From an uncultured Victivallaceae bacterium (GTDB taxonomy: Bacteria; Verrucomicrobiota; Lentisphaeria; Victivallales; Victivallaceae), in NCBI GenBank assembly GCA_944389925.1, contig CALXOD010000001.1, positions 1-64,000 on the forward strand: 64,000 nt of DNA, given 5' to 3'. Of this stretch, positions 1 through 64,000 are shown piece by piece. A program made the translations under genes and the position numbers. The notes under the pieces were generated by a model. It was not told the DNA's origin, made no database searches, and saw only the letters and a list, made by a program, of their open reading frames with translations. Position 1 is the first letter of the stretch. Each line of letters starts with the position of its first letter.

Positions 1-874
1 AGATCAACCCGCCCAGCAACATCATGAACGTCACGAAAAATGCCGCCTTGCGCGCCTCTTTGCCGTCCTTGACCGAGATGTAACGGGCTCCCAGCCCGGT
101 TGAGCTCACAAAATTCAGAAACAACAGCCCGCACAGCCAGCCGGGCGTAAACAGACCTTCCGTAATCTTCACCGGTGTTTTGTAAACATGGTCAGCCGGC
201 TTCAGCAGGGCGAAATCCTCCGTCAGACCCTGCTGGTCGATCAGGGAAAACATGTTTTCCACTCCGCCAACCTGCATCAGCGCCAGAATGGTTACCGCCG
301 TCGTCACCGGCACCAGCATCGATCCCTGTACGAAGTCCGTCGCCAGCACGCCCCAGGTCCCGGCACAACTGGAATAAATCGTGATCGCCACCCCGACGCC
401 GATGATCAGCAGATCCAGCCGGAATCCGAATACCGTCGAAACGAACGTCGCCGTCCCCACCAGCGCCAGCGCCGAACCGAACATTCCGCCGATGATGCTG
501 TAATAGGCAACGAACTGTTCCGCGGCGCGCCCGAAGCGGCCGACCATCACGTCGCCGCTGCTGGTCACCCGCATCTGCCGGAATTTCGGAGCCAGCCACA
601 GCGCGTGCAGAAGAAACGTCGCCGCTCCGCCCACCGTGATCAGCATCGGACTCCATCCGGCCACGAAGGATTGCCCCGAAATCGCCACAAAGGTCATCGC
701 GGTAAAGCCGGCCATGAATGTGCTCGCCCCCACCAGCCACCAGGTGCCCCGGCATCCGGCGCGGAGATAGTCATTGGCATCTGAACTGAAAGTACGAAAG
801 GTAATGCCGATGGAGATCAGTAATCCAAAATAGACTATGGCCGTGATAACCTCACTGATGTGCAACGAGATCAT
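1..874 (-). CDS. Sodium:solute symporter (SSS family), C-terminus cut by window edge
   Basis: This is the N-terminal 291 residues of an integral membrane sodium/solute cotransporter of the SSS (SLC5) family; the rest lies beyond position 1. The reading starts at ATG 874-872 and is open to the edge. It shows a first membrane helix, then the family-typical segment after helix 1 (DYLRAGCRGTWWLVGAS), followed by alternating hydrophobic helices and the GGMFG and CAGTWGVLATDF stretches found in this family. Its N-terminal layout resembles the SSS gene at 21500-23332, so the two may be paralogs. A near-consensus promoter lies upstream at 968-996 with a leader of about 85 nt. The substrate cannot be read from sequence; sugar or organic acid import is the usual role. 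Confidence 0.85.
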   Translation of the reverse strand, partial: MISLHISEVITAIVYFGLLISIGITFRTFSSDANDYLRAGCRGTWWLVGASTFMAGFTAMTFVAISGQSFVAGWSPMLITVGGAATFLLHALWLAPKFRQMRVTSSGDVMVGRFGRAAEQFVAYYSIIGGMFGSALALVGTATFVSTVFGFRLDLLIIGVGVAITIYSSCAGTWGVLATDFVQGSMLVPVTTAVTILALMQVGGVENMFSLIDQQGLTEDFALLKPADHVYKTPVKITEGLFTPGWLCGLLFLNFVSSTGLGARYISVKDGKEARKAAFFVTFMMLLGGLI

Positions 875-967
875 GTTCTGAATCCGCCCCTTTCCCGCTT
901 GGTAGACGCTCCATTTTTCTCCCGGCTTCCGGAAGAAAATTACACAGATATTAAATCATTGAAAACA

Positions 968-996
968 AGTATACCTTCCCCCCAAAAAATTGTCAA
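968..996 (-). promoter_or_regulatory. Sigma-70 promoter of the left-edge symporter
   Basis: On the minus strand a perfect -35 box TTGACA (996-991) is followed after exactly 17 nt by TATACT (973-968). Transcription would start near 960 and run into the SSS gene starting at 874. The box quality suggests a strong housekeeping-type promoter. Confidence 0.8.
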
Positions 997-1042
997 TACC
1001 ATGTGAGCAGAAAATGACGGATTCTTTTTACACAGTCAGGCG

Positions 1043-1073
1043 AAAAGGCCGAAGCCTCACTTTCACTTCGGCC
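1043..1073 (-). terminator. Intrinsic terminator of the HAD/FG-GAP/M48 operon
   Basis: An 8-bp stem GGCCGAAG (1047-1054) / CTTCGGCC (1066-1073) is followed on the minus strand by TTTT (1046-1043). It lies 125 nt past the M48 stop codon and upstream of the next minus-strand promoter, so it probably ends the operon transcript. Confidence 0.6.
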
Positions 1074-1198
1074 CTCCTGTCGCAATGAGAGGACCGGCAA
1101 GCCGGGCGAAATGCCGAGCCGGTCAGCCCGATACCAGCTGACGCCCCTATTGCCGGGAACTCAATTCCAGCTTTTCTCTGTTGCCTGCCGGGGAATTG

Positions 1199-2023
1199 CT
1201 ACCGAGCAGAAGTTCGCACTACTCCGGAAAGCCGATTGCCGGTTCCCCGTTTCACCGCGGCAGCCTCATAACGGGCACGCGCCTCCGGCAGATGCTTTTC
1301 CAGCGCCTCAATTCGATCCGATCCGAGAGGATGGGTGGAGAAATACGATTCCAGGCGGCTGGATCCGCTCAACTGGGAAAATTTCTTCCAGAAAGCGATT
1401 GCCGCCGCCGGATCGTAACCGGCATCCGCCATCAACAGCAGTCCAATATAATCCGCCTCATATTCGTGCTTGCGGCTGAATGGCAAAATCACCCCCAGCT
1501 CGGTTGCGGCCCCATAGGCAATCATAGCCAGTTCGCCGCTGTCAGTGGCTGCTCCCAGCAGGGCTCCGACCCACTGCTGCATGGCAGCCTGCGACATGCG
1601 TTCCCCTCCGTGCCGCGCCAGCACATGTCCAATTTCGTGACCGAGCACAGTAGCCAGTTCGGCATCATTGTCCGTATATTGAAACAAGGCTTCATAAACC
1701 GCTACATGGCCTCCGGGAAGCGCAAAAGCATTCGGCACACTGGAGGCAAATACCACAAATTCCCAGTTCCCGCTGTTTTCCCCCGATGCCGCAATCAGTG
1801 CTCCGCCGACCCGACGCAAGGCGCTCTGGGCCGTCGTATTGCCGGAACGTTTCTCCTGTTGTTTTACCTCCGCCCATGCCGCATCCCCGGCCTGGCGCTC
1901 CGCACTCTCGCTGTAAAGCATCAGCCGTGATCGCCCGGTCTGCTCCACCGAAGCACAGCCGCTTCCCCAGAAAGCGACTCCGGTACCCAGTATGAATCCC
2001 AGCCAGATCAATTTGATTTTCAT
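1199..2023 (-). CDS. M48-family zinc metalloprotease, lipoprotein
   Basis: Predicted periplasmic, membrane-anchored zinc endopeptidase of 274 residues. It starts with a lipoprotein signal ending in a GSG-C lipobox (Cys23). The catalytic zinc motif HEIGH is at about residues 129-133 within VLGHEIGHVLARH, and a downstream EADYIG segment supplies the third ligand, as expected for M48 (BepA/Oma1-like) proteases. M48 lipoproteins often act in outer-membrane protein quality control; that role is inferred here. The start ATG (2023-2021) overlaps the stop of the upstream FG-GAP gene as ATGA, implying translational coupling. A longer in-frame reading from 2059 would bury the lipoprotein signal and is not preferred. 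Confidence 0.88.
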   Translation of the reverse strand: MKIKLIWLGFILGTGVAFWGSGCASVEQTGRSRLMLYSESAERQAGDAAWAEVKQQEKRSGNTTAQSALRRVGGALIAASGENSGNWEFVVFASSVPNAFALPGGHVAVYEALFQYTDNDAELATVLGHEIGHVLARHGGERMSQAAMQQWVGALLGAATDSGELAMIAYGAATELGVILPFSRKHEYEADYIGLLLMADAGYDPAAAIAFWKKFSQLSGSSRLESYFSTHPLGSDRIEALEKHLPEARARYEAAAVKRGTGNRLSGVVRTSAR

Positions 2024-4056
2024 GGTTTTTTGTTCTCCACTTCCGCTTCTCTGCTCCACGGTGTCGGCGCAAAAGTCAGGTCCCGACGATCAAAAAAGTA
2101 AATCCGTCCCGACTCCACCCCCAGAATCACATTCGTTCCTGCCGCCGTATCCCCCAACTCCCCTGCATCCCCGGCGCTGGTATGCGACCCGAAATACCGA
2201 TCATGCCCACGGAACTGAAACTGTTCCGGACGGGCAAAAACCGGTTCGGCATTGGTCCCCATATTCCGGAGCCACAACAACTGCATCCCGGATTCCCCCC
2301 GGCGGAAGCGAGTCCACGGCAAACCGATTTCAGGCCCCGGCAGACAGGTGCGCCGCATGCTGCCGAACAAAATATCCACCCGGCCGTCCCCATCATAATC
2401 CACCAGAGAAATCTTGCCGCGGCCTCGTTGACCCGGTCGGAGATTGCCCAACGCATACGCCTTCATGATCTGGCCGTCCTGCCAACGCAGCTTGCCACCG
2501 TCGGTAACGTTTTCATCATCCAGTTTCCAGTACAGGTGAAAATCATTGTCGTCATCCAGAATCACCAATGCCATCCGACCGTCCAGCTTCGCCACCCCCG
2601 GCTTGACTCGCCAGGTTCCATGCAGTTCCAGACCGTCAAGTTTGAGGAGCCGCTCCGCCGCCAGTACCGGCCGGGTCCGGGTTCCGATATTGAGATACGC
2701 CCGGTAACGCGCCGTCGCATCAGACAACAGCAGATCGGGCAAACCGTCCCCGTTCCAGTCCGCCACGGCAGGACAGGTGTACCCCCAACGGGTCTCAAAG
2801 GGGCCCTGCACCCCGTAATACCCCGGTTGAATATGAATCGGTACGCCACCCGCACTCAATTCGATCCCCGGCGCAAAAGCCGGTTCACGGCTGGAGCCAT
2901 GATTCTTGAAGAACAACACTCGCCCCTCTGAATTTCCGGCCAGCATGTCCGTCACGCCGTCCCCGTCCCAGTCGTACAGCACCGGCACGGCCAGTGTACC
3001 GGCAAACAGTTTTGCCTGTTCCTCCAATACCGGAACCGGCGCGGCAAACACCGGACCACCATCCACTCCGGTTCCGGATTCTGCCGGGTACAGATACAAA
3101 GCCCCTTCTCCGCCGACAATCAACGCATCCGACCAGGAACCGACGCCGGGATAGCGCAGCGGCTGTGCCCCCTGGGTCACATGCCGCAGCACTCCTTTTC
3201 CACACCAGGCCCGCCCGGCTCGCCGACCATCGGCGGAAATCGCATACACAGCCCCGAGGCTGTTGGCCGCCAGCGCCTGATCCCTGCCGGATTCATCCGG
3301 CCAGACCGTCAGTGCTCCGATTCCGAGCATGGCATCTTCCTTCGCACTCAGCAAAACCGGATCAGCGGCCGTACCACCGCCCGGATCCACGGTCGTCATC
3401 CAGATGCCGAAGCGCGGCCAGTTCCCCTGAAAAACCCCCGCGCCATCGTACAATGAACTTTGATCTTCCGGAGTACGAACGGCCACCGGCCGGGATGGCG
3501 GTGCGGAAACCGCCAGGTAAAAATGCCATTTCCCGTCCTGCTCGCCGGCGTAAACCACACTGCGCGTCCGGAGTCCAGCGCCTCGTAACCGCCATTTCCG
3601 ACGGGGTTCAAAAACTTTCCGTTCCCGGTCAAAACGGCTGATGCACAAACTCCGATCCTTTTCCGTTCCTTCCAGATACACGAGCTGCAAAGCTCCGTTC
3701 GCCATAAACATCCGCCCGGTCGCGGCTGAAGCCGCCTGTGTCCACGGGCCCTTCACTTTGACCGGTTCTCCAAAAACCGGCTGCCCGGAGGCCGCTGTAC
3801 GCAGATAACGATACAGATAAACCGCACGCTCCACTCCTACCGGGGCACAAAGAAAAAGATCCGGCCGTTCTCCTCCATACACGTCTCCTGCTCCGATCGG
3901 AAACGACTTATACGACTCCGGCACCGCCAGCGGTCCGCAGCAACCGTCCCCGATACCGACCGGCAGCGCCTGACCGCTCTGCGGCAATTCCGCCGCAATG
4001 GTCATGACCGCGGCCAGAATTCCTGTCGTCATCAGCAGATTTTTCCATCCCCTCAT
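2020..4056 (-). CDS. Secreted FG-GAP/VCBS repeat protein
   Basis: A 678-residue exported protein with an N-terminal signal peptide (about residues 1-22, ending TIAAE). It has repeated beta-propeller blades of the FG-GAP/VCBS type. Calcium-loop motifs DWDGDGVTD (about residue 365), DWNGDGLPD (about 435) and DYDGDGRVD (about 555) are directly visible, each followed by a hydrophobic strand. Such proteins are typically extracellular or periplasmic beta-propellers that bind ligands or partners; no catalytic motif is seen. It is the middle gene of a three-gene unit, with ATGA overlaps to the HAD gene before it (4056-4053) and the M48 protease after it (2023-2020). Its function is unknown. Confidence 0.85.
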   Translation of the reverse strand: MRGWKNLLMTTGILAAVMTIAAELPQSGQALPVGIGDGCCGPLAVPESYKSFPIGAGDVYGGERPDLFLCAPVGVERAVYLYRYLRTAASGQPVFGEPVKVKGPWTQAASAATGRMFMANGALQLVYLEGTEKDRSLCISRFDRERKVFEPRRKWRLRGAGLRTRSVVYAGEQDGKWHFYLAVSAPPSRPVAVRTPEDQSSLYDGAGVFQGNWPRFGIWMTTVDPGGGTAADPVLLSAKEDAMLGIGALTVWPDESGRDQALAANSLGAVYAISADGRRAGRAWCGKGVLRHVTQGAQPLRYPGVGSWSDALIVGGEGALYLYPAESGTGVDGGPVFAAPVPVLEEQAKLFAGTLAVPVLYDWDGDGVTDMLAGNSEGRVLFFKNHGSSREPAFAPGIELSAGGVPIHIQPGYYGVQGPFETRWGYTCPAVADWNGDGLPDLLLSDATARYRAYLNIGTRTRPVLAAERLLKLDGLELHGTWRVKPGVAKLDGRMALVILDDDNDFHLYWKLDDENVTDGGKLRWQDGQIMKAYALGNLRPGQRGRGKISLVDYDGDGRVDILFGSMRRTCLPGPEIGLPWTRFRRGESGMQLLWLRNMGTNAEPVFARPEQFQFRGHDRYFGSHTSAGDAGELGDTAAGTNVILGVESGRIYFFDRRDLTFAPTPWSREAEVENKKP

Positions 4057-4859
4057 GGCTGTTTCACTCCGTTGAAAAACTCGTTCAGGACCCGCATGAC
4101 GCCATTTTCATCATTCGACGGTGCCTGAAACCGGCAAATCCGTTTTAAATCCGCGTGCGCATTGGCCATGGCGTAACTGTACGCACACTCACTCATCATC
4201 TCCGCGTCGTTCAGATAATCGCCGAAAGCCATGCATTCCTCCCGACCCCATCCGAACTGCTCCTGCAATACCCGGATCGCCCGCCCCTTGTGCACCCCCG
4301 GCGGCATGGCATCCACCCATTTCCGCCCGGACACGCTGACCTTGAGCCGCCCTTCCAGCCGACGCAAAACAGCGTATCCCGCCCGTTCCGCATCCTGCGC
4401 ATGAAAAAAAGCAATCTTGCAGACCCGATCCTGTCCTCCCGCCTCCAGCACGTCCGACACCAGACGGCAACGCTCGTAATAAAGCGCGACTTCCGCCCGA
4501 AATGCCGGCTCATCCTCCTCAATATAAGCGGACTGTGCTCCGCACAACACCACCCGGATCCCCGGCAGCGAACGCCCGAGACGGACCGCATCCTCATAAT
4601 CCGCAGACGCAATCGACTCCACTCGCAACAGCTCCCGGCCGTCACACACCATCGCTCCGTTTTCGCAGATAAACAACAAATCCTCTGCCAGCGATTCAAA
4701 ACGTCGGAGCAGATTATAATACTGCCGTCCGCTCGCCACGGCGAAGCGAATCCCGCGTCGCCGCAGATCGCGCACCATCATTTCCAGCCCGTCCGGCAGC
4801 TGCCCGGCACTATTCAGCAACGTACCGTCCATATCGGCAGCAACCAATCGAATCGCCAT
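4053..4859 (-). CDS. HAD-superfamily hydrolase (Cof/YidA-type sugar phosphatase)
   Basis: A cytoplasmic phosphatase of 268 residues. Motif I is DMDGTLL (nucleophile Asp9, general acid Asp11), motif II is the VASGR segment, and motif III/IV is GDYLNDAEM near residue 212. A C2-type cap lies between, as in the Cof subfamily that dephosphorylates sugar phosphates and related metabolites. The start at 4859 is chosen because GGAG lies 6 nt upstream; an extension to 4916 adds 19 residues before the conserved beta strand. It leads the operon with the FG-GAP and M48 genes. Its substrate cannot be predicted. Confidence 0.87.
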   Translation of the reverse strand: MAIRLVAADMDGTLLNSAGQLPDGLEMMVRDLRRRGIRFAVASGRQYYNLLRRFESLAEDLLFICENGAMVCDGRELLRVESIASADYEDAVRLGRSLPGIRVVLCGAQSAYIEEDEPAFRAEVALYYERCRLVSDVLEAGGQDRVCKIAFFHAQDAERAGYAVLRRLEGRLKVSVSGRKWVDAMPPGVHKGRAIRVLQEQFGWGREECMAFGDYLNDAEMMSECAYSYAMANAHADLKRICRFQAPSNDENGVMRVLNEFFNGVKQP

Positions 4860-5108
4860 GACCCACTCCCACAAAAGATATTCTTTTTGTTTCGTAATTT
4901 TCATACTATAATCCACCGAATTATTTTTTCCAGAACCGCCACAGAGTGATTTTTTTCACAGAATTTTGTTTTCAGGCTAACCGAATTTAAACCTTTGATG
5001 GTTTTATTAAAAGCAAATCGGAAACCAGTCCTGTTTCCGCCTTTTTTCTGATTCGCAGAACCACGGCTAAAACTGAGAACCCCCAACAATTTGAAAGGAT
5101 TTGCCACC

Positions 5109-6542
5109 ATGACCGGCAACCGGATATTTTGCATCCTGTGTTCCGTGATGGTTCCCTCTGTCGCCATCGCCGGACAGCTCCCGTCCGACATCGAAGTCCC
5201 CCCGGAAAAAGTACAGCGCATCCGTTTCGTCGAAGATGACGCGCAGAATTACATGGTTTCCAAAATCTACGAACTCCACCACCAGAAAGCAAACGACCTT
5301 GTGCCGTTCATTCTCGGCGCAATCAGACGATATGCCGCCAACGGATCGGCCGACCGCATCAATTATGCCGCTGCCGGCAGACAGTATGTCGCGGTCAGCT
5401 GTCCCGCGCCTCTGATGCCTTATATCGACGATATGATCGCCAAGCTGGACCGGCCCGGACTCAAAGGACCTGACGGATCCGGTATCGACGGTACCGGCAT
5501 CGTCCGTTCCGTCTATGTCCCGCGTTACCGTTCCACCGAAACCATGATGCAGATCATGATCAAAGCCGGCATTCCATCCAACGCCACCGAAGGTGCGGGA
5601 CAGGATGCGACACTCGGTTTCGACCCCGGCGCCAACCTCATCTACTGGAAAGACTCCATCAATAAGGACAAAGACTTGAAAAAATATCTCGCCTGGCTGG
5701 ATCGTCCGGTCCCCCAGGTTGCCGTATCCCTCAAACTCTACGAAGTCAGAGAAAGCGACCTGCGCGATCTCGGGCTGGACTATCTCGCCTGGAAAAACGG
5801 CCCGGGCCTGAATCTGCTGGACGTCGGAGCAAAATTCATGGAAGGAAGCGCCCTGGCTGATTCGTTCGGATTATACGGTTTTTTCATGTTCGCTCCCGCT
5901 ATTGATTTTTCCTTCGTCCGGCTGTTGGAGCAGAACGATGAAGCCCAGCTCAGTACCAGCGCCCGGGTGGTTGTCGCCACCGGACAGGACGCCCGGCTCA
6001 CCTTTGTACCGGATTACCAGAATCTGGTCAAGGATGACCAGTTCGCCGCAGCCGTTACCGAATCCACCAACGATCGGATCGAACTGACCATCACCCATCC
6101 GGTCATATCACTTGCCGGGGCTGCGGACAAAAACGGGGTAATCGGTTATTCGCAGCAGGATTACCACGAACAATCCGGAGTGGTGAACTTCACCTACGCG
6201 CTCCGTACCAGAACGGTCGTCGCCGGCAACAACTTCGGAGAAGAACTTTTCGACGAGGCCACATCCACCAGCACGGTTTCCATTCAGACCGGCGAGGAGC
6301 GCCTGCTGAACCGCTGGATCCGGGAAATGGAGGTGGAACAAACCATCGGCGTCCCCCTGCTCTGTGAACTGCCTATCCTGAAATACCTTTTCGGAACCAC
6401 CACCCGTAACCGAGAAAAAGTCTTCTGTTTTCTGGCCGCAGAAGCCGAACTGGTTCATCCGGACACCGACATTTCCCGCATCACCGGCACCCTTACACCG
6501 GTTCGTGATCTGGTACGTAATCTGCAAGAAGAAGGGAAATAA
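5109..6542 (+). CDS. Secretin-fold exported protein A
   Basis: A 477-residue protein with a signal peptide (cleavage near AIAGQ). Two secretin-like N-domain repeats are visible, one ending in IDDMIAKLDRPG and one ending in LKKYLAWLDRPVPQVAV. A C-terminal region ends with VPLLCELPILKYLF (about residues 415-428), the hallmark preceding the last strand of GspD/PilQ secretins. No pseudopilin or ATPase genes are adjacent, so this is not an ordinary type II secretion locus. The ATG at 5109 is preferred because AAGGA lies 9 nt upstream. It is followed after 3 nt by a diverged paralog (6546-8150), and the two are surely co-transcribed. It could form an outer-membrane ring alone or with the paralog; this is inference. 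Confidence 0.72.
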   Translation: MTGNRIFCILCSVMVPSVAIAGQLPSDIEVPPEKVQRIRFVEDDAQNYMVSKIYELHHQKANDLVPFILGAIRRYAANGSADRINYAAAGRQYVAVSCPAPLMPYIDDMIAKLDRPGLKGPDGSGIDGTGIVRSVYVPRYRSTETMMQIMIKAGIPSNATEGAGQDATLGFDPGANLIYWKDSINKDKDLKKYLAWLDRPVPQVAVSLKLYEVRESDLRDLGLDYLAWKNGPGLNLLDVGAKFMEGSALADSFGLYGFFMFAPAIDFSFVRLLEQNDEAQLSTSARVVVATGQDARLTFVPDYQNLVKDDQFAAAVTESTNDRIELTITHPVISLAGAADKNGVIGYSQQDYHEQSGVVNFTYALRTRTVVAGNNFGEELFDEATSTSTVSIQTGEERLLNRWIREMEVEQTIGVPLLCELPILKYLFGTTTRNREKVFCFLAAEAELVHPDTDISRITGTLTPVRDLVRNLQEEGK

Positions 6543-6545
6543 CCC

Positions 6546-8150
6546 ATGACCCGAAAACGCCTTTTCATCCTTCTGGCCGGAACCGCAGCCTTGAGCGCAG
6601 CAGCCAACCAACAGCCGACTTCCAACGACAATCCGGCCTACAGTCAATCCAACATCCAGGCCCAGCTCCGGCTGAACATCCGCGAAAATGCTGAAGTCGT
6701 GCATTTCATCCGCGATACCGCAGATCCTCATATCATCACCAAAACCTATGTGCTCAAACACGCCGATCCTTATTCGATCCGTCCCTATCTGCGGGAAATG
6801 GTGCAGGCGTTGCGCGTAGATTACAACAATCCCGCCGGACGTGCCAATCCGGCCTATTACAACACCTACAGCAAGGACAATGCCGCAAAAACCGAAAAAA
6901 TCTTCGTTCCGACCGGCATCGAATGTGTTAAATTCGTCGACGGCACCGGTGTACTCATGATTTCCGCGGAGGATTACCGTTTTCAAGACCACGCCGGCGG
7001 CATGGGCATTGATTCGCTCGTGGCCATGCTCGACACTCCCGGCATCATGAACTCTTCGGGACAGCCGAAATACATCTATTTCCCGGCCAACCGCTCTGCC
7101 CGGGAGCTGCAGACCATGATCAAACTGGTCGGGGCCAATATTTCCAATGACACCGTGGAACTGATCGGCGGCAAAGACAAGGTGGAAGTGGACGAAGAAC
7201 TTAACTGTCTTTTCTTCAATACCGCGCTCTATTCGCGTAAGAACATTGAAGAAATGCTCAGACTCTATGACGTCGCGTACCCGGAAATCCGGATGACATG
7301 TACCGTCTATGAACTGGATGCCGAAAATGACGGCATGCTCGGAATGGACTTTCAAAGCTGGAAAAACAATCATGGCGCCCGACTTTTTCAATCCGGTGCC
7401 AACTGGTCGCACAACGCCAATCTCTCCGGTACCTCCCTCCCCATCAAACCGGATGGGACACTCAATACGCATTATTTCAATTTTGAACCGAAATGGAACA
7501 GCCGGTTTCTGGATTTTCTGGTATCCCGGGGCAGCGCTCGTGTGATCACCACCGGCGACCTGACCGTGCGAAACGGCACCACCGGTACCATGACGCGCAG
7601 CACCGGGCTTCTTCACGCCGCCCTGACGCCGCTGCCCGCCGAACCGGATCAGCCGCAGCCGGGAAACGCCGTCGACATCCGGCCGGCCAATGAGCTCTTC
7701 CAATTTGAACTGAACCTCACGCCGAGTATCACCCAAAATGCCGCCACCGTAGAATTTCAGGTGGCAACCACCTCGCTGCTGGGCTATACCTCCGATGGCG
7801 CACCGCGCACCGAACATTACGAATCCGGCCAGAAATTCATGATCGGCACCGGTCGGAACCGCTTCTATCTCGGCGGCATCGAGAAAATCCGCATCGTCCG
7901 CGATGTCGCCGGTGTCCCGCTGCTCAAGGATCTTCCGATACTCGGACGCCTCTTTTCCACCGAACGAGAGTCTACAAAAAAAACACAGCTGGTCGTCGTC
8001 GCCGAATGCGAAATCATCCATCCCGCCACCGTCATCGACGAAACGGATCTTCGCCAGATCGAAATGATCCGCCATGAGAACGACTTCACCGGGAACGACA
8101 ATTCATACGGATTCCGTCAATACGGACTGGATCGGAAGTTTTCTTTCTAA
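6546..8150 (+). CDS. Secretin-fold exported protein B
   Basis: A 534-residue paralog of the preceding gene, with a short signal peptide (ending LSAAAN). It shares the order of N-domain (KTYVLKHADPYSIRPYL), second N-domain (YIYFPANRSARELQTMI), the VYELDAEN-GMLGMDFQSWKNN block that parallels VYEVRES-DLGLDYLAWKN of protein A, and the terminal VPLLKDLPILGRLF motif (about residues 455-470) typical of secretin C-termini. Identity to protein A looks low outside these blocks, suggesting an old duplication. The start is 3 nt after the previous stop, with AGGGA in the end of that gene. Stable pairing with protein A is possible but unproven. The pst operon starts 85 nt downstream. Confidence 0.72.
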   Translation: MTRKRLFILLAGTAALSAAANQQPTSNDNPAYSQSNIQAQLRLNIRENAEVVHFIRDTADPHIITKTYVLKHADPYSIRPYLREMVQALRVDYNNPAGRANPAYYNTYSKDNAAKTEKIFVPTGIECVKFVDGTGVLMISAEDYRFQDHAGGMGIDSLVAMLDTPGIMNSSGQPKYIYFPANRSARELQTMIKLVGANISNDTVELIGGKDKVEVDEELNCLFFNTALYSRKNIEEMLRLYDVAYPEIRMTCTVYELDAENDGMLGMDFQSWKNNHGARLFQSGANWSHNANLSGTSLPIKPDGTLNTHYFNFEPKWNSRFLDFLVSRGSARVITTGDLTVRNGTTGTMTRSTGLLHAALTPLPAEPDQPQPGNAVDIRPANELFQFELNLTPSITQNAATVEFQVATTSLLGYTSDGAPRTEHYESGQKFMIGTGRNRFYLGGIEKIRIVRDVAGVPLLKDLPILGRLFSTERESTKKTQLVVVAECEIIHPATVIDETDLRQIEMIRHENDFTGNDNSYGFRQYGLDRKFSF

Positions 8151-8235
8151 CACAATCCTAACCATATCCACATCATGTCCGCACAGGCGCGGGATAAAGT
8201 ATGGTACAGTTTCAAAAGATCAGGAGTATGACAAC

Positions 8236-9249
8236 ATGAAAAAATGGTTTCTTTCCATGGCCGTCGGCCTCGCTGCCGTCGCCGGAACCGCCGCGGAGAT
8301 CACGCTCAACGGCGCCGGCGCCACCTTCCCCTCTCCCGTCTACCGGGTCTGGACTTACGGATTCAGCCAGAGTACCGGCAACCGTATTCTGGTCAATTAT
8401 CAGGGGCTCGGTTCCGGTGCGGGAGTCAACCAGATCAAAGCCGGCACCATCCAGTTCGGCGGTACCGATAATCCCCTGACGGCGGAAGAGCTGGAAAAAG
8501 CCGGACTCATCCAGTTCCCGATGCTGACCGGCGGTGTAGTGGTGATCGTCAATCTTCCCGGCGTTCCTTCCGGAGCGTTAAAGCTGGACCAGCCGACCCT
8601 GGCGGCGATCTTCCTCGGTAAAATCAAAGCCTGGAACGATCCGGCGATTGCCGCTCTGAATCCGGGTTTGAAACTGCCGCGCATGAAAATCACCGTCGTC
8701 CGTCGCTCCGACAGTTCCGGTACCACGTTCATCTTCACCAATTACCTGTCGAAAATATCGCCGGAATGGCAGCAGAAAGTCGGCTGCGGTCCCGCCGTCA
8801 AATGGCCCGTCGGTATCGCCGGCCAGAAAAACCCCGGCGTCTGCAACAACGTCAGTCGCATCATGGGCGCCATCGGTTATACGGAGTATACCTACGCGGT
8901 GGAAGCCCGCCTCAGCACCGTACAACTGAAAAACCGCGAAGGAAAATTTCTTCCTCCCACCGCCGCCGGGTTCGCTGCTTCCGCCGCCAATGCCGACTGG
9001 AAAAACGCTCCCGGCTTCTACATGGTCCTGACTGATCAGCCCGGAGCCGACAGCTGGCCGATTACCGGAGTCACCTACATTCTGATCCGCCGCGACCAGA
9101 AGGATGCCGCCGCCGGCAAGGCTCTGCTCGATTACTTTAACTGGTGCTACACCTCCGGCGCTGCCGCCGCGGCCCGGCTGCATTATGTCGGCCTCCCCGA
9201 AAATGTCGTTGAACTCATTCGCAATGAATGGAAAAAAATCCGGTTCTGA
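8236..9249 (+). CDS. pstS: PstS, periplasmic phosphate-binding protein
   Basis: Periplasmic receptor of the high-affinity phosphate ABC importer, 337 residues. A signal peptide (cleavage near GTAAE) precedes the conserved phosphate-binding segments GAGATFPSPVY, GSGAGVNQI and RRSDSSGTTF. The ATG at 8236 has GGAG 9 nt upstream. It is the first gene of a complete pstSCAB-phoU unit in canonical order. I looked for a Pho box in the 85-nt gap upstream and saw none that was convincing. No phoB or phoR lies in the window. Confidence 0.96.
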   Translation: MKKWFLSMAVGLAAVAGTAAEITLNGAGATFPSPVYRVWTYGFSQSTGNRILVNYQGLGSGAGVNQIKAGTIQFGGTDNPLTAEELEKAGLIQFPMLTGGVVVIVNLPGVPSGALKLDQPTLAAIFLGKIKAWNDPAIAALNPGLKLPRMKITVVRRSDSSGTTFIFTNYLSKISPEWQQKVGCGPAVKWPVGIAGQKNPGVCNNVSRIMGAIGYTEYTYAVEARLSTVQLKNREGKFLPPTAAGFAASAANADWKNAPGFYMVLTDQPGADSWPITGVTYILIRRDQKDAAAGKALLDYFNWCYTSGAAAAARLHYVGLPENVVELIRNEWKKIRF

Positions 9250-9280
9250 AGACACCTTTGACCAGACGGACACGCTACTC

Positions 9281-10228
9281 ATGTTCAAACAGCTTGCACA
9301 GAAAATCCTTGATCCCGCCCGCGCCGACCGCTTATTCCGGATAGCGGTATTGCTCAGCGCCCTGCTGCTGCCGCTGGTGATGACCGGATTTTTTCTCCAG
9401 CTCGGCTGGAGTTCCGCGCCGGCCTGGCGGGAATTCGGACTCTCTTTGCTCTGGTCAACCGAGTGGGACCCGGTTGCCAATCGCTTCGGAGCCCTGCCCG
9501 CCATTGTCGGAACTCTGTTGACGACAAGCATTGCCATCGTCGCGGCAACGCCGCCGGCTTTCATCATCGCGCTGTACCTGGTCGACGCTCCGCCATGGAT
9601 CGGGCGTCCGCTCAGTCAGGCGCTGGATCTGCTGGCGGCCATTCCGAGCGTGATTTACGGTATGTGGGGCTTGTTCGTGCTGGTCCCGGTCATGCAGAAT
9701 CACGTACAGCCGTTTCTGGCGGATACCCTGCGCATGAAACATCTGCCGTTTGTGGGGGAATACTTCAACGGATTCGGAATTCTGACCGCGGGAATCATTC
9801 TGGCGCTGATGATTCTGCCGTACATCTCGGCCATCATGCGGGATGTTTTCCGCATGACGCCGCCGATGCTCCGGGAATCCGCCTACGGCATCGGCTGCAC
9901 CCGTTGGGAAACCGCGGTGCATATCGTCATGCGTTACGGAGCGCGCGGCCTGCTCGGCGGCGTCTTCGTCGGACTTGGCCGGGCTCTCGGAGAAACCATG
10001 GCCGTGCTCTTCGTCATCGGCAATGTGGCGATGCTGCCGGACTCCATTTTCGCCGGCGGCACCACAATCGCGGCCACATTGGCCAATAACTTTGCGGAAG
10101 CGGACGGTCTGCTGCGTCATGTTCTTTTTGCCCTGGGACTGGTTCTGCTGGTCATGTCGTTTATTGTCCAGTTGTTTGCACAATCCTGCCTGACGGCGAC
10201 TGCCGCCGCGCGGGGAGAGGAGCGCTGA
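9281..10228 (+). CDS. pstC: PstC, phosphate ABC transporter permease
   Basis: Inner-membrane permease of the phosphate importer, 315 residues with about six hydrophobic helices. The EAA-type cytoplasmic loop that docks PstB is visible (RESAYGIGCTRWETAVHIV). The segment GRALGETMAVLFVIGN is diagnostic of PstC. The start at 9281 is chosen because it begins just after the pstS stop and before the first amphipathic region; longer readings would overlap pstS. The Shine-Dalgarno is weak, consistent with reinitiation from pstS. Confidence 0.93.
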   Translation: MFKQLAQKILDPARADRLFRIAVLLSALLLPLVMTGFFLQLGWSSAPAWREFGLSLLWSTEWDPVANRFGALPAIVGTLLTTSIAIVAATPPAFIIALYLVDAPPWIGRPLSQALDLLAAIPSVIYGMWGLFVLVPVMQNHVQPFLADTLRMKHLPFVGEYFNGFGILTAGIILALMILPYISAIMRDVFRMTPPMLRESAYGIGCTRWETAVHIVMRYGARGLLGGVFVGLGRALGETMAVLFVIGNVAMLPDSIFAGGTTIAATLANNFAEADGLLRHVLFALGLVLLVMSFIVQLFAQSCLTATAAARGEER

Positions 10229-10232
10229 AATC

Positions 10233-11111
10233 ATGGATCCATTTGCCCCCCTGGAAGACCGCAGACGCGGACTACGCTTCCGGAAATTTCTGGATCGGAT
10301 GGTCCGAGTCGCCTCGCTGGCGGCATTGGCCGCCGGACTTGGCGGCATGTTGTGGATTCTCTACACGGTCGTTGATCATGGAGCGGGAGCTCTCGGCTGG
10401 GATTTTCTTACTGAGCCGTCCAAACCATATGGAGCGGAACACCCCGGCATCGCCAATGCTCTGATCGGAACGTTGCTGATCACACTCGGCGCAGCTTTGA
10501 TGGCACTGCCGCCGGCCCTGGGGGCGGGAATTTATCTCTCCGAATTCGGACGGGGCAGTCGGACGGCGCACTGGATCCGTTTTTCCGCCAACGTCATGAT
10601 GGGAGTTCCATCGGTTCTGGTAGGATTGTTCATCTATGCGTTATGGGTGGTGCCGACGGGGAAATTTTCCGGATTCGCCGGTTCACTGGCATTGGCGGTG
10701 ATCATGTTTCCGGTGGTCATGCGTACCACGGAGGATATTCTCACCATGGTCCCGGACGCTCTGCGCGAATCGGCCCTGGCGCTGGGCATGACCCGGGCAC
10801 GCGCCATCTGCAGGATCGTCTGCCGGGCCGGACGTAATGGTCTGGTCACCGGAGTATTGCTGGCGGTGGCTCGGGTCAGCGGAGAAACGGCGCCGCTGTT
10901 ATTTACCGCCCTCTGGAGCGACGGCTGGCCGACCGGCTATTTTCGGGAACCGACCTCCAACCTGCCGGTCCTGATCACGGAGTACGCCACCAATTCCCCG
11001 TTTCCGGAGCAGCATGCCGCCGGCTGGGGAGCGGCCCTGGTGGTAATGACCCTGATTCTGTTGCTCAACATCGGTTGCCGCGTTCTTTTCAAGGAGAAAA
11101 AACATGTCTGA
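10233..11111 (+). CDS. pstA: PstA, phosphate ABC transporter permease
   Basis: Second permease of the phosphate importer, 292 residues. After a cytoplasmic N-terminus it has multiple membrane helices and the EAA loop [19 protein letters not shown]. The family-typical [15 protein letters not shown] segment identifies PstA. It starts 4 nt after pstC with a strong GGAGAGGAG site. The last codons overlap the pstB start by 8 nt, so stoichiometric translation is likely. Confidence 0.94.
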
Positions 11112-11877
11112 AATACGTCCGCCCAAAATCAAGATTTCCGTCCGAAATCTCAATTTCTTCTATGGTTCCCATCAGGCGCTCTTCGCCAATAATCTGGATA
11201 TCGAAGAACACCGGGTAACCGCCGTCATCGGCCCTTCCGGCTGTGGAAAATCTACACATTTGCGTGTTTACAACCGAATTTACCAGCTCTATCGGGAACA
11301 GCGTGCCGAGGGGGAAGTGCTGCTCGATGGGCACAATCTGCTCGACTCCGACGTAGACGTGCTGGAACTGCGACGGAGAGTCGGCATGATTTTTCAGAAA
11401 CCGACACCGTTTCCGATGTCGGTTTTCGATAACGTCGCCTATCCGCTGCGCCTGCATTTCAAGCTGCACCGCACGGAAATCGCGGAACGAGTGGAAAGCG
11501 CTCTGCGCGGTGCCTCTCTATGGGATGAAGTGAAAGATAAATTGAAATCCAGCGGCCTGGCTCTCTCCGGCGGCCAGCAGCAACGTTTGTGTATCGCCCG
11601 GGCCATCGCGGCGGAACCGGAAGTTCTGCTGATGGATGAACCGACTTCAGCCATTGACCCGGTGGCGACCGCGAAAATCGAAGAATTGATTCTCGCCCTG
11701 AAGCCCCGTTTCACGATCGTCATCGTCACGCACAACATGCAGCAGGCGGCGCGTATTTCCGATCGGACCGCGTTCTTTTATAAAGGCGAAATTGTTGAAA
11801 CCGACGCCACAGCGAAAATCTTCACCAATCCATCCAACCCCAAAACGGAAGAATACATCACTGGCCGTTTCGGCTGA
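11104..11877 (+). CDS. pstB: PstB, phosphate ABC transporter ATPase
   Basis: ATP-binding subunit of 257 residues that powers phosphate uptake through PstCA. Walker [10 protein letters not shown] is at about residues 43-51. The ABC signature LSGGQQQRL is near 153 and Walker [13 protein letters not shown] near 173, followed by a His-switch VTHNMQQA. The length and the RVYNRI and [17 protein letters not shown] segments are typical of PstB. It has a good GGAG site in the end of pstA. Confidence 0.97.
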
Positions 11878-11896
11878 TGTCACGGGAGAAACCGTT

Positions 11897-12550
11897 ATGA
11901 AAGTACATCTGCAACAGGAAATCGATCACCTGAAAAACCTTCTCTGCGAACTGGCAGCCTCCGTCGAACCAGCAGTCCGTGAAGCCGTCCGTGCCGTCGA
12001 AACCCGCGACGCGGAATGCGCCCAGCGGGTATTGGCAGGCGACGAAGCCATTGATCGCATGGAGGTGCGTATCGAGGAAGAATGCCTCAAAATCCTGGCG
12101 CTGCATCAGCCGGTGGCCGGAGATCTTCGTTATGTCATCACGCTGCTTAAAGTGAATTCCGAACTGGAACGGATCGGCGATCTTGCCGTCAACATCGCGG
12201 AACGGGGTGCGGATCTCGCCTCTCTGGACGCTCCGGCGGAGACCCTCGATTTCTCCCGCATGGTCTTCGAAGCCCGTTCCATGCTGAAAAATGCTCTCGA
12301 TGCCCTGATCTGCCGCAATGCACTTGCTGCTCAGGAAGTGATTCAACATGATGATGTCGTGGACGACCTGCACCATGAAACGCTCCTGAAACTACGCGAT
12401 CTGATCAGTCGTCATCCGGAAAACGCGGCCTTTTATCTGGATCTGCTAACGGTTTCACGCAATCTGGAACGCATCGCCGACGGCGCTACCAACATCTGCG
12501 AAGACGTGATCTATCTGGAACTGGGTACCATCGTACGTCATAACACCTGA
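11897..12550 (+). CDS. phoU: PhoU, phosphate transport regulator
   Basis: A 217-residue all-helical regulator with two PhoU repeats. PhoU couples the Pst transporter to the PhoR kinase and limits phosphate uptake. Conserved acidic metal-binding patterns are visible: ELERIGDLAVNIAERG in the first repeat and NLERIADGATNICEDV in the second. ATG 11897 has GGGAG upstream. The end overlaps the convergent beta-helix gene by 13 nt. It is the last gene of the pst unit. Confidence 0.95.
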   Translation: MKVHLQQEIDHLKNLLCELAASVEPAVREAVRAVETRDAECAQRVLAGDEAIDRMEVRIEEECLKILALHQPVAGDLRYVITLLKVNSELERIGDLAVNIAERGADLASLDAPAETLDFSRMVFEARSMLKNALDALICRNALAAQEVIQHDDVVDDLHHETLLKLRDLISRHPENAAFYLDLLTVSRNLERIADGATNICEDVIYLELGTIVRHNT

Positions 12551-14103
12551 GCTGAAGACGCAATCCCGACTTCCGTCGGGACCAGTGCCGGCCCGGTTGC
12601 ACCAATTCCGGCTTCGTAGGCCCCCAGGTCCGGTGCGGTACCATGATAAGGGAAAGTAACGGCGTCCGCATCTTCCCAGCGGACTTCCGTTTCCAGCGTA
12701 AGCGTCCGCGCCGCGCGATCCATATAGATCACCCGTACCGGCAACCGGTCCTGCCCCACCCAGACCAAATCCCCCTCTTCTCCGGGAATTCCGAATCCAT
12801 CGTAAAATCGCTCAGGCCGCGACACTGCAATCTTTCGGCCGGCACCGGCACCGACTGCCCGGCTTACCACGTCACCAGCATCCACCGCCGCGCTGTCGTT
12901 GCGTAATTGATAGTTGCGCAAGCTCATACGTCGGAAACACTCTCCTGAATCCGGCGCCACCAGATTATTGCCTCCTGCCGGAAGCTGTCCCGCCCGGTAG
13001 ACGGTATTGCTGTAAATCGCGGCATTTCCGGATTCTCCGTCCTCGGAACGATCAGAATTCAACAGCAGATTGTTACGAAAAATCAAATTTGGCCAGCCCA
13101 GCAGCACCGCACCAGGCGCCGCACCATCCGCAAAAACGCAACGCTCCAGCAGCATGTCCCCCTCTGTCCCGGGACAGATCCCGCAGGCACCACGCCCGAG
13201 AAACGCCATATTACGCAACACCAGATCTCCGCAGGCCCGATCCGTCTCCAGCGCAAAGCCCCCACCATCGGGAAATTGAATACCGTCCAGGGCCCCGATC
13301 CGGCATTGCCGCAGCCGCCACAACGGCGCCGCACCGCCCTCCCTCTGCGCCTCCGGCCAGACGGTAATCCGAATCCGGTCAAACCGGAAAAACGATACGT
13401 CGCGACACTCCACCGGCGTCGCGCCGATCTTCTCTCCCGCCAGCACAATACCGGTAAAATAACACTCCTCGCAATCGTCCAGCCGGATCCACCTTCCCCC
13501 CGGCGGCGGTTCCAACCGCACCCCTTCCACCTGAATATAATCCCGGTTACGCAAATCGATCAAAGCCCGCCCACCTGTCTTCGCCGCTGCGCCACCGGTC
13601 AACGTCACCGTCCCGGTCCGGTAAGCCAGATAGCGAATCGGTTCCCCCTCGTATCCGGAAACCTCCGGTGCAATCACTCCTTCATATTCTCCGGGCAGCA
13701 GCATCAATGTATCCCCGGGACGCAAAGCCGCATTGGCCGCCGCCAACGTTCGCCATGGCGCCCGACGAGAACCATTATTCTGGTCTGACCCATCCGGAGA
13801 CAGAAAACGGACCCGACGCCATGACCAGCGCCATTCCGGTCGCCAACCGTCAAACCAGCCCCGATACCCCCCTCCAAATCGCGGCCCCCCGTCTCGCGGA
13901 CGGTCCTGTCCGGCATGCTCCGCGTTCTTCGGCTCTCTCTTCTTGCGCATGGCGGCTACGGCATTCTCCGCTTCATGATCTTTTTTCACCCTGGCAGCCA
14001 GAAGGGACGCACCGGACGCGGCAACACCTCCCGGCGGCGGTTCCACCGCCACGGCGCTTCCCAGCAAAAGCACGCTTAACAAAATGCCGATTCTTCGAAT
14101 CAT
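12538..14103 (-). CDS. Secreted right-handed beta-helix protein (DUF1565/pectate-lyase-like)
   Basis: A 521-residue exported protein with signal peptide (cleavage near AVAVE). Residues about 100-150 form the domain entry typical of DUF1565 proteins (FLSPDGSDQNNGS, then PWRTLAAANAALRPGDTLMLLPGEYEG), followed by rungs of short beta strands. Proteins of this kind are often polysaccharide lyases or carbohydrate-binding surface proteins, but no catalytic triad can be assigned. The ATG at 14103 is chosen at the signal peptide rather than an upstream in-frame start at 14172. The N-terminal third is rich in Arg, Trp and Gly and looks like low-complexity linker. Confidence 0.8.
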   Translation of the reverse strand: MIRRIGILLSVLLLGSAVAVEPPPGGVAASGASLLAARVKKDHEAENAVAAMRKKREPKNAEHAGQDRPRDGGPRFGGGYRGWFDGWRPEWRWSWRRVRFLSPDGSDQNNGSRRAPWRTLAAANAALRPGDTLMLLPGEYEGVIAPEVSGYEGEPIRYLAYRTGTVTLTGGAAAKTGGRALIDLRNRDYIQVEGVRLEPPPGGRWIRLDDCEECYFTGIVLAGEKIGATPVECRDVSFFRFDRIRITVWPEAQREGGAAPLWRLRQCRIGALDGIQFPDGGGFALETDRACGDLVLRNMAFLGRGACGICPGTEGDMLLERCVFADGAAPGAVLLGWPNLIFRNNLLLNSDRSEDGESGNAAIYSNTVYRAGQLPAGGNNLVAPDSGECFRRMSLRNYQLRNDSAAVDAGDVVSRAVGAGAGRKIAVSRPERFYDGFGIPGEEGDLVWVGQDRLPVRVIYMDRAARTLTLETEVRWEDADAVTFPYHGTAPDLGAYEAGIGATGPALVPTEVGIASSAQVL

Positions 14104-14146
14104 GGTTCCGTTATCCAATCCAGTCCCCTCATAACCATTACACGGT

Positions 14147-14626
14147 TCACAGTTCCATAAAATAAGTGACATGGGTCAATGTTCGATCAAAACCGGCCCG
14201 CTCATAGGCCCGCCGTGCCGGGATATACTCTTCCTTCAGTCCGGTAAAGACCCGGGCAGCCAGCATTCCCTCCCGGCGAAAATAGTCCAGCACCGCCCGG
14301 TACATCTGTTGCCCGATGCCCTTCAAACCGCATGCCGGATCCACGCCGTTGTTGCCGATTGTGCCGATCCGGCGTTCCCGGTCGCAGTCAAATGTAATGA
14401 AGCCGACAATCCGGCCCTCTTCTTCACACACCCAGACGGTCTCCGGGTGCTCAGCAAACCGGCGACGAACCTCCATCCCCTTGCTGCGCGCATCCCCGTC
14501 CGGGCGCAACAGCGATTGAATGCGATCGCCCAATTTCCGCCGGGTCAACGCCACAATCCGGCTGAACGCCCGGTCCGCAATGTCCGCCACCTGCTCCAAC
14601 TCGTCTTCACGGCATTCCCGTATCAT
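14147..14626 (-). CDS. GNAT-family N-acetyltransferase
   Basis: A cytoplasmic acetyl-CoA-dependent acetyltransferase of 159 residues. The order of elements fits the GNAT fold: an N-terminal MIRECREDELEQVADIA helix region, the central VGFITFD strand, the acetyl-CoA loop NNGVDPACGLKGIGQQMY (variant of Q/RxxGxG/A) and a C-terminal YERAGFDR strand. ATG 14626 is favoured over GTG 14632 because GGAG sits 8 nt before the ATG and only 2 nt before the GTG. The acceptor substrate is unknown. It precedes the beta-helix gene on the same strand. Confidence 0.85.
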   Translation of the reverse strand: MIRECREDELEQVADIADRAFSRIVALTRRKLGDRIQSLLRPDGDARSKGMEVRRRFAEHPETVWVCEEEGRIVGFITFDCDRERRIGTIGNNGVDPACGLKGIGQQMYRAVLDYFRREGMLAARVFTGLKEEYIPARRAYERAGFDRTLTHVTYFMEL

Positions 14627-14663
14627 TACCACTTCTCCCCTCTATTGCCTCCGGCGACGGCGA

Positions 14664-15290
14664 TCATTTTCTGCGCCGGTATTCCCACGGCGGTTCCGGA
14701 GAAGGCCGGCTCCACAGCCCGAGACCTTCCTGCCGGGCGCTTTCCTCCGCACCGGCCAGCTCCGCGTCATTTTTCGCATACGCCTCGTAATACCAGGCCC
14801 ATCCGGCACGAACCATCGCCAGATTCACATACCGGTCACCGAGAAACACTTTCGACACATGTCGTCCGTAACGATCCACATCCATGACCTCCAGCTTCAC
14901 CTCTTTGCCTTCAATCAAGTTACGCAAATAATCGCCGCTCTCCCGACCCGATGTCTGCGCCGCCTCCGGCGCGTCTATCCCGAAAAAGCGAATCCGGTAA
15001 CGCCGCTCCCCCTGTTCATCCAGCAAAATTGCCGTATCACCGTCATACACCCGGATAATCCGCCCCGCCAAAGCCGTTCCCTTTTCTGATGTCCCATAGG
15101 GCACATCCGGCATCGGCAGCAGTCGGCGGATACTCCAGGGCACCCGGCGCTCCAGATCCGTCAGGCGTGCGGGCAAAGAGCCGAGCCGGTCCAGGTTGGT
15201 ACAGAACGCCCCCAGCAGAAAGAAAAAAGTAAACAGAATCTTCGTCAGGCAGCCGAATTCCCGCCGCACGACACTCTCTCCTCTCGCCAT
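14664..15290 (-). CDS. Staphylococcal nuclease-like (SNase/thermonuclease) protein, membrane-anchored or exported
   Basis: A 208-residue protein with an N-terminal hydrophobic segment (ILFTFFFLLGAF, residues about 18-29), then a complete SNase domain. Catalytic residues can be placed by motif: VYDGDT (calcium Asp), RIRFFGIDAPE (Arg, Asp and catalytic Glu) and DRYGRHV (second Arg). It probably cleaves nucleic acid in the periplasm or outside the cell. The start is uncertain: ATG 15290 has its GGAGGAG only 2-3 nt upstream, while an internal GTG seven codons later has GGAG at good distance; either keeps the hydrophobic segment. Confidence 0.86.
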   Translation of the reverse strand: MARGESVVRREFGCLTKILFTFFFLLGAFCTNLDRLGSLPARLTDLERRVPWSIRRLLPMPDVPYGTSEKGTALAGRIIRVYDGDTAILLDEQGERRYRIRFFGIDAPEAAQTSGRESGDYLRNLIEGKEVKLEVMDVDRYGRHVSKVFLGDRYVNLAMVRAGWAWYYEAYAKNDAELAGAEESARQEGLGLWSRPSPEPPWEYRRRK

Positions 15291-15396
15291 TTCTCCTCCC
15301 TGTTTCCGGTAACATATCTCCGGGACGCTTATTTATCAAGCGGTCAATTCCGGCATTTTTCATAGGGTCGGGATTGCATTTCCCCAAAGAATCACT

Positions 15397-15498
15397 TCAA
15401 TCAGTTTGAGAACGGCATTTTTTCTGATTTAATTGACAGAATGACTTTTCATTGCTACAATATTCTCCAAAACGTACGCAAAACAGATCAATCAGTTT
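15397..15498 (+). promoter_or_regulatory. Direct repeats flanking the GntR/LacI regulator promoter
   Basis: The 11-mer TCAATCAGTTT occurs at 15397-15407 and again at 15488-15498. The two copies lie almost symmetrically around the promoter, about 26 nt from either end of it. They are candidate operators for autoregulation by the adjacent GntR/LacI protein; binding is inference. Confidence 0.4.
15433..15461 (+). promoter_or_regulatory. Sigma-70 promoter of GntR regulator/heparinase operon
   Basis: A perfect TTGACA (15433-15438) is separated by 17 nt from TACAAT (15456-15461). An in-frame ATG at 15441 falls between the boxes, which rules it out as the start of the downstream protein. Confidence 0.8.
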
Positions 15499-15506
15499 TC
15501 AAATCC

Positions 15507-16580
15507 ATGAAAAAATCCGAAGCAGCCTCCAATCTGATCGATTATATCGATACCCAAATCATGGCCGGAATTTATCCGCCCGGCACCAAGTTGCCTTCGC
15601 TGCGCAGCCTGGCGCGAAAATTCCGGATCAGCTACAGCACAGCCCTGCGCGGAATCGATTATCTGGAACAACAGGGAAAATTGAGAAAATCTCCCCAGAG
15701 TGGCGTTTATGTCCTCTCCCCCATCGGACTGGAAGCCCATCATCCGGAAGGAGATCGCTGTATCGCGGTGGTCACGCCTCAGGGGGACTGGTTCGATGAA
15801 AATATGCCCGGCATTTTTCATTCGGCTCTGACCACGATCAAAAGTCTGGTATTGTCTTATAATTATTCTCTTCTGATCATGCCTCAGCCGCAGCTGCGCA
15901 TTCCACCGGAAATGCTGGAACGAATCAACCGCCTGTGCAGTGGCGTCATTTTGATGAAAGAATTCGACGAGGAAATGACTGAACTGCCGCTGACGGTTCC
16001 GGCCGTCGCCATCCTGACCGAAAATGATTACAACGGCAAATTATCCATCGTCGGACTCGATCCATTCAATGCCGCCTATCAGGCGCTCAGTTATTTCCGT
16101 GAACGTCAGGTCACCCGGCTGCACCTGGTCATATTCGATGCACCGGTATACCGTAACCGGGCGCTGCTTCTGGAAAACCTGTGGCGCGAAAATGGAGGCG
16201 AAATCGTCGAGCGCAGCCTGTTCCGACGGGGCGAACTCCCCCGGCTGGAGCGGGTGGAAAAAAATTGCGGTTATTTCTTCACCTCGGACAATCTGCTCTA
16301 CAGCTGTGAGGAAAACTTCCGTCAGGACACCGGTAAAAGCCTGATCGGAACCTGCCCGGTTCTGGCCGTTGACGGAAAAAGTCTGGTCATGCCCTGGAAC
16401 ATGCGTATGCCGACCATCGCGGTTGACTGGAAACAGATCGGACGTCTGGCATTTACCGGATGTCTGGCCAGGATTGAAAACACCTTGCACACGCCTCGTC
16501 GCATCTACCTGCCCGGTACGTTGGTCAACCGCCAGAACCTGCCTGGTCAAACTGGAAAAAAGGCACTTCTAAAACCATAA
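15507..16580 (+). CDS. GntR-type wHTH fused to LacI-type ligand-binding domain, transcription regulator
   Basis: A 357-residue regulator. The first 70 residues are a GntR winged helix (LPSLRSLARKFRISYSTALRGIDYL, preceded by the IYPPGTK turn). The rest resembles a LacI/periplasmic-binding-protein effector domain that typically senses sugars. The domain order matches the arabinose repressor AraR. ATG 15507 is chosen because the upstream ATG at 15441 lies inside the promoter; no clear ribosome site precedes it. The heparinase-like gene starts 26 nt downstream, so this protein may control use of a polysaccharide. A second protein of the same architecture is at 53309-54313. Confidence 0.87.
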   Translation: MKKSEAASNLIDYIDTQIMAGIYPPGTKLPSLRSLARKFRISYSTALRGIDYLEQQGKLRKSPQSGVYVLSPIGLEAHHPEGDRCIAVVTPQGDWFDENMPGIFHSALTTIKSLVLSYNYSLLIMPQPQLRIPPEMLERINRLCSGVILMKEFDEEMTELPLTVPAVAILTENDYNGKLSIVGLDPFNAAYQALSYFRERQVTRLHLVIFDAPVYRNRALLLENLWRENGGEIVERSLFRRGELPRLERVEKNCGYFFTSDNLLYSCEENFRQDTGKSLIGTCPVLAVDGKSLVMPWNMRMPTIAVDWKQIGRLAFTGCLARIENTLHTPRRIYLPGTLVNRQNLPGQTGKKALLKP

Positions 16581-16606
16581 AAATAATGTTTCCCAGGAGA
16601 ACAACT

Positions 16607-19486
16607 ATGAAAAACGTCCTGTCATTTCTCTTATTATGTCTTCTGAGTGTATCCTGCATCACCACCACCAGTGCCGTGCAGAATGAATCATCGCCCAATC
16701 AACTCACGGCCCAAGACCAGTCCATTGAAGTCACCGACCTCTCTGCTCCCGGAAAAAAAGTCACGGAGATGTCTTTCTCTCTCCCTGCCGCCGATGCCAT
16801 GCAAATACCGCTCACTGACTTTGAACGCTTGTCCCTTTTTGCCGTCCGTCCCGAGTTCGGCAATCGTTTTCTCAAAAACGCCGTTCCGTTTTCCGGAAAT
16901 GATCCGCTTTCCCGGGGGGATCGGCTGCTTCTGGCAGGCAAATACAAAGAGGCGCTGAACGCCTATCATCCTCTGCGGTTCGGTCCGGACTGTCCGGAAA
17001 AACAGCAGGCATTCTTTCATTCCATGATCGCTCACCGACGCCTTGGTGCATTTCGTGATGCGATGGCCGACAACGAAGCGCTGATCAAATCCCCTGCCGT
17101 ACCGGAACGAATCAAGGCATTTGCGCAGTTCAACCTGGCCCGAATCGCACTGGATGAACAGAACGATCGGTATACCGCGACTTTGGCCTGCAATCAATTA
17201 AAAGCCAACCGCCAGGCCCCACCGGAGCTGGTGGCGGCGGCCGACCGGATGCTCCTCCGGCTGCAGGAAAAACTGAATGCAAAAACACTGACCCGGGAAG
17301 AGACTGCCGTCGTCGATCGGATCGCGGCAAAAATCCGTCCCGATCACCCTCGTATCTTCTTTAACCGTGAGACACTTCCGCTTTTCCGCAACTATCTCGA
17401 ACGTCCCGCCATCCGCACCTATTATGAACAGCACGTCAAGCTTCCCGCCGCCAAGATTCCTGATTCTCCACAGATCTGGAATGGTGAAACCGGTCAGGGC
17501 CGGGGTGAAGGCAACCGTTATGCCCAACTTCCCAAACCGACAATCTGGGGCCTTGATGCCGCCCGTTGTGCCATGATTTTCCTGGTGGAGGGAGACCGCG
17601 CCTGGCTGGAGAAAGCCAAGCAATTGCTCAAACTGTCCGGCCCGGCCATGCTGCTCAGTTTCGATGCCAAAGTCATGGCTGGAGATTATTACAGCACCGA
17701 AGTCATTTACGCTCTGGCTGCCTATGACTGGATTTATTCGGAACTCACGCCGGAGGAGCGCTCCGCCATTGTCAAACCGATGCTTGAATACATCTACCGC
17801 TGTGAAAAGGAAGCCTCAAAATTCGTCTCTCCGCACAGCGTGCCCGAGGGCGGTTTCTACGGAGTCCGCATGCTCAAATGGTACGGAGCCCTGGCCGCCA
17901 TCCATGACCGGATTGACGAGGAAACGGCCCGGAAACTGCTTTATGAAGGATATACCGATCATGAAATCATGCTTGCCAACCGTGAACAGCAGAGCAGCGA
18001 CGACGGCGGACTGGTCTCCACCGCCAACAACTACACCATGGTCGCCTATCTCTGGGCCAGCTATAATTATCTGTTGACCTATGAGTCCGCCACCGGTGAA
18101 AAACCGGCGGGAATCAACCATCTGAAACTTTTCCCGCAATGGTGTGTCTGGAACTATATCAACGGACACGACCAGATCGTGGGCAAAGGTGAAAAATGGG
18201 AAAAAACCATCGACTTTCATGATTTCGGTATCGGTGATACCGGCAATACGTTGAAAACCGGAATCGATGTCAGCATGCATATGTATGAAATCATGCATTT
18301 CCTCGCCGACGATCCCGACGTGCAGAAAATAGCCCGTCCACTGCTGACCACCAATCCGCTCATGGACTCCTGGATGCTCCGTTACCGCCCACTGGCGCCG
18401 CTCTTCCTCTTCCGAGCCCCGATTCTACCGAAAAAATTCGGCGAGGAAAAACCGGCGCCCAGAGGCCATGCCCGTTTTTTTGAGGAGATCGGCATTATCT
18501 TCATGCGTTCAGGCTCCACCAAGAGCGATACGTATGCCTGCTTCGTAACCAATAAGAAAAATTTCGCCCACCGTCATTACGATGCCAATCACTTCATGAT
18601 CTACAAATATGATTTTCTGGCACTCGATACCGGTACCCGGATCGGCTTCCAGCGGCATGACGATGAACATCTCAACAACTATTACTGTCAAAGCGTTGCG
18701 CATAATACCGTGCTGATTCACATGCCGGAAGAGCCGCTGCCGAATTTCTGGACCATTCGTAAAAAAGAGACCTATTTCAATCACGGAGGCCAGAACAGTA
18801 CCACCGGAGATCGTTGCGTCGCCTATGAAACCAATAACTTTTACACCTATGTTGCCGGAGACGCCACTCCGGTGTTCGCCCCGGAAAAATGTCGGCAGGC
18901 ACTGCGTCAATTTGTCTTTGTATACCCGGATCTTTTCATTATCGCTGACCGGGTAACCGCTACCCGGCCGGAATATCGCAAGGAGTGGTTGCTTCATACT
19001 CAAAATGAACCGGTATTCCTCGACCCCAAAACCTGGTATGCCGATGACGGCGGCGGCCGGATGTTCTGCCGGGCGCTCCTGCCGGCAGATGCCGGACTTC
19101 GTGTTGTCGGCGGCCCCGGTCATGAATTCGAGTCCTCCGGACGAAACTGGGAACTTCCGGATGCGGCCAAACCCTATGCCAAGGATAAAAACTATCTCGG
19201 TCGCTACCGGGTGGAAACCAGTCCGACTGCTCCGGCAGAATCAGACGTGTTCCTGCACGTCATCCAGGTCGGAGCAGACACCATGCCACGCATGATAGAA
19301 ACCCGGCTGTTGGAAGATCAGGATACATTCGGGGTCGCCTTCTCCTCCGAACGGGGAGACTGGGAAGTCCGTTTCCGCCGCAACGGTCTTCCCGGCGGGT
19401 CAGTCAGCCTGACCCGGGATGGCCAAAGCGTATTGAATCGTCCGCTGCGTTCCAATGTGGAGCCGCAGTCCGGCATTATTTACTGA
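16607..19486 (+). CDS. Heparinase II/III-family polysaccharide lyase-like lipoprotein
   Basis: A 959-residue surface or periplasmic protein. Its lipoprotein signal ends in SVSC. Residues about 100-210 look like TPR-type helical hairpins (SRGDRLLLAGKYKEALNAY). A toroidal alpha/alpha domain follows (about 250-600). A beta-sandwich Heparinase_II_III domain comes next, with the active-site region FAHRHYDANHFMIYKYDF and the QSVAHNTVLIH segment. Such enzymes eliminate uronic-acid polysaccharides. The subfamily and substrate (alginate, heparin-like, others) cannot be set from sequence. It starts at ATG 16607 with AGGAGA 6 nt upstream. It sits between a sugar-sensing regulator and two sugar transporters, consistent with polysaccharide use. 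Confidence 0.85.
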   Translation: MKNVLSFLLLCLLSVSCITTTSAVQNESSPNQLTAQDQSIEVTDLSAPGKKVTEMSFSLPAADAMQIPLTDFERLSLFAVRPEFGNRFLKNAVPFSGNDPLSRGDRLLLAGKYKEALNAYHPLRFGPDCPEKQQAFFHSMIAHRRLGAFRDAMADNEALIKSPAVPERIKAFAQFNLARIALDEQNDRYTATLACNQLKANRQAPPELVAAADRMLLRLQEKLNAKTLTREETAVVDRIAAKIRPDHPRIFFNRETLPLFRNYLERPAIRTYYEQHVKLPAAKIPDSPQIWNGETGQGRGEGNRYAQLPKPTIWGLDAARCAMIFLVEGDRAWLEKAKQLLKLSGPAMLLSFDAKVMAGDYYSTEVIYALAAYDWIYSELTPEERSAIVKPMLEYIYRCEKEASKFVSPHSVPEGGFYGVRMLKWYGALAAIHDRIDEETARKLLYEGYTDHEIMLANREQQSSDDGGLVSTANNYTMVAYLWASYNYLLTYESATGEKPAGINHLKLFPQWCVWNYINGHDQIVGKGEKWEKTIDFHDFGIGDTGNTLKTGIDVSMHMYEIMHFLADDPDVQKIARPLLTTNPLMDSWMLRYRPLAPLFLFRAPILPKKFGEEKPAPRGHARFFEEIGIIFMRSGSTKSDTYACFVTNKKNFAHRHYDANHFMIYKYDFLALDTGTRIGFQRHDDEHLNNYYCQSVAHNTVLIHMPEEPLPNFWTIRKKETYFNHGGQNSTTGDRCVAYETNNFYTYVAGDATPVFAPEKCRQALRQFVFVYPDLFIIADRVTATRPEYRKEWLLHTQNEPVFLDPKTWYADDGGGRMFCRALLPADAGLRVVGGPGHEFESSGRNWELPDAAKPYAKDKNYLGRYRVETSPTAPAESDVFLHVIQVGADTMPRMIETRLLEDQDTFGVAFSSERGDWEVRFRRNGLPGGSVSLTRDGQSVLNRPLRSNVEPQSGIIY

Positions 19487-19653
19487 GCCGGGCGCAGTCG
19501 ATCTTCTGCTTCGCTCTCAAAAGTACGTCCCACATCTGATTGGATACGGGCGTGGTTCGGCCTTTGCTTCCGAGGGCCGCCCTCGACTGCGTTGCCGACA
19601 GGGGCGATTGCCTCTAAAACGCCCGCCCCCTCGCCGATTTTCTATTTTTTCAC
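19487..19653. other. Intergenic stretch with inverted repeat, possible RNA structure
   Basis: After the heparinase stop no gene is credible. CGCAGTCGA (19493-19501) is matched by TCGACTGCG (19583-19591), and between them lies a smaller hairpin of the CGGCC/GGCCG type. This could be a structured 3' end of the heparinase mRNA or an unassigned small RNA; it lacks tRNA features. Confidence 0.35.
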
Positions 19654-19682
19654 TTGTAAACCCGGAACTGTTGCGGTATAAT
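19654..19682 (+). promoter_or_regulatory. Sigma-70 promoter of GPH symporter gene
   Basis: TTGTAA (19654-19659), 17 nt spacer, TATAAT (19677-19682, perfect -10). It gives the symporter its own promoter with an approximately 75-nt leader. Confidence 0.75.
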
Positions 19683-19703
19683 ACAGAAATTCCGATAAAA
19701 ACC

Positions 19704-19735
19704 GACTCCCCTGCATGAAACAGTGGAGTCACTTT
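19704..19735 (+). terminator. Attenuator-like hairpin in the leader of the GPH symporter
   Basis: GACTCC (19704-19709) pairs with GGAGTC (19725-19730), and CTG/CAG extend the stem inside after one mismatch. It is followed by ACTTTTT. It lies between the promoter (19654-19682) and the start codon (19766). Its loop contains the ATG of a 14-codon reading frame (19715-19759) that ends 6 nt before the symporter. It could be a partial terminator or attenuator; the evidence is structural only. Confidence 0.35.
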
Positions 19736-19765
19736 TTCTCACTCATTTCACAGGATTAAAGAATC

Positions 19766-21169
19766 ATGGACCAATTGCAGGAAAACATTCCGGGGACAGC
19801 CCCGCAAAAGAAAATCTGGCATGCCGGTACGCTAACCTATACCACTGCCGGAGTTGTCTTGTTATTCTTCTGGCTGTTGTGGGGGGATTTCGCCTGGTCC
19901 ATGAAGGAGAGAACCGTCGGACAAGTAGCAACACTGCTGGTGAAATCATTCCAGATTCCCGACTTATGGGTCAGCATCCTGATCGTTTCGATTCCGAACT
20001 TCACGAATATTTTCCTGATGCCGATCGTCAGTTTCCGATCCGACCGACACCGTGGGAAATATGGACGTCGTATTCCCTATCTTCTTTTGTACACGCCTCT
20101 GGTGGTTGGCGGACTGCTCGGGCTTTCAGTCACCCGACAACTCGGAGACTGGGTGCAGAACACACTCGGCCCGGAGGTGATTTCCGCCCGAACGGCCGAT
20201 CTGATTGCCTTTTCCGTATTCTGGCTGTTGCTTGATCTTGGAACCACCATGACCAACGCTCTTTTCATGGCGCTTTCCAACGACGTGGTACCGCCGAAGT
20301 TGATCGGCCGTTTCGTCGCCATGTTCCGGGCGGTCAGTCTCGGTTGCGCGGTACTGTTCAACTTCTTCCTTATGGAACACGCCGAAACGCATGTAACCGC
20401 AATCTTTGCCTCCCTGGCAGTCCTGTACGGCTTCGGACTCATCCTGATGTGCACCATGGTCAAAGAAGGTGAATATCCTCCTGTGGCCGAGGGAGAAAAA
20501 CGCAAGGGCACCCTTGAGAATATGCGCACCTATTTTCGGGAGTGCTTTGCCTTGCCGTATTACCGCTGGGTCATTGGCGCCTATGTCGTCTGTGTACTGT
20601 CGGTACTGCCGATCAACACCTTCGGGCTGTTCTACGTCAAATCCCTCAACATCAGTCTGGAAACCTATGGATACATGCAGACCGCCGGATTTCTCTTCGC
20701 CATGATCACCAGTTACTGGCTCGGCGCGCTGGCAGACCGGTTTCATCCCATCCGGGTGGGGATGGTGACTATCGGCGGGCTGGGGCTGGTGCTCTTCATC
20801 GGCGGTTTTCTGGTAAACGGACCGACGAGTTTCTGCATTGTGTTCGTCACTCATAACCTCTTTATCATGAGCTTCAATTCGCTGATGGCCTCCTATGGAC
20901 AACGGTTGTTCCCGCGCAGTTTGTACGCTCAGTTCAACTCCGCCATGACCATGAGTTATTCGTTGTGCATGATGGCCATGGCGCCGATGGTCGGGTACGC
21001 GCTGGATACGGTGGAAACTTATTTCTATCCGGATCAGCCGGGAAAACAGTATTTTCTGGTATTCGTAGTCGGCGGCGTTTTTGCATTTGCCGGCTTCTTC
21101 ATGCTGATGATGGTGTTGCGGTACTACAAACGTTACGGTGGCGACCAGAACTACGAAGCACCGCTTTAA
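19766..21169 (+). CDS. MFS transporter, glycoside-pentoside-hexuronide (GPH) cation symporter-like
   Basis: An inner-membrane carrier of 467 residues with about twelve hydrophobic helices. The loop after helix 2 reads SDRHRGKYGRRIPYLL, the conserved charged motif of the GPH/MelB branch of the major facilitator superfamily. Such carriers import oligosaccharides or uronides with Na+ or H+. A charged cytoplasmic loop lies in the middle (VAEGEKRKG). It has its own promoter and is followed by a strong terminator at 21215-21247. Position next to the heparinase gene suggests import of the released uronic sugars (inference). Confidence 0.85.
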   Translation: MDQLQENIPGTAPQKKIWHAGTLTYTTAGVVLLFFWLLWGDFAWSMKERTVGQVATLLVKSFQIPDLWVSILIVSIPNFTNIFLMPIVSFRSDRHRGKYGRRIPYLLLYTPLVVGGLLGLSVTRQLGDWVQNTLGPEVISARTADLIAFSVFWLLLDLGTTMTNALFMALSNDVVPPKLIGRFVAMFRAVSLGCAVLFNFFLMEHAETHVTAIFASLAVLYGFGLILMCTMVKEGEYPPVAEGEKRKGTLENMRTYFRECFALPYYRWVIGAYVVCVLSVLPINTFGLFYVKSLNISLETYGYMQTAGFLFAMITSYWLGALADRFHPIRVGMVTIGGLGLVLFIGGFLVNGPTSFCIVFVTHNLFIMSFNSLMASYGQRLFPRSLYAQFNSAMTMSYSLCMMAMAPMVGYALDTVETYFYPDQPGKQYFLVFVVGGVFAFAGFFMLMMVLRYYKRYGGDQNYEAPL

Positions 21170-21214
21170 AAAAAGCCCTGGCTTTCCCATCCATTCAACG
21201 AAACCATTGAAAAA

Positions 21215-21247
21215 ACTTCATCCGGCTCGACGGATGAAGTTTTTTTT
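21215..21247 (+). terminator. Intrinsic terminator after the GPH symporter
   Basis: A perfect 10-bp stem ACTTCATCCG (21215-21224) / CGGATGAAGT (21231-21240) with a 6-nt loop is followed by a run of T to 21247. It separates the GPH and SSS transcripts. The rest of the 330-nt gap to 21500 holds only the SSS promoter. Confidence 0.9.
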
Positions 21248-21323
21248 CACAGCAAAATCCGGAAATCTGATCCCGTAAGATCGATTCAATACCATTTTTT
21301 TTTAATCCTTCCTCCCAATCGGT

Positions 21324-21352
21324 TTGCAAAACGCAGAGGACGGTGCTACACT
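21324..21352 (+). promoter_or_regulatory. Sigma-70 promoter of SSS symporter
   Basis: TTGCAA (21324-21329), 17 nt, TACACT (21347-21352). The resulting leader of about 140 nt up to GTG 21500 shows no obvious riboswitch. Confidence 0.6.
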
Positions 21353-21499
21353 TACATTCAGTTAGTGTATATCGGTACCTTTTCCGATCCGAGCACCGCT
21401 GCTGCATTGCCGTCCCTGTCCCGAATTTCTGGCCAGGATGAAAGCAGCCGCCTCCCTTTGAAAAAAACCAAAACACAACCAGAAAGGAGATCCCAGCCC

Positions 21500-23332
21500 G
21501 TGAACCTTTGGCATGAACTGCAAGTCTTTCTGAACAACGAATCCGGAGTGAATCTGCTCGAATACATTGTCATTGCCGGATATCTGGTCTTTATGGTGCT
21601 GATCGGAATCCTGTTTACCCGATTGAACCGGGACACCGGTGACTATTTCCGCAGCGGCAGCAAAGGCAGCTGGTGGATGGTCGGCACCAGCGCTTACATG
21701 GCAGGAACCTCGGCTTACACGTTCACCGCAGCTTCCGGTATCGCCTATTACGCGGGATGGAGCGTGCTGATGATTTATCTGTGCAATCCGATCATCCAGT
21801 CGCTTTCCTACAAATTCTACGCAGCAAAAATTCGCCGTAAACGGCTGACCACAGCCGGTGAAGTTTACCGGGAACGCTTCAATCCGGCGACTCAGCAGAC
21901 CTATTCCATCATCGGCTTGCTGACGGGATTCGTCGGCAGCGGTATGAACCTCTATACGCTGGGAATTTTTGTGGCAGCTGTCTTCGGTTTGAATATCTAT
22001 CTGGTCATTGTAGTCCTGGGGGCCGTGGTATTGTTCTACAGTATTTCCGGCGGGCGCTGGGCGGTTATGGCCACGGACTTTCTGCAGATGCTGGTGATGT
22101 TCACCATGGCGGTTCTGATGACGGTACTCTGTTTATATGAAATCGGGGGACTGGGTGAGTTGTTCCGATTGATCCAGGAACATGGACTTGCTTCAGACTA
22201 TTCGTTTTTCACCGACGAGGAACGCTTTCTCGACACTCCCGGGTACCGTGGTTACTTTACCTGGAAATGGTGGGTTGCTCTCCTCGTCGTCAATTTCCTC
22301 GGGGCCTTCAGCGTAGGCGCGGTCAATTATTCCGTCAAGGACGATCGGGAAGCGGAAAAAGGCGTGCTGTTATTCATCGTGCTGGCGCTGCTTGGTTCTC
22401 TTTTCTTCTTTCTGCCGCCCATGGTCTCCCGGATTCTCTATCCGGCGGAAGTGGAGGCTCTGACCCAGCTGGCCAAACCCGGAGACGGGTCCTACGCCGT
22501 GGCCTGCTTCAAGCTGCTGCCCCCCGGCATGGTGGGCTTGATGGTGGTGGCGATGTTCGCTGCGGCCATGAGTTCGATGGACAGCGCGCTCAACGGCGGC
22601 GCGGGTAATTTCGTACTGAATGTCTATCCGCCGCTGGCCCGCATCTGCAAATGGAAGGAACGGACCCCGGAACAGATGCTGATTTTCAGCAAGCTCTACT
22701 GTCTTGCCACCGGACTGCTGGCCATCGGCCTGTCGATTCTGTACTCCTACAACCGGGCCAATCCGCTCCAGGTCCTGCTGGTCATCGGGTCTCTGCTCGG
22801 GTTGCCCATGACGGTGCCGATGTTCTGGGGGCTGGTGCTCAAACGCATGCCGCAGTGGACACCGATCATCACCATGATCATCGGCTTTATCGTCGCCGCG
22901 GCCATCCATCTGAACAACATTTCCTTCAAAATCGTACCGCACATTTTCTACCATGAGCAGGTGGCGCTCATCGTCGGTGCGGGCACGCTGACCGTGCTGA
23001 TTTCCATGTTGTTCGCCCGCAACAATCCGGCGGAATACAACCGCCGTGTGGACGCGTTTTACGAACGGATGAACACGCCGGTGGACTTCGCCCGGGAAGT
23101 CGGCGCCAGCAACGACAAACTGCAACTCAGGATCCTCGGCCGCAGCGCGGTCGCCGGCGGTCTCTTCATCATGCTGCTGGTCCTCGCGGCGCAGGATATC
23201 CGCGGCGTCATCTGTCCGCTGGCGGTGGGCGGGTTCATCGCGGGGCTGGGGTGGTTCATGCTCTTTGTATCCCGTCGCCTGAAAGATGATTCCATTCCGG
23301 AAAAAACAGGAGAAACGTCCCCCACGTCCTGA
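21500..23332 (+). CDS. Sodium:solute symporter (SSS family)
   Basis: A 610-residue inner-membrane sodium cotransporter with 13 or more predicted helices. The segment after helix 1, DYFRSGSKGSWWMVGTSAYMAGTS, and the core ISGGRWAVMATDFLQ are characteristic. The GTG at 21500 is chosen because AAGGAG stands 10 nt upstream; the longer in-frame reading from 21365 adds a polar, non-conserved stretch. The C-terminal 60 residues form a soluble region followed by two last helices. It is transcribed separately from the GPH symporter. Solute unknown, likely sugar. Confidence 0.87.
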   Translation: MNLWHELQVFLNNESGVNLLEYIVIAGYLVFMVLIGILFTRLNRDTGDYFRSGSKGSWWMVGTSAYMAGTSAYTFTAASGIAYYAGWSVLMIYLCNPIIQSLSYKFYAAKIRRKRLTTAGEVYRERFNPATQQTYSIIGLLTGFVGSGMNLYTLGIFVAAVFGLNIYLVIVVLGAVVLFYSISGGRWAVMATDFLQMLVMFTMAVLMTVLCLYEIGGLGELFRLIQEHGLASDYSFFTDEERFLDTPGYRGYFTWKWWVALLVVNFLGAFSVGAVNYSVKDDREAEKGVLLFIVLALLGSLFFFLPPMVSRILYPAEVEALTQLAKPGDGSYAVACFKLLPPGMVGLMVVAMFAAAMSSMDSALNGGAGNFVLNVYPPLARICKWKERTPEQMLIFSKLYCLATGLLAIGLSILYSYNRANPLQVLLVIGSLLGLPMTVPMFWGLVLKRMPQWTPIITMIIGFIVAAAIHLNNISFKIVPHIFYHEQVALIVGAGTLTVLISMLFARNNPAEYNRRVDAFYERMNTPVDFAREVGASNDKLQLRILGRSAVAGGLFIMLLVLAAQDIRGVICPLAVGGFIAGLGWFMLFVSRRLKDDSIPEKTGETSPTS

Positions 23333-23368
23333 CCCGCCCCGTACTTTCGCCGGAGAAGCCTGCCCACG

Positions 23369-24565
23369 TCAACGCGGAGCCAATACCTTGCGCAGCCCCT
23401 CTCCGGTGAAGTTGAAACTGCACAGTGCCCAGAACAGCGCCAGCCCCGGAAAAACCGTCATATGCCAGTAGGTCAGCGGATCTTCGGAGGCCTGGCGCAA
23501 CAATCCTCCCCAGCTCGCAGTCGGCGGCTGTACGCCGAACCCCAGAAAACTCAAGCCGCTTTCTGCAAGAATCGCTCCGGCCACACCAAAAGTGAAACTG
23601 ATCAGAATCGGTCCGGAAATGTTCGGCAACAGATGCACCAGCATGGTCCGCCACGCCGGAATCCCCGCCACTTCACAGCTTTGAATATACGGTAGCACCC
23701 GCTGTTTCAACACTTCTCCCCGTACCAGGAACGTCAATCCGATCCACCCGGTCAACCCGATCACCGCAATCACAATCAAAATGGACTGCTCGAATTTCCG
23801 GTCACTGAGAATCGCCATTAAAATCAGCAGCAGCAGAAACGTCGGGAAACACATCACCATCTCCACCAACCGCATCACCCCAAGATCGAACCAGCCACGC
23901 CAGTATCCCGCTGCCAACCCGACCGCCGTCCCGATCACCAGCGCCAGCAGCGTCGCCCCCAGCCCCACCGCCAGCGACACCCGCGCGCCGTAAAGCAATC
24001 GGGCAGCCACATCGCGCCCGATCTCATCAGTTCCCAGCCAATGCCGTACCGACGGTGTTTCATAAGGAGGTGCAACGACTTCAAAAGGTCCGTAGGGAAT
24101 CGGTGTAAACCAGGCCCGGGCATTCCGTTCCACCACCCACTGCCGGTAATCCCGGCGGTCCAGCTTCGGACGGCTCATCAGAAACGGCAACAGCAACAGA
24201 AAAACCAGCCCCCAGCTTCCGAGCCGCCGAAGACGACGACGTGAACGGGTCAACAGCCGCCACAATCCCAGCAGCGGCAACAGCAGCAACGCATAATTGA
24301 ACGTCTGTTCGATCAGATATTCCGGACTGTCCGGTGCAAAAAACGTATGCAGAAACGGCAGACTAAACGTTCCGTTTTCTTCCAGCATAAGCAACGGACG
24401 CCCATTGGCCAGCAGTGGCGCCGCCACTGCCGCCGCCAGCAGCAATACCACGCCCACGGCTCCGGTCATCGCCAGCGCATCACGGCGAAAACGGCACAGG
24501 GCGGAAGGTTCCGGACATTCTTCCGGACGATTAACCGGCACCGCCGTCTCCCCTGAGGATTCCAT
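23369..24565 (-). CDS. OppC/DppC-type ABC transporter permease, orphan
   Basis: A 398-residue inner-membrane permease of the peptide/nickel (DppC/OppC, YejE-like) class. It ends with the standard domain: HWLGTDEIGRDVAARLLYGARVSL, then the EAA loop (CEVAGIPAWRTMLVHLLPN), then ESGLSFLGFG and a final helix. Between the first helix and this domain is an extra hydrophobic region of about 100 residues, seen in some YejE relatives. No OppB, binding protein or ATPases lie nearby. It starts 12 nt after the ROK gene on the same strand. Confidence 0.85.
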   Translation of the reverse strand: MESSGETAVPVNRPEECPEPSALCRFRRDALAMTGAVGVVLLLAAAVAAPLLANGRPLLMLEENGTFSLPFLHTFFAPDSPEYLIEQTFNYALLLLPLLGLWRLLTRSRRRLRRLGSWGLVFLLLLPFLMSRPKLDRRDYRQWVVERNARAWFTPIPYGPFEVVAPPYETPSVRHWLGTDEIGRDVAARLLYGARVSLAVGLGATLLALVIGTAVGLAAGYWRGWFDLGVMRLVEMVMCFPTFLLLLILMAILSDRKFEQSILIVIAVIGLTGWIGLTFLVRGEVLKQRVLPYIQSCEVAGIPAWRTMLVHLLPNISGPILISFTFGVAGAILAESGLSFLGFGVQPPTASWGGLLRQASEDPLTYWHMTVFPGLALFWALCSFNFTGEGLRKVLAPR

Positions 24566-24577
24566 GGGGGGCAGCCC

Positions 24578-25585
24578 TTACATTTTCCGCCGGTTCTGCG
24601 CAATCAGCCGGGATGCAATGCTGCGCAGCCCCTTCAGGTAATATAAATGGTAATCGTTCGTTTCGATGAATTCCGGCAACGACGCCTCCGGCAATCGTTC
24701 CCGACACACGCGCACGATGTCCGACACCGCCGGAAGCCGGCCGCCATAGGTACAGAACAAAAGATATTCCGGATTCAGCAGTGTAATCAGCGCAATCACT
24801 GCGGTGGCAGCGGCCAACGTACGGGATTCATAATCGTTTTCGGGCAACAACGCATCATGCAGATTGCCGTTTCCGATGGGAAGGTAGCCGATTTCTCCGG
24901 CAAACCCGGCAAATCCCGGCATCAACCGCCCATTAACCACCAGTCCGGTCCCCGGGCCGCTGCAGGACTGATAAAAACAGCACAAACTCACTTTCCGATC
25001 CGAAAAATGGGTACTGTAGTATCCAGTAACGATCGCCTTCAGATCGTTGGTCACCCGACAGGGCAGCTGATACTTGTCGCCGATCAACGTCCGGAAATTA
25101 AGCTGGTCAAAACCAGGATATTCCATGATCGCCTTGAATTCGTCGTGGTCCACCCAGGCGGGGGCGCCGATGGAAACGGCCTTGAGCGCCGGATACTGCC
25201 GTCGCATCCGATCCACCAGCGCATCCATGACAACCGGATGAGAAAAGTCTTCCACCGGCAACTCTCCATCCTCCACCACCCCTCCGGTTGCATCCGAAAG
25301 CTCATACCACAAAACACGTCGATCGAAATACACACACAACGCATACGAATAGGCGGCGTTCAGTAGATACTGGCGGGCCCGACGTCCTCCGGTAGCCACT
25401 TCCTCCGGACAATTCAATGCCTCTCCGGAAGCAACCATTTCATCAATAATCCGACTGACGGTGGGAACACTCAGGCGCGTGGCCCGCACCACTTCCGCAA
25501 TAGTCGCACCGCTGAAACCGTTTAAAGCGGCCCGTACCGCATCGGTATTAAATTCCTTGATCTGATTGGTACTTCTGATAATCAC
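24578..25585 (-). CDS. ROK-family transcription regulator without kinase signature
   Basis: A 335-residue NagC/XylR-like regulator. An N-terminal winged helix is visible (ATIAEVVRATRLSVPTVSRIIDEM), then an ROK domain. The glucokinase ATP motif is not evident at the domain start (YALCVYFDRRVLWYELSD instead of DLGGT), and the usual Cys-rich zinc site is absent (GNGNLHDALLPEND), so it is probably a pure regulator. A GTG start at 25585 is favoured by GAGGA 7 nt upstream; an extension to 25627 adds 14 unlike residues. It is followed by the OppC permease, which it may control. Confidence 0.82.
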   Translation of the reverse strand: MIIRSTNQIKEFNTDAVRAALNGFSGATIAEVVRATRLSVPTVSRIIDEMVASGEALNCPEEVATGGRRARQYLLNAAYSYALCVYFDRRVLWYELSDATGGVVEDGELPVEDFSHPVVMDALVDRMRRQYPALKAVSIGAPAWVDHDEFKAIMEYPGFDQLNFRTLIGDKYQLPCRVTNDLKAIVTGYYSTHFSDRKVSLCCFYQSCSGPGTGLVVNGRLMPGFAGFAGEIGYLPIGNGNLHDALLPENDYESRTLAAATAVIALITLLNPEYLLFCTYGGRLPAVSDIVRVCRERLPEASLPEFIETNDYHLYYLKGLRSIASRLIAQNRRKM

Positions 25586-25648
25586 AGTCCCATCCTCTAG
25601 ATGACAAAATATCCGGCTCTCCGGCATTCCGTTTACATCTTATTTTCA

Positions 25649-25677
25649 ACAATAATCGCTTTTTCTTCAAAAATCAA
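25649..25677 (-). promoter_or_regulatory. Possible promoter for ROK/OppC unit
   Basis: On the minus strand TTGATT (25677-25672) and TATTGT (25654-25649) are 17 nt apart. They overlap the last codons of the upstream MFS gene. The match is moderate. Confidence 0.35.
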
Positions 25678-26917
25678 CCTGCTTTTCCCGCATTGCCCGC
25701 CACCAGTCCCAGCCGATCAACCCTCCCATTACCAGGAAACACAATGGAGCCAGAAAAAACGAAACCCGCAATCCCCACCAGTCACCGATTACCCCCATGA
25801 ACCAGGTAAAGATCCCGCATCCCGGAATTCCCGCACAAGACAGCAGCACAAACACCATCGTCACATCCGTTCCCGGCAGACGATCCACCGCATAGCTCTG
25901 AATGCTGGGCCAGAACGGTGCGGTACCGCCCCCCGTCAAAAACAGCAGTCCGTACAGCAGCAGCAACGTCGACATCGCTCCTCCCCCCGCATCCGGCCGA
26001 AGCAGCGGAATCGGCAAGCTCGCCGCTGCCGCGAACACCGCCGACCCCACCACCAGCTGTCGAAGCCGATTCTGCCGGATCAGGATTCCCCAGCCAGTCC
26101 GTCCCAGAAACATACCCGCGGCAAACGCCGCCGTCCCGATTCCGCCGGCCAGCGCCGAAGCGGAAAAATGCAACTGTATGAAAGTCGCACACCAGAAAGT
26201 CAGACAGAATTCTCCTCCACCCGCCAGCAGCATCGCCGCAAAGAACAGCCAGAACCGGGGCCGCACCATGATCTCCCACGACTGTGCCCAGACCCGGGAT
26301 GCCGGAATCGCTTCTCCTCGTTCCGGATAAGCCTCTCCCCGGCGTTCCGGAAGCAGCAACAGCAGCACCGGTACCGCCGTCACCACCAGAGCCAACCCGA
26401 TCAATCCCCGCCACGGCATGCCCCAGTGCAGCAAAGCACCGTACACAAGCACCGCCGCCAGCACGCCGAACGACCAGAACCCATGGGTAAAATTCACATA
26501 GCGGCCCGGCTCCTCCTCCCGGTGCAGATCCCGGACAAATGGCGTTACCAGTCCGTCAAACACCCCTTCTCCGAGACCTGCCGCCATCGTCGCCGCCAAC
26601 AACCAGCCATATCCCGGCGCCAGCGCACAACCCAACGTCGCCATTCCCATCAGCAGCAGCGAATACCCGACGGCACACCGCATCCCCCAGCGCGCCGCCA
26701 GAAAGCCGCACAACAGCATCGTGCCCACCATCGCCAGACTCCGACCGAGATGCAGCAAGCCGCCGGCCCCCAGTCCCCCCTCCTCCAGTGGAAAATTCAA
26801 GTCTCGGGCCAATGCCACCAACGCCACCGGAGCCACCATCGCACAGGCGGCATAACTGGTGAACCCCAGAAATGCGGCATAATCATAACGACCGAATCGC
26901 ATTCCTCGCAAGGTCAT
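25667..26917 (-). CDS. Major facilitator superfamily transporter
   Basis: A 416-residue membrane protein with about twelve helices and the loop 2-3 region CGFLAARWGMRCAVG of MFS carriers. A second-half repeat around RTGWGILIRQNRLRQL is visible. The length fits the family. The start is ambiguous: AAGGAG is 3 nt before ATG 26926 and 12 nt before ATG 26917; the longer TTG frame from 26980 overlaps der. It is the last gene of the pyrF-der-MFS run. Substrate unknown. Confidence 0.8.
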   Translation of the reverse strand: MTLRGMRFGRYDYAAFLGFTSYAACAMVAPVALVALARDLNFPLEEGGLGAGGLLHLGRSLAMVGTMLLCGFLAARWGMRCAVGYSLLLMGMATLGCALAPGYGWLLAATMAAGLGEGVFDGLVTPFVRDLHREEEPGRYVNFTHGFWSFGVLAAVLVYGALLHWGMPWRGLIGLALVVTAVPVLLLLLPERRGEAYPERGEAIPASRVWAQSWEIMVRPRFWLFFAAMLLAGGGEFCLTFWCATFIQLHFSASALAGGIGTAAFAAGMFLGRTGWGILIRQNRLRQLVVGSAVFAAAASLPIPLLRPDAGGGAMSTLLLLYGLLFLTGGGTAPFWPSIQSYAVDRLPGTDVTMVFVLLSCAGIPGCGIFTWFMGVIGDWWGLRVSFFLAPLCFLVMGGLIGWDWWRAMREKQVDF

Positions 26918-26976
26918 GTTCCCCATGCACTCCTTCTGTCGTTCCGGGTTCCTTTCCCGTTGCCGCCTCCCGGGAT

Positions 26977-28431
26977 TCAACGTTTCCGGCCGCTCCGCGG
27001 CGAACGGGAACGCCCGGCGGAATGAAAACTCTCCACCTTTTTAGGCCGCGCCCGCAACTCCATCAGAATCGGCAAACCGGTAAAATCAAACGCCGTGCGC
27101 AGGGCATTGCGCAGATACGCCAGATAATTCGGCGCACAATACTTCGGATTGTTCACGAACAATAAAAATTTCGGTGGTGTCGCTCCGGTCATCGATGCGT
27201 AATACAACTTCAGCGGCGCCGCCCCCACAACCGGCGGCGTCCGCCGCTCGAAAGCATCCGCCAACACCCGGTTCAGCACCCCGGTCGGCACGCGCAATTC
27301 CGTCTGCTCCAGCACCTGGGCAACCAGGTCCAGAAGCGTCCCCAGATTGCGACGTTCCTGCGCGCTCACAAATACCACCGGAGCATAATTCATCCCCGGC
27401 AGCGTCCGCCGCAACTCCGCCTCCAACGCCCGGATCTTGTGTTCATCCTGAAAAAGGTCGTACTTATTCGCCACCAGTACACAACCCTTGCCGGATTTCT
27501 CCACCATGGCAGCAATATGTTTGTCCTGCGCCGTCACTCCGTCCGGACTGGCTTCCACTACAAACAGCACCAGATCAGCCCGTTCCACAGCACTCTGCGC
27601 CCGCATGGCACTGAAATACTCCACAACAGTATCCACTTTGCCGCGGCGCCGCAACCCGGCGGTATCCACCAGCACTGCCGGACGCATTTCCCCCTGATAT
27701 TCCAGCTGAAAATCAATATCGATCGCATCCCGGGTGGTACCGGCCACATCACTGACCATCACCCGTTCTTCCCCCAGCAGGGCGTTGACCAGAGAGGATT
27801 TGCCAACATTCGGCCGCCCCACCACCGCAATCTTGAATGCAGCATCCGCAAACGCGGCCGTTTCCGGCGCCGGTTCTGATGTTTCCACTGCAGGAAGCGC
27901 CGCCGTCACGGCATCCAGCAACCGGCCGATCCCACTGCGATGCAGGCAGGACACCGGAAACACCTCTGAAAATCCCAGCGCGGAAAACTCATCGGCATGC
28001 GCCGCATAAGCTGGATTATCGCATTTATTCGCCACCACCAGAACCGGTTTGCCGATGCTGCGCAACCGACGCGCTGCTTCTTCATCCAGCAACTGCAGAC
28101 CGTCCTGCACATTACCGACCAGAATCAGCAGATCCGCACTCTCCACCGCAGCCTCCACCTGGGCGGCGATGGCCTGATCCCAGACGTCCACCCCTCGTTT
28201 TTCTCCGATCATCATTCCGAGACCGCCGGTGTCGATCAACTGAAAATGCCGCCCGCGATAGGAAGCCGGAGCCGCCACCCGATCCCGGGTGACGCCGCTT
28301 TGTTCATGTACGATGGAAAGCCGCCGCCCGATAATCGCATTGAACAGCGAAGATTTGCCCACATTGGGGCGTCCGACGATCGCCACCGTCGGCAATACAC
28401 CACGCACGGTTCGCTGAGAGGATTCCGTCAT
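26977..28431 (-). CDS. der: Der (EngA) ribosome-assembly GTPase
   Basis: An essential GTPase for 50S subunit maturation, 484 residues. It has the unique double G-domain layout: GRPNVGKSSLFN near residue 20 and GRPNVGKSSLVN near residue 200, each followed by DTGGLG/DTAGLRRRG switch motifs and NKCD/NKYD specificity motifs. A C-terminal KH-like domain and a basic tail (SRSPRSGRKR) complete it. GGGAG lies 9 nt before the ATG. It follows pyrF by 21 nt. Confidence 0.97.
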   Translation of the reverse strand: MTESSQRTVRGVLPTVAIVGRPNVGKSSLFNAIIGRRLSIVHEQSGVTRDRVAAPASYRGRHFQLIDTGGLGMMIGEKRGVDVWDQAIAAQVEAAVESADLLILVGNVQDGLQLLDEEAARRLRSIGKPVLVVANKCDNPAYAAHADEFSALGFSEVFPVSCLHRSGIGRLLDAVTAALPAVETSEPAPETAAFADAAFKIAVVGRPNVGKSSLVNALLGEERVMVSDVAGTTRDAIDIDFQLEYQGEMRPAVLVDTAGLRRRGKVDTVVEYFSAMRAQSAVERADLVLFVVEASPDGVTAQDKHIAAMVEKSGKGCVLVANKYDLFQDEHKIRALEAELRRTLPGMNYAPVVFVSAQERRNLGTLLDLVAQVLEQTELRVPTGVLNRVLADAFERRTPPVVGAAPLKLYYASMTGATPPKFLLFVNNPKYCAPNYLAYLRNALRTAFDFTGLPILMELRARPKKVESFHSAGRSRSPRSGRKR

Positions 28432-28452
28432 GCCGTTCCGCTCCCGTTCGTC

Positions 28453-29277
28453 TCAAAGGCCCGCGGGGCGAAAAGCGTTAATCTGGTCGCGCAATGCGGC
28501 AGCCGCCCGTCCCGCCGCCGCGGCAAAATCATCCCCCGCCGAAGCGTAGATAATGCCGCGCGACGAATTCACCACCAGCCCCCAGCCTTCGGCGTCCGCG
28601 CCGTTGTGAACCACGGCCTCGACATCCCCCCCCTGGGCGCCGACGCCCGGCACCAGCAGCGGCAGTTCCGGGCAGCAGGCGCGCACCTTGCGCAGCTCTT
28701 CCGGATAGGTGGCGCCGACGACCAAACCGGCGTTGCCGTTGTAATTCCATTTCGTCGCGGCCAGCGCGGCGACGTGCTCGTAAATCATCTTGCCGTCCGC
28801 CACCAGGGCCTGCAGGTCGCCGGAACTCGGATTCGAGTTGCGGCAGAGGATGAACACGCCCTTGTCGGCATGATCGAGGAAGGGCTTGAGCGTATCGAAT
28901 CCCATGTAGGGGTTGACCGTCACCGCGTCGGCGCCGTAACGGTCGAACGCCTCTTTGGCATACATCGTCGCCGTCGACCCGATGTCGCCGCGCTTGACGT
29001 CGAGAATCACCGGAATTTCCGGACAATGCTCCCGCAGATACGCCATGGTCATGGCCAGTTCCTCATCTGCGTTCTGCCCCGCGTAATAGGCAGCCTGCGG
29101 CTTATAGGCGCAGACGAAATTCCGGGTGGCGTCAATCAATGCCCGGTTGAATTCGAAGATCGGATGCCGGGCGCTGCGAACGGCAGCGGGCAGTTTTTCC
29201 AGTGCGGGGTCCAGACCGACGCAGACCATGGAACGGTTGTTCCGCCAGGCCGCCCGCAGTTTATCCATGAAATTCAT
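28453..29277 (-). CDS. pyrF: Orotidine 5'-phosphate decarboxylase
   Basis: Catalyses the last step of UMP synthesis, OMP to UMP plus CO2. The 274-residue length and the active-site stretch ILDVKRGDIGSTA with the Asp/Lys catalytic tetrad mark the type 2 PyrF subgroup found in Myxococcus, actinobacteria and others. The phosphate-binding loop includes GVGAQGGD and NSSRGI. ATG 29277 has AAGGA 8 nt upstream. It has its own promoter at 29327-29355 and leads into der and an MFS gene. Confidence 0.95.
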   Translation of the reverse strand: MNFMDKLRAAWRNNRSMVCVGLDPALEKLPAAVRSARHPIFEFNRALIDATRNFVCAYKPQAAYYAGQNADEELAMTMAYLREHCPEIPVILDVKRGDIGSTATMYAKEAFDRYGADAVTVNPYMGFDTLKPFLDHADKGVFILCRNSNPSSGDLQALVADGKMIYEHVAALAATKWNYNGNAGLVVGATYPEELRKVRACCPELPLLVPGVGAQGGDVEAVVHNGADAEGWGLVVNSSRGIIYASAGDDFAAAAGRAAAALRDQINAFRPAGL

Positions 29278-29326
29278 GACAAAAATCCTTCTTTGTTCAG
29301 CAAATGCAATTATTTCACCATCAGGG

Positions 29327-29355
29327 AATATACTCCATTTTATCAGTTCTTGCAA
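29327..29355 (-). promoter_or_regulatory. Sigma-70 promoter of pyrF-der
   Basis: Minus strand TTGCAA (29355-29350), 17 nt, TATATT (29332-29327). Its -35 box is one base away from the -35 box of the divergent glycosyltransferase promoter at 29357. Confidence 0.7.
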
Positions 29356-29356
29356 G

Positions 29357-29385
29357 TTGACAAACTCCGGTTCAAGCGTTATTTT
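29357..29385 (+). promoter_or_regulatory. Sigma-70 promoter of GT-C/recX unit
   Basis: Perfect TTGACA (29357-29362), 17 nt, TATTTT (29380-29385). It is divergent from and immediately abutting the pyrF promoter. Confidence 0.6.
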
Positions 29386-29431
29386 CTGAAAGAGTTTACG
29401 TTTTGAGGATCGAACATCAGTCAGGTTTCTC

Positions 29432-31054
29432 ATGGTTTCCCGTCGCACCCGTTTAACGCTGTTGACAGCGGCCGCGCTGACCTTCGGCGCGGCCTTGTTG
29501 CGTCTGCCCGGAATCAACGGACCGCTGGAATACGATGAAATCTGGACTCTCGAACGATATGCCTCGGCTGGATTGCGCACCATCTTTTCCGACCTGAGCC
29601 TGCCTAATAATCATCCGCTTAACTCTCTTGCGGTCAAGTTGACTGCGTCCTTCGGCACAGCCGCGGGCATTCGTTTGACGGCGCTCCTGGCCGGGATTCT
29701 GGCCATACCGCTGGCGGGACTCCTGGCCTGGCGCCTTTTCCGTTCCCGCGGCGCGGCGCTCTTTACCATGTTGTTTCTGGCAGGATCGGCTCCGGCGATC
29801 TTTTATTCCCAGACGGCGAGAGGCTACAGTCTGCAGCTGTTTCTACTGCTGCTTTTCGCCTTGGCCGCCACGGGGATGAGACAAAGCCGCGGCGCACGCG
29901 GCGATCTTATGCCGGCGATTCTGCTGGTGCTTTCCGGCATAGCTGCCGAACTTACGCTGTCCACCTCGGTGCTGTACCTTGCGGGCATTTCAGCCATCAC
30001 CATCGGGTTTGGCATCCAACGCCGTCTTCGACAAAAAGACGAAAATCGATGGATTCCGATAACGGCTTTCGCCCTCTTCGGCGCTTTTACGCTGGCCTGG
30101 TATCTCGGACACTACCAGCAGCTCCGCGAGGCACAACGCTGGGGAACCGCGCTGCATACAGCAGATGCCGTCTGGGTCTGGATGCTCAACCTGTATGAAC
30201 AACTGGGGATTTGCGGACCGTTGTTTCTGCTGGCAGCCCTCGTCTGCTGCCCCCGGGTCTGGATGCCGGGACTTTTTTTGGTACTGGTACCGTTGTCAGC
30301 CATCCTGACGCATGCCGGTCCGCCCCGAACCTATCTGCCGCTCTGTGCAGCCGGAGCTCTGGTGGCCGGTGCCGCAGCAGACCGGTGCCTGCGCGGCGGT
30401 GGCCCATTCCGCCGGGCGGCAGTGCTCCTGCTGGCCGGCGCCATCACTGCAGCAACCTATTGTGCCGTCGCACCCGGATGGCGGCCGATCGACTGGCATG
30501 AAGAATTTGCCGCCATGAAATTGCTGCCGCCGGATATGCTGGTCGTGTTCCCGGCCAGTGATGGATTCCCGCTGAATTGGAACAATCAACCGGAAGCGGC
30601 AGAAGAACAGGAGCGGCGCATGCTGCACCCCGCGCCCGCCACGTTGTTCATGATACGCGGCACGCCGGGCCAGTTGAATGGTCTCGCCGCCAACGGTGCG
30701 GAAACAGTTTTGCACACGTCAGTAACGGGCCGATCCTGTGTGCTGCAGGGACTTCGAGGCACGCGATATGCTTTGCAACCGCTGTTCAAAGCACCGCCGG
30801 CCGATGCCGTGGTGATCGCCGTCCTCCGCCCCCTGCCGGATGCCGCACGGCGACAATTGGTCGCCCCTCTGATGCAGACGACGGAGTGGCTGGAGCTCAA
30901 CCCCTGGCTGGCGATCAATCAGCAGGATCGCCGAAGCATGCTTCTGGCGGCCCGGATTGTCCGTCCAGATGCGTTTGCCTGGGAGGAATATCTGTCGCTC
31001 GTCCGGGGGACTGTCTGTTTCTATCAACTCTCTCCGGAGCCTGCCACACCATGA
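29432..31054 (+). CDS. GT-C membrane glycosyltransferase (GT39/ArnT-like)
   Basis: A 540-residue polytopic membrane protein. After helix 1 the first periplasmic loop has the Asp-Glu pair (EYDEIW, Asp35-Glu36) characteristic of GT-C enzymes that use polyprenyl-phosphate sugars. About ten more helices follow, then a soluble C-terminal domain from about residue 360. The segment FYSQTARGYSLQLF is also typical of the PMT_2/GT39 group. It may modify lipid A, glycans or proteins in the periplasm. It overlaps recX by 4 nt (ATGA), so the two are coupled. Confidence 0.8.
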   Translation: MVSRRTRLTLLTAAALTFGAALLRLPGINGPLEYDEIWTLERYASAGLRTIFSDLSLPNNHPLNSLAVKLTASFGTAAGIRLTALLAGILAIPLAGLLAWRLFRSRGAALFTMLFLAGSAPAIFYSQTARGYSLQLFLLLLFALAATGMRQSRGARGDLMPAILLVLSGIAAELTLSTSVLYLAGISAITIGFGIQRRLRQKDENRWIPITAFALFGAFTLAWYLGHYQQLREAQRWGTALHTADAVWVWMLNLYEQLGICGPLFLLAALVCCPRVWMPGLFLVLVPLSAILTHAGPPRTYLPLCAAGALVAGAAADRCLRGGGPFRRAAVLLLAGAITAATYCAVAPGWRPIDWHEEFAAMKLLPPDMLVVFPASDGFPLNWNNQPEAAEEQERRMLHPAPATLFMIRGTPGQLNGLAANGAETVLHTSVTGRSCVLQGLRGTRYALQPLFKAPPADAVVIAVLRPLPDAARRQLVAPLMQTTEWLELNPWLAINQQDRRSMLLAARIVRPDAFAWEEYLSLVRGTVCFYQLSPEPATP

Positions 31055-31536
31055 CTGCCCCCTCCCCCCGTCCATCAGTACCGGCACTGGAACGCGCCAT
31101 CCGTTATCTTGCCGTCCGGGGCCATTCGGAAACGGAACTTGCGGCCAAGCTCCGCCGTGCGGGATATTCCGGAGGAGAAATCTCAGCCGCCGTCGCAGAA
31201 TGTCGGAGACTTGGTTTTCTCAACGACGAACTGTATGCCCGGGATTGTGCCGGAATGCTTGCCGCCAGAGGCTGCGGCAGTCGAAAAATTCTCCTGGAAT
31301 TGCGCCGGCGCGGCGTCGCCGACCTTGCGGAAGAGGCAACAGCCGAGCTTGCGGAGGGAGAAGCGGACCGGGCCCGGGATTGTGCCCGTTTCAAACTCCG
31401 GCTGCTTTCCCGGGAAAACGATCCGTGCAAACGTCGGGAAAAACTGTGGCGATTCCTGCTTTCCCGCGGTTTTCCACCTGATATCGTCCGTGAAGCAGTG
31501 GAGGACGTCCTGCGGGAGCCTTCCGACTCCCTGTAA
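31051..31536 (+). CDS. recX: RecX, regulatory protein of RecA
   Basis: A 161-residue, helical cytoplasmic protein that modulates RecA filaments. Three tandem three-helix repeats are visible; the core phrases are YLAVRGHSETELAAKLRRAGY, AECRRLGFLNDELYARDCA and KLWRFLLSRGFPPDIVREAV. The ATG (31051) overlaps the glycosyltransferase stop. recA itself is not in the window, which is a common arrangement for stand-alone recX. Confidence 0.9.
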   Translation: MTAPSPRPSVPALERAIRYLAVRGHSETELAAKLRRAGYSGGEISAAVAECRRLGFLNDELYARDCAGMLAARGCGSRKILLELRRRGVADLAEEATAELAEGEADRARDCARFKLRLLSRENDPCKRREKLWRFLLSRGFPPDIVREAVEDVLREPSDSL

Positions 31537-31573
31537 CGTCCCTCCCCGGCAGCCCCCCACTTCCGGTAATGCT

Positions 31574-32833
31574 TCAGACCCCGGCCTGGTACTCCCGGAA
31601 CGCCTCAAACATTGCCACCAGATTGGCAATCGGCGTCTGGGCCTGCACATTATGGATCGAATTGAAAACGAAACCGCCACCGTGTCCGAAGATTTCGCAC
31701 CGTTCCAGCGTCTGACGCCGCACCTCTTCCGGCGTACCGAACGGCAACACATGCTGGGTATCGATTCCGGCGCCCCAGAAGGTCAGCCGATCCCCATATC
31801 GTTCCTTGAGCATGACCGGATCCATCCCGCGTGCCGAGCACTGAACCGGGTTGATGATGTCGAATCCGGATTCGATGAAATCCGGCATGAAGTCGGCCAC
31901 CGCGCCGCAGGAATGCTTGAAGGTTTTCCAACCGGTATGCTGGTGAATCCAGTCGTTGACCGCACGATAATACGGCTGATACAATTCTGCAAAGGCCTCC
32001 CGGCTGCAAAACGTCGACGTCTGGGTCCCGAAATCGGTTCCACAGATAAACAACACGTCGATCCGATCGCCGGCGATCTGGCGGAATGTTTCCAGATTAC
32101 GCAGGGCAATACGCAGCTGATAATCAAAAACTGCCTTGATGAATTCGGGATTGGCCACCGTCGCCATATACCAGGAGGCAATATCGCGCACCCCGCGCGG
32201 ATGTTTCAACCCCGGTGCCGGCACCATGGCAATGTCTCCAAACGCCAGCCCCCCGAGTGCAGCAACCACCGCACGCTGCGACCGAGATGCGGCGGCAATC
32301 GCCTGTTCGTAGTAACGACAGTCCGCCTCCATCAGCAACCCGAATTCCTCACAGTTGTCTTCCGGATTAAGATTTTCTTCATCTACCTCCCCCTCCTGTC
32401 GGATGAGCGCATCGAAGAAATATCCACCTGCGGGCATATGCCCGGATGGAGGGGCCTCCGTATCTCCCTGCGGATAAATCCACAAACCGCCATCAGTCGC
32501 GGGCTTCACCTCAAACTGTCCTGCCACCAGTACCCGCTGTCCCCACGGGGTGGTAAATTCTTTCCAATCCTCGTTCGGAAACCCAAACATGGTCATCCGC
32601 GTCGGCACTCCGATTGTATCAATCCCCAGCACTTCCGCCAGGTCATCTTCGATCAAGCCGAGCATCTGATAAGGATCGGAAACCTTCACCGGACGCGGCT
32701 CCAGACCGTAATACTCCCGCAATCCGGCCACAATGGACACATGCATCCCCGTTACCGCAGTGGCTCCGAAATCCAATGGCACGGGACCGGAGTGGTGCGC
32801 AAGCGCCCGATTAACTTTTTCACGTGAAGTCAT
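31574..32833 (-). CDS. Uroporphyrinogen decarboxylase-like (MtaA/MtbA-type) protein
   Basis: A 419-residue TIM-barrel protein of the UroD superfamily, in the branch of cobalamin-dependent methyltransferases rather than haem synthesis. The zinc-type motif His-x-Cys is visible in FKHSCGAV (about residue 306). The third ligand, usually Cys late in the barrel, appears as SIHNVQ in place of an SGC-type sequence. FICGTDFGTQTS is typical of the branch. ATG 32833 has AGGAG 6 nt upstream. Another in-frame ATG at 32965 has AGGAGG inside a 14-bp palindrome, so a 44-residue longer form cannot be excluded. No corrinoid protein lies nearby. Confidence 0.8.
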   Translation of the reverse strand: MTSREKVNRALAHHSGPVPLDFGATAVTGMHVSIVAGLREYYGLEPRPVKVSDPYQMLGLIEDDLAEVLGIDTIGVPTRMTMFGFPNEDWKEFTTPWGQRVLVAGQFEVKPATDGGLWIYPQGDTEAPPSGHMPAGGYFFDALIRQEGEVDEENLNPEDNCEEFGLLMEADCRYYEQAIAAASRSQRAVVAALGGLAFGDIAMVPAPGLKHPRGVRDIASWYMATVANPEFIKAVFDYQLRIALRNLETFRQIAGDRIDVLFICGTDFGTQTSTFCSREAFAELYQPYYRAVNDWIHQHTGWKTFKHSCGAVADFMPDFIESGFDIINPVQCSARGMDPVMLKERYGDRLTFWGAGIDTQHVLPFGTPEEVRRQTLERCEIFGHGGGFVFNSIHNVQAQTPIANLVAMFEAFREYQAGV

Positions 32834-32966
32834 TATACGCTCCTGTATTTCCTCGAAAAGTTGCTCACCCGTCAGCCACGGGCACCTGCTATGCAGTCCC
32901 GAGACTTGCCGCCCCTCAGCTTTACGGCGCTCCATTGGAACCACGCCGTCCCCACCCCAGGGCATA

Positions 32967-32980
32967 AGGAGGATCCTCCT
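32967..32980. promoter_or_regulatory. Perfect 14-bp palindrome upstream of the UroD-like gene
   Basis: AGGAGGATCCTCCT reads the same on both strands. On the minus strand it places AGGAGG 9 nt before an in-frame ATG (32965). It may be an operator or an RNA hairpin that hides a ribosome site. Confidence 0.35.
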
Positions 32981-33052
32981 GATATTTTATTGCTTTCGGC
33001 GCGGCCACCGACATGCAGCCCCCCGGCGGCAACACAACTGCTGTCAAGCTAC

Positions 33053-33083
33053 AAAAAAAGACCGCTCGTTACCGGGCGGCCTT
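33053..33083 (-). terminator. Intrinsic terminator of ferredoxin gene
   Basis: On the minus strand AAGGCCGC (33083-33076) pairs with GCGGTCTT (33065-33058), followed by a T run ending at 33053. It lies 15 nt past the ferredoxin stop, so the gene is monocistronic. Confidence 0.75.
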
Positions 33084-33097
33084 CGATGCAGCCAATC

Positions 33098-33268
33098 TCA
33101 GAGAGAGATCGCTTCGCTCGGGCATTCGCCGACGCACGCGCCGCAATCAATGCATTCGGATTCCTTGACGGAGGCAGCGCCATCCTTCATTTCGATCGCA
33201 CCGACCGGGCAGGCACCGACGCACGCTTCGCAACCAACGCATTTGGCGGAATCAACTTTTGCAGCCAT
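33098..33268 (-). CDS. 2[4Fe-4S] ferredoxin
   Basis: A 56-residue clostridial-type ferredoxin that carries low-potential electrons in the cytoplasm. Two cluster motifs are complete: CVGCEACVGACP and CIDCGACVGECP, each CxxCxxCxxxCP. Start ATG 33268 has AAGGAG 9 nt upstream; the longer in-frame reading includes the promoter and untranslated leader. It has a near-perfect promoter (33329-33357) and its own terminator, suggesting strong expression, as for ferredoxins in anaerobes. Confidence 0.95.
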   Translation of the reverse strand: MAAKVDSAKCVGCEACVGACPVGAIEMKDGAASVKESECIDCGACVGECPSEAISL

Positions 33269-33328
33269 CTTTTCGTACTCCTTCTTGAGTTTTTTTGGGG
33301 TTGATTTGCAGTTCAACTTCTCATGACT

Positions 33329-33357
33329 ACTATACCGCATTTCCGCAGATTTGTCAA
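33329..33357 (-). promoter_or_regulatory. Sigma-70 promoter of ferredoxin
   Basis: Minus strand TTGACA (33357-33352), 17 nt, TATAGT (33334-33329). It is among the best promoter matches in the window. Confidence 0.85.
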
Positions 33358-33417
33358 GCATTTTCCCACGATTGTAAAAAAATCCCGATTTTTCATCAAA
33401 AATCAAGCAGCTCCCCC

Positions 33418-33446
33418 TTGTTATTGTACTTATTAGGAATTATTAT
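33418..33446 (+). promoter_or_regulatory. Sigma-70 promoter of rubredoxin-GltS/rubrerythrin unit
   Basis: TTGTTA (33418-33423), 17 nt, TATTAT (33441-33446). It is divergent from the ferredoxin promoter, with about 60 nt between the two -35 boxes. Confidence 0.65.
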
Positions 33447-33496
33447 TAAAAAGAATTTATCCGGATCATAAAGAGCACAAATTCCAAGGTGAAGCG

Positions 33497-34906
33497 ATGG
33501 CGGTTTTCGGTTGCACAGTATGCAGATTTGAGTATGATGAAAAAGTAGAGACCACTCGCTTCGAGGCTCTGCCGCCGGACTGGGTTTGCCCGGTCTGCGG
33601 CGCGCCCCGGGATCGTTACCGCCTCTTCGCCTCTCACTCTGACGAACGTAACGACAGCCCCCTTCCCGCAACAACCGACGGTGCTGAACCACCGCCTCCC
33701 CGTCGGGAGAGCGATGAGCTGGAAATCTGGATGAATGACATCCGGGAAATGGCTGCAACCGGACGGGCTCCAGAGGAAGCCATGCGTACTCGCCTTCCAG
33801 TCATCTCCTGGGACGAAATCCTGCTGCTCGGTGCACAGCTGGCCCGGCAGCCGCTGTTGGAAGAGGAACCGGTCTCCACACGAACCGTCATCGGTCCGGC
33901 AGCCCGGCGGCCGTTGGTGCTCGAACACCCTCTTCTGATAACGCACATGTCGTTTGGCGCGCTCTCCCGCGAAGCAAAAACAGCATTGGCCAAAGGCAGT
34001 GCCGCCGCCGGCTGCGGTATGAGTTCCGGTGAAGGCGGCATCCTGGAAGAAAGCATCAGCAATGCCCGCGGCTATATTTTTGAATATGTGCCGAATCGCT
34101 ACAGCGTCACTCCCGAAAATCTCCGGCGGGCCGATGCCATTGAAATCAAGTTTGGGCAGTCCGCAAAACCCGGAATGGGAGGCCATCTCCCCGGCCATAA
34201 AGTCACACCGGAAATCGCCGCAGTACGTGGCTTCCCGCCGGGGACGGACATTCTCAGCCCCGCCCGATTTCCGGACATTCGGACGCCCGCCGACCTGAAA
34301 TATAAAATCGATGAATTGCGCGAACTTTCCGAAGGCCGTCCGATCGGCGTCAAACTCGCAGCAGGCCATATTGAGGAAGATCTGGATTTCGCACTGGCGG
34401 GAGGACCGGACTTCATTACCGTGGACGGTCGTCCCGGCGGTACCGGATCGGCTCCGAAATATACCAAACTGGCCATGGGGATTCCAACAATTTTCGCCCT
34501 CTCCCGGGCCCGGAAACACCTGGACCGGCGAGGAGCGGAAAACGTTTCCCTGATTATTACCGGCGGCTTCCGGATTCCCCCTGATTTCATCAAAGCCCTG
34601 GCGATGGGTGCTGATGCCGTGGCCATTGGTACCGCGGCATTGATCGCGCTCGGCTGCCAGCAGTTTCGGATGTGCAACCGGGGCACCTGTCCCATGGGGA
34701 TCGCCTCTCAGGATCCGGCGCGACGCCAAATGTTTGATCCGGACGCGGCAGCTCAACGTCTGGCCCATTTTCTCCAGGCATCCACTGCGGAAATGAGGCG
34801 ATTCGCCCGAATGACCGGAAAAAATGATATTCACAAACTGGGAATTGAAGATTTGTGCACTTGCAATTCCGAGATTTCGAATTACACTGATATCAGGCAT
34901 GCATGA
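33497..34906 (+). CDS. Rubredoxin domain fused to glutamate synthase-like FMN domain
   Basis: A 469-residue flavin/iron protein. Residues 1-45 form a rubredoxin: CTVC at 6-9 and CPVC at 31-34. A linker of about 40 residues leads to a glutamate-synthase-type FMN barrel (MSFGALSREAKTALAKG, GQSAKPGMGGHLPGHKV, TVDGRPGGTGSAP). Near the end is a Cys-x5-Cys-x4-Cys set (Cys387, 393, 398) matching the 3Fe-4S site of GltB. It lacks the glutaminase domain, so free ammonia or a different electron acceptor reaction is likely. Placement before rubrerythrin suggests redox or oxygen defence. Confidence 0.88.
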   Translation: MAVFGCTVCRFEYDEKVETTRFEALPPDWVCPVCGAPRDRYRLFASHSDERNDSPLPATTDGAEPPPPRRESDELEIWMNDIREMAATGRAPEEAMRTRLPVISWDEILLLGAQLARQPLLEEEPVSTRTVIGPAARRPLVLEHPLLITHMSFGALSREAKTALAKGSAAAGCGMSSGEGGILEESISNARGYIFEYVPNRYSVTPENLRRADAIEIKFGQSAKPGMGGHLPGHKVTPEIAAVRGFPPGTDILSPARFPDIRTPADLKYKIDELRELSEGRPIGVKLAAGHIEEDLDFALAGGPDFITVDGRPGGTGSAPKYTKLAMGIPTIFALSRARKHLDRRGAENVSLIITGGFRIPPDFIKALAMGADAVAIGTAALIALGCQQFRMCNRGTCPMGIASQDPARRQMFDPDAAAQRLAHFLQASTAEMRRFARMTGKNDIHKLGIEDLCTCNSEISNYTDIRHA

Positions 34907-34957
34907 CCGCGCCGCGGAGCTGCCCGTATCCCAACCCATAAGGAGGCAATGAAAGAA

Positions 34958-35533
34958 ATGAAGTCAATCAAAGGGACCGAAACCGAAAAGAACCTGCTGA
35001 AGTCGTTTGCCGGAGAATCGCAGGCACGGAATCGCTACACGTTCTTCGCCAGTCGCGCCCGCAAGGAAGGCTATGTCCAGATTGCTGATATTTTTGCCGA
35101 AACAGCCGATCAGGAAAAAGAACATGCGGAACGCTTCTTCAAATTCCTGGAAGGCGGCTGTCTCGAAATTACCGCAGCATTCCCGGCGGGCGTGATCGGC
35201 ACGACCGAGGAAAACCTGAAAGCCGCCGCCGGCGGGGAATATGAAGAATGGCATGATCTCTATCCCTCCTTTGCCGCCAAGGCGCGTGAAGAAGGGTTTC
35301 CGGCCATCGCCTATGTCTGGGAAAGAATCTGTGTGGCGGAACGCCAGCACGAACACCGTTACCGTGGCCTGCTGGCCAATATTGAAAACGGAACGGTCTT
35401 CAAAAAAGACAAACCGATCGTATGGCGCTGCCGGAATTGCGGCTATCTGCATGAAGGTCCGGAAGCACCGGAATCCTGCCCAGCCTGTGCGCATCCCCAG
35501 GCCTATTTCGAAGTCCTCGGAGAAAACTGGTAA
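34958..35533 (+). CDS. rbr: Rubrerythrin
   Basis: A 191-residue peroxide-reducing protein of anaerobes that protects the cytoplasm from hydrogen peroxide. The ferritin-like diiron domain has ligands in ESQARNRYTFFA, EKEHAERF and ERQHEHRY. The C-terminal rubredoxin domain has CRNCG and CPAC. The start at 34958 (MKSIKGTETEKN) matches the normal rubrerythrin N-terminus; the ATG 9 nt earlier has its AGGAGG only 2 nt upstream. Probably co-transcribed with the rubredoxin-GltS fusion; a strong terminator follows. Confidence 0.95.
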   Translation: MKSIKGTETEKNLLKSFAGESQARNRYTFFASRARKEGYVQIADIFAETADQEKEHAERFFKFLEGGCLEITAAFPAGVIGTTEENLKAAAGGEYEEWHDLYPSFAAKAREEGFPAIAYVWERICVAERQHEHRYRGLLANIENGTVFKKDKPIVWRCRNCGYLHEGPEAPESCPACAHPQAYFEVLGENW

Positions 35534-35571
35534 GGATTCCTGCGCGTTTGTGATTAAAACCTGTACGGTTC

Positions 35572-35603
35572 ACGGTTCCGGCTTCCGCCGGAGCCGTTTT
35601 TTT
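35572..35603 (+). terminator. Intrinsic terminator after rubrerythrin
   Basis: An 11-bp stem (35572-35582 with 35587-35597, one G-T pair) closes a TTCC loop and is followed by seven T. Confidence 0.9.
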
Positions 35604-35678
35604 ATTACCACAATCCATTGTTCAACAAAAGGTTGCGATTCATTTTTCAAAAAACATGAAAATCTATTTAAAAAGTGT

Positions 35679-35707
35679 TTGTTTTTTAGTTTAAAATAGG
35701 TTATAAT
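35679..35707 (+). promoter_or_regulatory. Sigma-70 promoter of the 751-residue SSS symporter
   Basis: TTGTTT (35679-35684), 17 nt AT-rich spacer, perfect TATAAT (35702-35707). It leaves a leader of about 110 nt. Nothing else recognisable lies in the 219-nt gap. Confidence 0.7.
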
Positions 35708-35822
35708 AGCACTATCCCCCCTCCCCGTCTGGAAGGGGAAACAAGTCAAAACAGCGAGGATTACTTTCTAAAATATTTCATATTAACAACCGGGGACTCC
35801 CCCTCAAGTCGGAAGGAGCACT

Positions 35823-38078
35823 ATGTATCTGCTGGACTGGTTTATCGTAATCATCCCGTTGCTGGTCGTTATCTGGATTGCAGTGAAGACTCAGAAATAT
35901 ACAACAGGAGTCTCCGATTTTCTGACCGCAGGACGGGTGGCCGGCCGATATGTAGTCGCAGTGGCAGGAGGCGAAGCGGCGCTGGGATTGATCAGTGTCG
36001 TGGCCATGATTGAAATGTATTACAACTGCGGTTTCGGTGTCAGCTTCTGGAGTCGCTTGACCACGCCACTGGCTCTGATTTTCGCCCTGACCGGGTATTG
36101 CGCCTATCGCTTCCGGGAAACCCGGGCAATGACGATGGGACAATTTCTGGAAATGCGTTACAGCCGCTCTTTCCGACTGCTTGCGGCGGTACTGCAATCC
36201 ATATCGGGCATTTTAAACTATGCCATATTCCCGGCGGTAGGGGCTCGCTTTCTGATCTATTTCCTGGATCTTCCGGTCAAGGTCAATCTTTTCGGATGGA
36301 TGTTTCCCACCTTCGGGCTGGTGATGATCGCCTTTCTCTCGGTGGCGCTGGCAATCGTCATTCTGGGCGGACAGGTAACCATCATGGTAACGGACTGCGT
36401 TCAGGGGCTCCTCAGCTATCCCATGTACGTAGTGGTGGTTGCCTATATTCTCTATCGCTTTTCCTGGTCGACGGAAATGGCGCCGACGCTGCTGGATCGC
36501 CCTGCGGGAGAAAGCTTCCTGAATCCTTACGACGTCCAGAAATTGCGGGACTTCAATTTATTTTACGTATTCGTCGGCATGTTCTCCTCAGTGGTGAACC
36601 GGATGTCCTGGTCAGGAACCCAGGGGTATAATGCCGCCGCCGCCACACCGCATGAACAGAAAATGGGGGGATTGCTCGGCACATGGCGCGCCGGTTTTTC
36701 CGTAATGATGTATGTACTGCTGGCGGTGGCCGCCTATACCTATTTGAATCATGCTGATTTTGAGGATCATGCCCGCATTATTCACCGGGAACTGGCCATT
36801 AAAACCACCGCGGATATTACCTCCGGCAATCAGTTTGACAACGTGCGGACAGATATTCTCAAGCAAGTGGAAGGCGCCGACCCGGAGTATGCCGAAGGAT
36901 ACCACGACATTGCCAAATCCGCTATCTCCGCAGTAGACAAACGCCAGGCACAGTCCTTCGAAACCATTTACGGTCAAATGCTGGTTCCTCTGGCTCTGCG
37001 GGAAATGCTGCCAATGGGAGTAACCGGCGTCTTCTGTGCAATCATGATCTTCTTGCTGGTCAGCACAGATACCACCTATATGCACAGCTGGGGCAGCATC
37101 ATTGTACAGGATCTGATCCTGCCGCTGCGGAAAAAGCCGTTTACACCGAAACAACAGCTGCTGCTCTTGCGCATTGCCATTTCCGGGGTGGCGGTATTTG
37201 CCTTTATCTTCTCTTTCTTCTTCGCACAGCTGGACTATATTCTGATGTTTTTCGCCATCACCGGTGCAATCTGGTCCGGCGGAGCGGGGCCGTGCATCGT
37301 GCTGGGACTGTATTGGCGCAAGGGTACAACGGCAGGTGCGTTTGCGGCGTTGCTCGCAGGATCGACGCTGGCCGTGGCGGGAATTCTCTGCCAACAGCTA
37401 TGGGTGACAGACATCTATCCCTGGCTGGTGGAAACAGAAATGCTGGATTCCGTCGCCTGGGTGTTCGGTGCGGTGACAGCGCCGTTTTATCCGTATCTTG
37501 ACTGGACCGTCACCCCACATCGGTTTCCGATCAACTCTCAGGAAATCTTCTTCATCTCGATGCTTACCTCCATTTCTCTGTATGTCGGAGTCTCCTTGTT
37601 GACCTGCCGCAAAGACTTCAATATGGACCGCCTGCTGCACCGCGGCATCTACAGTGAAAGCGGCAAGGTAGTGGAAAAAACCCCGTTGACGCTGCGCGGC
37701 ATGCTGGGAAAACTGCTTGGGATTACCAATGAATACACGCGCGGAGACCGGATTCTGGCCTGGTCTGTTTTCCTTTACTCTTTTGTCTACATGTTCCTGC
37801 TGACATTTGTCGGCGTGATCGTCTGGAACCTGATCTCTCCCTGGCCGAATGAATGGTGGGCCCATTATTTCTATGTGACCAGCGTGCTCGTGGCAGGGAT
37901 CATCGGGCTGGTGTCCACCGTGTGGTTTTCCATCGGCGGCACCCGGGATCTGATTCAGCTGTTTGACCGATTAAAGGAAAAACGTGAAAATGTACTGGAT
38001 GACGGCCGGGTCATCGGCCATGTTTCCGCTGCCGATCTGGCACAGATGGAACAAATAGACGGGAAAAAGCAGGAATAA
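35823..38078 (+). CDS. Large sodium:solute symporter (SSS family)
   Basis: A 751-residue membrane protein with about 14 helices. The family pattern is visible in VSDFLTAGRVAGRYVVAVAGGEAALGL near the start and in the SSS core (ILGGQVTIMVTDCVQGLLSYPMYV has the expected placement). It is longer than most relatives because of an extracellular or cytoplasmic loop near residues 320-390 and a C-terminal extension with two extra helices and a charged tail. AAGGAG lies 4 nt before the ATG. A terminator follows directly, so it is monocistronic. Solute unknown. Confidence 0.85.
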   Translation: MYLLDWFIVIIPLLVVIWIAVKTQKYTTGVSDFLTAGRVAGRYVVAVAGGEAALGLISVVAMIEMYYNCGFGVSFWSRLTTPLALIFALTGYCAYRFRETRAMTMGQFLEMRYSRSFRLLAAVLQSISGILNYAIFPAVGARFLIYFLDLPVKVNLFGWMFPTFGLVMIAFLSVALAIVILGGQVTIMVTDCVQGLLSYPMYVVVVAYILYRFSWSTEMAPTLLDRPAGESFLNPYDVQKLRDFNLFYVFVGMFSSVVNRMSWSGTQGYNAAAATPHEQKMGGLLGTWRAGFSVMMYVLLAVAAYTYLNHADFEDHARIIHRELAIKTTADITSGNQFDNVRTDILKQVEGADPEYAEGYHDIAKSAISAVDKRQAQSFETIYGQMLVPLALREMLPMGVTGVFCAIMIFLLVSTDTTYMHSWGSIIVQDLILPLRKKPFTPKQQLLLLRIAISGVAVFAFIFSFFFAQLDYILMFFAITGAIWSGGAGPCIVLGLYWRKGTTAGAFAALLAGSTLAVAGILCQQLWVTDIYPWLVETEMLDSVAWVFGAVTAPFYPYLDWTVTPHRFPINSQEIFFISMLTSISLYVGVSLLTCRKDFNMDRLLHRGIYSESGKVVEKTPLTLRGMLGKLLGITNEYTRGDRILAWSVFLYSFVYMFLLTFVGVIVWNLISPWPNEWWAHYFYVTSVLVAGIIGLVSTVWFSIGGTRDLIQLFDRLKEKRENVLDDGRVIGHVSAADLAQMEQIDGKKQE

Positions 38079-38094
38079 TTCTTCGCATTTTCCG

Positions 38095-38121
38095 ACGGCG
38101 CCCCTGCGGCGCCGTTTTTTT
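38095..38121 (+). terminator. Intrinsic terminator after the 751-residue symporter
   Basis: ACGGCGCC (38095-38102) pairs with GGCGCCGT (38108-38115) around a 5-nt loop, followed by a T run. Confidence 0.9.
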
Positions 38122-38177
38122 ATCATGCAAAGCGGCAATATCCTGTACGGATTGCACAAAAATCAATCGCCGGTCAG

Positions 38178-38205
38178 TTGAAATCAGAAAAAAAAGAGAT
38201 ATACT
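38178..38205 (+). promoter_or_regulatory. Sigma-70 promoter of small lipoprotein
   Basis: TTGAAA (38178-38183), 16 nt, TATACT (38200-38205), leaving a leader of about 130 nt. Confidence 0.65.
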
Positions 38206-38345
38206 ATTCCCGGGAGTTGATCGCGATTCCACAAATAATCGAACCGATGGCTCTTCTCAACCTTCCGGGCTTATGTATTGCGGCTTTCCGGAAGAATAAC
38301 CGAAGACGACACGCCGGCACTGACCGGCCAACATAAAAGGGGAAA

Positions 38346-38702
38346 ATGAAGATGAAAAATTTGGCGATGATGATGGCTCTGACACTGCTTGCCGGTGGCT
38401 TCCTGATGGGATGCGGAGAAAAAGTGGATGAAAACCGCCCGGTGGAGGAAATCCGGCAGGAAGCCGCGAAACTGGATGCCGCGGCATTGCAGAAGAAAAT
38501 TGATGCCTACAAGGCTGCGATCGAAGCGAAATCCGCTGAATTGAAGAAAGTTGCCGATGAAGTCAAGGCGATTCCACTGACTGAAATCGCCAGTGAAAAA
38601 TCCAAGAAACTGGCAGAAGAAGTCAAGCAGTTGACGGAATCTATCGACAAATTGAAAGACGGCATGGCGGCTTATGCCGAAGCTCTGACGGCAAAAAAAT
38701 AA
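38346..38702 (+). CDS. Small coiled-coil lipoprotein
   Basis: A 118-residue exported lipoprotein: signal peptide ending in LMGC, then one long charged helix rich in Lys, Glu and Ala with heptad-like spacing (about residues 40-110). It resembles Lpp-like or periplasmic spacer lipoproteins, but no family is recognised. GGGG lies 4 nt before the first ATG and 10 nt before a second ATG at 38352, so the start may shift by two codons. The next gene follows after 14 nt. Confidence 0.75.
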   Translation: MKMKNLAMMMALTLLAGGFLMGCGEKVDENRPVEEIRQEAAKLDAAALQKKIDAYKAAIEAKSAELKKVADEVKAIPLTEIASEKSKKLAEEVKQLTESIDKLKDGMAAYAEALTAKK

Positions 38703-38716
38703 CCAGCAAAAGACGG

Positions 38717-39202
38717 ATGCGCATGATGAAAAAATGGTTATTGGCGACCCTCCTGGTGCTGAGTGCCGGGCTGCTGAAAGCTGATGTATCTGTCGGCTAC
38801 TGGTTTGATTGTCCCCAGGAAATGACTGCGGCCAATGTGGACGGAGTGCGTTTCGGCCTGCCGGTTTCCGCCGGAAACGGGACAGTGGATGGGGCAGAGC
38901 TTTCGCTGCTGCTGAGTGCGACACGCAATGTGGATGGTCTGCAGTTTTCTCTGCTGGGAGCCAACATCGGCGATTTTGTGGATGGAGCGCAGATCGGCTA
39001 TCTCAATTTGGTAAGCAGCGAGCTGCAGGGAAGCCAGTGGGGCTTTTTCAACCACTCGCCCCAAAGAGGCTGGCAGATCGGCCTGGTTAATTGCTGCACC
39101 GGCAATGCCCAGTTTCAGCTCGGCCTGGTAAACTACAATGCCGAAGGCTGGTTGCCGGTTACGCTTCTGGTCAATTTCGGCCGTGATACCTTCAAGGACT
39201 AA
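38717..39202 (+). CDS. Exported GxQxGLxN-repeat protein (LA_2272-like surface repeat)
   Basis: A 161-residue protein with a signal peptide (ending LLKAD). The mature part is a run of short beta-strand repeats: VDGVRFGLPV, VDGLQFSLLG, VDGAQIGYLNLV, LQGSQWGFFNHS, GWQIGLVNC and QFQLGLVNY. This periodic GxQxG-hydrophobic-N pattern matches LA_2272-type surface repeat proteins and implies a beta-solenoid or small barrel. It is probably co-transcribed with the lipoprotein just upstream. Function unknown. Confidence 0.72.
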   Translation: MRMMKKWLLATLLVLSAGLLKADVSVGYWFDCPQEMTAANVDGVRFGLPVSAGNGTVDGAELSLLLSATRNVDGLQFSLLGANIGDFVDGAQIGYLNLVSSELQGSQWGFFNHSPQRGWQIGLVNCCTGNAQFQLGLVNYNAEGWLPVTLLVNFGRDTFKD

Positions 39203-39209
39203 AATAAAA

Positions 39210-39239
39210 GGCAACGTCACCGATTCCGGTGGCGTTGCC
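39210..39239. other. Strong hairpin between repeat protein and unknown gene
   Basis: A 13-bp stem (39210-39222 with 39227-39239) closes an ATTC loop. On the plus strand no T run follows; on the minus strand TTTTATTTT follows. It may stabilise or attenuate the plus-strand transcript. Confidence 0.6.
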
Positions 39240-39256
39240 GTACTACGGAAGCCGAC

Positions 39257-39760
39257 ATGCTGACTGCCGCAGCAGTAGCTGAATTATCCGATATTATATT
39301 TCTCTCTCTGCCGGATTGCGAGCGCAGTCTGGAGAGAGTTGGCCTGCATCTGGACTGGAACCGTATTGATGAGGCTATGCAGCAGCCGGACCGATCCCGT
39401 CAGGATCTGGTCCGGCTGATTGCCTCCATGCTCCCGGCGGACTGGAGCCAACACCGACTGGCGGCATCCAAAATCTGCGCCCTGCTCCATGCCAGAAACG
39501 GCACGGATGCGGCACAACGCAACGGTTGGAGTCTGCGAGACCTGTTGTTGTTGTTGCAGGAGCGGGACGGAGGCCCGATGGCATTGCTGTCCCTGTGGCA
39601 AGCTCTGGAAGAATACTGGACCGCCAGTCATTCCGGCAATGCCGCGGCAGTCGCCGCTCTTCATCGTCAAACTTATCAGCACTGGCAGAAACGTCATTCT
39701 GCTGAGCTGTGTCCGCCGAAGGAGAGTTCTCCTTCATGCCAATCATTAAACAACAGGTAA
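39257..39760 (+). CDS. Hypothetical helical protein
   Basis: A 167-residue reading frame with no recognised family. It is predicted mostly alpha-helical and amphipathic (LRDLLLLLQERD, MALLSLWQALEEYW), with no signal peptide or membrane segment. It begins 17 nt after the hairpin at 39210-39239 and ends 6 nt before the sugar isomerase, so it is likely in the same operon. Codon usage looks like that of the neighbours. The start site has only a weak ribosome site, so its reality is less certain than others. Confidence 0.5.
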   Translation: MLTAAAVAELSDIIFLSLPDCERSLERVGLHLDWNRIDEAMQQPDRSRQDLVRLIASMLPADWSQHRLAASKICALLHARNGTDAAQRNGWSLRDLLLLLQERDGGPMALLSLWQALEEYWTASHSGNAAAVAALHRQTYQHWQKRHSAELCPPKESSPSCQSLNNR

Positions 39761-39766
39761 TCAATC

Positions 39767-40501
39767 ATGAGTCAGAAACTGGTAGATCGACTGGGGATTC
39801 AAAGCTGGTGCTTCCGCAAATACAAGGAGCTGGAACCGCTGTTGACAGACCTTAAAAGCTGTGGTGTGGACCGGTTGGAAATCTGTGGTGCGCATGTAAA
39901 CGTCCTCGGTGACACGGCCGGAGCCATTCAGGCCTGCCGGAATGCAGGGGTTGTGCTTTCCGGATTCGGCGTATACACATTTGGTCCGAATGAAGCGAAG
40001 TGCCGGGCGGCGTTCGAATTCGCCGCGGCGGCGGACATTCCAGTTATCAGCGCCCATATTGAACTGGAAGCACTGGACATGCTGGAACGGCTGTGTGAGG
40101 AATATGGAAAAAAACTGGCACACCACAACCATGGCCGGAAACATCGTTACGGTTCCTTGACAATGATTGATGACATTTTCCGGCGGAGCTCTCCGAATAT
40201 CGGACTCTGCCTGGATACGGCGTGGATGCTGGACAGCGGCGAGGACCCGCTGGCGGTGGCCCGCCAGTACCGGGAACGGTTGTATGGCCTGCACCTGAAG
40301 GATTTCGTCTTTGACCGCGCCGGGAAACCCTCCGACGTAGTGGTCGGCACCGGCAATCTGGATCTTCCGGGACTGGCGCATTTTCTCAATGAAATCGAAT
40401 ACGACGGCTATCTTACCATTGAATACGAAGGAGACGTGGATAATCCGGTCCCGGCGCTGCAATCCTGCGTAAAAGATGTGAAAGCCGCATTGCTGCGCTG
40501 A
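39767..40501 (+). CDS. Sugar phosphate isomerase/epimerase (xylose isomerase-like TIM barrel)
   Basis: A 244-residue AP-endonuclease-2/xylose-isomerase-like barrel, as in IolE/IolI and many sugar isomerases. Likely metal ligands lie in SAHIELEAL, AHHNHG, LCLDTAW, GLHLKDF and the C-terminal TIEYEGD. Such enzymes convert keto and aldo sugars or inosose. The substrate is not defined. It is followed by a terminator at 40529-40570, closing the operon. Confidence 0.85.
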   Translation: MSQKLVDRLGIQSWCFRKYKELEPLLTDLKSCGVDRLEICGAHVNVLGDTAGAIQACRNAGVVLSGFGVYTFGPNEAKCRAAFEFAAAADIPVISAHIELEALDMLERLCEEYGKKLAHHNHGRKHRYGSLTMIDDIFRRSSPNIGLCLDTAWMLDSGEDPLAVARQYRERLYGLHLKDFVFDRAGKPSDVVVGTGNLDLPGLAHFLNEIEYDGYLTIEYEGDVDNPVPALQSCVKDVKAALLR

Positions 40502-40528
40502 GAATAAACAAGCAAAGATTACAATACC

Positions 40529-40570
40529 ATCGCCTTTTCGAGCTCTCAAGCCGGAAAGGCGATTCTTTTT
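40529..40570 (+). terminator. Intrinsic terminator after the sugar isomerase
   Basis: A 9-bp stem ATCGCCTTT (40529-40537) / AAAGGCGAT (40555-40563) with a 17-nt loop is followed by TCTTTTT. Confidence 0.75.
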
Positions 40571-40927
40571 CCGGTCATCATTATGTAAAACAACCGGCAT
40601 CCAGAAAAATTCATTTTCTCATGATCGATTCTCCCGGAAAACGGCCTGTCGTTCCTCCCTTATTTTTTTACCTCATCCGGCCACTCTGAAGCCCCTGTCG
40701 TCCTATACTCTGGCAAGTATTTTTCATGGCAGAAATCATCTTGAAAAAAAAATTTTTCATTTTTTATTTTTTTGCTAAAATAATTACCACCTCTTTTGCG
40801 TTTGCACCTTACGACGGGAGGATGGAAGTCTTGCATTCGCTTGCATTCAAAGGCATCGTATCCCATACAAGGAACAGATTTTTCAGGTACATTTATTAAC
40901 TTTATCATATATGGGGCCCATGATACG
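40571..40927. other. AT-rich intergenic region before the secretion operon
   Basis: This 357-nt gap has no gene. It contains long A and T tracts (about 40740-40775), which may bend DNA, and TAAAAT at 40776-40781. No convincing -35/-10 pair was found, although the operon must start here or just before 40928. Confidence 0.5.
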
Positions 40928-41788
40928 ATGAATTTACAAAAGTTGCTTCTCAGCCAGACCATGTTGATGCTGTTCCTAGTCGGTGCCTTGTTCAGTTCCG
41001 CGGCTGCGGAAGAAACGGCTTCCCCCCCTGCTGCTCCACCGACGGAATCCGGTCGCTCCCGTTTTGCCGAGGCCAGAGAACGGCTTGCCGCCCAGTTGAA
41101 GGAGAAATTTCCTCAGGAATATGCCGAGTTGGAACAACTTCAACAAAACGATCGTCGTGCCGCCATGCGTAAGATGATGGAACTGGCCCAGAAAGCCGGG
41201 CTGGAAATACCATTCGGAGCCGGCCGGAACCGCGGCCCGGGCAGTATGATCCCCGCTCAGCCTGATCAAACACAGCTCTGGCAGGAATTTCTGAATAAAA
41301 TCAAAGAGAAATTTCCGACAGAATACGAAGAGGTGGCCAAACTCCTTCAGACGGATCCGAACAAGGCTCTGGAAAAACTCAAAGAACTTGCAGCACAAGC
41401 TGGCTTGGAAATACCGGAAGGTTCTCCGGAAGACGCGACCCGGATTCAATCCCCGCGTAATCGGAACCGTTTCATGGTAGCTCGCGCGGAACGGATTCTG
41501 CGCCGGGAAGAGCCGGAAAAATACGCACAGTGGACCGCCTTGCGCAAAACCGACCCGGATGCTGCCCGGGAGTTTTTCCGAAACATGGTGCAGGAAGCCG
41601 GTCTGACACTGGATATGCTCAATGCGCCTGATCCGCACCCTCAACGTGTTGAAGTATTCGCCTTCTCCGACAAGGATCTGGAAGAACAGTACAGCCAGCA
41701 GTCCACTGCCGGTTCCAGCAATCGCAACTATCGTAATTACTTCCGTGGCCCCCGCGGTGGATTCCCGCCGCCCCCGCTGCAGCGATGA
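40928..41788 (+). CDS. Exported triple-repeat helical protein heading the secretion operon
   Basis: A 286-residue protein with a signal peptide (ending SSAAAE). The mature part has three copies of a helical unit of about 45 residues: one near LKEKFPQEYAELEQLQQ, one near IKEKFPTEYEEVAKLLQ and one near EEPEKYAQWTALRK. Each ends in an AGLEIP- or AGLTLD-like turn. A Pro/Gly/Asn-rich tail follows. The family is unknown. It lies 24 nt before the PilM-like gene and heads the type II secretion operon, so it may be a periplasmic accessory or a substrate. No catalytic motif is visible. Confidence 0.72.
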   Translation: MNLQKLLLSQTMLMLFLVGALFSSAAAEETASPPAAPPTESGRSRFAEARERLAAQLKEKFPQEYAELEQLQQNDRRAAMRKMMELAQKAGLEIPFGAGRNRGPGSMIPAQPDQTQLWQEFLNKIKEKFPTEYEEVAKLLQTDPNKALEKLKELAAQAGLEIPEGSPEDATRIQSPRNRNRFMVARAERILRREEPEKYAQWTALRKTDPDAAREFFRNMVQEAGLTLDMLNAPDPHPQRVEVFAFSDKDLEEQYSQQSTAGSSNRNYRNYFRGPRGGFPPPPLQR

Positions 41789-41812
41789 CAACAGGAGGAA
41801 GGTTTTTTCATC

Positions 41813-43042
41813 ATGCGACTTTTCGGTGCAACCGAGTATTTGACCATCACCATCGGCGTCGATCAGACGCTGCGCGGGGCACGCTTCCGGAAAAAGAAAA
41901 TGCCGGAAGTCTGCGCCTTGGCCGTTGTTCCTCCTGATGAACGCCCCTTGCCCGAGCGACTGGCAGCCCTCGGCCAACAACTCAGCTGGGGCCGCGACCA
42001 GATTCTTCTGATCGCCCCGAGCACCCCGGGCGCGGTATTCTTTAAAATGAAAACCGCGACTATGAATAAAAAAGAACTGGCCTCTGCTCTGGAATTCGAA
42101 GTGCCACAGCATATTCTGCGCCAGGGAGTGCCCATCCAGACGGAATTTGTTTCCGTGCCATGTGGAGAAGACCAACTGGAGCTGTCGGTATGGAGTACAC
42201 CGGCGGCAGAACTGGAGCCGCTTTTTCAGGCACTGACGGAATTGAAGTGGAAGGCGGATGCAATTCTGTCGCCCTATCTGGCATTGACGGCGTCATCCTC
42301 CGGCGATGTTGCGGCCTACTTTCCCGAATTTGATCCGGAGTTTTTCTGGCAGGGAGATGCCTTTCACCCGGTCGATTCAACGCAACAGCCGGACAATGCA
42401 CCTCTGCTTGCAGAGATACGGGAACATTTTCATTTTCAACAGGAAGCGGATATTGCAGCCGCCAAGGATTATCTGCCGGCCCTGCTTCTTGGCAAATTTG
42501 CCATGCAACCGGATTTCAACGGGAAACACCAGTATCTGGAAATTGTGCCCCGCCCTCTGAAACCGCAACGACTGCGGTCGCAGTTGCGTCTGGCTCTCAT
42601 CCTCGGCTCAGCCTTTGTCCTGTGTTATCTGGGCAATTCGTTTGACTCCATCCGCAATTACAATCGGGAATACAACCAGCTGAAACGCGAAGCCGCGTCC
42701 CTGAAAACCAAAACCACGACGCTGCAACGCCGGATGAACGCCCGTAACAAGGAATTAAAGGAAATGACCCGGATTCTGGATATGAATCTGGAGCAGCGTG
42801 ATCTGATTCCCCGGCTCGGGCAGCTTTCCGAGGCCCTGCCGGACAACGTGCTGGTCACCAATCTCCGGGTGAATGAAACCAGTATCGACGTCACGATGAA
42901 CACCGCGCAGGAAAATCTTGATCTGGCGGAATCTCTGCGTAAGATTTCCGGCTTCAAGGTAGGCACTTTACAGAATCGCAAAGTGAGTGATACCCTGACC
43001 ACCATCACCCTGAAATTGAATCGCCAACAGGAGAAGAAATGA
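41813..43042 (+). CDS. PilM-PilN/GspL-like inner-membrane assembly protein
   Basis: A 409-residue protein. Residues 1-250 resemble the actin-like cytoplasmic domain of PilM/GspL. A membrane helix lies at about 258-278, then a coiled coil (LKREAASLKTKTTTLQRR). The C-terminus is a PilN-like ferredoxin-fold domain (ALPDNVLVTNLRVNETSIDV). PilM and PilN are separate in type IV pilus systems and fused in GspL, so this is the GspL layout. It should anchor the GspE ATPase at the inner membrane. Its stop overlaps the next start (ATGA, 43039). Confidence 0.82.
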   Translation: MRLFGATEYLTITIGVDQTLRGARFRKKKMPEVCALAVVPPDERPLPERLAALGQQLSWGRDQILLIAPSTPGAVFFKMKTATMNKKELASALEFEVPQHILRQGVPIQTEFVSVPCGEDQLELSVWSTPAAELEPLFQALTELKWKADAILSPYLALTASSSGDVAAYFPEFDPEFFWQGDAFHPVDSTQQPDNAPLLAEIREHFHFQQEADIAAAKDYLPALLLGKFAMQPDFNGKHQYLEIVPRPLKPQRLRSQLRLALILGSAFVLCYLGNSFDSIRNYNREYNQLKREAASLKTKTTTLQRRMNARNKELKEMTRILDMNLEQRDLIPRLGQLSEALPDNVLVTNLRVNETSIDVTMNTAQENLDLAESLRKISGFKVGTLQNRKVSDTLTTITLKLNRQQEKK

Positions 43043-43650
43043 GTACGGGCGCTAAATTCATGTCCACGACCAAAGGCAAGGTCACCTTCTGCGTCGGCGG
43101 ACTATTGTTTTCATTGATGATGTTAGCATTTTCCATGGACTTTTCCATCAGCAGCCTGATCCCCAACGAGTCCGTGCTCGATAATCTGCGCCGGGAGCAG
43201 AAAAAAGCTACCGCGGCCTGGGAGACTCAGGAAGCGCGGGAACGGGAATTCAATGCTACGGAAAAGCGCTATCATGCCTTGATTGACACCGCATGGCTGG
43301 AATCCCGCGACGGCTCACCGGATGTCGAGCTGCCCAAACGCATCAATGCCGCAGCCATGAAATTGCCGTTGGAGTTGCAGAATGTCACTGCTGTTCGCCG
43401 AACGCGGTTGAACGATCAGCTGTTTCTCCTGGAAATGGATGTCAATACCTATGCTACCATGGATCTGCTGACGGCGTTCTGGAATGAATTGCGTAATATG
43501 AATCCTCCTTTTTCCTGGAAACGGATCGATATTCGTCCGGAAGTGGTTCAAAATTCCGATCAGATTTATTTCAGTGGCACGCTCCGCGTCATCGGCCGTA
43601 CGGAAGAAACCGTGACGGCACCCAACCCCCGGAAGGAAACTGCCCAATGA
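43039..43650 (+). CDS. PilO/GspM-like membrane protein
   Basis: A 203-residue protein with one N-terminal membrane helix (about residues 14-32), a coiled coil (about 45-75) and a small periplasmic domain. The order after the PilM-N protein and before the GspC-like protein matches PilO or GspM. Sequence similarity to either family is weak by eye, so the call rests largely on context. Both ends overlap neighbouring genes by 4 nt (ATGA). Confidence 0.72.
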   Translation: MSTGAKFMSTTKGKVTFCVGGLLFSLMMLAFSMDFSISSLIPNESVLDNLRREQKKATAAWETQEAREREFNATEKRYHALIDTAWLESRDGSPDVELPKRINAAAMKLPLELQNVTAVRRTRLNDQLFLLEMDVNTYATMDLLTAFWNELRNMNPPFSWKRIDIRPEVVQNSDQIYFSGTLRVIGRTEETVTAPNPRKETAQ

Positions 43651-44348
43651 AAGCGTTCCTGATGATCTTGAATTTATGTCTCGTCCTCGGCCTCGTCTGG
43701 CAGGTTTCAGGTTTTTTCAAAAAAGAAGAACCGGAATTGGCTGTTGTCCGCAAGGATCGTAAAAGTACGTCTGTTCAAAATACAGCAGCCACAGCAAAAG
43801 GGTCCGCACTGCCGGATTACGAGGATGCAGTCCTGTCGGTGAATCGGAAAAATATCTTTGACCTGAACCGCTGTCCGGAAACTCTTTCCGCCCGCGGCGG
43901 CTCGCAGATCGCCCTGCTGGGCACTTACACGGTCGGCCCGCTCCGGGGGGCGATTTTCAAACAGAGCCAGCAGGTCCGTCGGGTGCCATACGGACCGATG
44001 ATCAATCGCGGCGGTCGCCAGCAGCAGCAGACTCGACAGATCCCGCTGAAACGTTTCGTCAAGTTGGGAGAAACCTTGGAAAACGGCTACACTCTGACTG
44101 AAGTATATCCCAATAAAGTGGTTCTTTCCCGCGGTGGTGGCACCACGGAAATGTATCTCGAACGGGCTTCCACCAATTCGCCGGCCTCTTTGGCGGCAGC
44201 CGCAGCAGCAGCCCGGCGGGCCCGTCCCAGCGCACAACAGGTTCAAACCACGATGATGAGACAGCAGCTGCAAATGATGCGCCAGTTGATTCAGAATACC
44301 AACCGGCAGGGTGGCGGCAGCAATAACCGCAGTACCAGAAGCAGATAA
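43647..44348 (+). CDS. GspC/PilP-like periplasmic protein
   Basis: A 233-residue protein with an N-terminal hydrophobic helix and a periplasmic HR-like domain (KNIFDLNRCPE, then IALLGTYTVGPLRGAIF and KLGETLENGYTLTEVYPNKVVLSR). This resembles the homology region of GspC/PilP, which links the inner-membrane platform to the secretin. The C-terminal tail of about 60 residues is rich in Ala, Arg and Gln and ends in repeats of Asn, Arg and Ser. It overlaps the previous stop by 4 nt; gspD starts 49 nt downstream. Confidence 0.75.
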   Translation: MKAFLMILNLCLVLGLVWQVSGFFKKEEPELAVVRKDRKSTSVQNTAATAKGSALPDYEDAVLSVNRKNIFDLNRCPETLSARGGSQIALLGTYTVGPLRGAIFKQSQQVRRVPYGPMINRGGRQQQQTRQIPLKRFVKLGETLENGYTLTEVYPNKVVLSRGGGTTEMYLERASTNSPASLAAAAAAARRARPSAQQVQTTMMRQQLQMMRQLIQNTNRQGGGSNNRSTRSR

Positions 44349-44397
44349 AAACAGGATATTAATGTCAATCATGACCAATATAACAGGGAAAAAAACC

Positions 44398-47295
44398 ATG
44401 CTCCTCCAACTCCTCAACCGCCGGCCCTGGCTGCTGCGCGGAGTCAACGTGTTTGCGCTCTCACTGTTTGTGTTCTCCATGAACGGCTGCGCCTATCTGC
44501 AATCGCTGGAAAATCCGGAGGAAAATAAAAACGAACCGGAAAATAAATTCGACTTCATCGAACGAAATAAAGCGCAACATTACGTCGCACCGGACGCCGG
44601 CGCTCCGGATGAAATCGGGATCGGTAAATCCGCCGACAATGAAAAGGTCGAACAACAGACCAAGGACTTCAACCGCCCCACCCCCAAAGAACGGGATGAC
44701 AAGGTCAAAAATCGCGATCTTGCACCACGTTTCTATGAAGATTTCATCGTCCTGGACGGCGATCAGGAGCTGGACGTGGCTTTGACTTTCAACTCCACGC
44801 CACTGGTTGATACCCTGCCCGCATTCGCCGATATTCTCGGATTCAATTTTACCGCGGACAGCGAAATCAGAAGTTCCGTCACCATTAATCTCAATTCCCG
44901 TATGACCCGGCGGGAACTGTGGGAAACCTTCGACAGCATGCTCAAAGTTGCCGGTGTCAGCGCCATCAAAAACGGCCAGCTGCTCAACATCATGCCGATC
45001 ACCAAAATTCCGGCGCAGGCGGCCCTGCGCGTCGGCAATCGTTATGACGGCGGCAGTGAAGTCATCACCCGCACCATGGAAAATGTCGCCAGCCGGGAAG
45101 CAGTCATTCAGCTGCGCCCCTTTCTGACGAAATCCGGCGCTGCCATTGATGTCACCCGGACCAATACCATTCTGGTCAGCGACGATGCCACCAATATTCC
45201 CAAACTCAAGGAAATTCTGGATCTGATCGACCAGGCGGGACGCCAGAACTGGCCACGGACCATTATTTACTGCAACAATGTCAAACCCTCCAAAATGGCC
45301 CAGGAGCTGACGGAAATCCTGCCGGTTCTGGGATTCCCGATTACCTTGTCCACGGATCGTACCGAAACCCCGGGCTCCATCCGCCTGACCAGTGTCGATC
45401 GTCTCCAGATTCTGGTGGCCACGGCTGCCAATGAGGAAGCCATTAAGGAAGTAACCGACTGGGCCGCCTTACTCGACAGTGCAGACGCCTCCGACCAGGA
45501 GCGTCTTTACATCTACAAGGTAGCCCACGGGAAAGCCCGGCAGCTGGCTCAGGCTCTGACAGTAATTTTCGCCACGCAGGGAACCGCCATGACGGTCGAT
45601 TCCGGTACAGGTAATCAGCGCAATGAAGCACTCAATGCTCAGGCGACCCGTCAGGTCAATCAGACGATTACAGCCCAGAACCGTTATTCCACCAATAATA
45701 TGCCGATCACCCAGGTGGACAAGGCTTCCAGCGTATTCGACACCCCGCTGCGGCTGTTCGCCGACGGTGTGCAGAACCGGCTGGTCATCCGCACCACTCC
45801 GCGTACCTACGCCATGGTCAAAGCCATGCTGGACCGGCTGGACGTGGTACCGGCCCAGGTGCTGCTGCAGATTCTGGTAGTGGAAATTACGCTGAATGAC
45901 AGCAATGAGTTCGGCATCAACTTCAATGCCGTAGGAGGCAACAACGGCACCGGAGTTTCCACCGGCGGCGACTTTACGGGAACGCCTGCGACTACCACCG
46001 ACCCCAATGGATTCACCTTCTCCGTTTTCAACGAAAAGAATCCGGATGAGAAATTCGCCACTCTCCATGCACTGGCCGGTCGCGAAAACATCAAGGTTAT
46101 CTCCACCCCGCAATTGGTGGTTACCAGCAATACGGAAGCCACCATTCAGGTGGGTCAACGGGTCCCCCTCTTGACGGCGGACTATACCAATGTCGATTCC
46201 CAGCAGGGAGCGATCAGCCGGTCGTATGATTATGAAGATACCGGGATCATTCTGGAAATTGTTCCGCAAGTTACCAGCCGTGACCTGATCGCACTGGAAA
46301 TCAAGCAGACGGTCTCGGAAGCAGTCAAAAACACCATCACCAGCGCGGCCGACACCCCGGTCATCAACCAGCGAATGCTGGAAACCACCATGACCATCAC
46401 CAATGGCCGTACCATGGTTATCGGGGGCATGATTCAGGAAAAGAACACTGATACTCTGGCTTCGGTGCCGATCGTTTCCGGCATTCCGTTCCTGCGGCGG
46501 GTCTTCGGAAATACGAGTCAGTCGGTGAATCGTACCGAACTGCTGGTTCTGATCACCGGTTACATTATTGATGAAAAGAGCCCGGTCGAAGACATGCTCA
46601 AACGCTACAATAATTCGGTCAAGGCGTTGAGCGTCTTTGAAAATGAACTGGAAGAACAGCACAAGATGGACTTGGCTCAAGCCCGGCGCGCTCAGGCGGA
46701 ACGGGCTAAAAAAGAGGCGGAAGCCGCCAAAATCAAGGCGGAAAATGAAGCCATGGAAAAAGCAGCAAACGCTCAGGCCGCCGCCAAGGAAATGGTGGAA
46801 AAAGAAGTAGCCGCACGGGAAGCTGCAACAACGACCGTGGACCAGAAACAGCAAGTCCCAGCAGAAACAAAAGCGGAAGCAGAAGCAGCCGCCATTGCCA
46901 AAGCTCAGGAGGCAGCGGCCAAAGAGGCCGAAGCGAAAGCCGCTGCGGAAGCGGCAGCACAGGAAGCGGCAGCCCGGGAAGCGGCAGCTAAAAAGGAAGC
47001 GGAAGTCAAAGAGATGGTCGCCAAGGAAGTAGCCGCCAGAGAGGCAGCGGTTCAAAAAGCAGCACCGGAAGCTCCGGTCAAAGAAAAGGTCCCCGCCACT
47101 CCGCAGCAGACGCCTGAGACGACCAATCCGGCGGCAGTCGTGCCTGCCACTCAGCCGCTCCCCAAGGCAGAAGCTCCTCAGGAACCGGCCAAGGAGAATC
47201 CTCCTGCTTCCCCGCAGCAGACGCCTGAGATGACCAATCCGGCGGCAGCCGTGCCTGCCACTCAGCCGGAATCCCGGACGGAGGCGAAACAATGA
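44398..47295 (+). CDS. GspD-type secretin with long Ala/Glu-rich C-terminal extension
   Basis: Outer-membrane secretin of 965 residues, a lipoprotein (signal ends SMNGC). N-domains are visible at LDVALTFNSTPLVDTLPAFA and in the repeated blocks ending in LKEILDLID and TDWAALLDS. The secretin core contains VLLQILVVEITLNDSNEFG, STPQLVVTSNTEATIQVGQRVP and the closing FLRRVFGNTSQSVNRTELLVLITGYII. About 225 further residues follow, highly charged and Ala-rich with likely coiled coil, ending in two near-identical Pro/Thr-rich repeats. Such an extension is not usual in GspD. The start at 44398 is chosen for AGGGA 8 nt upstream; earlier in-frame ATGs at 44362 and 44371 are possible. Confidence 0.88.
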   Translation: MLLQLLNRRPWLLRGVNVFALSLFVFSMNGCAYLQSLENPEENKNEPENKFDFIERNKAQHYVAPDAGAPDEIGIGKSADNEKVEQQTKDFNRPTPKERDDKVKNRDLAPRFYEDFIVLDGDQELDVALTFNSTPLVDTLPAFADILGFNFTADSEIRSSVTINLNSRMTRRELWETFDSMLKVAGVSAIKNGQLLNIMPITKIPAQAALRVGNRYDGGSEVITRTMENVASREAVIQLRPFLTKSGAAIDVTRTNTILVSDDATNIPKLKEILDLIDQAGRQNWPRTIIYCNNVKPSKMAQELTEILPVLGFPITLSTDRTETPGSIRLTSVDRLQILVATAANEEAIKEVTDWAALLDSADASDQERLYIYKVAHGKARQLAQALTVIFATQGTAMTVDSGTGNQRNEALNAQATRQVNQTITAQNRYSTNNMPITQVDKASSVFDTPLRLFADGVQNRLVIRTTPRTYAMVKAMLDRLDVVPAQVLLQILVVEITLNDSNEFGINFNAVGGNNGTGVSTGGDFTGTPATTTDPNGFTFSVFNEKNPDEKFATLHALAGRENIKVISTPQLVVTSNTEATIQVGQRVPLLTADYTNVDSQQGAISRSYDYEDTGIILEIVPQVTSRDLIALEIKQTVSEAVKNTITSAADTPVINQRMLETTMTITNGRTMVIGGMIQEKNTDTLASVPIVSGIPFLRRVFGNTSQSVNRTELLVLITGYIIDEKSPVEDMLKRYNNSVKALSVFENELEEQHKMDLAQARRAQAERAKKEAEAAKIKAENEAMEKAANAQAAAKEMVEKEVAAREAATTTVDQKQQVPAETKAEAEAAAIAKAQEAAAKEAEAKAAAEAAAQEAAAREAAAKKEAEVKEMVAKEVAAREAAVQKAAPEAPVKEKVPATPQQTPETTNPAAVVPATQPLPKAEAPQEPAKENPPASPQQTPEMTNPAAAVPATQPESRTEAKQ
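47101..47268 (+). repeat. Two 57-bp direct repeats in the gspD tail
   Basis: Copies at 47101-47157 and 47212-47268 differ at two bases and stay in frame. They encode PQQTPETTNPAAVVPATQP and its variant. A 54-bp spacer separates them. They suggest a recent duplication in the secretin tail. Confidence 0.85.
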
Positions 47296-48893
47296 GTCTG
47301 CCGGAACCGCAGAAAACACCACAGCAGCGCCTGAAGGAATACCTGACGGATCATTATCAGGACTACGCCGGTCTGCTGGCGGAGAACACTCCCCGCAATG
47401 CAGACCGGAAACTGCTGGCCGCCGGTCAGTTGACGGAACCGGAGCTGTTGGCGTTATACAGTCGTTTTTTCGAACTGCCGATCGCGGATGAAGAAGAGAT
47501 CGGCGAACCGGAAATTTACCCGGGGCTCTCTCCGGAAGCGCTGAATGCGAATTTATTTCTTCCCTTTGACTGGGATGAAGATTCCATGCGGATTCTGGTG
47601 TCCGATCCGTATTCCCTGGATAATCAGCGCTACCTGATCAGCCGAGCCATCAATCTGAAGTGCCGATTTGAACTGGTTCGCCGCTCGTTTCTGGAGCGTC
47701 AGCTCAGCAAAACCGGACAGCAGGAAGAAGAAGACGATACAGTCAACGCCGGTGCGGAAGATGAAAATACGCTGCGCACCATGGCCGGAGAAGCACGTAT
47801 TGTGCGTCTGGTCAACGACATCTTCAATCGCGCCATTGACCTTGGAGCTTCCGACATTCACGTCGAGCCCGGAGAAATTTCTGTTTCGGTCCGATGCCGG
47901 GTTGATGGTGTCTTGACTGAAATCATCAATGTCCCGCGCTCACAATTCCCGGCAATTGCCTCCCGTATCAAGCTGATTGCCGGACTTAACATCGCAGAAA
48001 GTCGTCTACCTCAGGACGGCCGAACCAATATCCAGCTCGGCCGCATGAAACTGGATATGCGTGTCAGTACCATTCCGATCCTGACCGGCGAAAGTATCGT
48101 GCTGCGTCTGCTCAACAGCGAGGCGATTACTTTTGACCTGAAGTCCCTGGGGATGGACGCAGCCATGCTGCAGAAATTTGACAAAATGATCCAGATTCCG
48201 CATGGAATCATCCTCGTGGTCGGACCAACCGGGAGCGGGAAAACCACCACTCTCTACAGCGTGATTGCCCAGCTGAACGACCAGAAGAAAAAGATCATCA
48301 CTGTGGAAGACCCCGTCGAATACAAAACCCCCGGGTTGTGCCAGATGCAGGTCAATTCCAAAATCGGCGTTACATTTGCCTCCGGTCTCCGTTCCATTGT
48401 GCGTCAGGACCCGGATATCATCCTGGTCGGGGAAATCCGCGACAAGGAAACCGCTGACATCGCCATCAATGCCGCTCTGACCGGCCACCTGGTTCTCAGT
48501 ACCCTGCACACCAATGACGCAGTAGGGGCAGTCACCCGCCTGATTGATATGGGAGTGGAAGGATTTCTGGTAGCCTCGGCACTTTACGGAGTGCTGTCGC
48601 AGCGACTGGTACGCAAAATCTGTACCTCCTGTCAGGGGACCGGTCATGGTCCGGACGGCGGAAAATGCCGCCGCTGCAACGGAACCGGATTCAAAGGCCG
48701 CTGCGGCATCTTCGAGCTGCTGCACATGGATGATGAACTCCGACGGGCAGTCAATGTCAACGCCCCAAGCTCTGAACTGGAAAAAATCGCAGTGAAAAAC
48801 GGTATGATTCCTCTGCGGGATGACGGTCTGGCCAAAGTCAAGGCCGGCATCACTACGCTGGAGGAATTGAGCCGGAGCACCGCGGAGGTTTGA
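47292..48893 (+). CDS. gspE: GspE/PilB-type secretion ATPase
   Basis: Cytoplasmic hexameric ATPase of 533 residues that drives pseudopilus assembly. Walker A GPTGSGKTTTLYS is near residue 310, the Asp box ITVEDPVEY and Walker B DIILVGEIRD near 375, and the His box LSTLHTNDA near 405. A tetra-cysteine zinc module (CTSCQGTG and CRRCNGTG, about residues 443-465) is present, as in GspE. The N-terminal 140 residues are the GspL-binding region. Overlaps gspD by 4 nt (ATGA). Confidence 0.95.
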   Translation: MSLPEPQKTPQQRLKEYLTDHYQDYAGLLAENTPRNADRKLLAAGQLTEPELLALYSRFFELPIADEEEIGEPEIYPGLSPEALNANLFLPFDWDEDSMRILVSDPYSLDNQRYLISRAINLKCRFELVRRSFLERQLSKTGQQEEEDDTVNAGAEDENTLRTMAGEARIVRLVNDIFNRAIDLGASDIHVEPGEISVSVRCRVDGVLTEIINVPRSQFPAIASRIKLIAGLNIAESRLPQDGRTNIQLGRMKLDMRVSTIPILTGESIVLRLLNSEAITFDLKSLGMDAAMLQKFDKMIQIPHGIILVVGPTGSGKTTTLYSVIAQLNDQKKKIITVEDPVEYKTPGLCQMQVNSKIGVTFASGLRSIVRQDPDIILVGEIRDKETADIAINAALTGHLVLSTLHTNDAVGAVTRLIDMGVEGFLVASALYGVLSQRLVRKICTSCQGTGHGPDGGKCRRCNGTGFKGRCGIFELLHMDDELRRAVNVNAPSSELEKIAVKNGMIPLRDDGLAKVKAGITTLEELSRSTAEV

Positions 48894-48903
48894 GAACCGC
48901 ATT

Positions 48904-50106
48904 ATGCCGAGATACAAATACATAGCTGTTCCGGTCAACGGCGGCGAACAACGGGAGATGATCCTGGAGGCGGACAATACAGCTGAAGCGCTCAGCAAAT
49001 TGCGCAGCTGTTTCATGACGCCGGTGCGCTACCTCGGTGAAGAGGGAGGAGCTTCCTTTGGGTTGGCCCTGTTCGGCCACAAACGCGCCGACGGTTACGA
49101 GTTCACCAGCCAGCTGGCGCCGTTGCTTTCAGCCAATATTCCGCTGGAACGGGCGCTGGCCATTATCGCAGAAAGCAGTTCCGATGAAGCTATGCGGGAA
49201 CTGGGCCTCTCTTTGCGGCAGGGACTGCATGAGGGGAAAAAATTTTCCGACCTCATCCGCTCCTGCGGCAACACCTTTCCCAGTTTCTATCCCAATCTGA
49301 TTGAAACCGGTGAAGAAACCGGCTGTCTACCGGAAGTTACGGAAGAGTTGCGCCGCTTCATGTCGGAAAGCAAGGAGACGCGGGACTTCATCATCTCCAG
49401 CTCCATTTATCCATCGGTGGTACTGGGAATTACGGTGGTCGTGGTAATTGTCATGTTCACCATTTTCGTACCGCGTTTTGCAGTAATTTTTTCAGATATG
49501 GGGCGGGAACAGCCGCCGCCGATGGTTTTTTTGATGACCATGAGTACGGTGTTGAGCCACGCCTGCTGGCTGGTGCCGCTTTGCGCGGCAGGCGCCTGGT
49601 TCGGAGCCAAAGCTTACATGGGAGCCGCCCAATTCCGGGAATGGCGCAGTGCCCTGCTGACCCGGATTCCGGTCTTCGGAAAAATTCTGGTGGAAGTAGA
49701 AGTGGGACGCTTCATCCGGACTCTGGCGATCCTGATCTCCAATCATGTGGATATCATCAAAACCGTGCGAATCTCGGAAAAAGTGATCCAGAATCAGGTC
49801 ATTCGCGACAGCTTCTCCACGCTGGAGCCGAAGTTGCGCGGGGGCGAAAAACTCTCCGCCGCCCTGGCCGGAAATGCTTTTCTGCCCCCCGGGCTGGCCT
49901 CCAAAGTCCGCGTCGGCGAAGAATCCAGCTCGGTCGGACCGATGCTGACCCGGAGCGCCGAACATCTGGAGGAAGGGACCCGCAGGAAAATCAAGCGACT
50001 GCTCAGCCTGTTCGAGCCGGTGGTCATCGTCTTTCTGGCACTTATGGTACTGGTGGTGGTGGTCTCTATTTTTCTTGCGATTATGGAAATCAATCAGGTT
50101 GACTAG
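48904..50106 (+). CDS. gspF: GspF/PilC-type inner-membrane platform protein
   Basis: A 400-residue polytopic protein of the secretion platform. After an N-terminal domain (PRYKYIAVPVNGGEQREMIL) come two T2SSF repeats: FTSQLAPLLSANIPLERAL and FIRTLAILISNHVDIIKTV. Hydrophobic helices lie at about residues 175-195, 220-240 and at the C-terminus. Usual family length. It starts 10 nt after gspE with only a weak ribosome site, suggesting coupling. Confidence 0.94.
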   Translation: MPRYKYIAVPVNGGEQREMILEADNTAEALSKLRSCFMTPVRYLGEEGGASFGLALFGHKRADGYEFTSQLAPLLSANIPLERALAIIAESSSDEAMRELGLSLRQGLHEGKKFSDLIRSCGNTFPSFYPNLIETGEETGCLPEVTEELRRFMSESKETRDFIISSSIYPSVVLGITVVVVIVMFTIFVPRFAVIFSDMGREQPPPMVFLMTMSTVLSHACWLVPLCAAGAWFGAKAYMGAAQFREWRSALLTRIPVFGKILVEVEVGRFIRTLAILISNHVDIIKTVRISEKVIQNQVIRDSFSTLEPKLRGGEKLSAALAGNAFLPPGLASKVRVGEESSSVGPMLTRSAEHLEEGTRRKIKRLLSLFEPVVIVFLALMVLVVVVSIFLAIMEINQVD

Positions 50107-50148
50107 TATATTATTTCAGACACTCAAATACCGGGAAGGAGCCCTGCT

Positions 50149-50571
50149 ATGAAAAAGAAACTTCTGAAACGTAATCTGTTCACCTTGATCGAAGTGGTGG
50201 TGGTGATTGTCATTCTGGTGATGCTCGCCTCGATCGCCACTCCGCTCTACTTCAAACACGTCAGCAAAGCGAAACGCGATACTGCCAGAACTCAGCTGAA
50301 GCTGCTGGATCAGGCCCTGATGGACTATAAACTTGACGTCGGGCACTATCCCGAAACCGCCGACGGCCTCCAGATGCTGGTCGAAAACGTCACTCAGGAA
50401 GAAAAATGGGACGGTCCCTACATCAAACCGTCTGTCCCCAAAGATCCCTGGGGCAATGACTATGTTTATGTTTGCCCGGGCGAGCACGGCGATTATGACC
50501 TCTCCAGCTACGGTGCCGACGGCCAGCAGGACGGTGAAGGCGAAAACGCCGACGTGAACAACTGGGAATAA
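50149..50571 (+). CDS. gspG: GspG major pseudopilin
   Basis: Major pseudopilin of 140 residues. The prepilin leader KKKLLKRNL precedes FTLIEVVVVIVILVMLASIA. Glu5 is in place, but the residue before Phe is Leu rather than Gly. The globular domain has the GspG calcium-site signature region (DPWGNDYVYVCPGEHGDYDLSSYGADG) and a C-terminal acidic stretch. The ATG has AAGGAG 7 nt upstream. It lies between gspF and the minor pseudopilins. Confidence 0.93.
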   Translation: MKKKLLKRNLFTLIEVVVVIVILVMLASIATPLYFKHVSKAKRDTARTQLKLLDQALMDYKLDVGHYPETADGLQMLVENVTQEEKWDGPYIKPSVPKDPWGNDYVYVCPGEHGDYDLSSYGADGQQDGEGENADVNNWE

Positions 50572-50580
50572 TGATCTGCC

Positions 50581-51192
50581 ATGCGGCTGTACCGCTCCTT
50601 TACCCTGATTGAACTGGTGGTGGTGACCGTAATCACGGCACTGGCCATCGGGCTGGCCGCGAACACGCTGCGGCAGCGCTCCGGCCCGGCCCAGTTCGAT
50701 CAGGCGGCGCGGGAATTCCGGCAATTCTGTACCGCCACCCGTTCGCAGGCGATGGAGCTGGGACGCGACCGGGTGGTGTATTATTATTTCAATGACCGCA
50801 CCTTCCGCTCAAGCGATCCGGAAAAAACACCGCCGCCCCGGGAGGAAGAAACCATCATTCTTCAGGAGGTCCCTGAAGAATATCGCAACGACACCGACAA
50901 TCCGGAATCGGAAAACTATGTCGCTCCCCCCAATTTTGCCTCATTGAAATGGCGGATTCCGGAAGATTACCAGATTCGAAACGGCGGAGCGGACGAGCTG
51001 GAATACGCAGATTCATTATTTGAAAATGATGACGAGGATCTGGAATGCGTGGAAGTGTTCCGTTTTTTCTCCGATGGTGGAGCGGCAGGGGAACTGTTGT
51101 TTACGCTGCAGTTCAAAAAGTGGGCGAAAACATTCCGGATTTCGCCTCTGACCGGCCGTATTCTGGAAGAAGAAAGCGAGGCACATGAATGA
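50581..51192 (+). CDS. GspH-like minor pseudopilin
   Basis: A 203-residue pseudopilin with leader RLYRS and FTLIELVVVTVITALAIGLA; position -1 is Ser, not Gly. The middle region (about residues 70-160) is a charged insert. GspH assignment rests on order after GspG and on overall size. It overlaps gspI by 4 nt (ATGA). Confidence 0.78.
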   Translation: MRLYRSFTLIELVVVTVITALAIGLAANTLRQRSGPAQFDQAAREFRQFCTATRSQAMELGRDRVVYYYFNDRTFRSSDPEKTPPPREEETIILQEVPEEYRNDTDNPESENYVAPPNFASLKWRIPEDYQIRNGGADELEYADSLFENDDEDLECVEVFRFFSDGGAAGELLFTLQFKKWAKTFRISPLTGRILEEESEAHE

Positions 51193-51605
51193 CCCGCCGC
51201 CGTTGTAAAAGACCGTTGACTCTGGTAGAAGTCGTCGTTTCCATGGCGATTCTGGCACTGTCACTGGTGCCGTTTCTGTCCCTGGCCAACTCGGCGCAGC
51301 TGCGCATGGCAAAAGCCCGGGAAAAATGGATCCGTTTTCACATGCTTTCTCAGGCGGCGGAATACCTGATGCTCCAGGAAATGGAGGATCCGGAACTGCC
51401 GGGACCGGATTTTTTCGATTATCCCGGTTATAAAATCATGTGCGAATACAAAACGGTCGAGGATCTCCCGGAGGACTTGACCGGTTTGCTCGGCCAGGCC
51501 GAACTGCAATGCTGCGTCATCGAACTGGTGGATACCAATACAGGAGAAGTAGTGGACACCCTTTACATCGACAGGATCAACTATGACGAAATCAATGAAG
51601 AATAG
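51189..51605 (+). CDS. GspI-like minor pseudopilin
   Basis: A 138-residue pseudopilin. Its leader ends CKRP and continues LTLVEVVVSMAILALSLV; here the mature protein would start with Leu and -1 is Pro, an atypical cleavage site. The short globular domain fits GspI. The gene overlaps both neighbours. Confidence 0.75.
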   Translation: MTRRRCKRPLTLVEVVVSMAILALSLVPFLSLANSAQLRMAKAREKWIRFHMLSQAAEYLMLQEMEDPELPGPDFFDYPGYKIMCEYKTVEDLPEDLTGLLGQAELQCCVIELVDTNTGEVVDTLYIDRINYDEINEE

Positions 51606-52290
51606 AAGACGGCATGGTTTTTCGCTGGTCGAAGTGATTGTTGCCACCGCGCTGCTTTCTCTGGTGGGCATGATCATTGCGGTATCGGTTCATACCTTCA
51701 ACCGCAGTTACAGCAAGGCCCAGAAAGTCAGTCAATGGCTGGAACGCAATCAAGCGCTGGACCGGATTGCGGAAAACACCTTGCGTTCCGCCATCCCCTT
51801 TACCTGGCCGAATACTGACACGGGAGAAGACGAAATCGTTTTCGAAGGCGAAGAAAATGAATTATGGCTGACCGCCCAGAATCGCAGCTATGGTAAACAG
51901 GGAGCTTTCCGATTCGTGCGCATCTACCAGGAGGATGACCAGCTGCTCTGTGATTATTCCACGACTCCGCTGCTGCCCTGGCTGGAGCTGGAAGATCAGG
52001 AATACGAAACGGAACTCATTACTGACGGTGTTATGCAGATCTCCTTTCTGTATGGGGACTATGAGGATAATGAGCTCAAATGGTATGAAAACTGGGATGA
52101 GGAGGAACACGACGGATTCCCATTGGCCATTCAGCTGACTGTGGAATGGCAGGACGGTACGAAAGAACGCTGGCTCCGCCGAACCGCCGGAACCAGTACC
52201 AATACAGAATACCTGACCGGTACAACTCCGGGAGGCAGCACCTCATCCTCCGGAAACTCCGGCGGCGGTTCAGGAGGAGGACGACAGTGA
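51583..52290 (+). CDS. GspJ-like minor pseudopilin
   Basis: A 235-residue pseudopilin with canonical leader: RRRHG then FSLVEVIVATALLSLVG. It is the only one of the four with Gly at -1. The remainder matches GspJ length, and a Ser/Gly-rich tail ends it. ATG 51583 has AGGA 6 nt upstream, although it overlaps gspI by 23 nt; an alternative ATG is at 51595. The stop overlaps the gspK GTG. Confidence 0.8.
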   Translation: MTKSMKNRRRHGFSLVEVIVATALLSLVGMIIAVSVHTFNRSYSKAQKVSQWLERNQALDRIAENTLRSAIPFTWPNTDTGEDEIVFEGEENELWLTAQNRSYGKQGAFRFVRIYQEDDQLLCDYSTTPLLPWLELEDQEYETELITDGVMQISFLYGDYEDNELKWYENWDEEEHDGFPLAIQLTVEWQDGTKERWLRRTAGTSTNTEYLTGTTPGGSTSSSGNSGGGSGGGRQ

Positions 52291-53276
52291 AACATACAGC
52301 AGCCATTTCCTCCGGCCGAGAAGACGGCGTAGCGCTGGTATCGGTGTTGTGTTTGCTGACCACCGCCGGATTACTGGTGAGTGCATTGGTGGCGGTTTCT
52401 CGCATCAGTACACTCAACGTCGCAAGTTTCACGGACCTGATGCGCTCGTCCTATGTGGCGGAAGGGGCGGCCAACCGAATCCGCTATCTGATCGAAGCAG
52501 ACCGTCACGTCTTCGGAGACCAGGACGCTCAGAATATTGATTTTGACGAATACGAATACGACCGGTATGTGGCGGACGGGTCCGAACACGAAATCGACTA
52601 TTACGGAACTCCGGTGAAATTCACCATTACCAACGCCATCAGCGGTTACGTCATAAACAGCGCTGCGGATCTGGATGCATTGGCCACCAACCGTACAGAT
52701 GAAACACTGGTGACGGATGCCATTGATATTTTCAAAGACCGTTATAATGACTATACCGATTCCGATGACACCACCCGCGAAGACGGTATGGAAACAGAAG
52801 AATATGAAGAACTCGGAATGAAACCGCTGCCTCGTAACAGCGCGCTGCAATATCGCGAAGAACTACTGTGGATTCCGGGTTCAGAGGAACTCTTTCCGAC
52901 CGATGCCGACGGCAGATTGTCCATGGTGCGCAATTTCCGTATCTCCAGCATCGGCAACCCCAGTATCTATACTGCGACCTACGGGCAATTGCGAACCCAT
53001 GGACACCTGACCGCAGAGGAGGCTGCCAAAGTACTCGAAGCGCTGAAGGAATGGCGGCAGGAGAAAACGCCGCTTTCCGATCTGCTGGACGAAACGATCC
53101 TGCCCAAACTGAAAACTTATTTTGATTGGAAAGAGTCGGATTTTTACACAGTCCGTATCTCTCAGACCAACCAGGAGCAACGTCCGGGGGCACGCCTGAT
53201 TTTCACTTTTGAAGCGGATGGCATCCGAGGCCCCAGTTCCGGAGTTGCCACCTTTCTGGAATACTTCCGTTTTTAA
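52287..53276 (+). CDS. gspK: GspK-like minor pseudopilin
   Basis: A 329-residue protein with leader ending GREDG and then VALVSVLCLLTTAGLLVSALVA, the pattern of GspK, which lacks the FTLIE form and Glu5. It forms the pseudopilus tip with GspI and GspJ. GTG 52287 overlaps the gspJ stop (GTGA) with GGAGGAGG 6 nt upstream, favouring it over a longer frame from 52146. The large insert domain between strands is typical. It is the last gene of the secretion run. Confidence 0.87.
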   Translation: MKHTAAISSGREDGVALVSVLCLLTTAGLLVSALVAVSRISTLNVASFTDLMRSSYVAEGAANRIRYLIEADRHVFGDQDAQNIDFDEYEYDRYVADGSEHEIDYYGTPVKFTITNAISGYVINSAADLDALATNRTDETLVTDAIDIFKDRYNDYTDSDDTTREDGMETEEYEELGMKPLPRNSALQYREELLWIPGSEELFPTDADGRLSMVRNFRISSIGNPSIYTATYGQLRTHGHLTAEEAAKVLEALKEWRQEKTPLSDLLDETILPKLKTYFDWKESDFYTVRISQTNQEQRPGARLIFTFEADGIRGPSSGVATFLEYFRF

Positions 53277-53308
53277 AACAACCCAATGGCACTAGACGTG
53301 GAAACTCC

Positions 53309-54313
53309 ATGAGCAAAGCCAGTACAGATGCAGCCAAGCTGACCGAATACCTTGAGATGAAATTGCTGAACGGCGATTATCGGCCAAGCTTCCCCCTGCC
53401 CTCGGTCCGGCGTCTTGCCACCAAGTTCAATATGAGTTACAGCACCGCGTACCGTACCTTGTGCCATCTGGCTACCACCGGCCTGGTCATCCAAGATGAA
53501 TCCGGAGCCTTTCTGGCCGGCTCGCTTCCTCCCGCCGCCGGGAATCCGAGCCACCGAATCGCCGCGCTGTTGGAAGGAATTCCTGAAGACGGGGGATTGA
53601 TCGATACGCTTCTGCTCGGGGTCCGAGACCAATTGCTGCCGGCGGGATATGAGTTGATGCCGCAACACCTGCACCCCACCTGCATCAGCAGCGCTCTTCT
53701 GATCGAACTGGGCCGGCAATATGATGGATTGATGCTGCTCAATTCCTACGACTGGATGCTTTCCGATTTTCCCTGCGTCTGTCCCGCCGTCGGGGTATTG
53801 ATGCAAAACTCCTATAATGGCCGGCTGGGACTGATTAATCTGGATCCGGTTGATGCGGCCCGGCAGGCGGTGCGCTATTTTCTGGACAAAGCCTGCCACC
53901 ACGTGGTCATCATCACCTCTCCGGCACCAGCCTATCGACTGCGAGGACAACTGTTCCGGCTCTTCTGGGAGGAGATCGGCGGGAGCTGTGCCCTCCTGGA
54001 TGGCTGGCGGGTCGAACACGCGCTATACCAGCAAGAGTACGGTTATTTTTTCACCTCCGATACGATCCTGCATCTGGCTTCCGTACAACATCAGCGGCAA
54101 TACGGCGTTCCGTTAAGCTCCGCCTTCACGGTACTCGGTGTAGATGGCAAACGCCGGAGTAATCCGGATTACCATGAATTTCCCAGCATCGGCGTTGACT
54201 GGCGGATTCTGGGACGGCTGGCAGCGGAAGAGCTGCTCCGTCAGATGGCCTCTCCCCTGTCGGAGCGGCGCAGTCTGCTGCTGGCCGGTACGCTGCTGTC
54301 CCGGGGACATTGA
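53309..54313 (+). CDS. GntR/LacI hybrid transcription regulator
   Basis: A 334-residue protein with an N-terminal GntR winged helix (LPSVRRLATKFNMSYSTAYRTLCHL) and a LacI-like C-terminal domain, like 15507-16580. It begins 32 nt after gspK with only a weak ribosome site (GGA) and no separate promoter visible, so it may be read with the secretion operon. Its targets and ligand are unknown. Confidence 0.82.
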   Translation: MSKASTDAAKLTEYLEMKLLNGDYRPSFPLPSVRRLATKFNMSYSTAYRTLCHLATTGLVIQDESGAFLAGSLPPAAGNPSHRIAALLEGIPEDGGLIDTLLLGVRDQLLPAGYELMPQHLHPTCISSALLIELGRQYDGLMLLNSYDWMLSDFPCVCPAVGVLMQNSYNGRLGLINLDPVDAARQAVRYFLDKACHHVVIITSPAPAYRLRGQLFRLFWEEIGGSCALLDGWRVEHALYQQEYGYFFTSDTILHLASVQHQRQYGVPLSSAFTVLGVDGKRRSNPDYHEFPSIGVDWRILGRLAAEELLRQMASPLSERRSLLLAGTLLSRGH

Positions 54314-54341
54314 GGATTCGCTCAAAAAAACCGCTGTCATT

Positions 54342-54417
54342 TTGATTTTCAGAGCTCTTCAAACTTGCAAAAACGCAAAAAAAACGGTAGACTATCATAT
54401 TTCATTCTGAAAATCAA
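54342..54417. promoter_or_regulatory. Perfect 12-bp inverted repeats flanking the marR promoter
   Basis: TTGATTTTCAGA (54342-54353) and TCTGAAAATCAA (54406-54417) are exact reverse complements, 52 nt apart. They bracket the promoter at 54365-54393. They are candidate paired operators of the MarR protein. Confidence 0.5.
54365..54393 (+). promoter_or_regulatory. Sigma-70 promoter of marR-like gene
   Basis: TTGCAA (54365-54370), 17 nt A-rich spacer, TAGACT (54388-54393). It is centred between the inverted repeats. Confidence 0.6.
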
Positions 54418-54441
54418 TGTTACACAGATAGGAGATCGCGG

Positions 54442-54939
54442 ATGAACCAGACCGGTATGCCTTCCCGCCGCGTATGGACCGCACTCATTGAAGTTTGCGA
54501 TCGTCTCCGGGAAAATGCGTTTCTCGCCCAGTCTGCCAAGCAGACTGAGCTTCTGCTCAGCCTGACTGGACGCCAGCAGAAAATTCTGAAAACTGTCCAT
54601 ACCCTGACGCTCTCCCGTCCGGAAGGCATTCCGCTGAAAGAACTGGCGGAAACCCTGTCGCTCTCCCCCGGAACCACTTCGGAGGCGGTCGAAAATATGG
54701 TGCGTGCAGGAACCTTGCAGCGTTCCATCTGTGCCTCGGATCGCCGGGCTGTCCGTATCCGTCTTTCCGAATCCGGCCGGAAGATCATCACCGTCGGACA
54801 GGAAAGGCTGGATCATCTTACCGAAGTTTTTCTCCAGGACCTCTCACCAGAGGAAAAGCAACAACTCCTCCAGTTGCTGGAGCGTTTCGCCGGACATCTG
54901 CAAGTTCTTATCGCATCGTCCGCCTCATCTCATACCTGA
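54442..54939 (+). CDS. MarR-family transcription regulator
   Basis: A 165-residue dimeric regulator with a winged helix. The recognition region is IPLKELAETLSLSPGTTSEAVENMVRAGTLQR, followed by the wing SDRRAVRIRLSESGR, and flanked by helices for dimerisation. ATG has GGAG 7 nt upstream. Its own promoter is flanked by exact inverted repeats, which suggests autoregulation. No obvious target gene lies beside it; ilvC is on the other strand. Confidence 0.88.
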   Translation: MNQTGMPSRRVWTALIEVCDRLRENAFLAQSAKQTELLLSLTGRQQKILKTVHTLTLSRPEGIPLKELAETLSLSPGTTSEAVENMVRAGTLQRSICASDRRAVRIRLSESGRKIITVGQERLDHLTEVFLQDLSPEEKQQLLQLLERFAGHLQVLIASSASSHT

Positions 54940-55010
54940 GCTTTCCCCGGCACAATCCTGTGCCAGTCGGGCGACTCGTCTTTCCGTCACCACCTCGGCT
55001 GTTCTCTCTT

Positions 55011-55043
55011 AAAAAAAACGGAGTCCCCACCAAGGGGACTCCG
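55011..55043 (-). terminator. Intrinsic terminator of ilvC
   Basis: A perfect 10-bp stem CGGAGTCCCC (55019-55028) / GGGGACTCCG (55034-55043) is followed on the minus strand by eight T (55018-55011). Confidence 0.92.
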
Positions 55044-55071
55044 CTTGTAAGAGCAAATTGAACCGCTTTGC

Positions 55072-56052
55072 TTATTTCTTTTCGAACAGGCTGCGGATTT
55101 CTTTGCCGATGACTTCGGCCGGATGGGAGCCGAGAGCTTCTCGTTTGGCATGAAGCACCTTGGCGCCGGCGCGGGCTTCCGCGATCCAGGCCTTGGCAAA
55201 TTCCCCGGATTCGATCCGACGGAGGGATTCCTTCATCCGTTCCTTGACATCAGCCGGCAGAATGAACGGACCGTTGACGTATTCGCCCCATTCAGCGGTA
55301 TTGGAGATCACCGCATTCATCTTCTGGATGCCGCCTTCGTAGATCAGGTCCACGATCAGCTTGGCTTCATGGATGCATTCGAAATAAGCCATTTCCGGCG
55401 GATAACCGGCTTCGATCAAAACTTCAAAACCGTATTTCATCAGGTCGACGATACCACCGCAGAGGACGTTCTGTTCCCCGAAGAGGTCTTCGTAAGTTTC
55501 CTGTTCCATCGAGCATTCGAGCACGCCGGCGCGAGTCAGGCCTTCGGCCTTGGCGATGGCCAGAGCAATATCCCGGGCCTTACCGGTGTAGTTCTGCCGG
55601 ACAGCAATCAAACCGGGCACGCCGAACCCTTCGACAAAGCGCTTGCGTTCTTCGGTGCCGGGGCTCTTCGGCGCAACCATGATCACATCGACATCGGCCG
55701 GTGGAACAATTTCGCCGAACACATAGGCGAAACCGTGGGAGCAGCACAACGCTTTGCCCGGCTTCAGATACGGTTTGATTTCAGCATTGTAGATCGGTCC
55801 ATGGTTTTCATCGGGCAGCAGAAGATGGATCACATCGCCTTCCTTGGCGGCGTCAGCCACGGACATCACCTTGAAGCCGTCCTGAGTGGCAGCGTCGAAG
55901 GACTTGCCGGGACGCACCCCGATAATGACGTTCAGACCGGAATCGCGCATGCACAGCGCCTGCGCTTTACCCTGGGCACCATACCCCATCACAGCGATGG
56001 TTTTGCCGTTGAGGACGCCGAGATCGGCGTCTTTGTCGTGAAGAATGTTCAT
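55072..56052 (-). CDS. ilvC: Ketol-acid reductoisomerase
   Basis: Converts 2-acetolactate (or acetohydroxybutyrate) to the dihydroxy acid in valine, leucine and isoleucine synthesis, NADPH-dependent. At 326 residues it is the short class I form. The nucleotide loop GYGAQGKAQA and the following VRPGKS (phosphate-binding Arg and Ser) are visible. The Mg-binding region FGEQNVLCGGIVDL and EMAYFECIHE is intact. AAGGAG precedes the ATG. It has its own promoter and terminator; the other ilv genes are absent. Confidence 0.96.
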   Translation of the reverse strand: MNILHDKDADLGVLNGKTIAVMGYGAQGKAQALCMRDSGLNVIIGVRPGKSFDAATQDGFKVMSVADAAKEGDVIHLLLPDENHGPIYNAEIKPYLKPGKALCCSHGFAYVFGEIVPPADVDVIMVAPKSPGTEERKRFVEGFGVPGLIAVRQNYTGKARDIALAIAKAEGLTRAGVLECSMEQETYEDLFGEQNVLCGGIVDLMKYGFEVLIEAGYPPEMAYFECIHEAKLIVDLIYEGGIQKMNAVISNTAEWGEYVNGPFILPADVKERMKESLRRIESGEFAKAWIAEARAGAKVLHAKREALGSHPAEVIGKEIRSLFEKK

Positions 56053-56117
56053 TTTTACGCTCCTTCATGCGTTTGCGTTGGAAAAACCGCATTGCATTCT
56101 CTTGCAATAAACAATTT

Positions 56118-56145
56118 AATATAGCACCGACAGCACCTTTTACAA
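56118..56145 (-). promoter_or_regulatory. Promoter of ilvC
   Basis: Minus strand TTGTAA (56145-56140), 16 nt, TATATT (56123-56118), with a leader of about 60 nt. Confidence 0.6.
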
Positions 56146-56226
56146 CCCATGATTCCCGGAAAAAACCATATTCAAGCCGTTTCCCTGTCAAAAAAGAAAC
56201 CGCTTTTTTTTCCGATTCCGGAAAGA

Positions 56227-56255
56227 TTGCATTTCTTCTGAAAGCGGGATATATT
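56227..56255 (+). promoter_or_regulatory. Promoter of the type I secretion pair
   Basis: TTGCAT (56227-56232), 17 nt, TATATT (56250-56255), about 45 nt before the ABC exporter start. Confidence 0.65.
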
Positions 56256-56305
56256 AGCCGAACAGAAGCATTGCAGCAATTTTTTACTCATTTCAAGGAT
56301 CGTTC

Positions 56306-58870
56306 ATGACATCAGCCGAACGCGGGCGGGCGACCGCCGTGGAGTGCCTGCGGGAAGTCGCTAAACTCCTGCCGCACGGCACCAATCTCGACGCCTGGGC
56401 AGGAGAGGCGCCGGAGTCCCCCACGGAGCTCGTTCTCTTTCTGGCGAAAAAGCTGAAACTCTGCCCCGAAAAACGGGAACAGGTCCCGCTTCAGGAACTC
56501 GCCTCCTATTTCGGCGCGCCGGTGCTCCTCCGACTTCGCAACGAAAACTGGGTCCTGTTCCTCGGCCTGCGCAAAGGCGGGGACGGCAGAGACCGCTTTG
56601 CCGTGTTCGACCCGCTCGCCGCGTCCCCGGGAAAACAGGTGCTGCCCGATGTCGCCGCCATGGAACAGGCCTGGGGGGGAGAGGCTGTTTTTCTGAAAAA
56701 CCTGAACAATCCGAATTTTTCCGCCGATGGCCGCCATACCGCACTTTATTCCCTTGCCGCCATCGCCCGGCACCACAGGGTCTCCACCGACGTCAACCGC
56801 CTGATTCACACTTATGCCGTCTCCGAATCGGAACCGGCGCGACGACTCCTTGCAAAAATGGCGGATGACCTTCAGCTTACCTCGCGCAGTGCCCGCCTGG
56901 ATTGGGGGGCGTTGGAAAAACTGGGCGCCGTCTTTCCGGTCATGGCCTTTCACCGCGACGGTACCGCCGCCGTGCTGTGCGGACTCCGGAAAACAAAGCA
57001 ACAGACGGAGGTCGCCGTCTGGGATCCGGTCAAACCCGATGGGCAGGCTCTGAAGATCGTCTTTCTGGACCGGGCGGCTTTTGAAGCGGCATTCAGTGGT
57101 GAGGTCATGTACTTCAAACGCCATTACTCGCTGCTGGATGAGGAACAGCCGTTCCGGCTGCGTTGGTTTCTGCCGGAATTTTTCCGACAGCGGGCATTGC
57201 TGACCGAGGTAGCGCTGGCCATTCTGGCCGTCAGTCTGATCGGACTGGCGATTCCACTCTTTTTCCAGCTGGTAGTGGACAAGGTGTTGCTGCATCGCAG
57301 TTATCTTACTCTGACAACACTCGGCATTGGCGTAGTCGTCATGCTGCTGTTCAACGCGGCCCTGGAATTTCTGCAAAGTTATTTTCTCCTCTTCGCCACC
57401 AACCGCATCGATATCCGGCTGGCGACCAAAACATTCGCAAAACTGCTCAATCTGCCGGTTGATTTCTATGAACGCATCTCTTCCGGTGTATTGATCAAGC
57501 ATATGCAGCAGACGGAGAAAATCCGCGGTTTTCTTTCCGGCAGCTTGTTTTATTCTGCGCTGGAGCTGTTTTCGCTGGTGGTTTTTCTGCCTTTTCTGCT
57601 CTTTTACAGTGTAAAACTGACGCTCGTGGTACTCGGTTTCACCGGACTGATGGCATTGGTAATCGCCGTGCTGATCAAACCCTTTCAACATCGACTGGAA
57701 GAATTGTATCTCGCAGAGGGAAGACGCCAGGGCATGCTGGTGGAAACCATCAACGGCATTCGTACCGTCAAATCCCTTGCCCTGGAACCCTCACGGCAAC
57801 GCCAGTGGAACGACACGGCAGCCTACGCCATCACCCGCTACTTCCGGGTGGCGAAAATCTCCATGACCGCGCGTACCGTCAGCCAGCTGCTGGAAAAACT
57901 CATGTTTGTCACCATCATCTGGGTCGGCGCCTACGCCGTTTTCCAGAACGAACTCTCCGTCGGAGCCCTGATTGCTTTCCAAATGCTCTCCGGCCGGGTA
58001 ACGGCACCGCTGGTCCGGATTGTCGGGCTCGTTCATGAATACCAGCAGACCGCGCTCTCCGTCAAAATGCTCGGCGTCGTCATGAATGCCCCTCCGGAAC
58101 AAGTCGGCGGCACTCTCCGGCACCGGCTCCGGGGAGAAATTTCCATGGAAAACATCCAGTTTCAATACACGCCGGACGGCCCGCGGGTCATTCAGGATTT
58201 CACGCTTCACATCCAGCCCGGCACCACTGTCGGTCTGGTTGGCCGCAGCGGCTCCGGCAAAACCACCGTCACCAAACTGCTTCAAGGATTATATCCACTC
58301 CAGGGCGGCATCATCAAGTTTGACGGCATCGACGTCCGGGAAATCGACCGCGGTGCGCTGCGCTCCGGCATCGGCGTGGTGCTTCAGGACAATTACTTCT
58401 TTTACGGTACCATTCGGGAAAATCTTTCCCTGACCAAAAAAGATGCGACTATGGAGGAAATCATCTACTGCGCCCGCATGGCCGGCGCCGATGAATTCAT
58501 CCAGAAGCTGCCGCGCGGTTATGACTCGGTACTGGAGGAAAACGCCTCCAACCTCTCCGGCGGTCAGCGCCAGCGGCTCGCCATCGCCCGCGCTCTGCTG
58601 TCTAATCCGCGACTGCTGATCTTCGACGAAGCCACCAGTGCTCTTGACCCCGAAAGTGAAACCTTGATCCGCCGCAATTTGAAGCTGATCACCCGAAACC
58701 GTTCGGTACTGCTCATTTCGCACCGGCTTTCAGTGCTCTGCCGCGCCGACGTGATCGTGGTCATGGACAAGGGCCGGATCGTCGAAACCGGTACTCACGC
58801 TGAACTCCTGCAACGGGGTGGCATTTATGCGGAGTTCTGGCGGCAGCAGATGGGGGTGGAAGATGTTTAA
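56306..58870 (+). CDS. HlyB-like type I secretion ABC exporter with two degenerate C39-like domains
   Basis: Inner-membrane ATPase exporter of 854 residues, longer than HlyB (about 707). The transmembrane domain (about residues 295-585) precedes an ATPase domain: Walker A GRSGSGKTT near 645, signature LSGGQRQR near 750, Walker B LLIFDEATSALD near 770 and LISHRLS. The first 285 residues appear to hold two C39-like peptidase folds in tandem (about 1-135 and 140-285). The second has HTALYSLAAIARHH where a Cys protease would have its catalytic Cys, so it is inactive, as in HlyB. Such domains bind substrates without cleaving them. AAGGA lies 6 nt before the ATG. Confidence 0.85.
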   Translation: MTSAERGRATAVECLREVAKLLPHGTNLDAWAGEAPESPTELVLFLAKKLKLCPEKREQVPLQELASYFGAPVLLRLRNENWVLFLGLRKGGDGRDRFAVFDPLAASPGKQVLPDVAAMEQAWGGEAVFLKNLNNPNFSADGRHTALYSLAAIARHHRVSTDVNRLIHTYAVSESEPARRLLAKMADDLQLTSRSARLDWGALEKLGAVFPVMAFHRDGTAAVLCGLRKTKQQTEVAVWDPVKPDGQALKIVFLDRAAFEAAFSGEVMYFKRHYSLLDEEQPFRLRWFLPEFFRQRALLTEVALAILAVSLIGLAIPLFFQLVVDKVLLHRSYLTLTTLGIGVVVMLLFNAALEFLQSYFLLFATNRIDIRLATKTFAKLLNLPVDFYERISSGVLIKHMQQTEKIRGFLSGSLFYSALELFSLVVFLPFLLFYSVKLTLVVLGFTGLMALVIAVLIKPFQHRLEELYLAEGRRQGMLVETINGIRTVKSLALEPSRQRQWNDTAAYAITRYFRVAKISMTARTVSQLLEKLMFVTIIWVGAYAVFQNELSVGALIAFQMLSGRVTAPLVRIVGLVHEYQQTALSVKMLGVVMNAPPEQVGGTLRHRLRGEISMENIQFQYTPDGPRVIQDFTLHIQPGTTVGLVGRSGSGKTTVTKLLQGLYPLQGGIIKFDGIDVREIDRGALRSGIGVVLQDNYFFYGTIRENLSLTKKDATMEEIIYCARMAGADEFIQKLPRGYDSVLEENASNLSGGQRQRLAIARALLSNPRLLIFDEATSALDPESETLIRRNLKLITRNRSVLLISHRLSVLCRADVIVVMDKGRIVETGTHAELLQRGGIYAEFWRQQMGVEDV

Positions 58871-60215
58871 CTTCAGAAAAAGACAACATCTGGAAAGGGC
58901 AGCCGCCGATTTTCAGCCGGACGCCATCCTGCTGGAATCCGCGGGACCGGGTATTCCCTGCCACCTGGTGTGGGCGGTTATTCTTTTGCTGCTGGTCGCC
59001 GGCATCGTCTGGGCCAGCGTCTCCAAAATCGATAAAATCGTCGTCGCCGACGGCCGGCTGGTCACCACCCGGCAGAACATCACCATGAAACCGCTCGAGC
59101 GCTCCGTCATCAAAACCGTTCACGTGCTGCCCGGACAGCGGGTCAGTCCGGGGCAGCTGCTGTTCACCTTCGACGTGACCGGCAACCGCGCCGATCTGCA
59201 GCGCCTGATCGAACAGCGCGTCAGTCTGCTGGCGCAGCAGGAACGGCTGAATGCGGAGCTGAATCGTGTCCCGTTCACTCCCGCGGAATCCAGCGGCAAT
59301 GATTACCGGCTTCAAAGCAAGATCTTCGAATCCCGCAACCTCTATTTCCAGGAAAAAAACAACACCTACGATGAAAACATCCGCCGCCTGGAAGTCACCA
59401 TCGAAGCCCTGGAACAAAGCCTCGCAAAATACAAGGAACGCCAGGAAGCGCTGAAAAAGATTGAGGACATCTTCGTCACACTGCATGAAAAAAATGCCAC
59501 CTCCACCAAGGAATTACTGCAAACCCAGATCGAAGTCATCGGCATGGATATTCAAGTCGATCAGCAGACCGCACAACTGCTCGAATACCGGCACCAGCTG
59601 CAGGCGTTGAAGGCAGAAAAGAACAGTTTCCTCACCGACTGGCGCCGCCAGATCATCGAAGAACTTGTGGAAGTGGATCGCAATCTTATTTCCGTAGACA
59701 AGCAAATCCCCAGAGCCGAAATGCTCGTGGAAAACGCCGAGCTGCGCGCTCCCTGTGCCGCCGTTGTCCACGAAATCGCCCCCTTTCAGGAAGGTTCCGC
59801 CGTTCGAGAAGCCGAGTCGCTGATCACCCTCGTCCCCCTGACCGAAAAAATGGAGGCCGAAGTCGATATTCCGGCCAAAGACATCGGTCATGTCAAACTC
59901 GACGACAGTGCCCGCCTGAAATTCGACGCCTATCCCTTCCAGCAATACGGCACGCTGGACGGAAAACTGCGTTACATCTCCCAGGACGCCTTCACCCGCG
60001 CTCCGGCCGAATCGATGCAGAGTACCGATGGCCAACCCTCTTATTACCAGGGCCGCATGGTCATCTCCGGAAGGTTCAATGGCCGTAATGAGCATCTGCC
60101 CCTGATCCCCGGCATGCGTCTTCGCGCCGAAATCAAGGTGGGGGAACGCACCGTCATCAGTTATTTGTTCTATCCCTTCATCAAGGCCATGGATGAATCC
60201 CTGCGCGAACCCTGA
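58863..60215 (+). CDS. HlyD-type membrane fusion protein
   Basis: Periplasmic adaptor of 450 residues. A cytoplasmic N-terminus precedes one membrane helix (about 35-53). A lipoyl-like segment (PLERSVIKTVHVLPGQRVSPGQLL), long coiled coils (about 110-290) and a second lipoyl half (AELRAPCAAVVHEIAPFQEGSAV) follow. The C-terminal beta barrel contains DIGHVKLDDSARLKFDAYPF, the family signature region. ATG 58863 lies inside the last codons of the exporter gene. No TolC gene or RTX substrate is present in the window. Confidence 0.9.
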   Translation: MFNFRKRQHLERAAADFQPDAILLESAGPGIPCHLVWAVILLLLVAGIVWASVSKIDKIVVADGRLVTTRQNITMKPLERSVIKTVHVLPGQRVSPGQLLFTFDVTGNRADLQRLIEQRVSLLAQQERLNAELNRVPFTPAESSGNDYRLQSKIFESRNLYFQEKNNTYDENIRRLEVTIEALEQSLAKYKERQEALKKIEDIFVTLHEKNATSTKELLQTQIEVIGMDIQVDQQTAQLLEYRHQLQALKAEKNSFLTDWRRQIIEELVEVDRNLISVDKQIPRAEMLVENAELRAPCAAVVHEIAPFQEGSAVREAESLITLVPLTEKMEAEVDIPAKDIGHVKLDDSARLKFDAYPFQQYGTLDGKLRYISQDAFTRAPAESMQSTDGQPSYYQGRMVISGRFNGRNEHLPLIPGMRLRAEIKVGERTVISYLFYPFIKAMDESLREP

Positions 60216-60266
60216 TCATTCGGTTTCTGCCGGGGCCCGGGTCACTCTTTCCGTTATCTCTTCCAC

Positions 60267-61448
60267 TCAGCACAACGCGGCCCGGGCGGCGACAAAGGCA
60301 GCAATCGCCCGATCGATATCCGCCCTCGTATGAGCACAGGAAAGCTGGATACGAATGCGAGCCAGTCCAAGCGGCACCACAGGATAGGCGAAACCGGTGA
60401 CATAAATTCCTTCCTCCAGCAGTTTCTCCGCCATCCGGTGAGCCAGACGCGCATCACCGAACATGACCGGAATGATGGGGTGATCCGCTCCCCGCAGTTC
60501 AAAACCGGCGGCGGACAACTCCGCACGGAACCGAGCGGCCAGCCCCAGCAGATAGCGACGCTGTTCCGCTCCGTGTCGTACCAACTCCAGCGCCTGCAGC
60601 GAAGCGCCGATGACGGCGGGCGACAGGCTGTTACTGAACAGATACGGCCGGGACCGCTGCCGAAGCAGTTCCACTATTTCCCGCCGGGCAGCGGTATATC
60701 CCCCTCCCGCACCGCCGAGAGCCTTGCCGAAGGTGCCGGTCACCACGTCCACCCGGCCGCTCACACCGCAGTATTCAATGGCCCCGCGACCATTTTCCCC
60801 GAGAATCCCGACAGCGTGAGAATCATCGACCATGACCAGCGCGTCATAACGTTCTGCGAGATCGCAGATTTCCCGGAGCGGCGCGACCGTTCCGTCCATG
60901 GAAAAGACACCGTCGGTGGCAATGATGCGAAACCGGGCGGAAGAAGCCGCCTGCAGCTGCCGCTCCAGATCTGTCAGGTCACGGTTTCTGTAACGGAACC
61001 GGGCGGCCTTGCAGAGCCGGATGCCGTCGATGATGCTGGCATGATTGAGTTCATCGCTGATGATGGCATCCTCCGCGCCGAACAGCGGTTCAAACAATCC
61101 GCCATTGGCGTCGAAACAGGAACTGTACAAAATCGCATCGTCCATCCCCAGAAACGCCGCCAGCGCCGTCTCTAGCTGCCGGTGCGCCTCCTGGGTGCCG
61201 CAGATGAACCGCACCGAGCCGAGACCGAAGCCGTACCGGTCCAGCGCCGCCTTCGCCGCCTGAACAATGGCGGCGTCGGCGGAGAGTCCGAGGTAGCTGT
61301 TGCCGCAGAAGTTGATCACTTCCCGTCCATCCGCCAGACGGATGTGCGCCCCCTGCGGCCCGGCGATCAGTCGTTCGTCCTTGAACAGCCCGTCACGCCG
61401 GATCGTATCGAGCACGCCTTGCAGATGAGATTGCATCCTTCCGTACAT
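60267..61448 (-). CDS. kbl: Glycine C-acetyltransferase (2-amino-3-ketobutyrate CoA ligase)
   Basis: PLP enzyme of 393 residues that cleaves 2-amino-3-ketobutyrate with CoA to glycine and acetyl-CoA. The PLP lysine lies in [14 protein letters not shown]; the cofactor-binding DDSHAVG segment and the SFDANGG-like substrate region are present. It belongs to the alpha-oxoamine synthase family, and pairing with tdh supports Kbl over BioF or HemA. Start ATG 61448 follows the tdh stop by 7 nt, with GGAG upstream. Confidence 0.93.
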
Positions 61449-61455
61449 GATTCGC

Positions 61456-62484
61456 CTACTCCTGCCAGTTGAGAATAACTTTGCCGGATTTGCCGGAGCG
61501 CATGGCGGCAAAACCTTTTTCAAATTCCGTATAATGAAAACGATGGGTAATCACCGGCGCAATATCCAACCCGGATTCCAGCATCGAAGTCATCATATAC
61601 CAGGTTTCGAACATCTCCCGACCGTATATGCCCTTCAGTTGCAATCCATTGAAAATCACCTTGTCCCAGCTGATTCCTGCATTTTCCGGCAAAATACCGA
61701 GCAATGCGATCCGGCCGCCGTGACTCATCCCGGCGATCATGGAATTTAACGCCTCAATGCTGCCGGACATTTCCAGCCCCACATCGAATCCCTCCCGCAT
61801 CCCCAGCTCCCGCTGCACGTCGTTCAACGATTCCCGGGTAATATTGACGGCACGATCCACCCCCATCTTCCGTGCCAAAGCCAGCCGGTCGTCGTTGACA
61901 TCGGTGATCACGACATAACGGGCTCCCGCGTGCCGGACAATCGCTGCCGCCATCAATCCGATCGGCCCGGCCCCTGTAATCAATACATCCTCCCCGAGCG
62001 TGCGGTACGAAAGCGCCGTATGCGTCGCATTCCCCAGTGGATCGAAACAACTGAGCACATCCGTGGGAATCACAGGATTGCAATGCCAGATATTGGTCAC
62101 CGGAATCACCAGATATTCAGCAAACGCGCCATTGCGATTGACCCCGATCCCACTGGTGTTCGGACATAGATGTCGCCGGCCCGCCAGACAATTGCGGCAA
62201 TTCCCGCAAACCACATGCCCCTCCCCGCTGACCAGATCCCCCTCCCGGACATCGTGCACATGCCGCCCGAATGCCGCCACCCGTCCGACGAATTCATGCC
62301 CGATGATCATCGGTGTGTGAATGGTGGCTCGAGACCAGGCATCCCAATTGTAGATGTGTACATCGGTGCCGCAAATGGCGGTTTTCTCAACCTTGACCAG
62401 AACGTCATCTTCTCCATACTCCGGTATGGGAAGGTCCGTCAAGGTCAAGCCCTCCTCCGGGGTCGCTTTGATAATGGCTTTCAT
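61456..62484 (-). CDS. tdh: L-threonine 3-dehydrogenase
   Basis: Zinc alcohol-dehydrogenase-type enzyme of 342 residues that oxidises threonine to 2-amino-3-ketobutyrate with NAD+. The catalytic zinc site is CGTDVH (Cys) and GHEF; the structural zinc has four Cys in [15 protein letters not shown]. The NAD loop is [15 protein letters not shown] 62484 has AAGGAG about 10 nt upstream; a longer frame from 62526 adds 14 basic residues. It forms the threonine-to-glycine pathway with kbl. Confidence 0.94.
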
Positions 62485-62536
62485 CTCCGGCCGTCTCCTT
62501 TTTCCATTTTTTTTCGAAACCGCCACACATCGTGGT

Positions 62537-62565
62537 TTGCTATACTAAACATATATTATTATATT
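62537..62565 (+). promoter_or_regulatory. Possible promoter of XRE-cupin regulator in AT-rich divergent region
   Basis: TTGCTA (62537-62542), 17 nt, TATATT (62560-62565). The 62485-62663 gap is very AT-rich and probably also carries the tdh promoter on the other strand. Confidence 0.35.
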
Positions 62566-62663
62566 ATACAAAAAAGCAAAAAGCAACCCTTTTATTCCAT
62601 AAAATTAACTTTTTTCAATATATAAAACAAAGCAGCAGATTTTCTGCTGCAAAAGGAAGTATC

Positions 62664-63236
62664 ATGACAGACTTATCCTCTCTCCCGGCCGTGGGGGCCA
62701 ATGTACGCAAAGAACGGCAGAGCCGGAAATTATCTCTGGATGATCTGGCTTCGGCCAGCGGCGTTTCGAAAGCGATGCTGTCACAGATCGAATCTGGCAA
62801 GGTCAATCCGACCATCATGACCATGTGGAAGATCGCCCGGGCCCTGTCAATCGACTTCAATATGCTCCTGAAGGGTGAGGGGGAAAAAATCCGTAAATTC
62901 CAGGTTTCCCGTCGGGAAGACCTCACCCGCCTCGACACGGAAGACGCGGGCGTACACATCAGTGTGCTCTCTCCGCCGGAACAGGCGGAGGATCTGGAAT
63001 TATACTGCCTGACGTTTCAACCAGGATCAGCGTTGAATTCTTCGGGCCATTACGCAGGGACGGAGGAATTTCTGACGGTACTCTCGGGAGAACTGCATGT
63101 TTCCGTCGGCCGGAACAGCACGACGCTCCGGGCCGGCGATGTGGTCATTTACCAATGCGACATCGAACACCGGATTGAAAATCGCTCCGCAGAACCCGCC
63201 GGCGCCCATCTGGTAGTCCGCTTCGCCCGCTCGTGA
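62664..63236 (+). CDS. XRE-family regulator with C-terminal cupin domain
   Basis: A 190-residue regulator. Residues about 8-64 are a lambda-repressor-type helix-turn-helix (LSLDDLASASGVSKAMLSQIE). Residues about 105-185 are a small beta-barrel cupin (GTEEFLTVLSGELHV and GDVVIYQCDIEHRIEN), which binds a small ligand. The layout is that of PuuR/SutR-like regulators of amino-acid or amine metabolism. Divergent placement beside tdh-kbl suggests control of threonine catabolism. ATG 62664 has AAGGA 7 nt upstream. Confidence 0.88.
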   Translation: MTDLSSLPAVGANVRKERQSRKLSLDDLASASGVSKAMLSQIESGKVNPTIMTMWKIARALSIDFNMLLKGEGEKIRKFQVSRREDLTRLDTEDAGVHISVLSPPEQAEDLELYCLTFQPGSALNSSGHYAGTEEFLTVLSGELHVSVGRNSTTLRAGDVVIYQCDIEHRIENRSAEPAGAHLVVRFARS

Positions 63237-63253
63237 GGACTTTTCTCCCCGCC

Positions 63254-64000
63254 TCAGGCAAACACCAGAACTGCGCCGGCCAGCATGCCGAGAAAGAAGC
63301 CCAGCACCTGGATCGCCAGCAGATGTTCCCCGGAAACACGCAGGATCATCCGGTGAAAACGCCGAACATCCTGTGCTGCCACCGCCCGCTCAATCCGCCC
63401 CCCCAGGTCCAGTTTCCGGAGAATTGCCTCCCGCCCTTCCCGGCGAAGATAATGGTCCACCTGCGTCCGAATCACGGGAAGCAGCTGCCCGTGTACCAGA
63501 TTCCAGAACGTTTCGGCAACGAACAACCGTTCGGTCATTTCGGGAAGTTTCTCCGCCAGATACTCATGCAGAAAGGCTTCCATTTGACGGGCGCCTCCGG
63601 CGAGGAAACGTTCGACGGTTTCTGCCGCATCAGGCGACTCCAGATAGGCCCTGACCTGCTCCGAGATCCGGGACAGTTCAGCAGCAATCGCCTCCCGGGT
63701 TTCCTCCGTTTCCAGCTTCCGCCCCAGCTGCGCCTCAATCCGGCTCCAGTTCAACGAATCCACCAGCAAGACGGCAAAACGATCCGCCGCCAGCAGCCGG
63801 GACAGATGCTGCCACTCCTCCCGCATGTAATCCCGAACACCTGAACGGAGATTGTCCCGAACGACTTCGACCAGCTCCGGCGTCCGTTTCCGGAGCGCCT
63901 CGACCACTCCGGACGCCAGAGCGGAACGTACCGTCGGATCATCCAGCCAGACTGCCACCACACGGTCATAAAATAAATGCAGGTGTTCCGGCGTCAGGTT
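63254..64000 (-). CDS. DUF445-like membrane protein, N-terminus cut by window edge
   Basis: The last 248 or so residues of a longer protein; the frame is open to position 64000. It is helical and charged, with a final hydrophobic helix (LLAIQVLGFFLGMLAGAVLVF), as in YheB/DUF445 proteins, which end in a helix of that kind. The body has long coiled-coil helices. Function is unknown. It lies 17 nt from, and convergent with, the XRE-cupin gene. Confidence 0.7.
   Translation of the reverse strand, partial: NLTPEHLHLFYDRVVAVWLDDPTVRSALASGVVEALRKRTPELVEVVRDNLRSGVRDYMREEWQHLSRLLAADRFAVLLVDSLNWSRIEAQLGRKLETEETREAIAAELSRISEQVRAYLESPDAAETVERFLAGGARQMEAFLHEYLAEKLPEMTERLFVAETFWNLVHGQLLPVIRTQVDHYLRREGREAILRKLDLGGRIERAVAAQDVRRFHRMILRVSGEHLLAIQVLGFFLGMLAGAVLVFA

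Follow-up and report, generated by a model that had tools for sequence, protein, structure and literature searches.

A tandem pair of diverged secretins beside the phosphate operon of a Victivallaceae bacterium: a candidate outer-membrane channel of the Pho/Pst system

What might two adjacent secretin genes serve when they lie immediately upstream of a phosphate-uptake operon? The question is raised by the window (i.e., the whole analyzed stretch of 64,000 nucleotides) from the genome of an uncultured Victivallaceae bacterium. The secretins described so far form gated passages through which proteins, pili or phage leave the cell, and we know of no precedent for a secretin acting as a nutrient pore.

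Secretin identity of genes A and B

The two genes, here called A and B, are both located on the + strand and are separated by 3 nt:

5109..6542, + strand: secretin A, 477 aa; predicted signal peptide, putative N-domains (N1-like and N3-like) and secretin core; N0/STN absent
6546..8150, + strand: secretin B, 534 aa; predicted signal peptide, putative N-domains, secretin core

The ATG at 5109 was chosen as the start of A over the TTG at 5091. The N-termini of the products (MTGNRIFCILCSVMVPSVAIAG and MTRKRLFILLAGTAALSAAA, in the order given) are hydrophobic and, as read by eye, signal-peptide-like, and the VPLL..LPIL..LF signature is exact in both A (GVPLLCELPILKYLF) and B (GVPLLKDLPILGRLF), which agrees with the signal peptides and the VPLL-x-x-LPIL-x-x-LF hallmark reported in a preliminary description of this DNA. 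The Pfam Secretin profile suggested there as a check (PF00263, curated cut-off 27.5) was exceeded by A (32.3 bits, E 9.5e-8) as well as by B (52.1 bits, E 7.8e-14), and a profile scan matched it to all homologues of A (46/46) and of B (46/46). Profile searches of the PDB with these homologues returned secretins only; the best match of B was a secretin with E 3.7e-21, and that of A was f1 pIV, which is also its best sequence match (E 1e-6). The PHROG family of protein IV of M13 matches both proteins. Aligned with hhalign, A and B prove homologous along almost the whole of both proteins (E 4.9e-48), and both fall far under every cut-off of the NCBIfam secretin equivalogs (GspD, PilQ, SctC, MshL, and Amuc_1098), e.g., with 24 and 45 bits vs. 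351 for GspD, 31 and 42 bits vs. 284 for PilQ, and 12 and 23 bits vs. 750 for Amuc_1098. Judged by these profile matches, A and B are secretins by fold family, and they are best explained as diverged products of an old tandem duplication, within a reading to which, taken as a whole, we give an even chance.

The N0 domain is the part of a secretin that docks to inner-membrane components. The domain scan found no STN/N0 in A or B of the window or in any of the 92 A/B homologues; Secretin_N was matched in 25/46 homologues of A and 15/46 of B, and the Pfam scan gave no Secretin_N match in the window's own pair. Structure prediction, which had also been proposed, was run on the A and B monomers with AlphaFold2 from five-sequence alignments, and both models were of low confidence (pLDDT 53 for A and 38 for B), so that details of gate and barrel carry no claim here. 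The A model contains two beta-alpha-beta-beta-alpha units ahead of the secretin core. The B model was unusable, and the fold search was performed with the A model alone, for which Foldseek returned only secretins at E <= 0.001 (best E 9e-12). The assignment of the parts of A is based on this low-confidence model together with the Pfam, PDB profile and Foldseek matches. The repeated N-domains of the preliminary description are thus borne out only in part, by the two units of the low-confidence A model and by some of the homologues, but the window pair itself is unmatched by the Secretin_N profile.

Family of paired secretins and its genomic surroundings

In agreement with what had been noted before, the gene list places no ATPase, platform or pseudopilin genes beside A-B in the window, and the complete secretion operon (T2SS core), present once in it, is some 36 kb distant and includes a secretin of its own (44362-47295), composed of N0, three Secretin_N and Secretin domains. 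The survey of neighboring genes in related genomes, also suggested at the outset, revealed no gsp genes in A-B neighborhoods, nor did genes for a pseudopilin, for GspC or for an exported phosphatase recur consistently next to the pair.

Seven secretin loci, of which one is the A-B pair, were found in the genome, which measures 2.8 Mb and is 97% complete. On contig 46 (L069), two large TPR-containing secretins of 851 and 824 aa are encoded in tandem beside pilMNO-like genes, and by sequence they appear to be a second doubled secretin of the same genome, of the Amuc_1098-like type. On contig 67 (L070), a weak secretin was observed in a Tad/Cpa-like cluster (FHA proteins and TadB/TadC-like membrane proteins). 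BamA/Omp85 is present in this genome. A TonB-receptor barrel is absent from it, as from 59/61 genomes searched, and one of the two genomes with such barrels (G040) has no A match. Two porin families were searched for, Porin_O_P and OprB, and neither was found in the window's genome.

Matches to B were found in 58 and matches to A in 55 of 61 genomes, with the window's own genome counted in. In a phylum-wide sample, A was matched at E <= 1e-15 in 66/289 genomes, all but one of which belong to the order of the window. A plasmid search returned remote secretins only. The gene order is A then B in all 78 analyzed pairs, and the two genes are separated by 20.5 nt at the median and by <=60 nt in 68/78 pairs. 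The pairs are multi-copy, paralogous and chromosomal, and they are stably kept across the order. Sequence comparison thus identifies A-B as a tandem pair of ancient origin that hardly occurs outside a single order of Lentisphaeria, and as a large lineage-specific family. The label of orphan secretins, used in the preliminary description, is therefore apt as to the lack of an ATPase, platform and pseudopilins beside them, but not as to a single, one-off pair. The idea of a specialized channel made by a diverged pair gains from the strict tandem arrangement: if two diverged secretins are so regularly paired, they may well act in one complex, perhaps a heteromeric channel of the outer membrane.

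A large number of pairs have no partner genes, or none beyond those for a leader-peptide protein of about 150 aa and a MarR regulator. The former, a probable lipoprotein with no Pfam match (e.g., L103:5928-6377), adjoins A-B in 25/78 pairs and may possibly be an accessory subunit of other A-B branches; the gene of the latter adjoins 10/78 pairs and is a possible regulator of such branches. Other pairs are in line with transport genes, as single cases: KdpABCD (L133), FeoAB (L096), an aspartate/alanine exchanger with an aminotransferase-fold enzyme (L143), an NMT1-type ABC transporter (L132), an SNF symporter (L127) and, in a looser association, GlnK-Amt (L107). An amino-acid permease and a decarboxylase accompany the pair at two loci (L117 and L085). 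It is also worth mentioning that at L085, L091 and L117 the pair is accompanied by a PLP decarboxylase (of the Orn/Lys/Arg type or another) and by permeases resembling amino-acid antiporters, a combination known from acid-resistance modules. In one genus, a pair is next to a pilMNO-like, Amuc_1098-type locus; no phage or pilus genes occur at the other A-B loci. A general enrichment of A-B beside transporters was considered and rejected, as a blind count of TM segments showed weak enrichment of polytopic membrane proteins among the two nearest same-strand genes (p 0.006) and gave p 0.16 for whole putative operons.

Phosphate genes and a Pho-box-like repeat

In the window, the pair is followed by the following genes:

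8236..9249, + strand: pstS, phosphate-binding protein; PBP_like_2 E 1.2e-35; conserved next gene after B
9224..10228, + strand: pstC permease; assigned from the gene call, its place in the row and its grouping with the pst permeases found at other loci
10233..11111, + strand: pstA permease; assigned on the same grounds as pstC
11104..11877, + strand: pstB ATPase; by gene call, order and clustering
11897..12550, + strand: phoU regulator; by gene call, order and clustering

The survey showed A-B to be recurrently placed 5' of pstS. The pair is located immediately 5' of pstS, on the same strand, in 11/37 pstS-bearing genomes (the window's included), drawn from four families, and five further genomes bring the total to 16; in most pstS-bearing genomes the pair is not adjacent to pstS. 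At three loci (L154, L155, and L156), A-B stands in one row with pstS, pstC, pstA, pstB, phoU and a phoB-phoR-like pair, the order at L154 and L155 being A-B-pstS-(115-aa gene)-pstC-pstA-pstB-phoU-phoB-phoR, and that at L156 being similar. A protein of about 115 aa with no Pfam match was observed between pstS and pstC at L109 (4582-4926), L073, L154 and L158. In one case (L142), the order is A-B-PHO4 permease-ion channel-Ppx/GppA-Ppk. When the pairs were placed in a maximum-likelihood tree, those linked to pst fell into separate well-supported clades (at least three), and at least six changes are needed, which implies that the link arose repeatedly, or is old and was often lost. Adjacency of A-B to pst/pho genes is conserved beyond close relatives.

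The M48 lipoprotein gene, previously called adjacent to the pair, is not: it lies at 1199-2023, three genes away on the other strand, with HAD and FG-GAP genes, also on the opposite strand, between. Homologous M48 peptidase genes (lipoproteins by their leader) are located directly 3' of B at L098 and L114, where A carries a Pho-box-like site; for the window pair, a link to M48 has little behind it.

The regions 5' of pstS and A were searched without bias for repeats spaced by 11 bp, which yielded CTAAC-N6-CTAAC; the Pho-box-like repeat reads YCTAACM-N4-YCTAACM, with an 11-bp period. The words of the enterobacterial Pho box (TGTCA) gave nothing. A PWM was built solely from pst promoters without an adjacent A-B and was then applied to the regions 5' of A. 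Two copies are relevant in the window:

4976..4993, + strand: Pho-box-like repeat 5' of A, GCTAACC-GAAT-TTAAACC; degenerate, score 8.5
8146..8163, + strand: Pho-box-like repeat TCTAACA-CAAT-CCTAACC; perfect, PWM score 20.5

The perfect copy overlaps the stop codon of B, is located 73 bp ahead of the pstS start and is the only exact match found in the genome by a whole-genome pattern search. The copy upstream of A has an empirical p of 0.047 against 467 control upstream regions and is weak alone. Across the family, sites above the 95% control threshold precede 11/43 non-pst pairs in genomes with pstS vs. 0/23 in genomes without it (Fisher p 0.005); counted per genome, a box-bearing non-pst pair occurs in 11/20 vs. 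0/13 (p 0.0009). When the motif was permuted 200 times, the count never rose to 11 (mean 2.4, maximum 9). In 10 pst-bearing genomes there was no box-bearing pair among the pairs retrieved, and a phylogeny-aware pairs test went in the right direction (about 2.4 vs. 0), with few informative pairs and no power. Several relatives have strong boxes ahead of both A and pstS. The exact-pattern scan of genomes placed the sites chiefly before pstS; the other genes they precede include phoB, pstC, that of a proton pyrophosphatase and, in three genomes, A. The membrane proton pyrophosphatase gene at L177 (G045) has a perfect site and is plausibly a member of the Pho regulon in its lineage.

Pho control of the A-B family is well supported by these sequence patterns. 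For the pair of the window it is probable, not proven: with a weak repeat ahead of A and a perfect one that belongs to pst itself, co-expression of A-B with pst is no more than presumptive here. The link to phosphate uptake, called speculation in the preliminary description, has become the best-supported part of the case, given 16 genomes, at least three clades and Pho-box-like sites before many A genes.

Proposed function, alternatives and comparison with known systems

We propose, at an even balance of probability, that A-B is a secretin-derived outer-membrane channel serving Pho/Pst, most likely in solute entry. A and B would jointly form a specialized channel, either as a mixed ring or as two partner rings, and one A-B branch would supply the phosphate-starvation (Pho) system with its part in the outer membrane. 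This branch, encoded with PstSCAB-PhoU and in some genomes also with PhoB-PhoR, would be induced via the same 11-bp-periodic Pho-box-like sites. In an outer membrane mostly lacking TonB receptors, and with no Porin_O_P or OprB found, the channel might let phosphate or small phosphate-containing solutes across, to be passed to the periplasmic PstS. The proposal builds on secretin homology, fixed A-B pairing, recurrent pst adjacency and a shared promoter motif; from these we infer ring formation, location in the outer membrane, actual induction and inward passage of solutes.

Secretins normally export proteins, and A-B might instead be a Pho-regulated alternative T2SS secretin, which borrows its ATPase, platform and pseudopilins from elsewhere in the genome and, when phosphate is scarce, exports phosphatases or other phosphate-scavenging enzymes in the manner of Hxc of Pseudomonas aeruginosa. 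The linkage to Pho boxes fits such export equally well, a T2SS core occurs once in the window, and type II secretion has been linked to phosphate starvation in Caulobacter (PMC2996285). The lack of N0 in all A/B homologues, when the window's GspD has one, argues against it, as do the lack of a consistently adjacent pseudopilin, GspC or exported phosphatase gene and the pairs found with K+, Fe2+ or amino-acid transport, where there is nothing obvious to export. A solute channel is supported by the absence of TonB barrels and by solute-transport neighbors, whereas export would have to proceed without N0, dedicated secretion genes and a conserved exported substrate; we therefore prefer the solute channel and regard Pho-regulated export as rather unlikely.

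It could also be argued that A-B serves the order in a general way, as a channel of the outer membrane or in envelope homeostasis, with no tie to a substrate, and that its adjacency to pst goes back to chance in an ancestor and was inherited. The many pairs that stand alone or only with the leader-peptide protein or MarR, and the weak generic enrichment of transporters, would suit this explanation, but pst linkage in separate clades, Pho-box-like sites before unlinked A in pstS genomes only and the separate PHO4-Ppx-Ppk linkage make it improbable. That A-B is the secretin of a type IV pilus or a filamentous-phage-like exporter is disfavored and very improbable: the protein IV matches and the one genus with a pair beside an Amuc_1098-type locus point that way, but the other loci are devoid of phage or pilus genes, the pairs are stable, multi-copy and chromosomal throughout the order, and both the pilus and the secretion equivalogs score far below cut-off.

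The solute-channel proposal may tentatively be extended to the whole order: in the absence of TonB receptors, a duplicated secretin could have given rise to paired, substrate-assigned nutrient channels, one per transporter operon (Pst, PHO4, Kdp, Feo, and amino-acid antiporters), with the Pho-regulated branch represented in the window. A literature search, with subscription journals outside its reach, found no paper on secretin pairs of Lentisphaeria, on orphan secretins or on a secretin in phosphate uptake. If true, a secretin pair belonging to phosphate uptake would put the fold to a new use and would offer an answer to how Lentisphaeria without TonB receptors feed through the outer membrane; A-B would also be a natural candidate for a heteromeric secretin. 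The repeated placement of the pair beside phosphate-uptake genes, apparently under the same switch, suggests that protein-exporting channels were turned into nutrient gates in bacteria without the usual ones, and an order-wide multi-copy family with a promoter motif makes the idea directly testable.

Among known systems, OprO/OprP (Porin_O_P) and PhoE of E. coli resemble A-B in the proposed role only, i.e., outer-membrane phosphate entry under Pho control; their fold is unrelated, and Porin_O_P is absent from the window's genome. PilQ and Amuc_1098 share the secretin core, and the same genome has large Amuc_1098-like secretins, but A-B has no AMIN or TPR domains. Protein IV of f1/M13 is a compact secretin of similar size, the best sequence match of A and the source of the PHROG match, whereas A-B consists of two chromosomal genes with nutrient-transporter neighbors and no phage genes. 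GspD has the secretin core, the VPLL..LPIL..LF motif and N-domains of the fold that is putatively present in A-B; A-B differs in lacking N0, in having half the length of the window's GspD, in being doubled and in having no gsp genes beside it. Hxc of Pseudomonas aeruginosa is a T2SS exporting under phosphate starvation, and the probable Pho regulation of A-B resembles it in kind, but unlike Hxc-type systems A-B is tied to Pst and not to an exported enzyme. A-B would accordingly appear, as far as can be read from its genes, to be a secretin by fold that is new by context.
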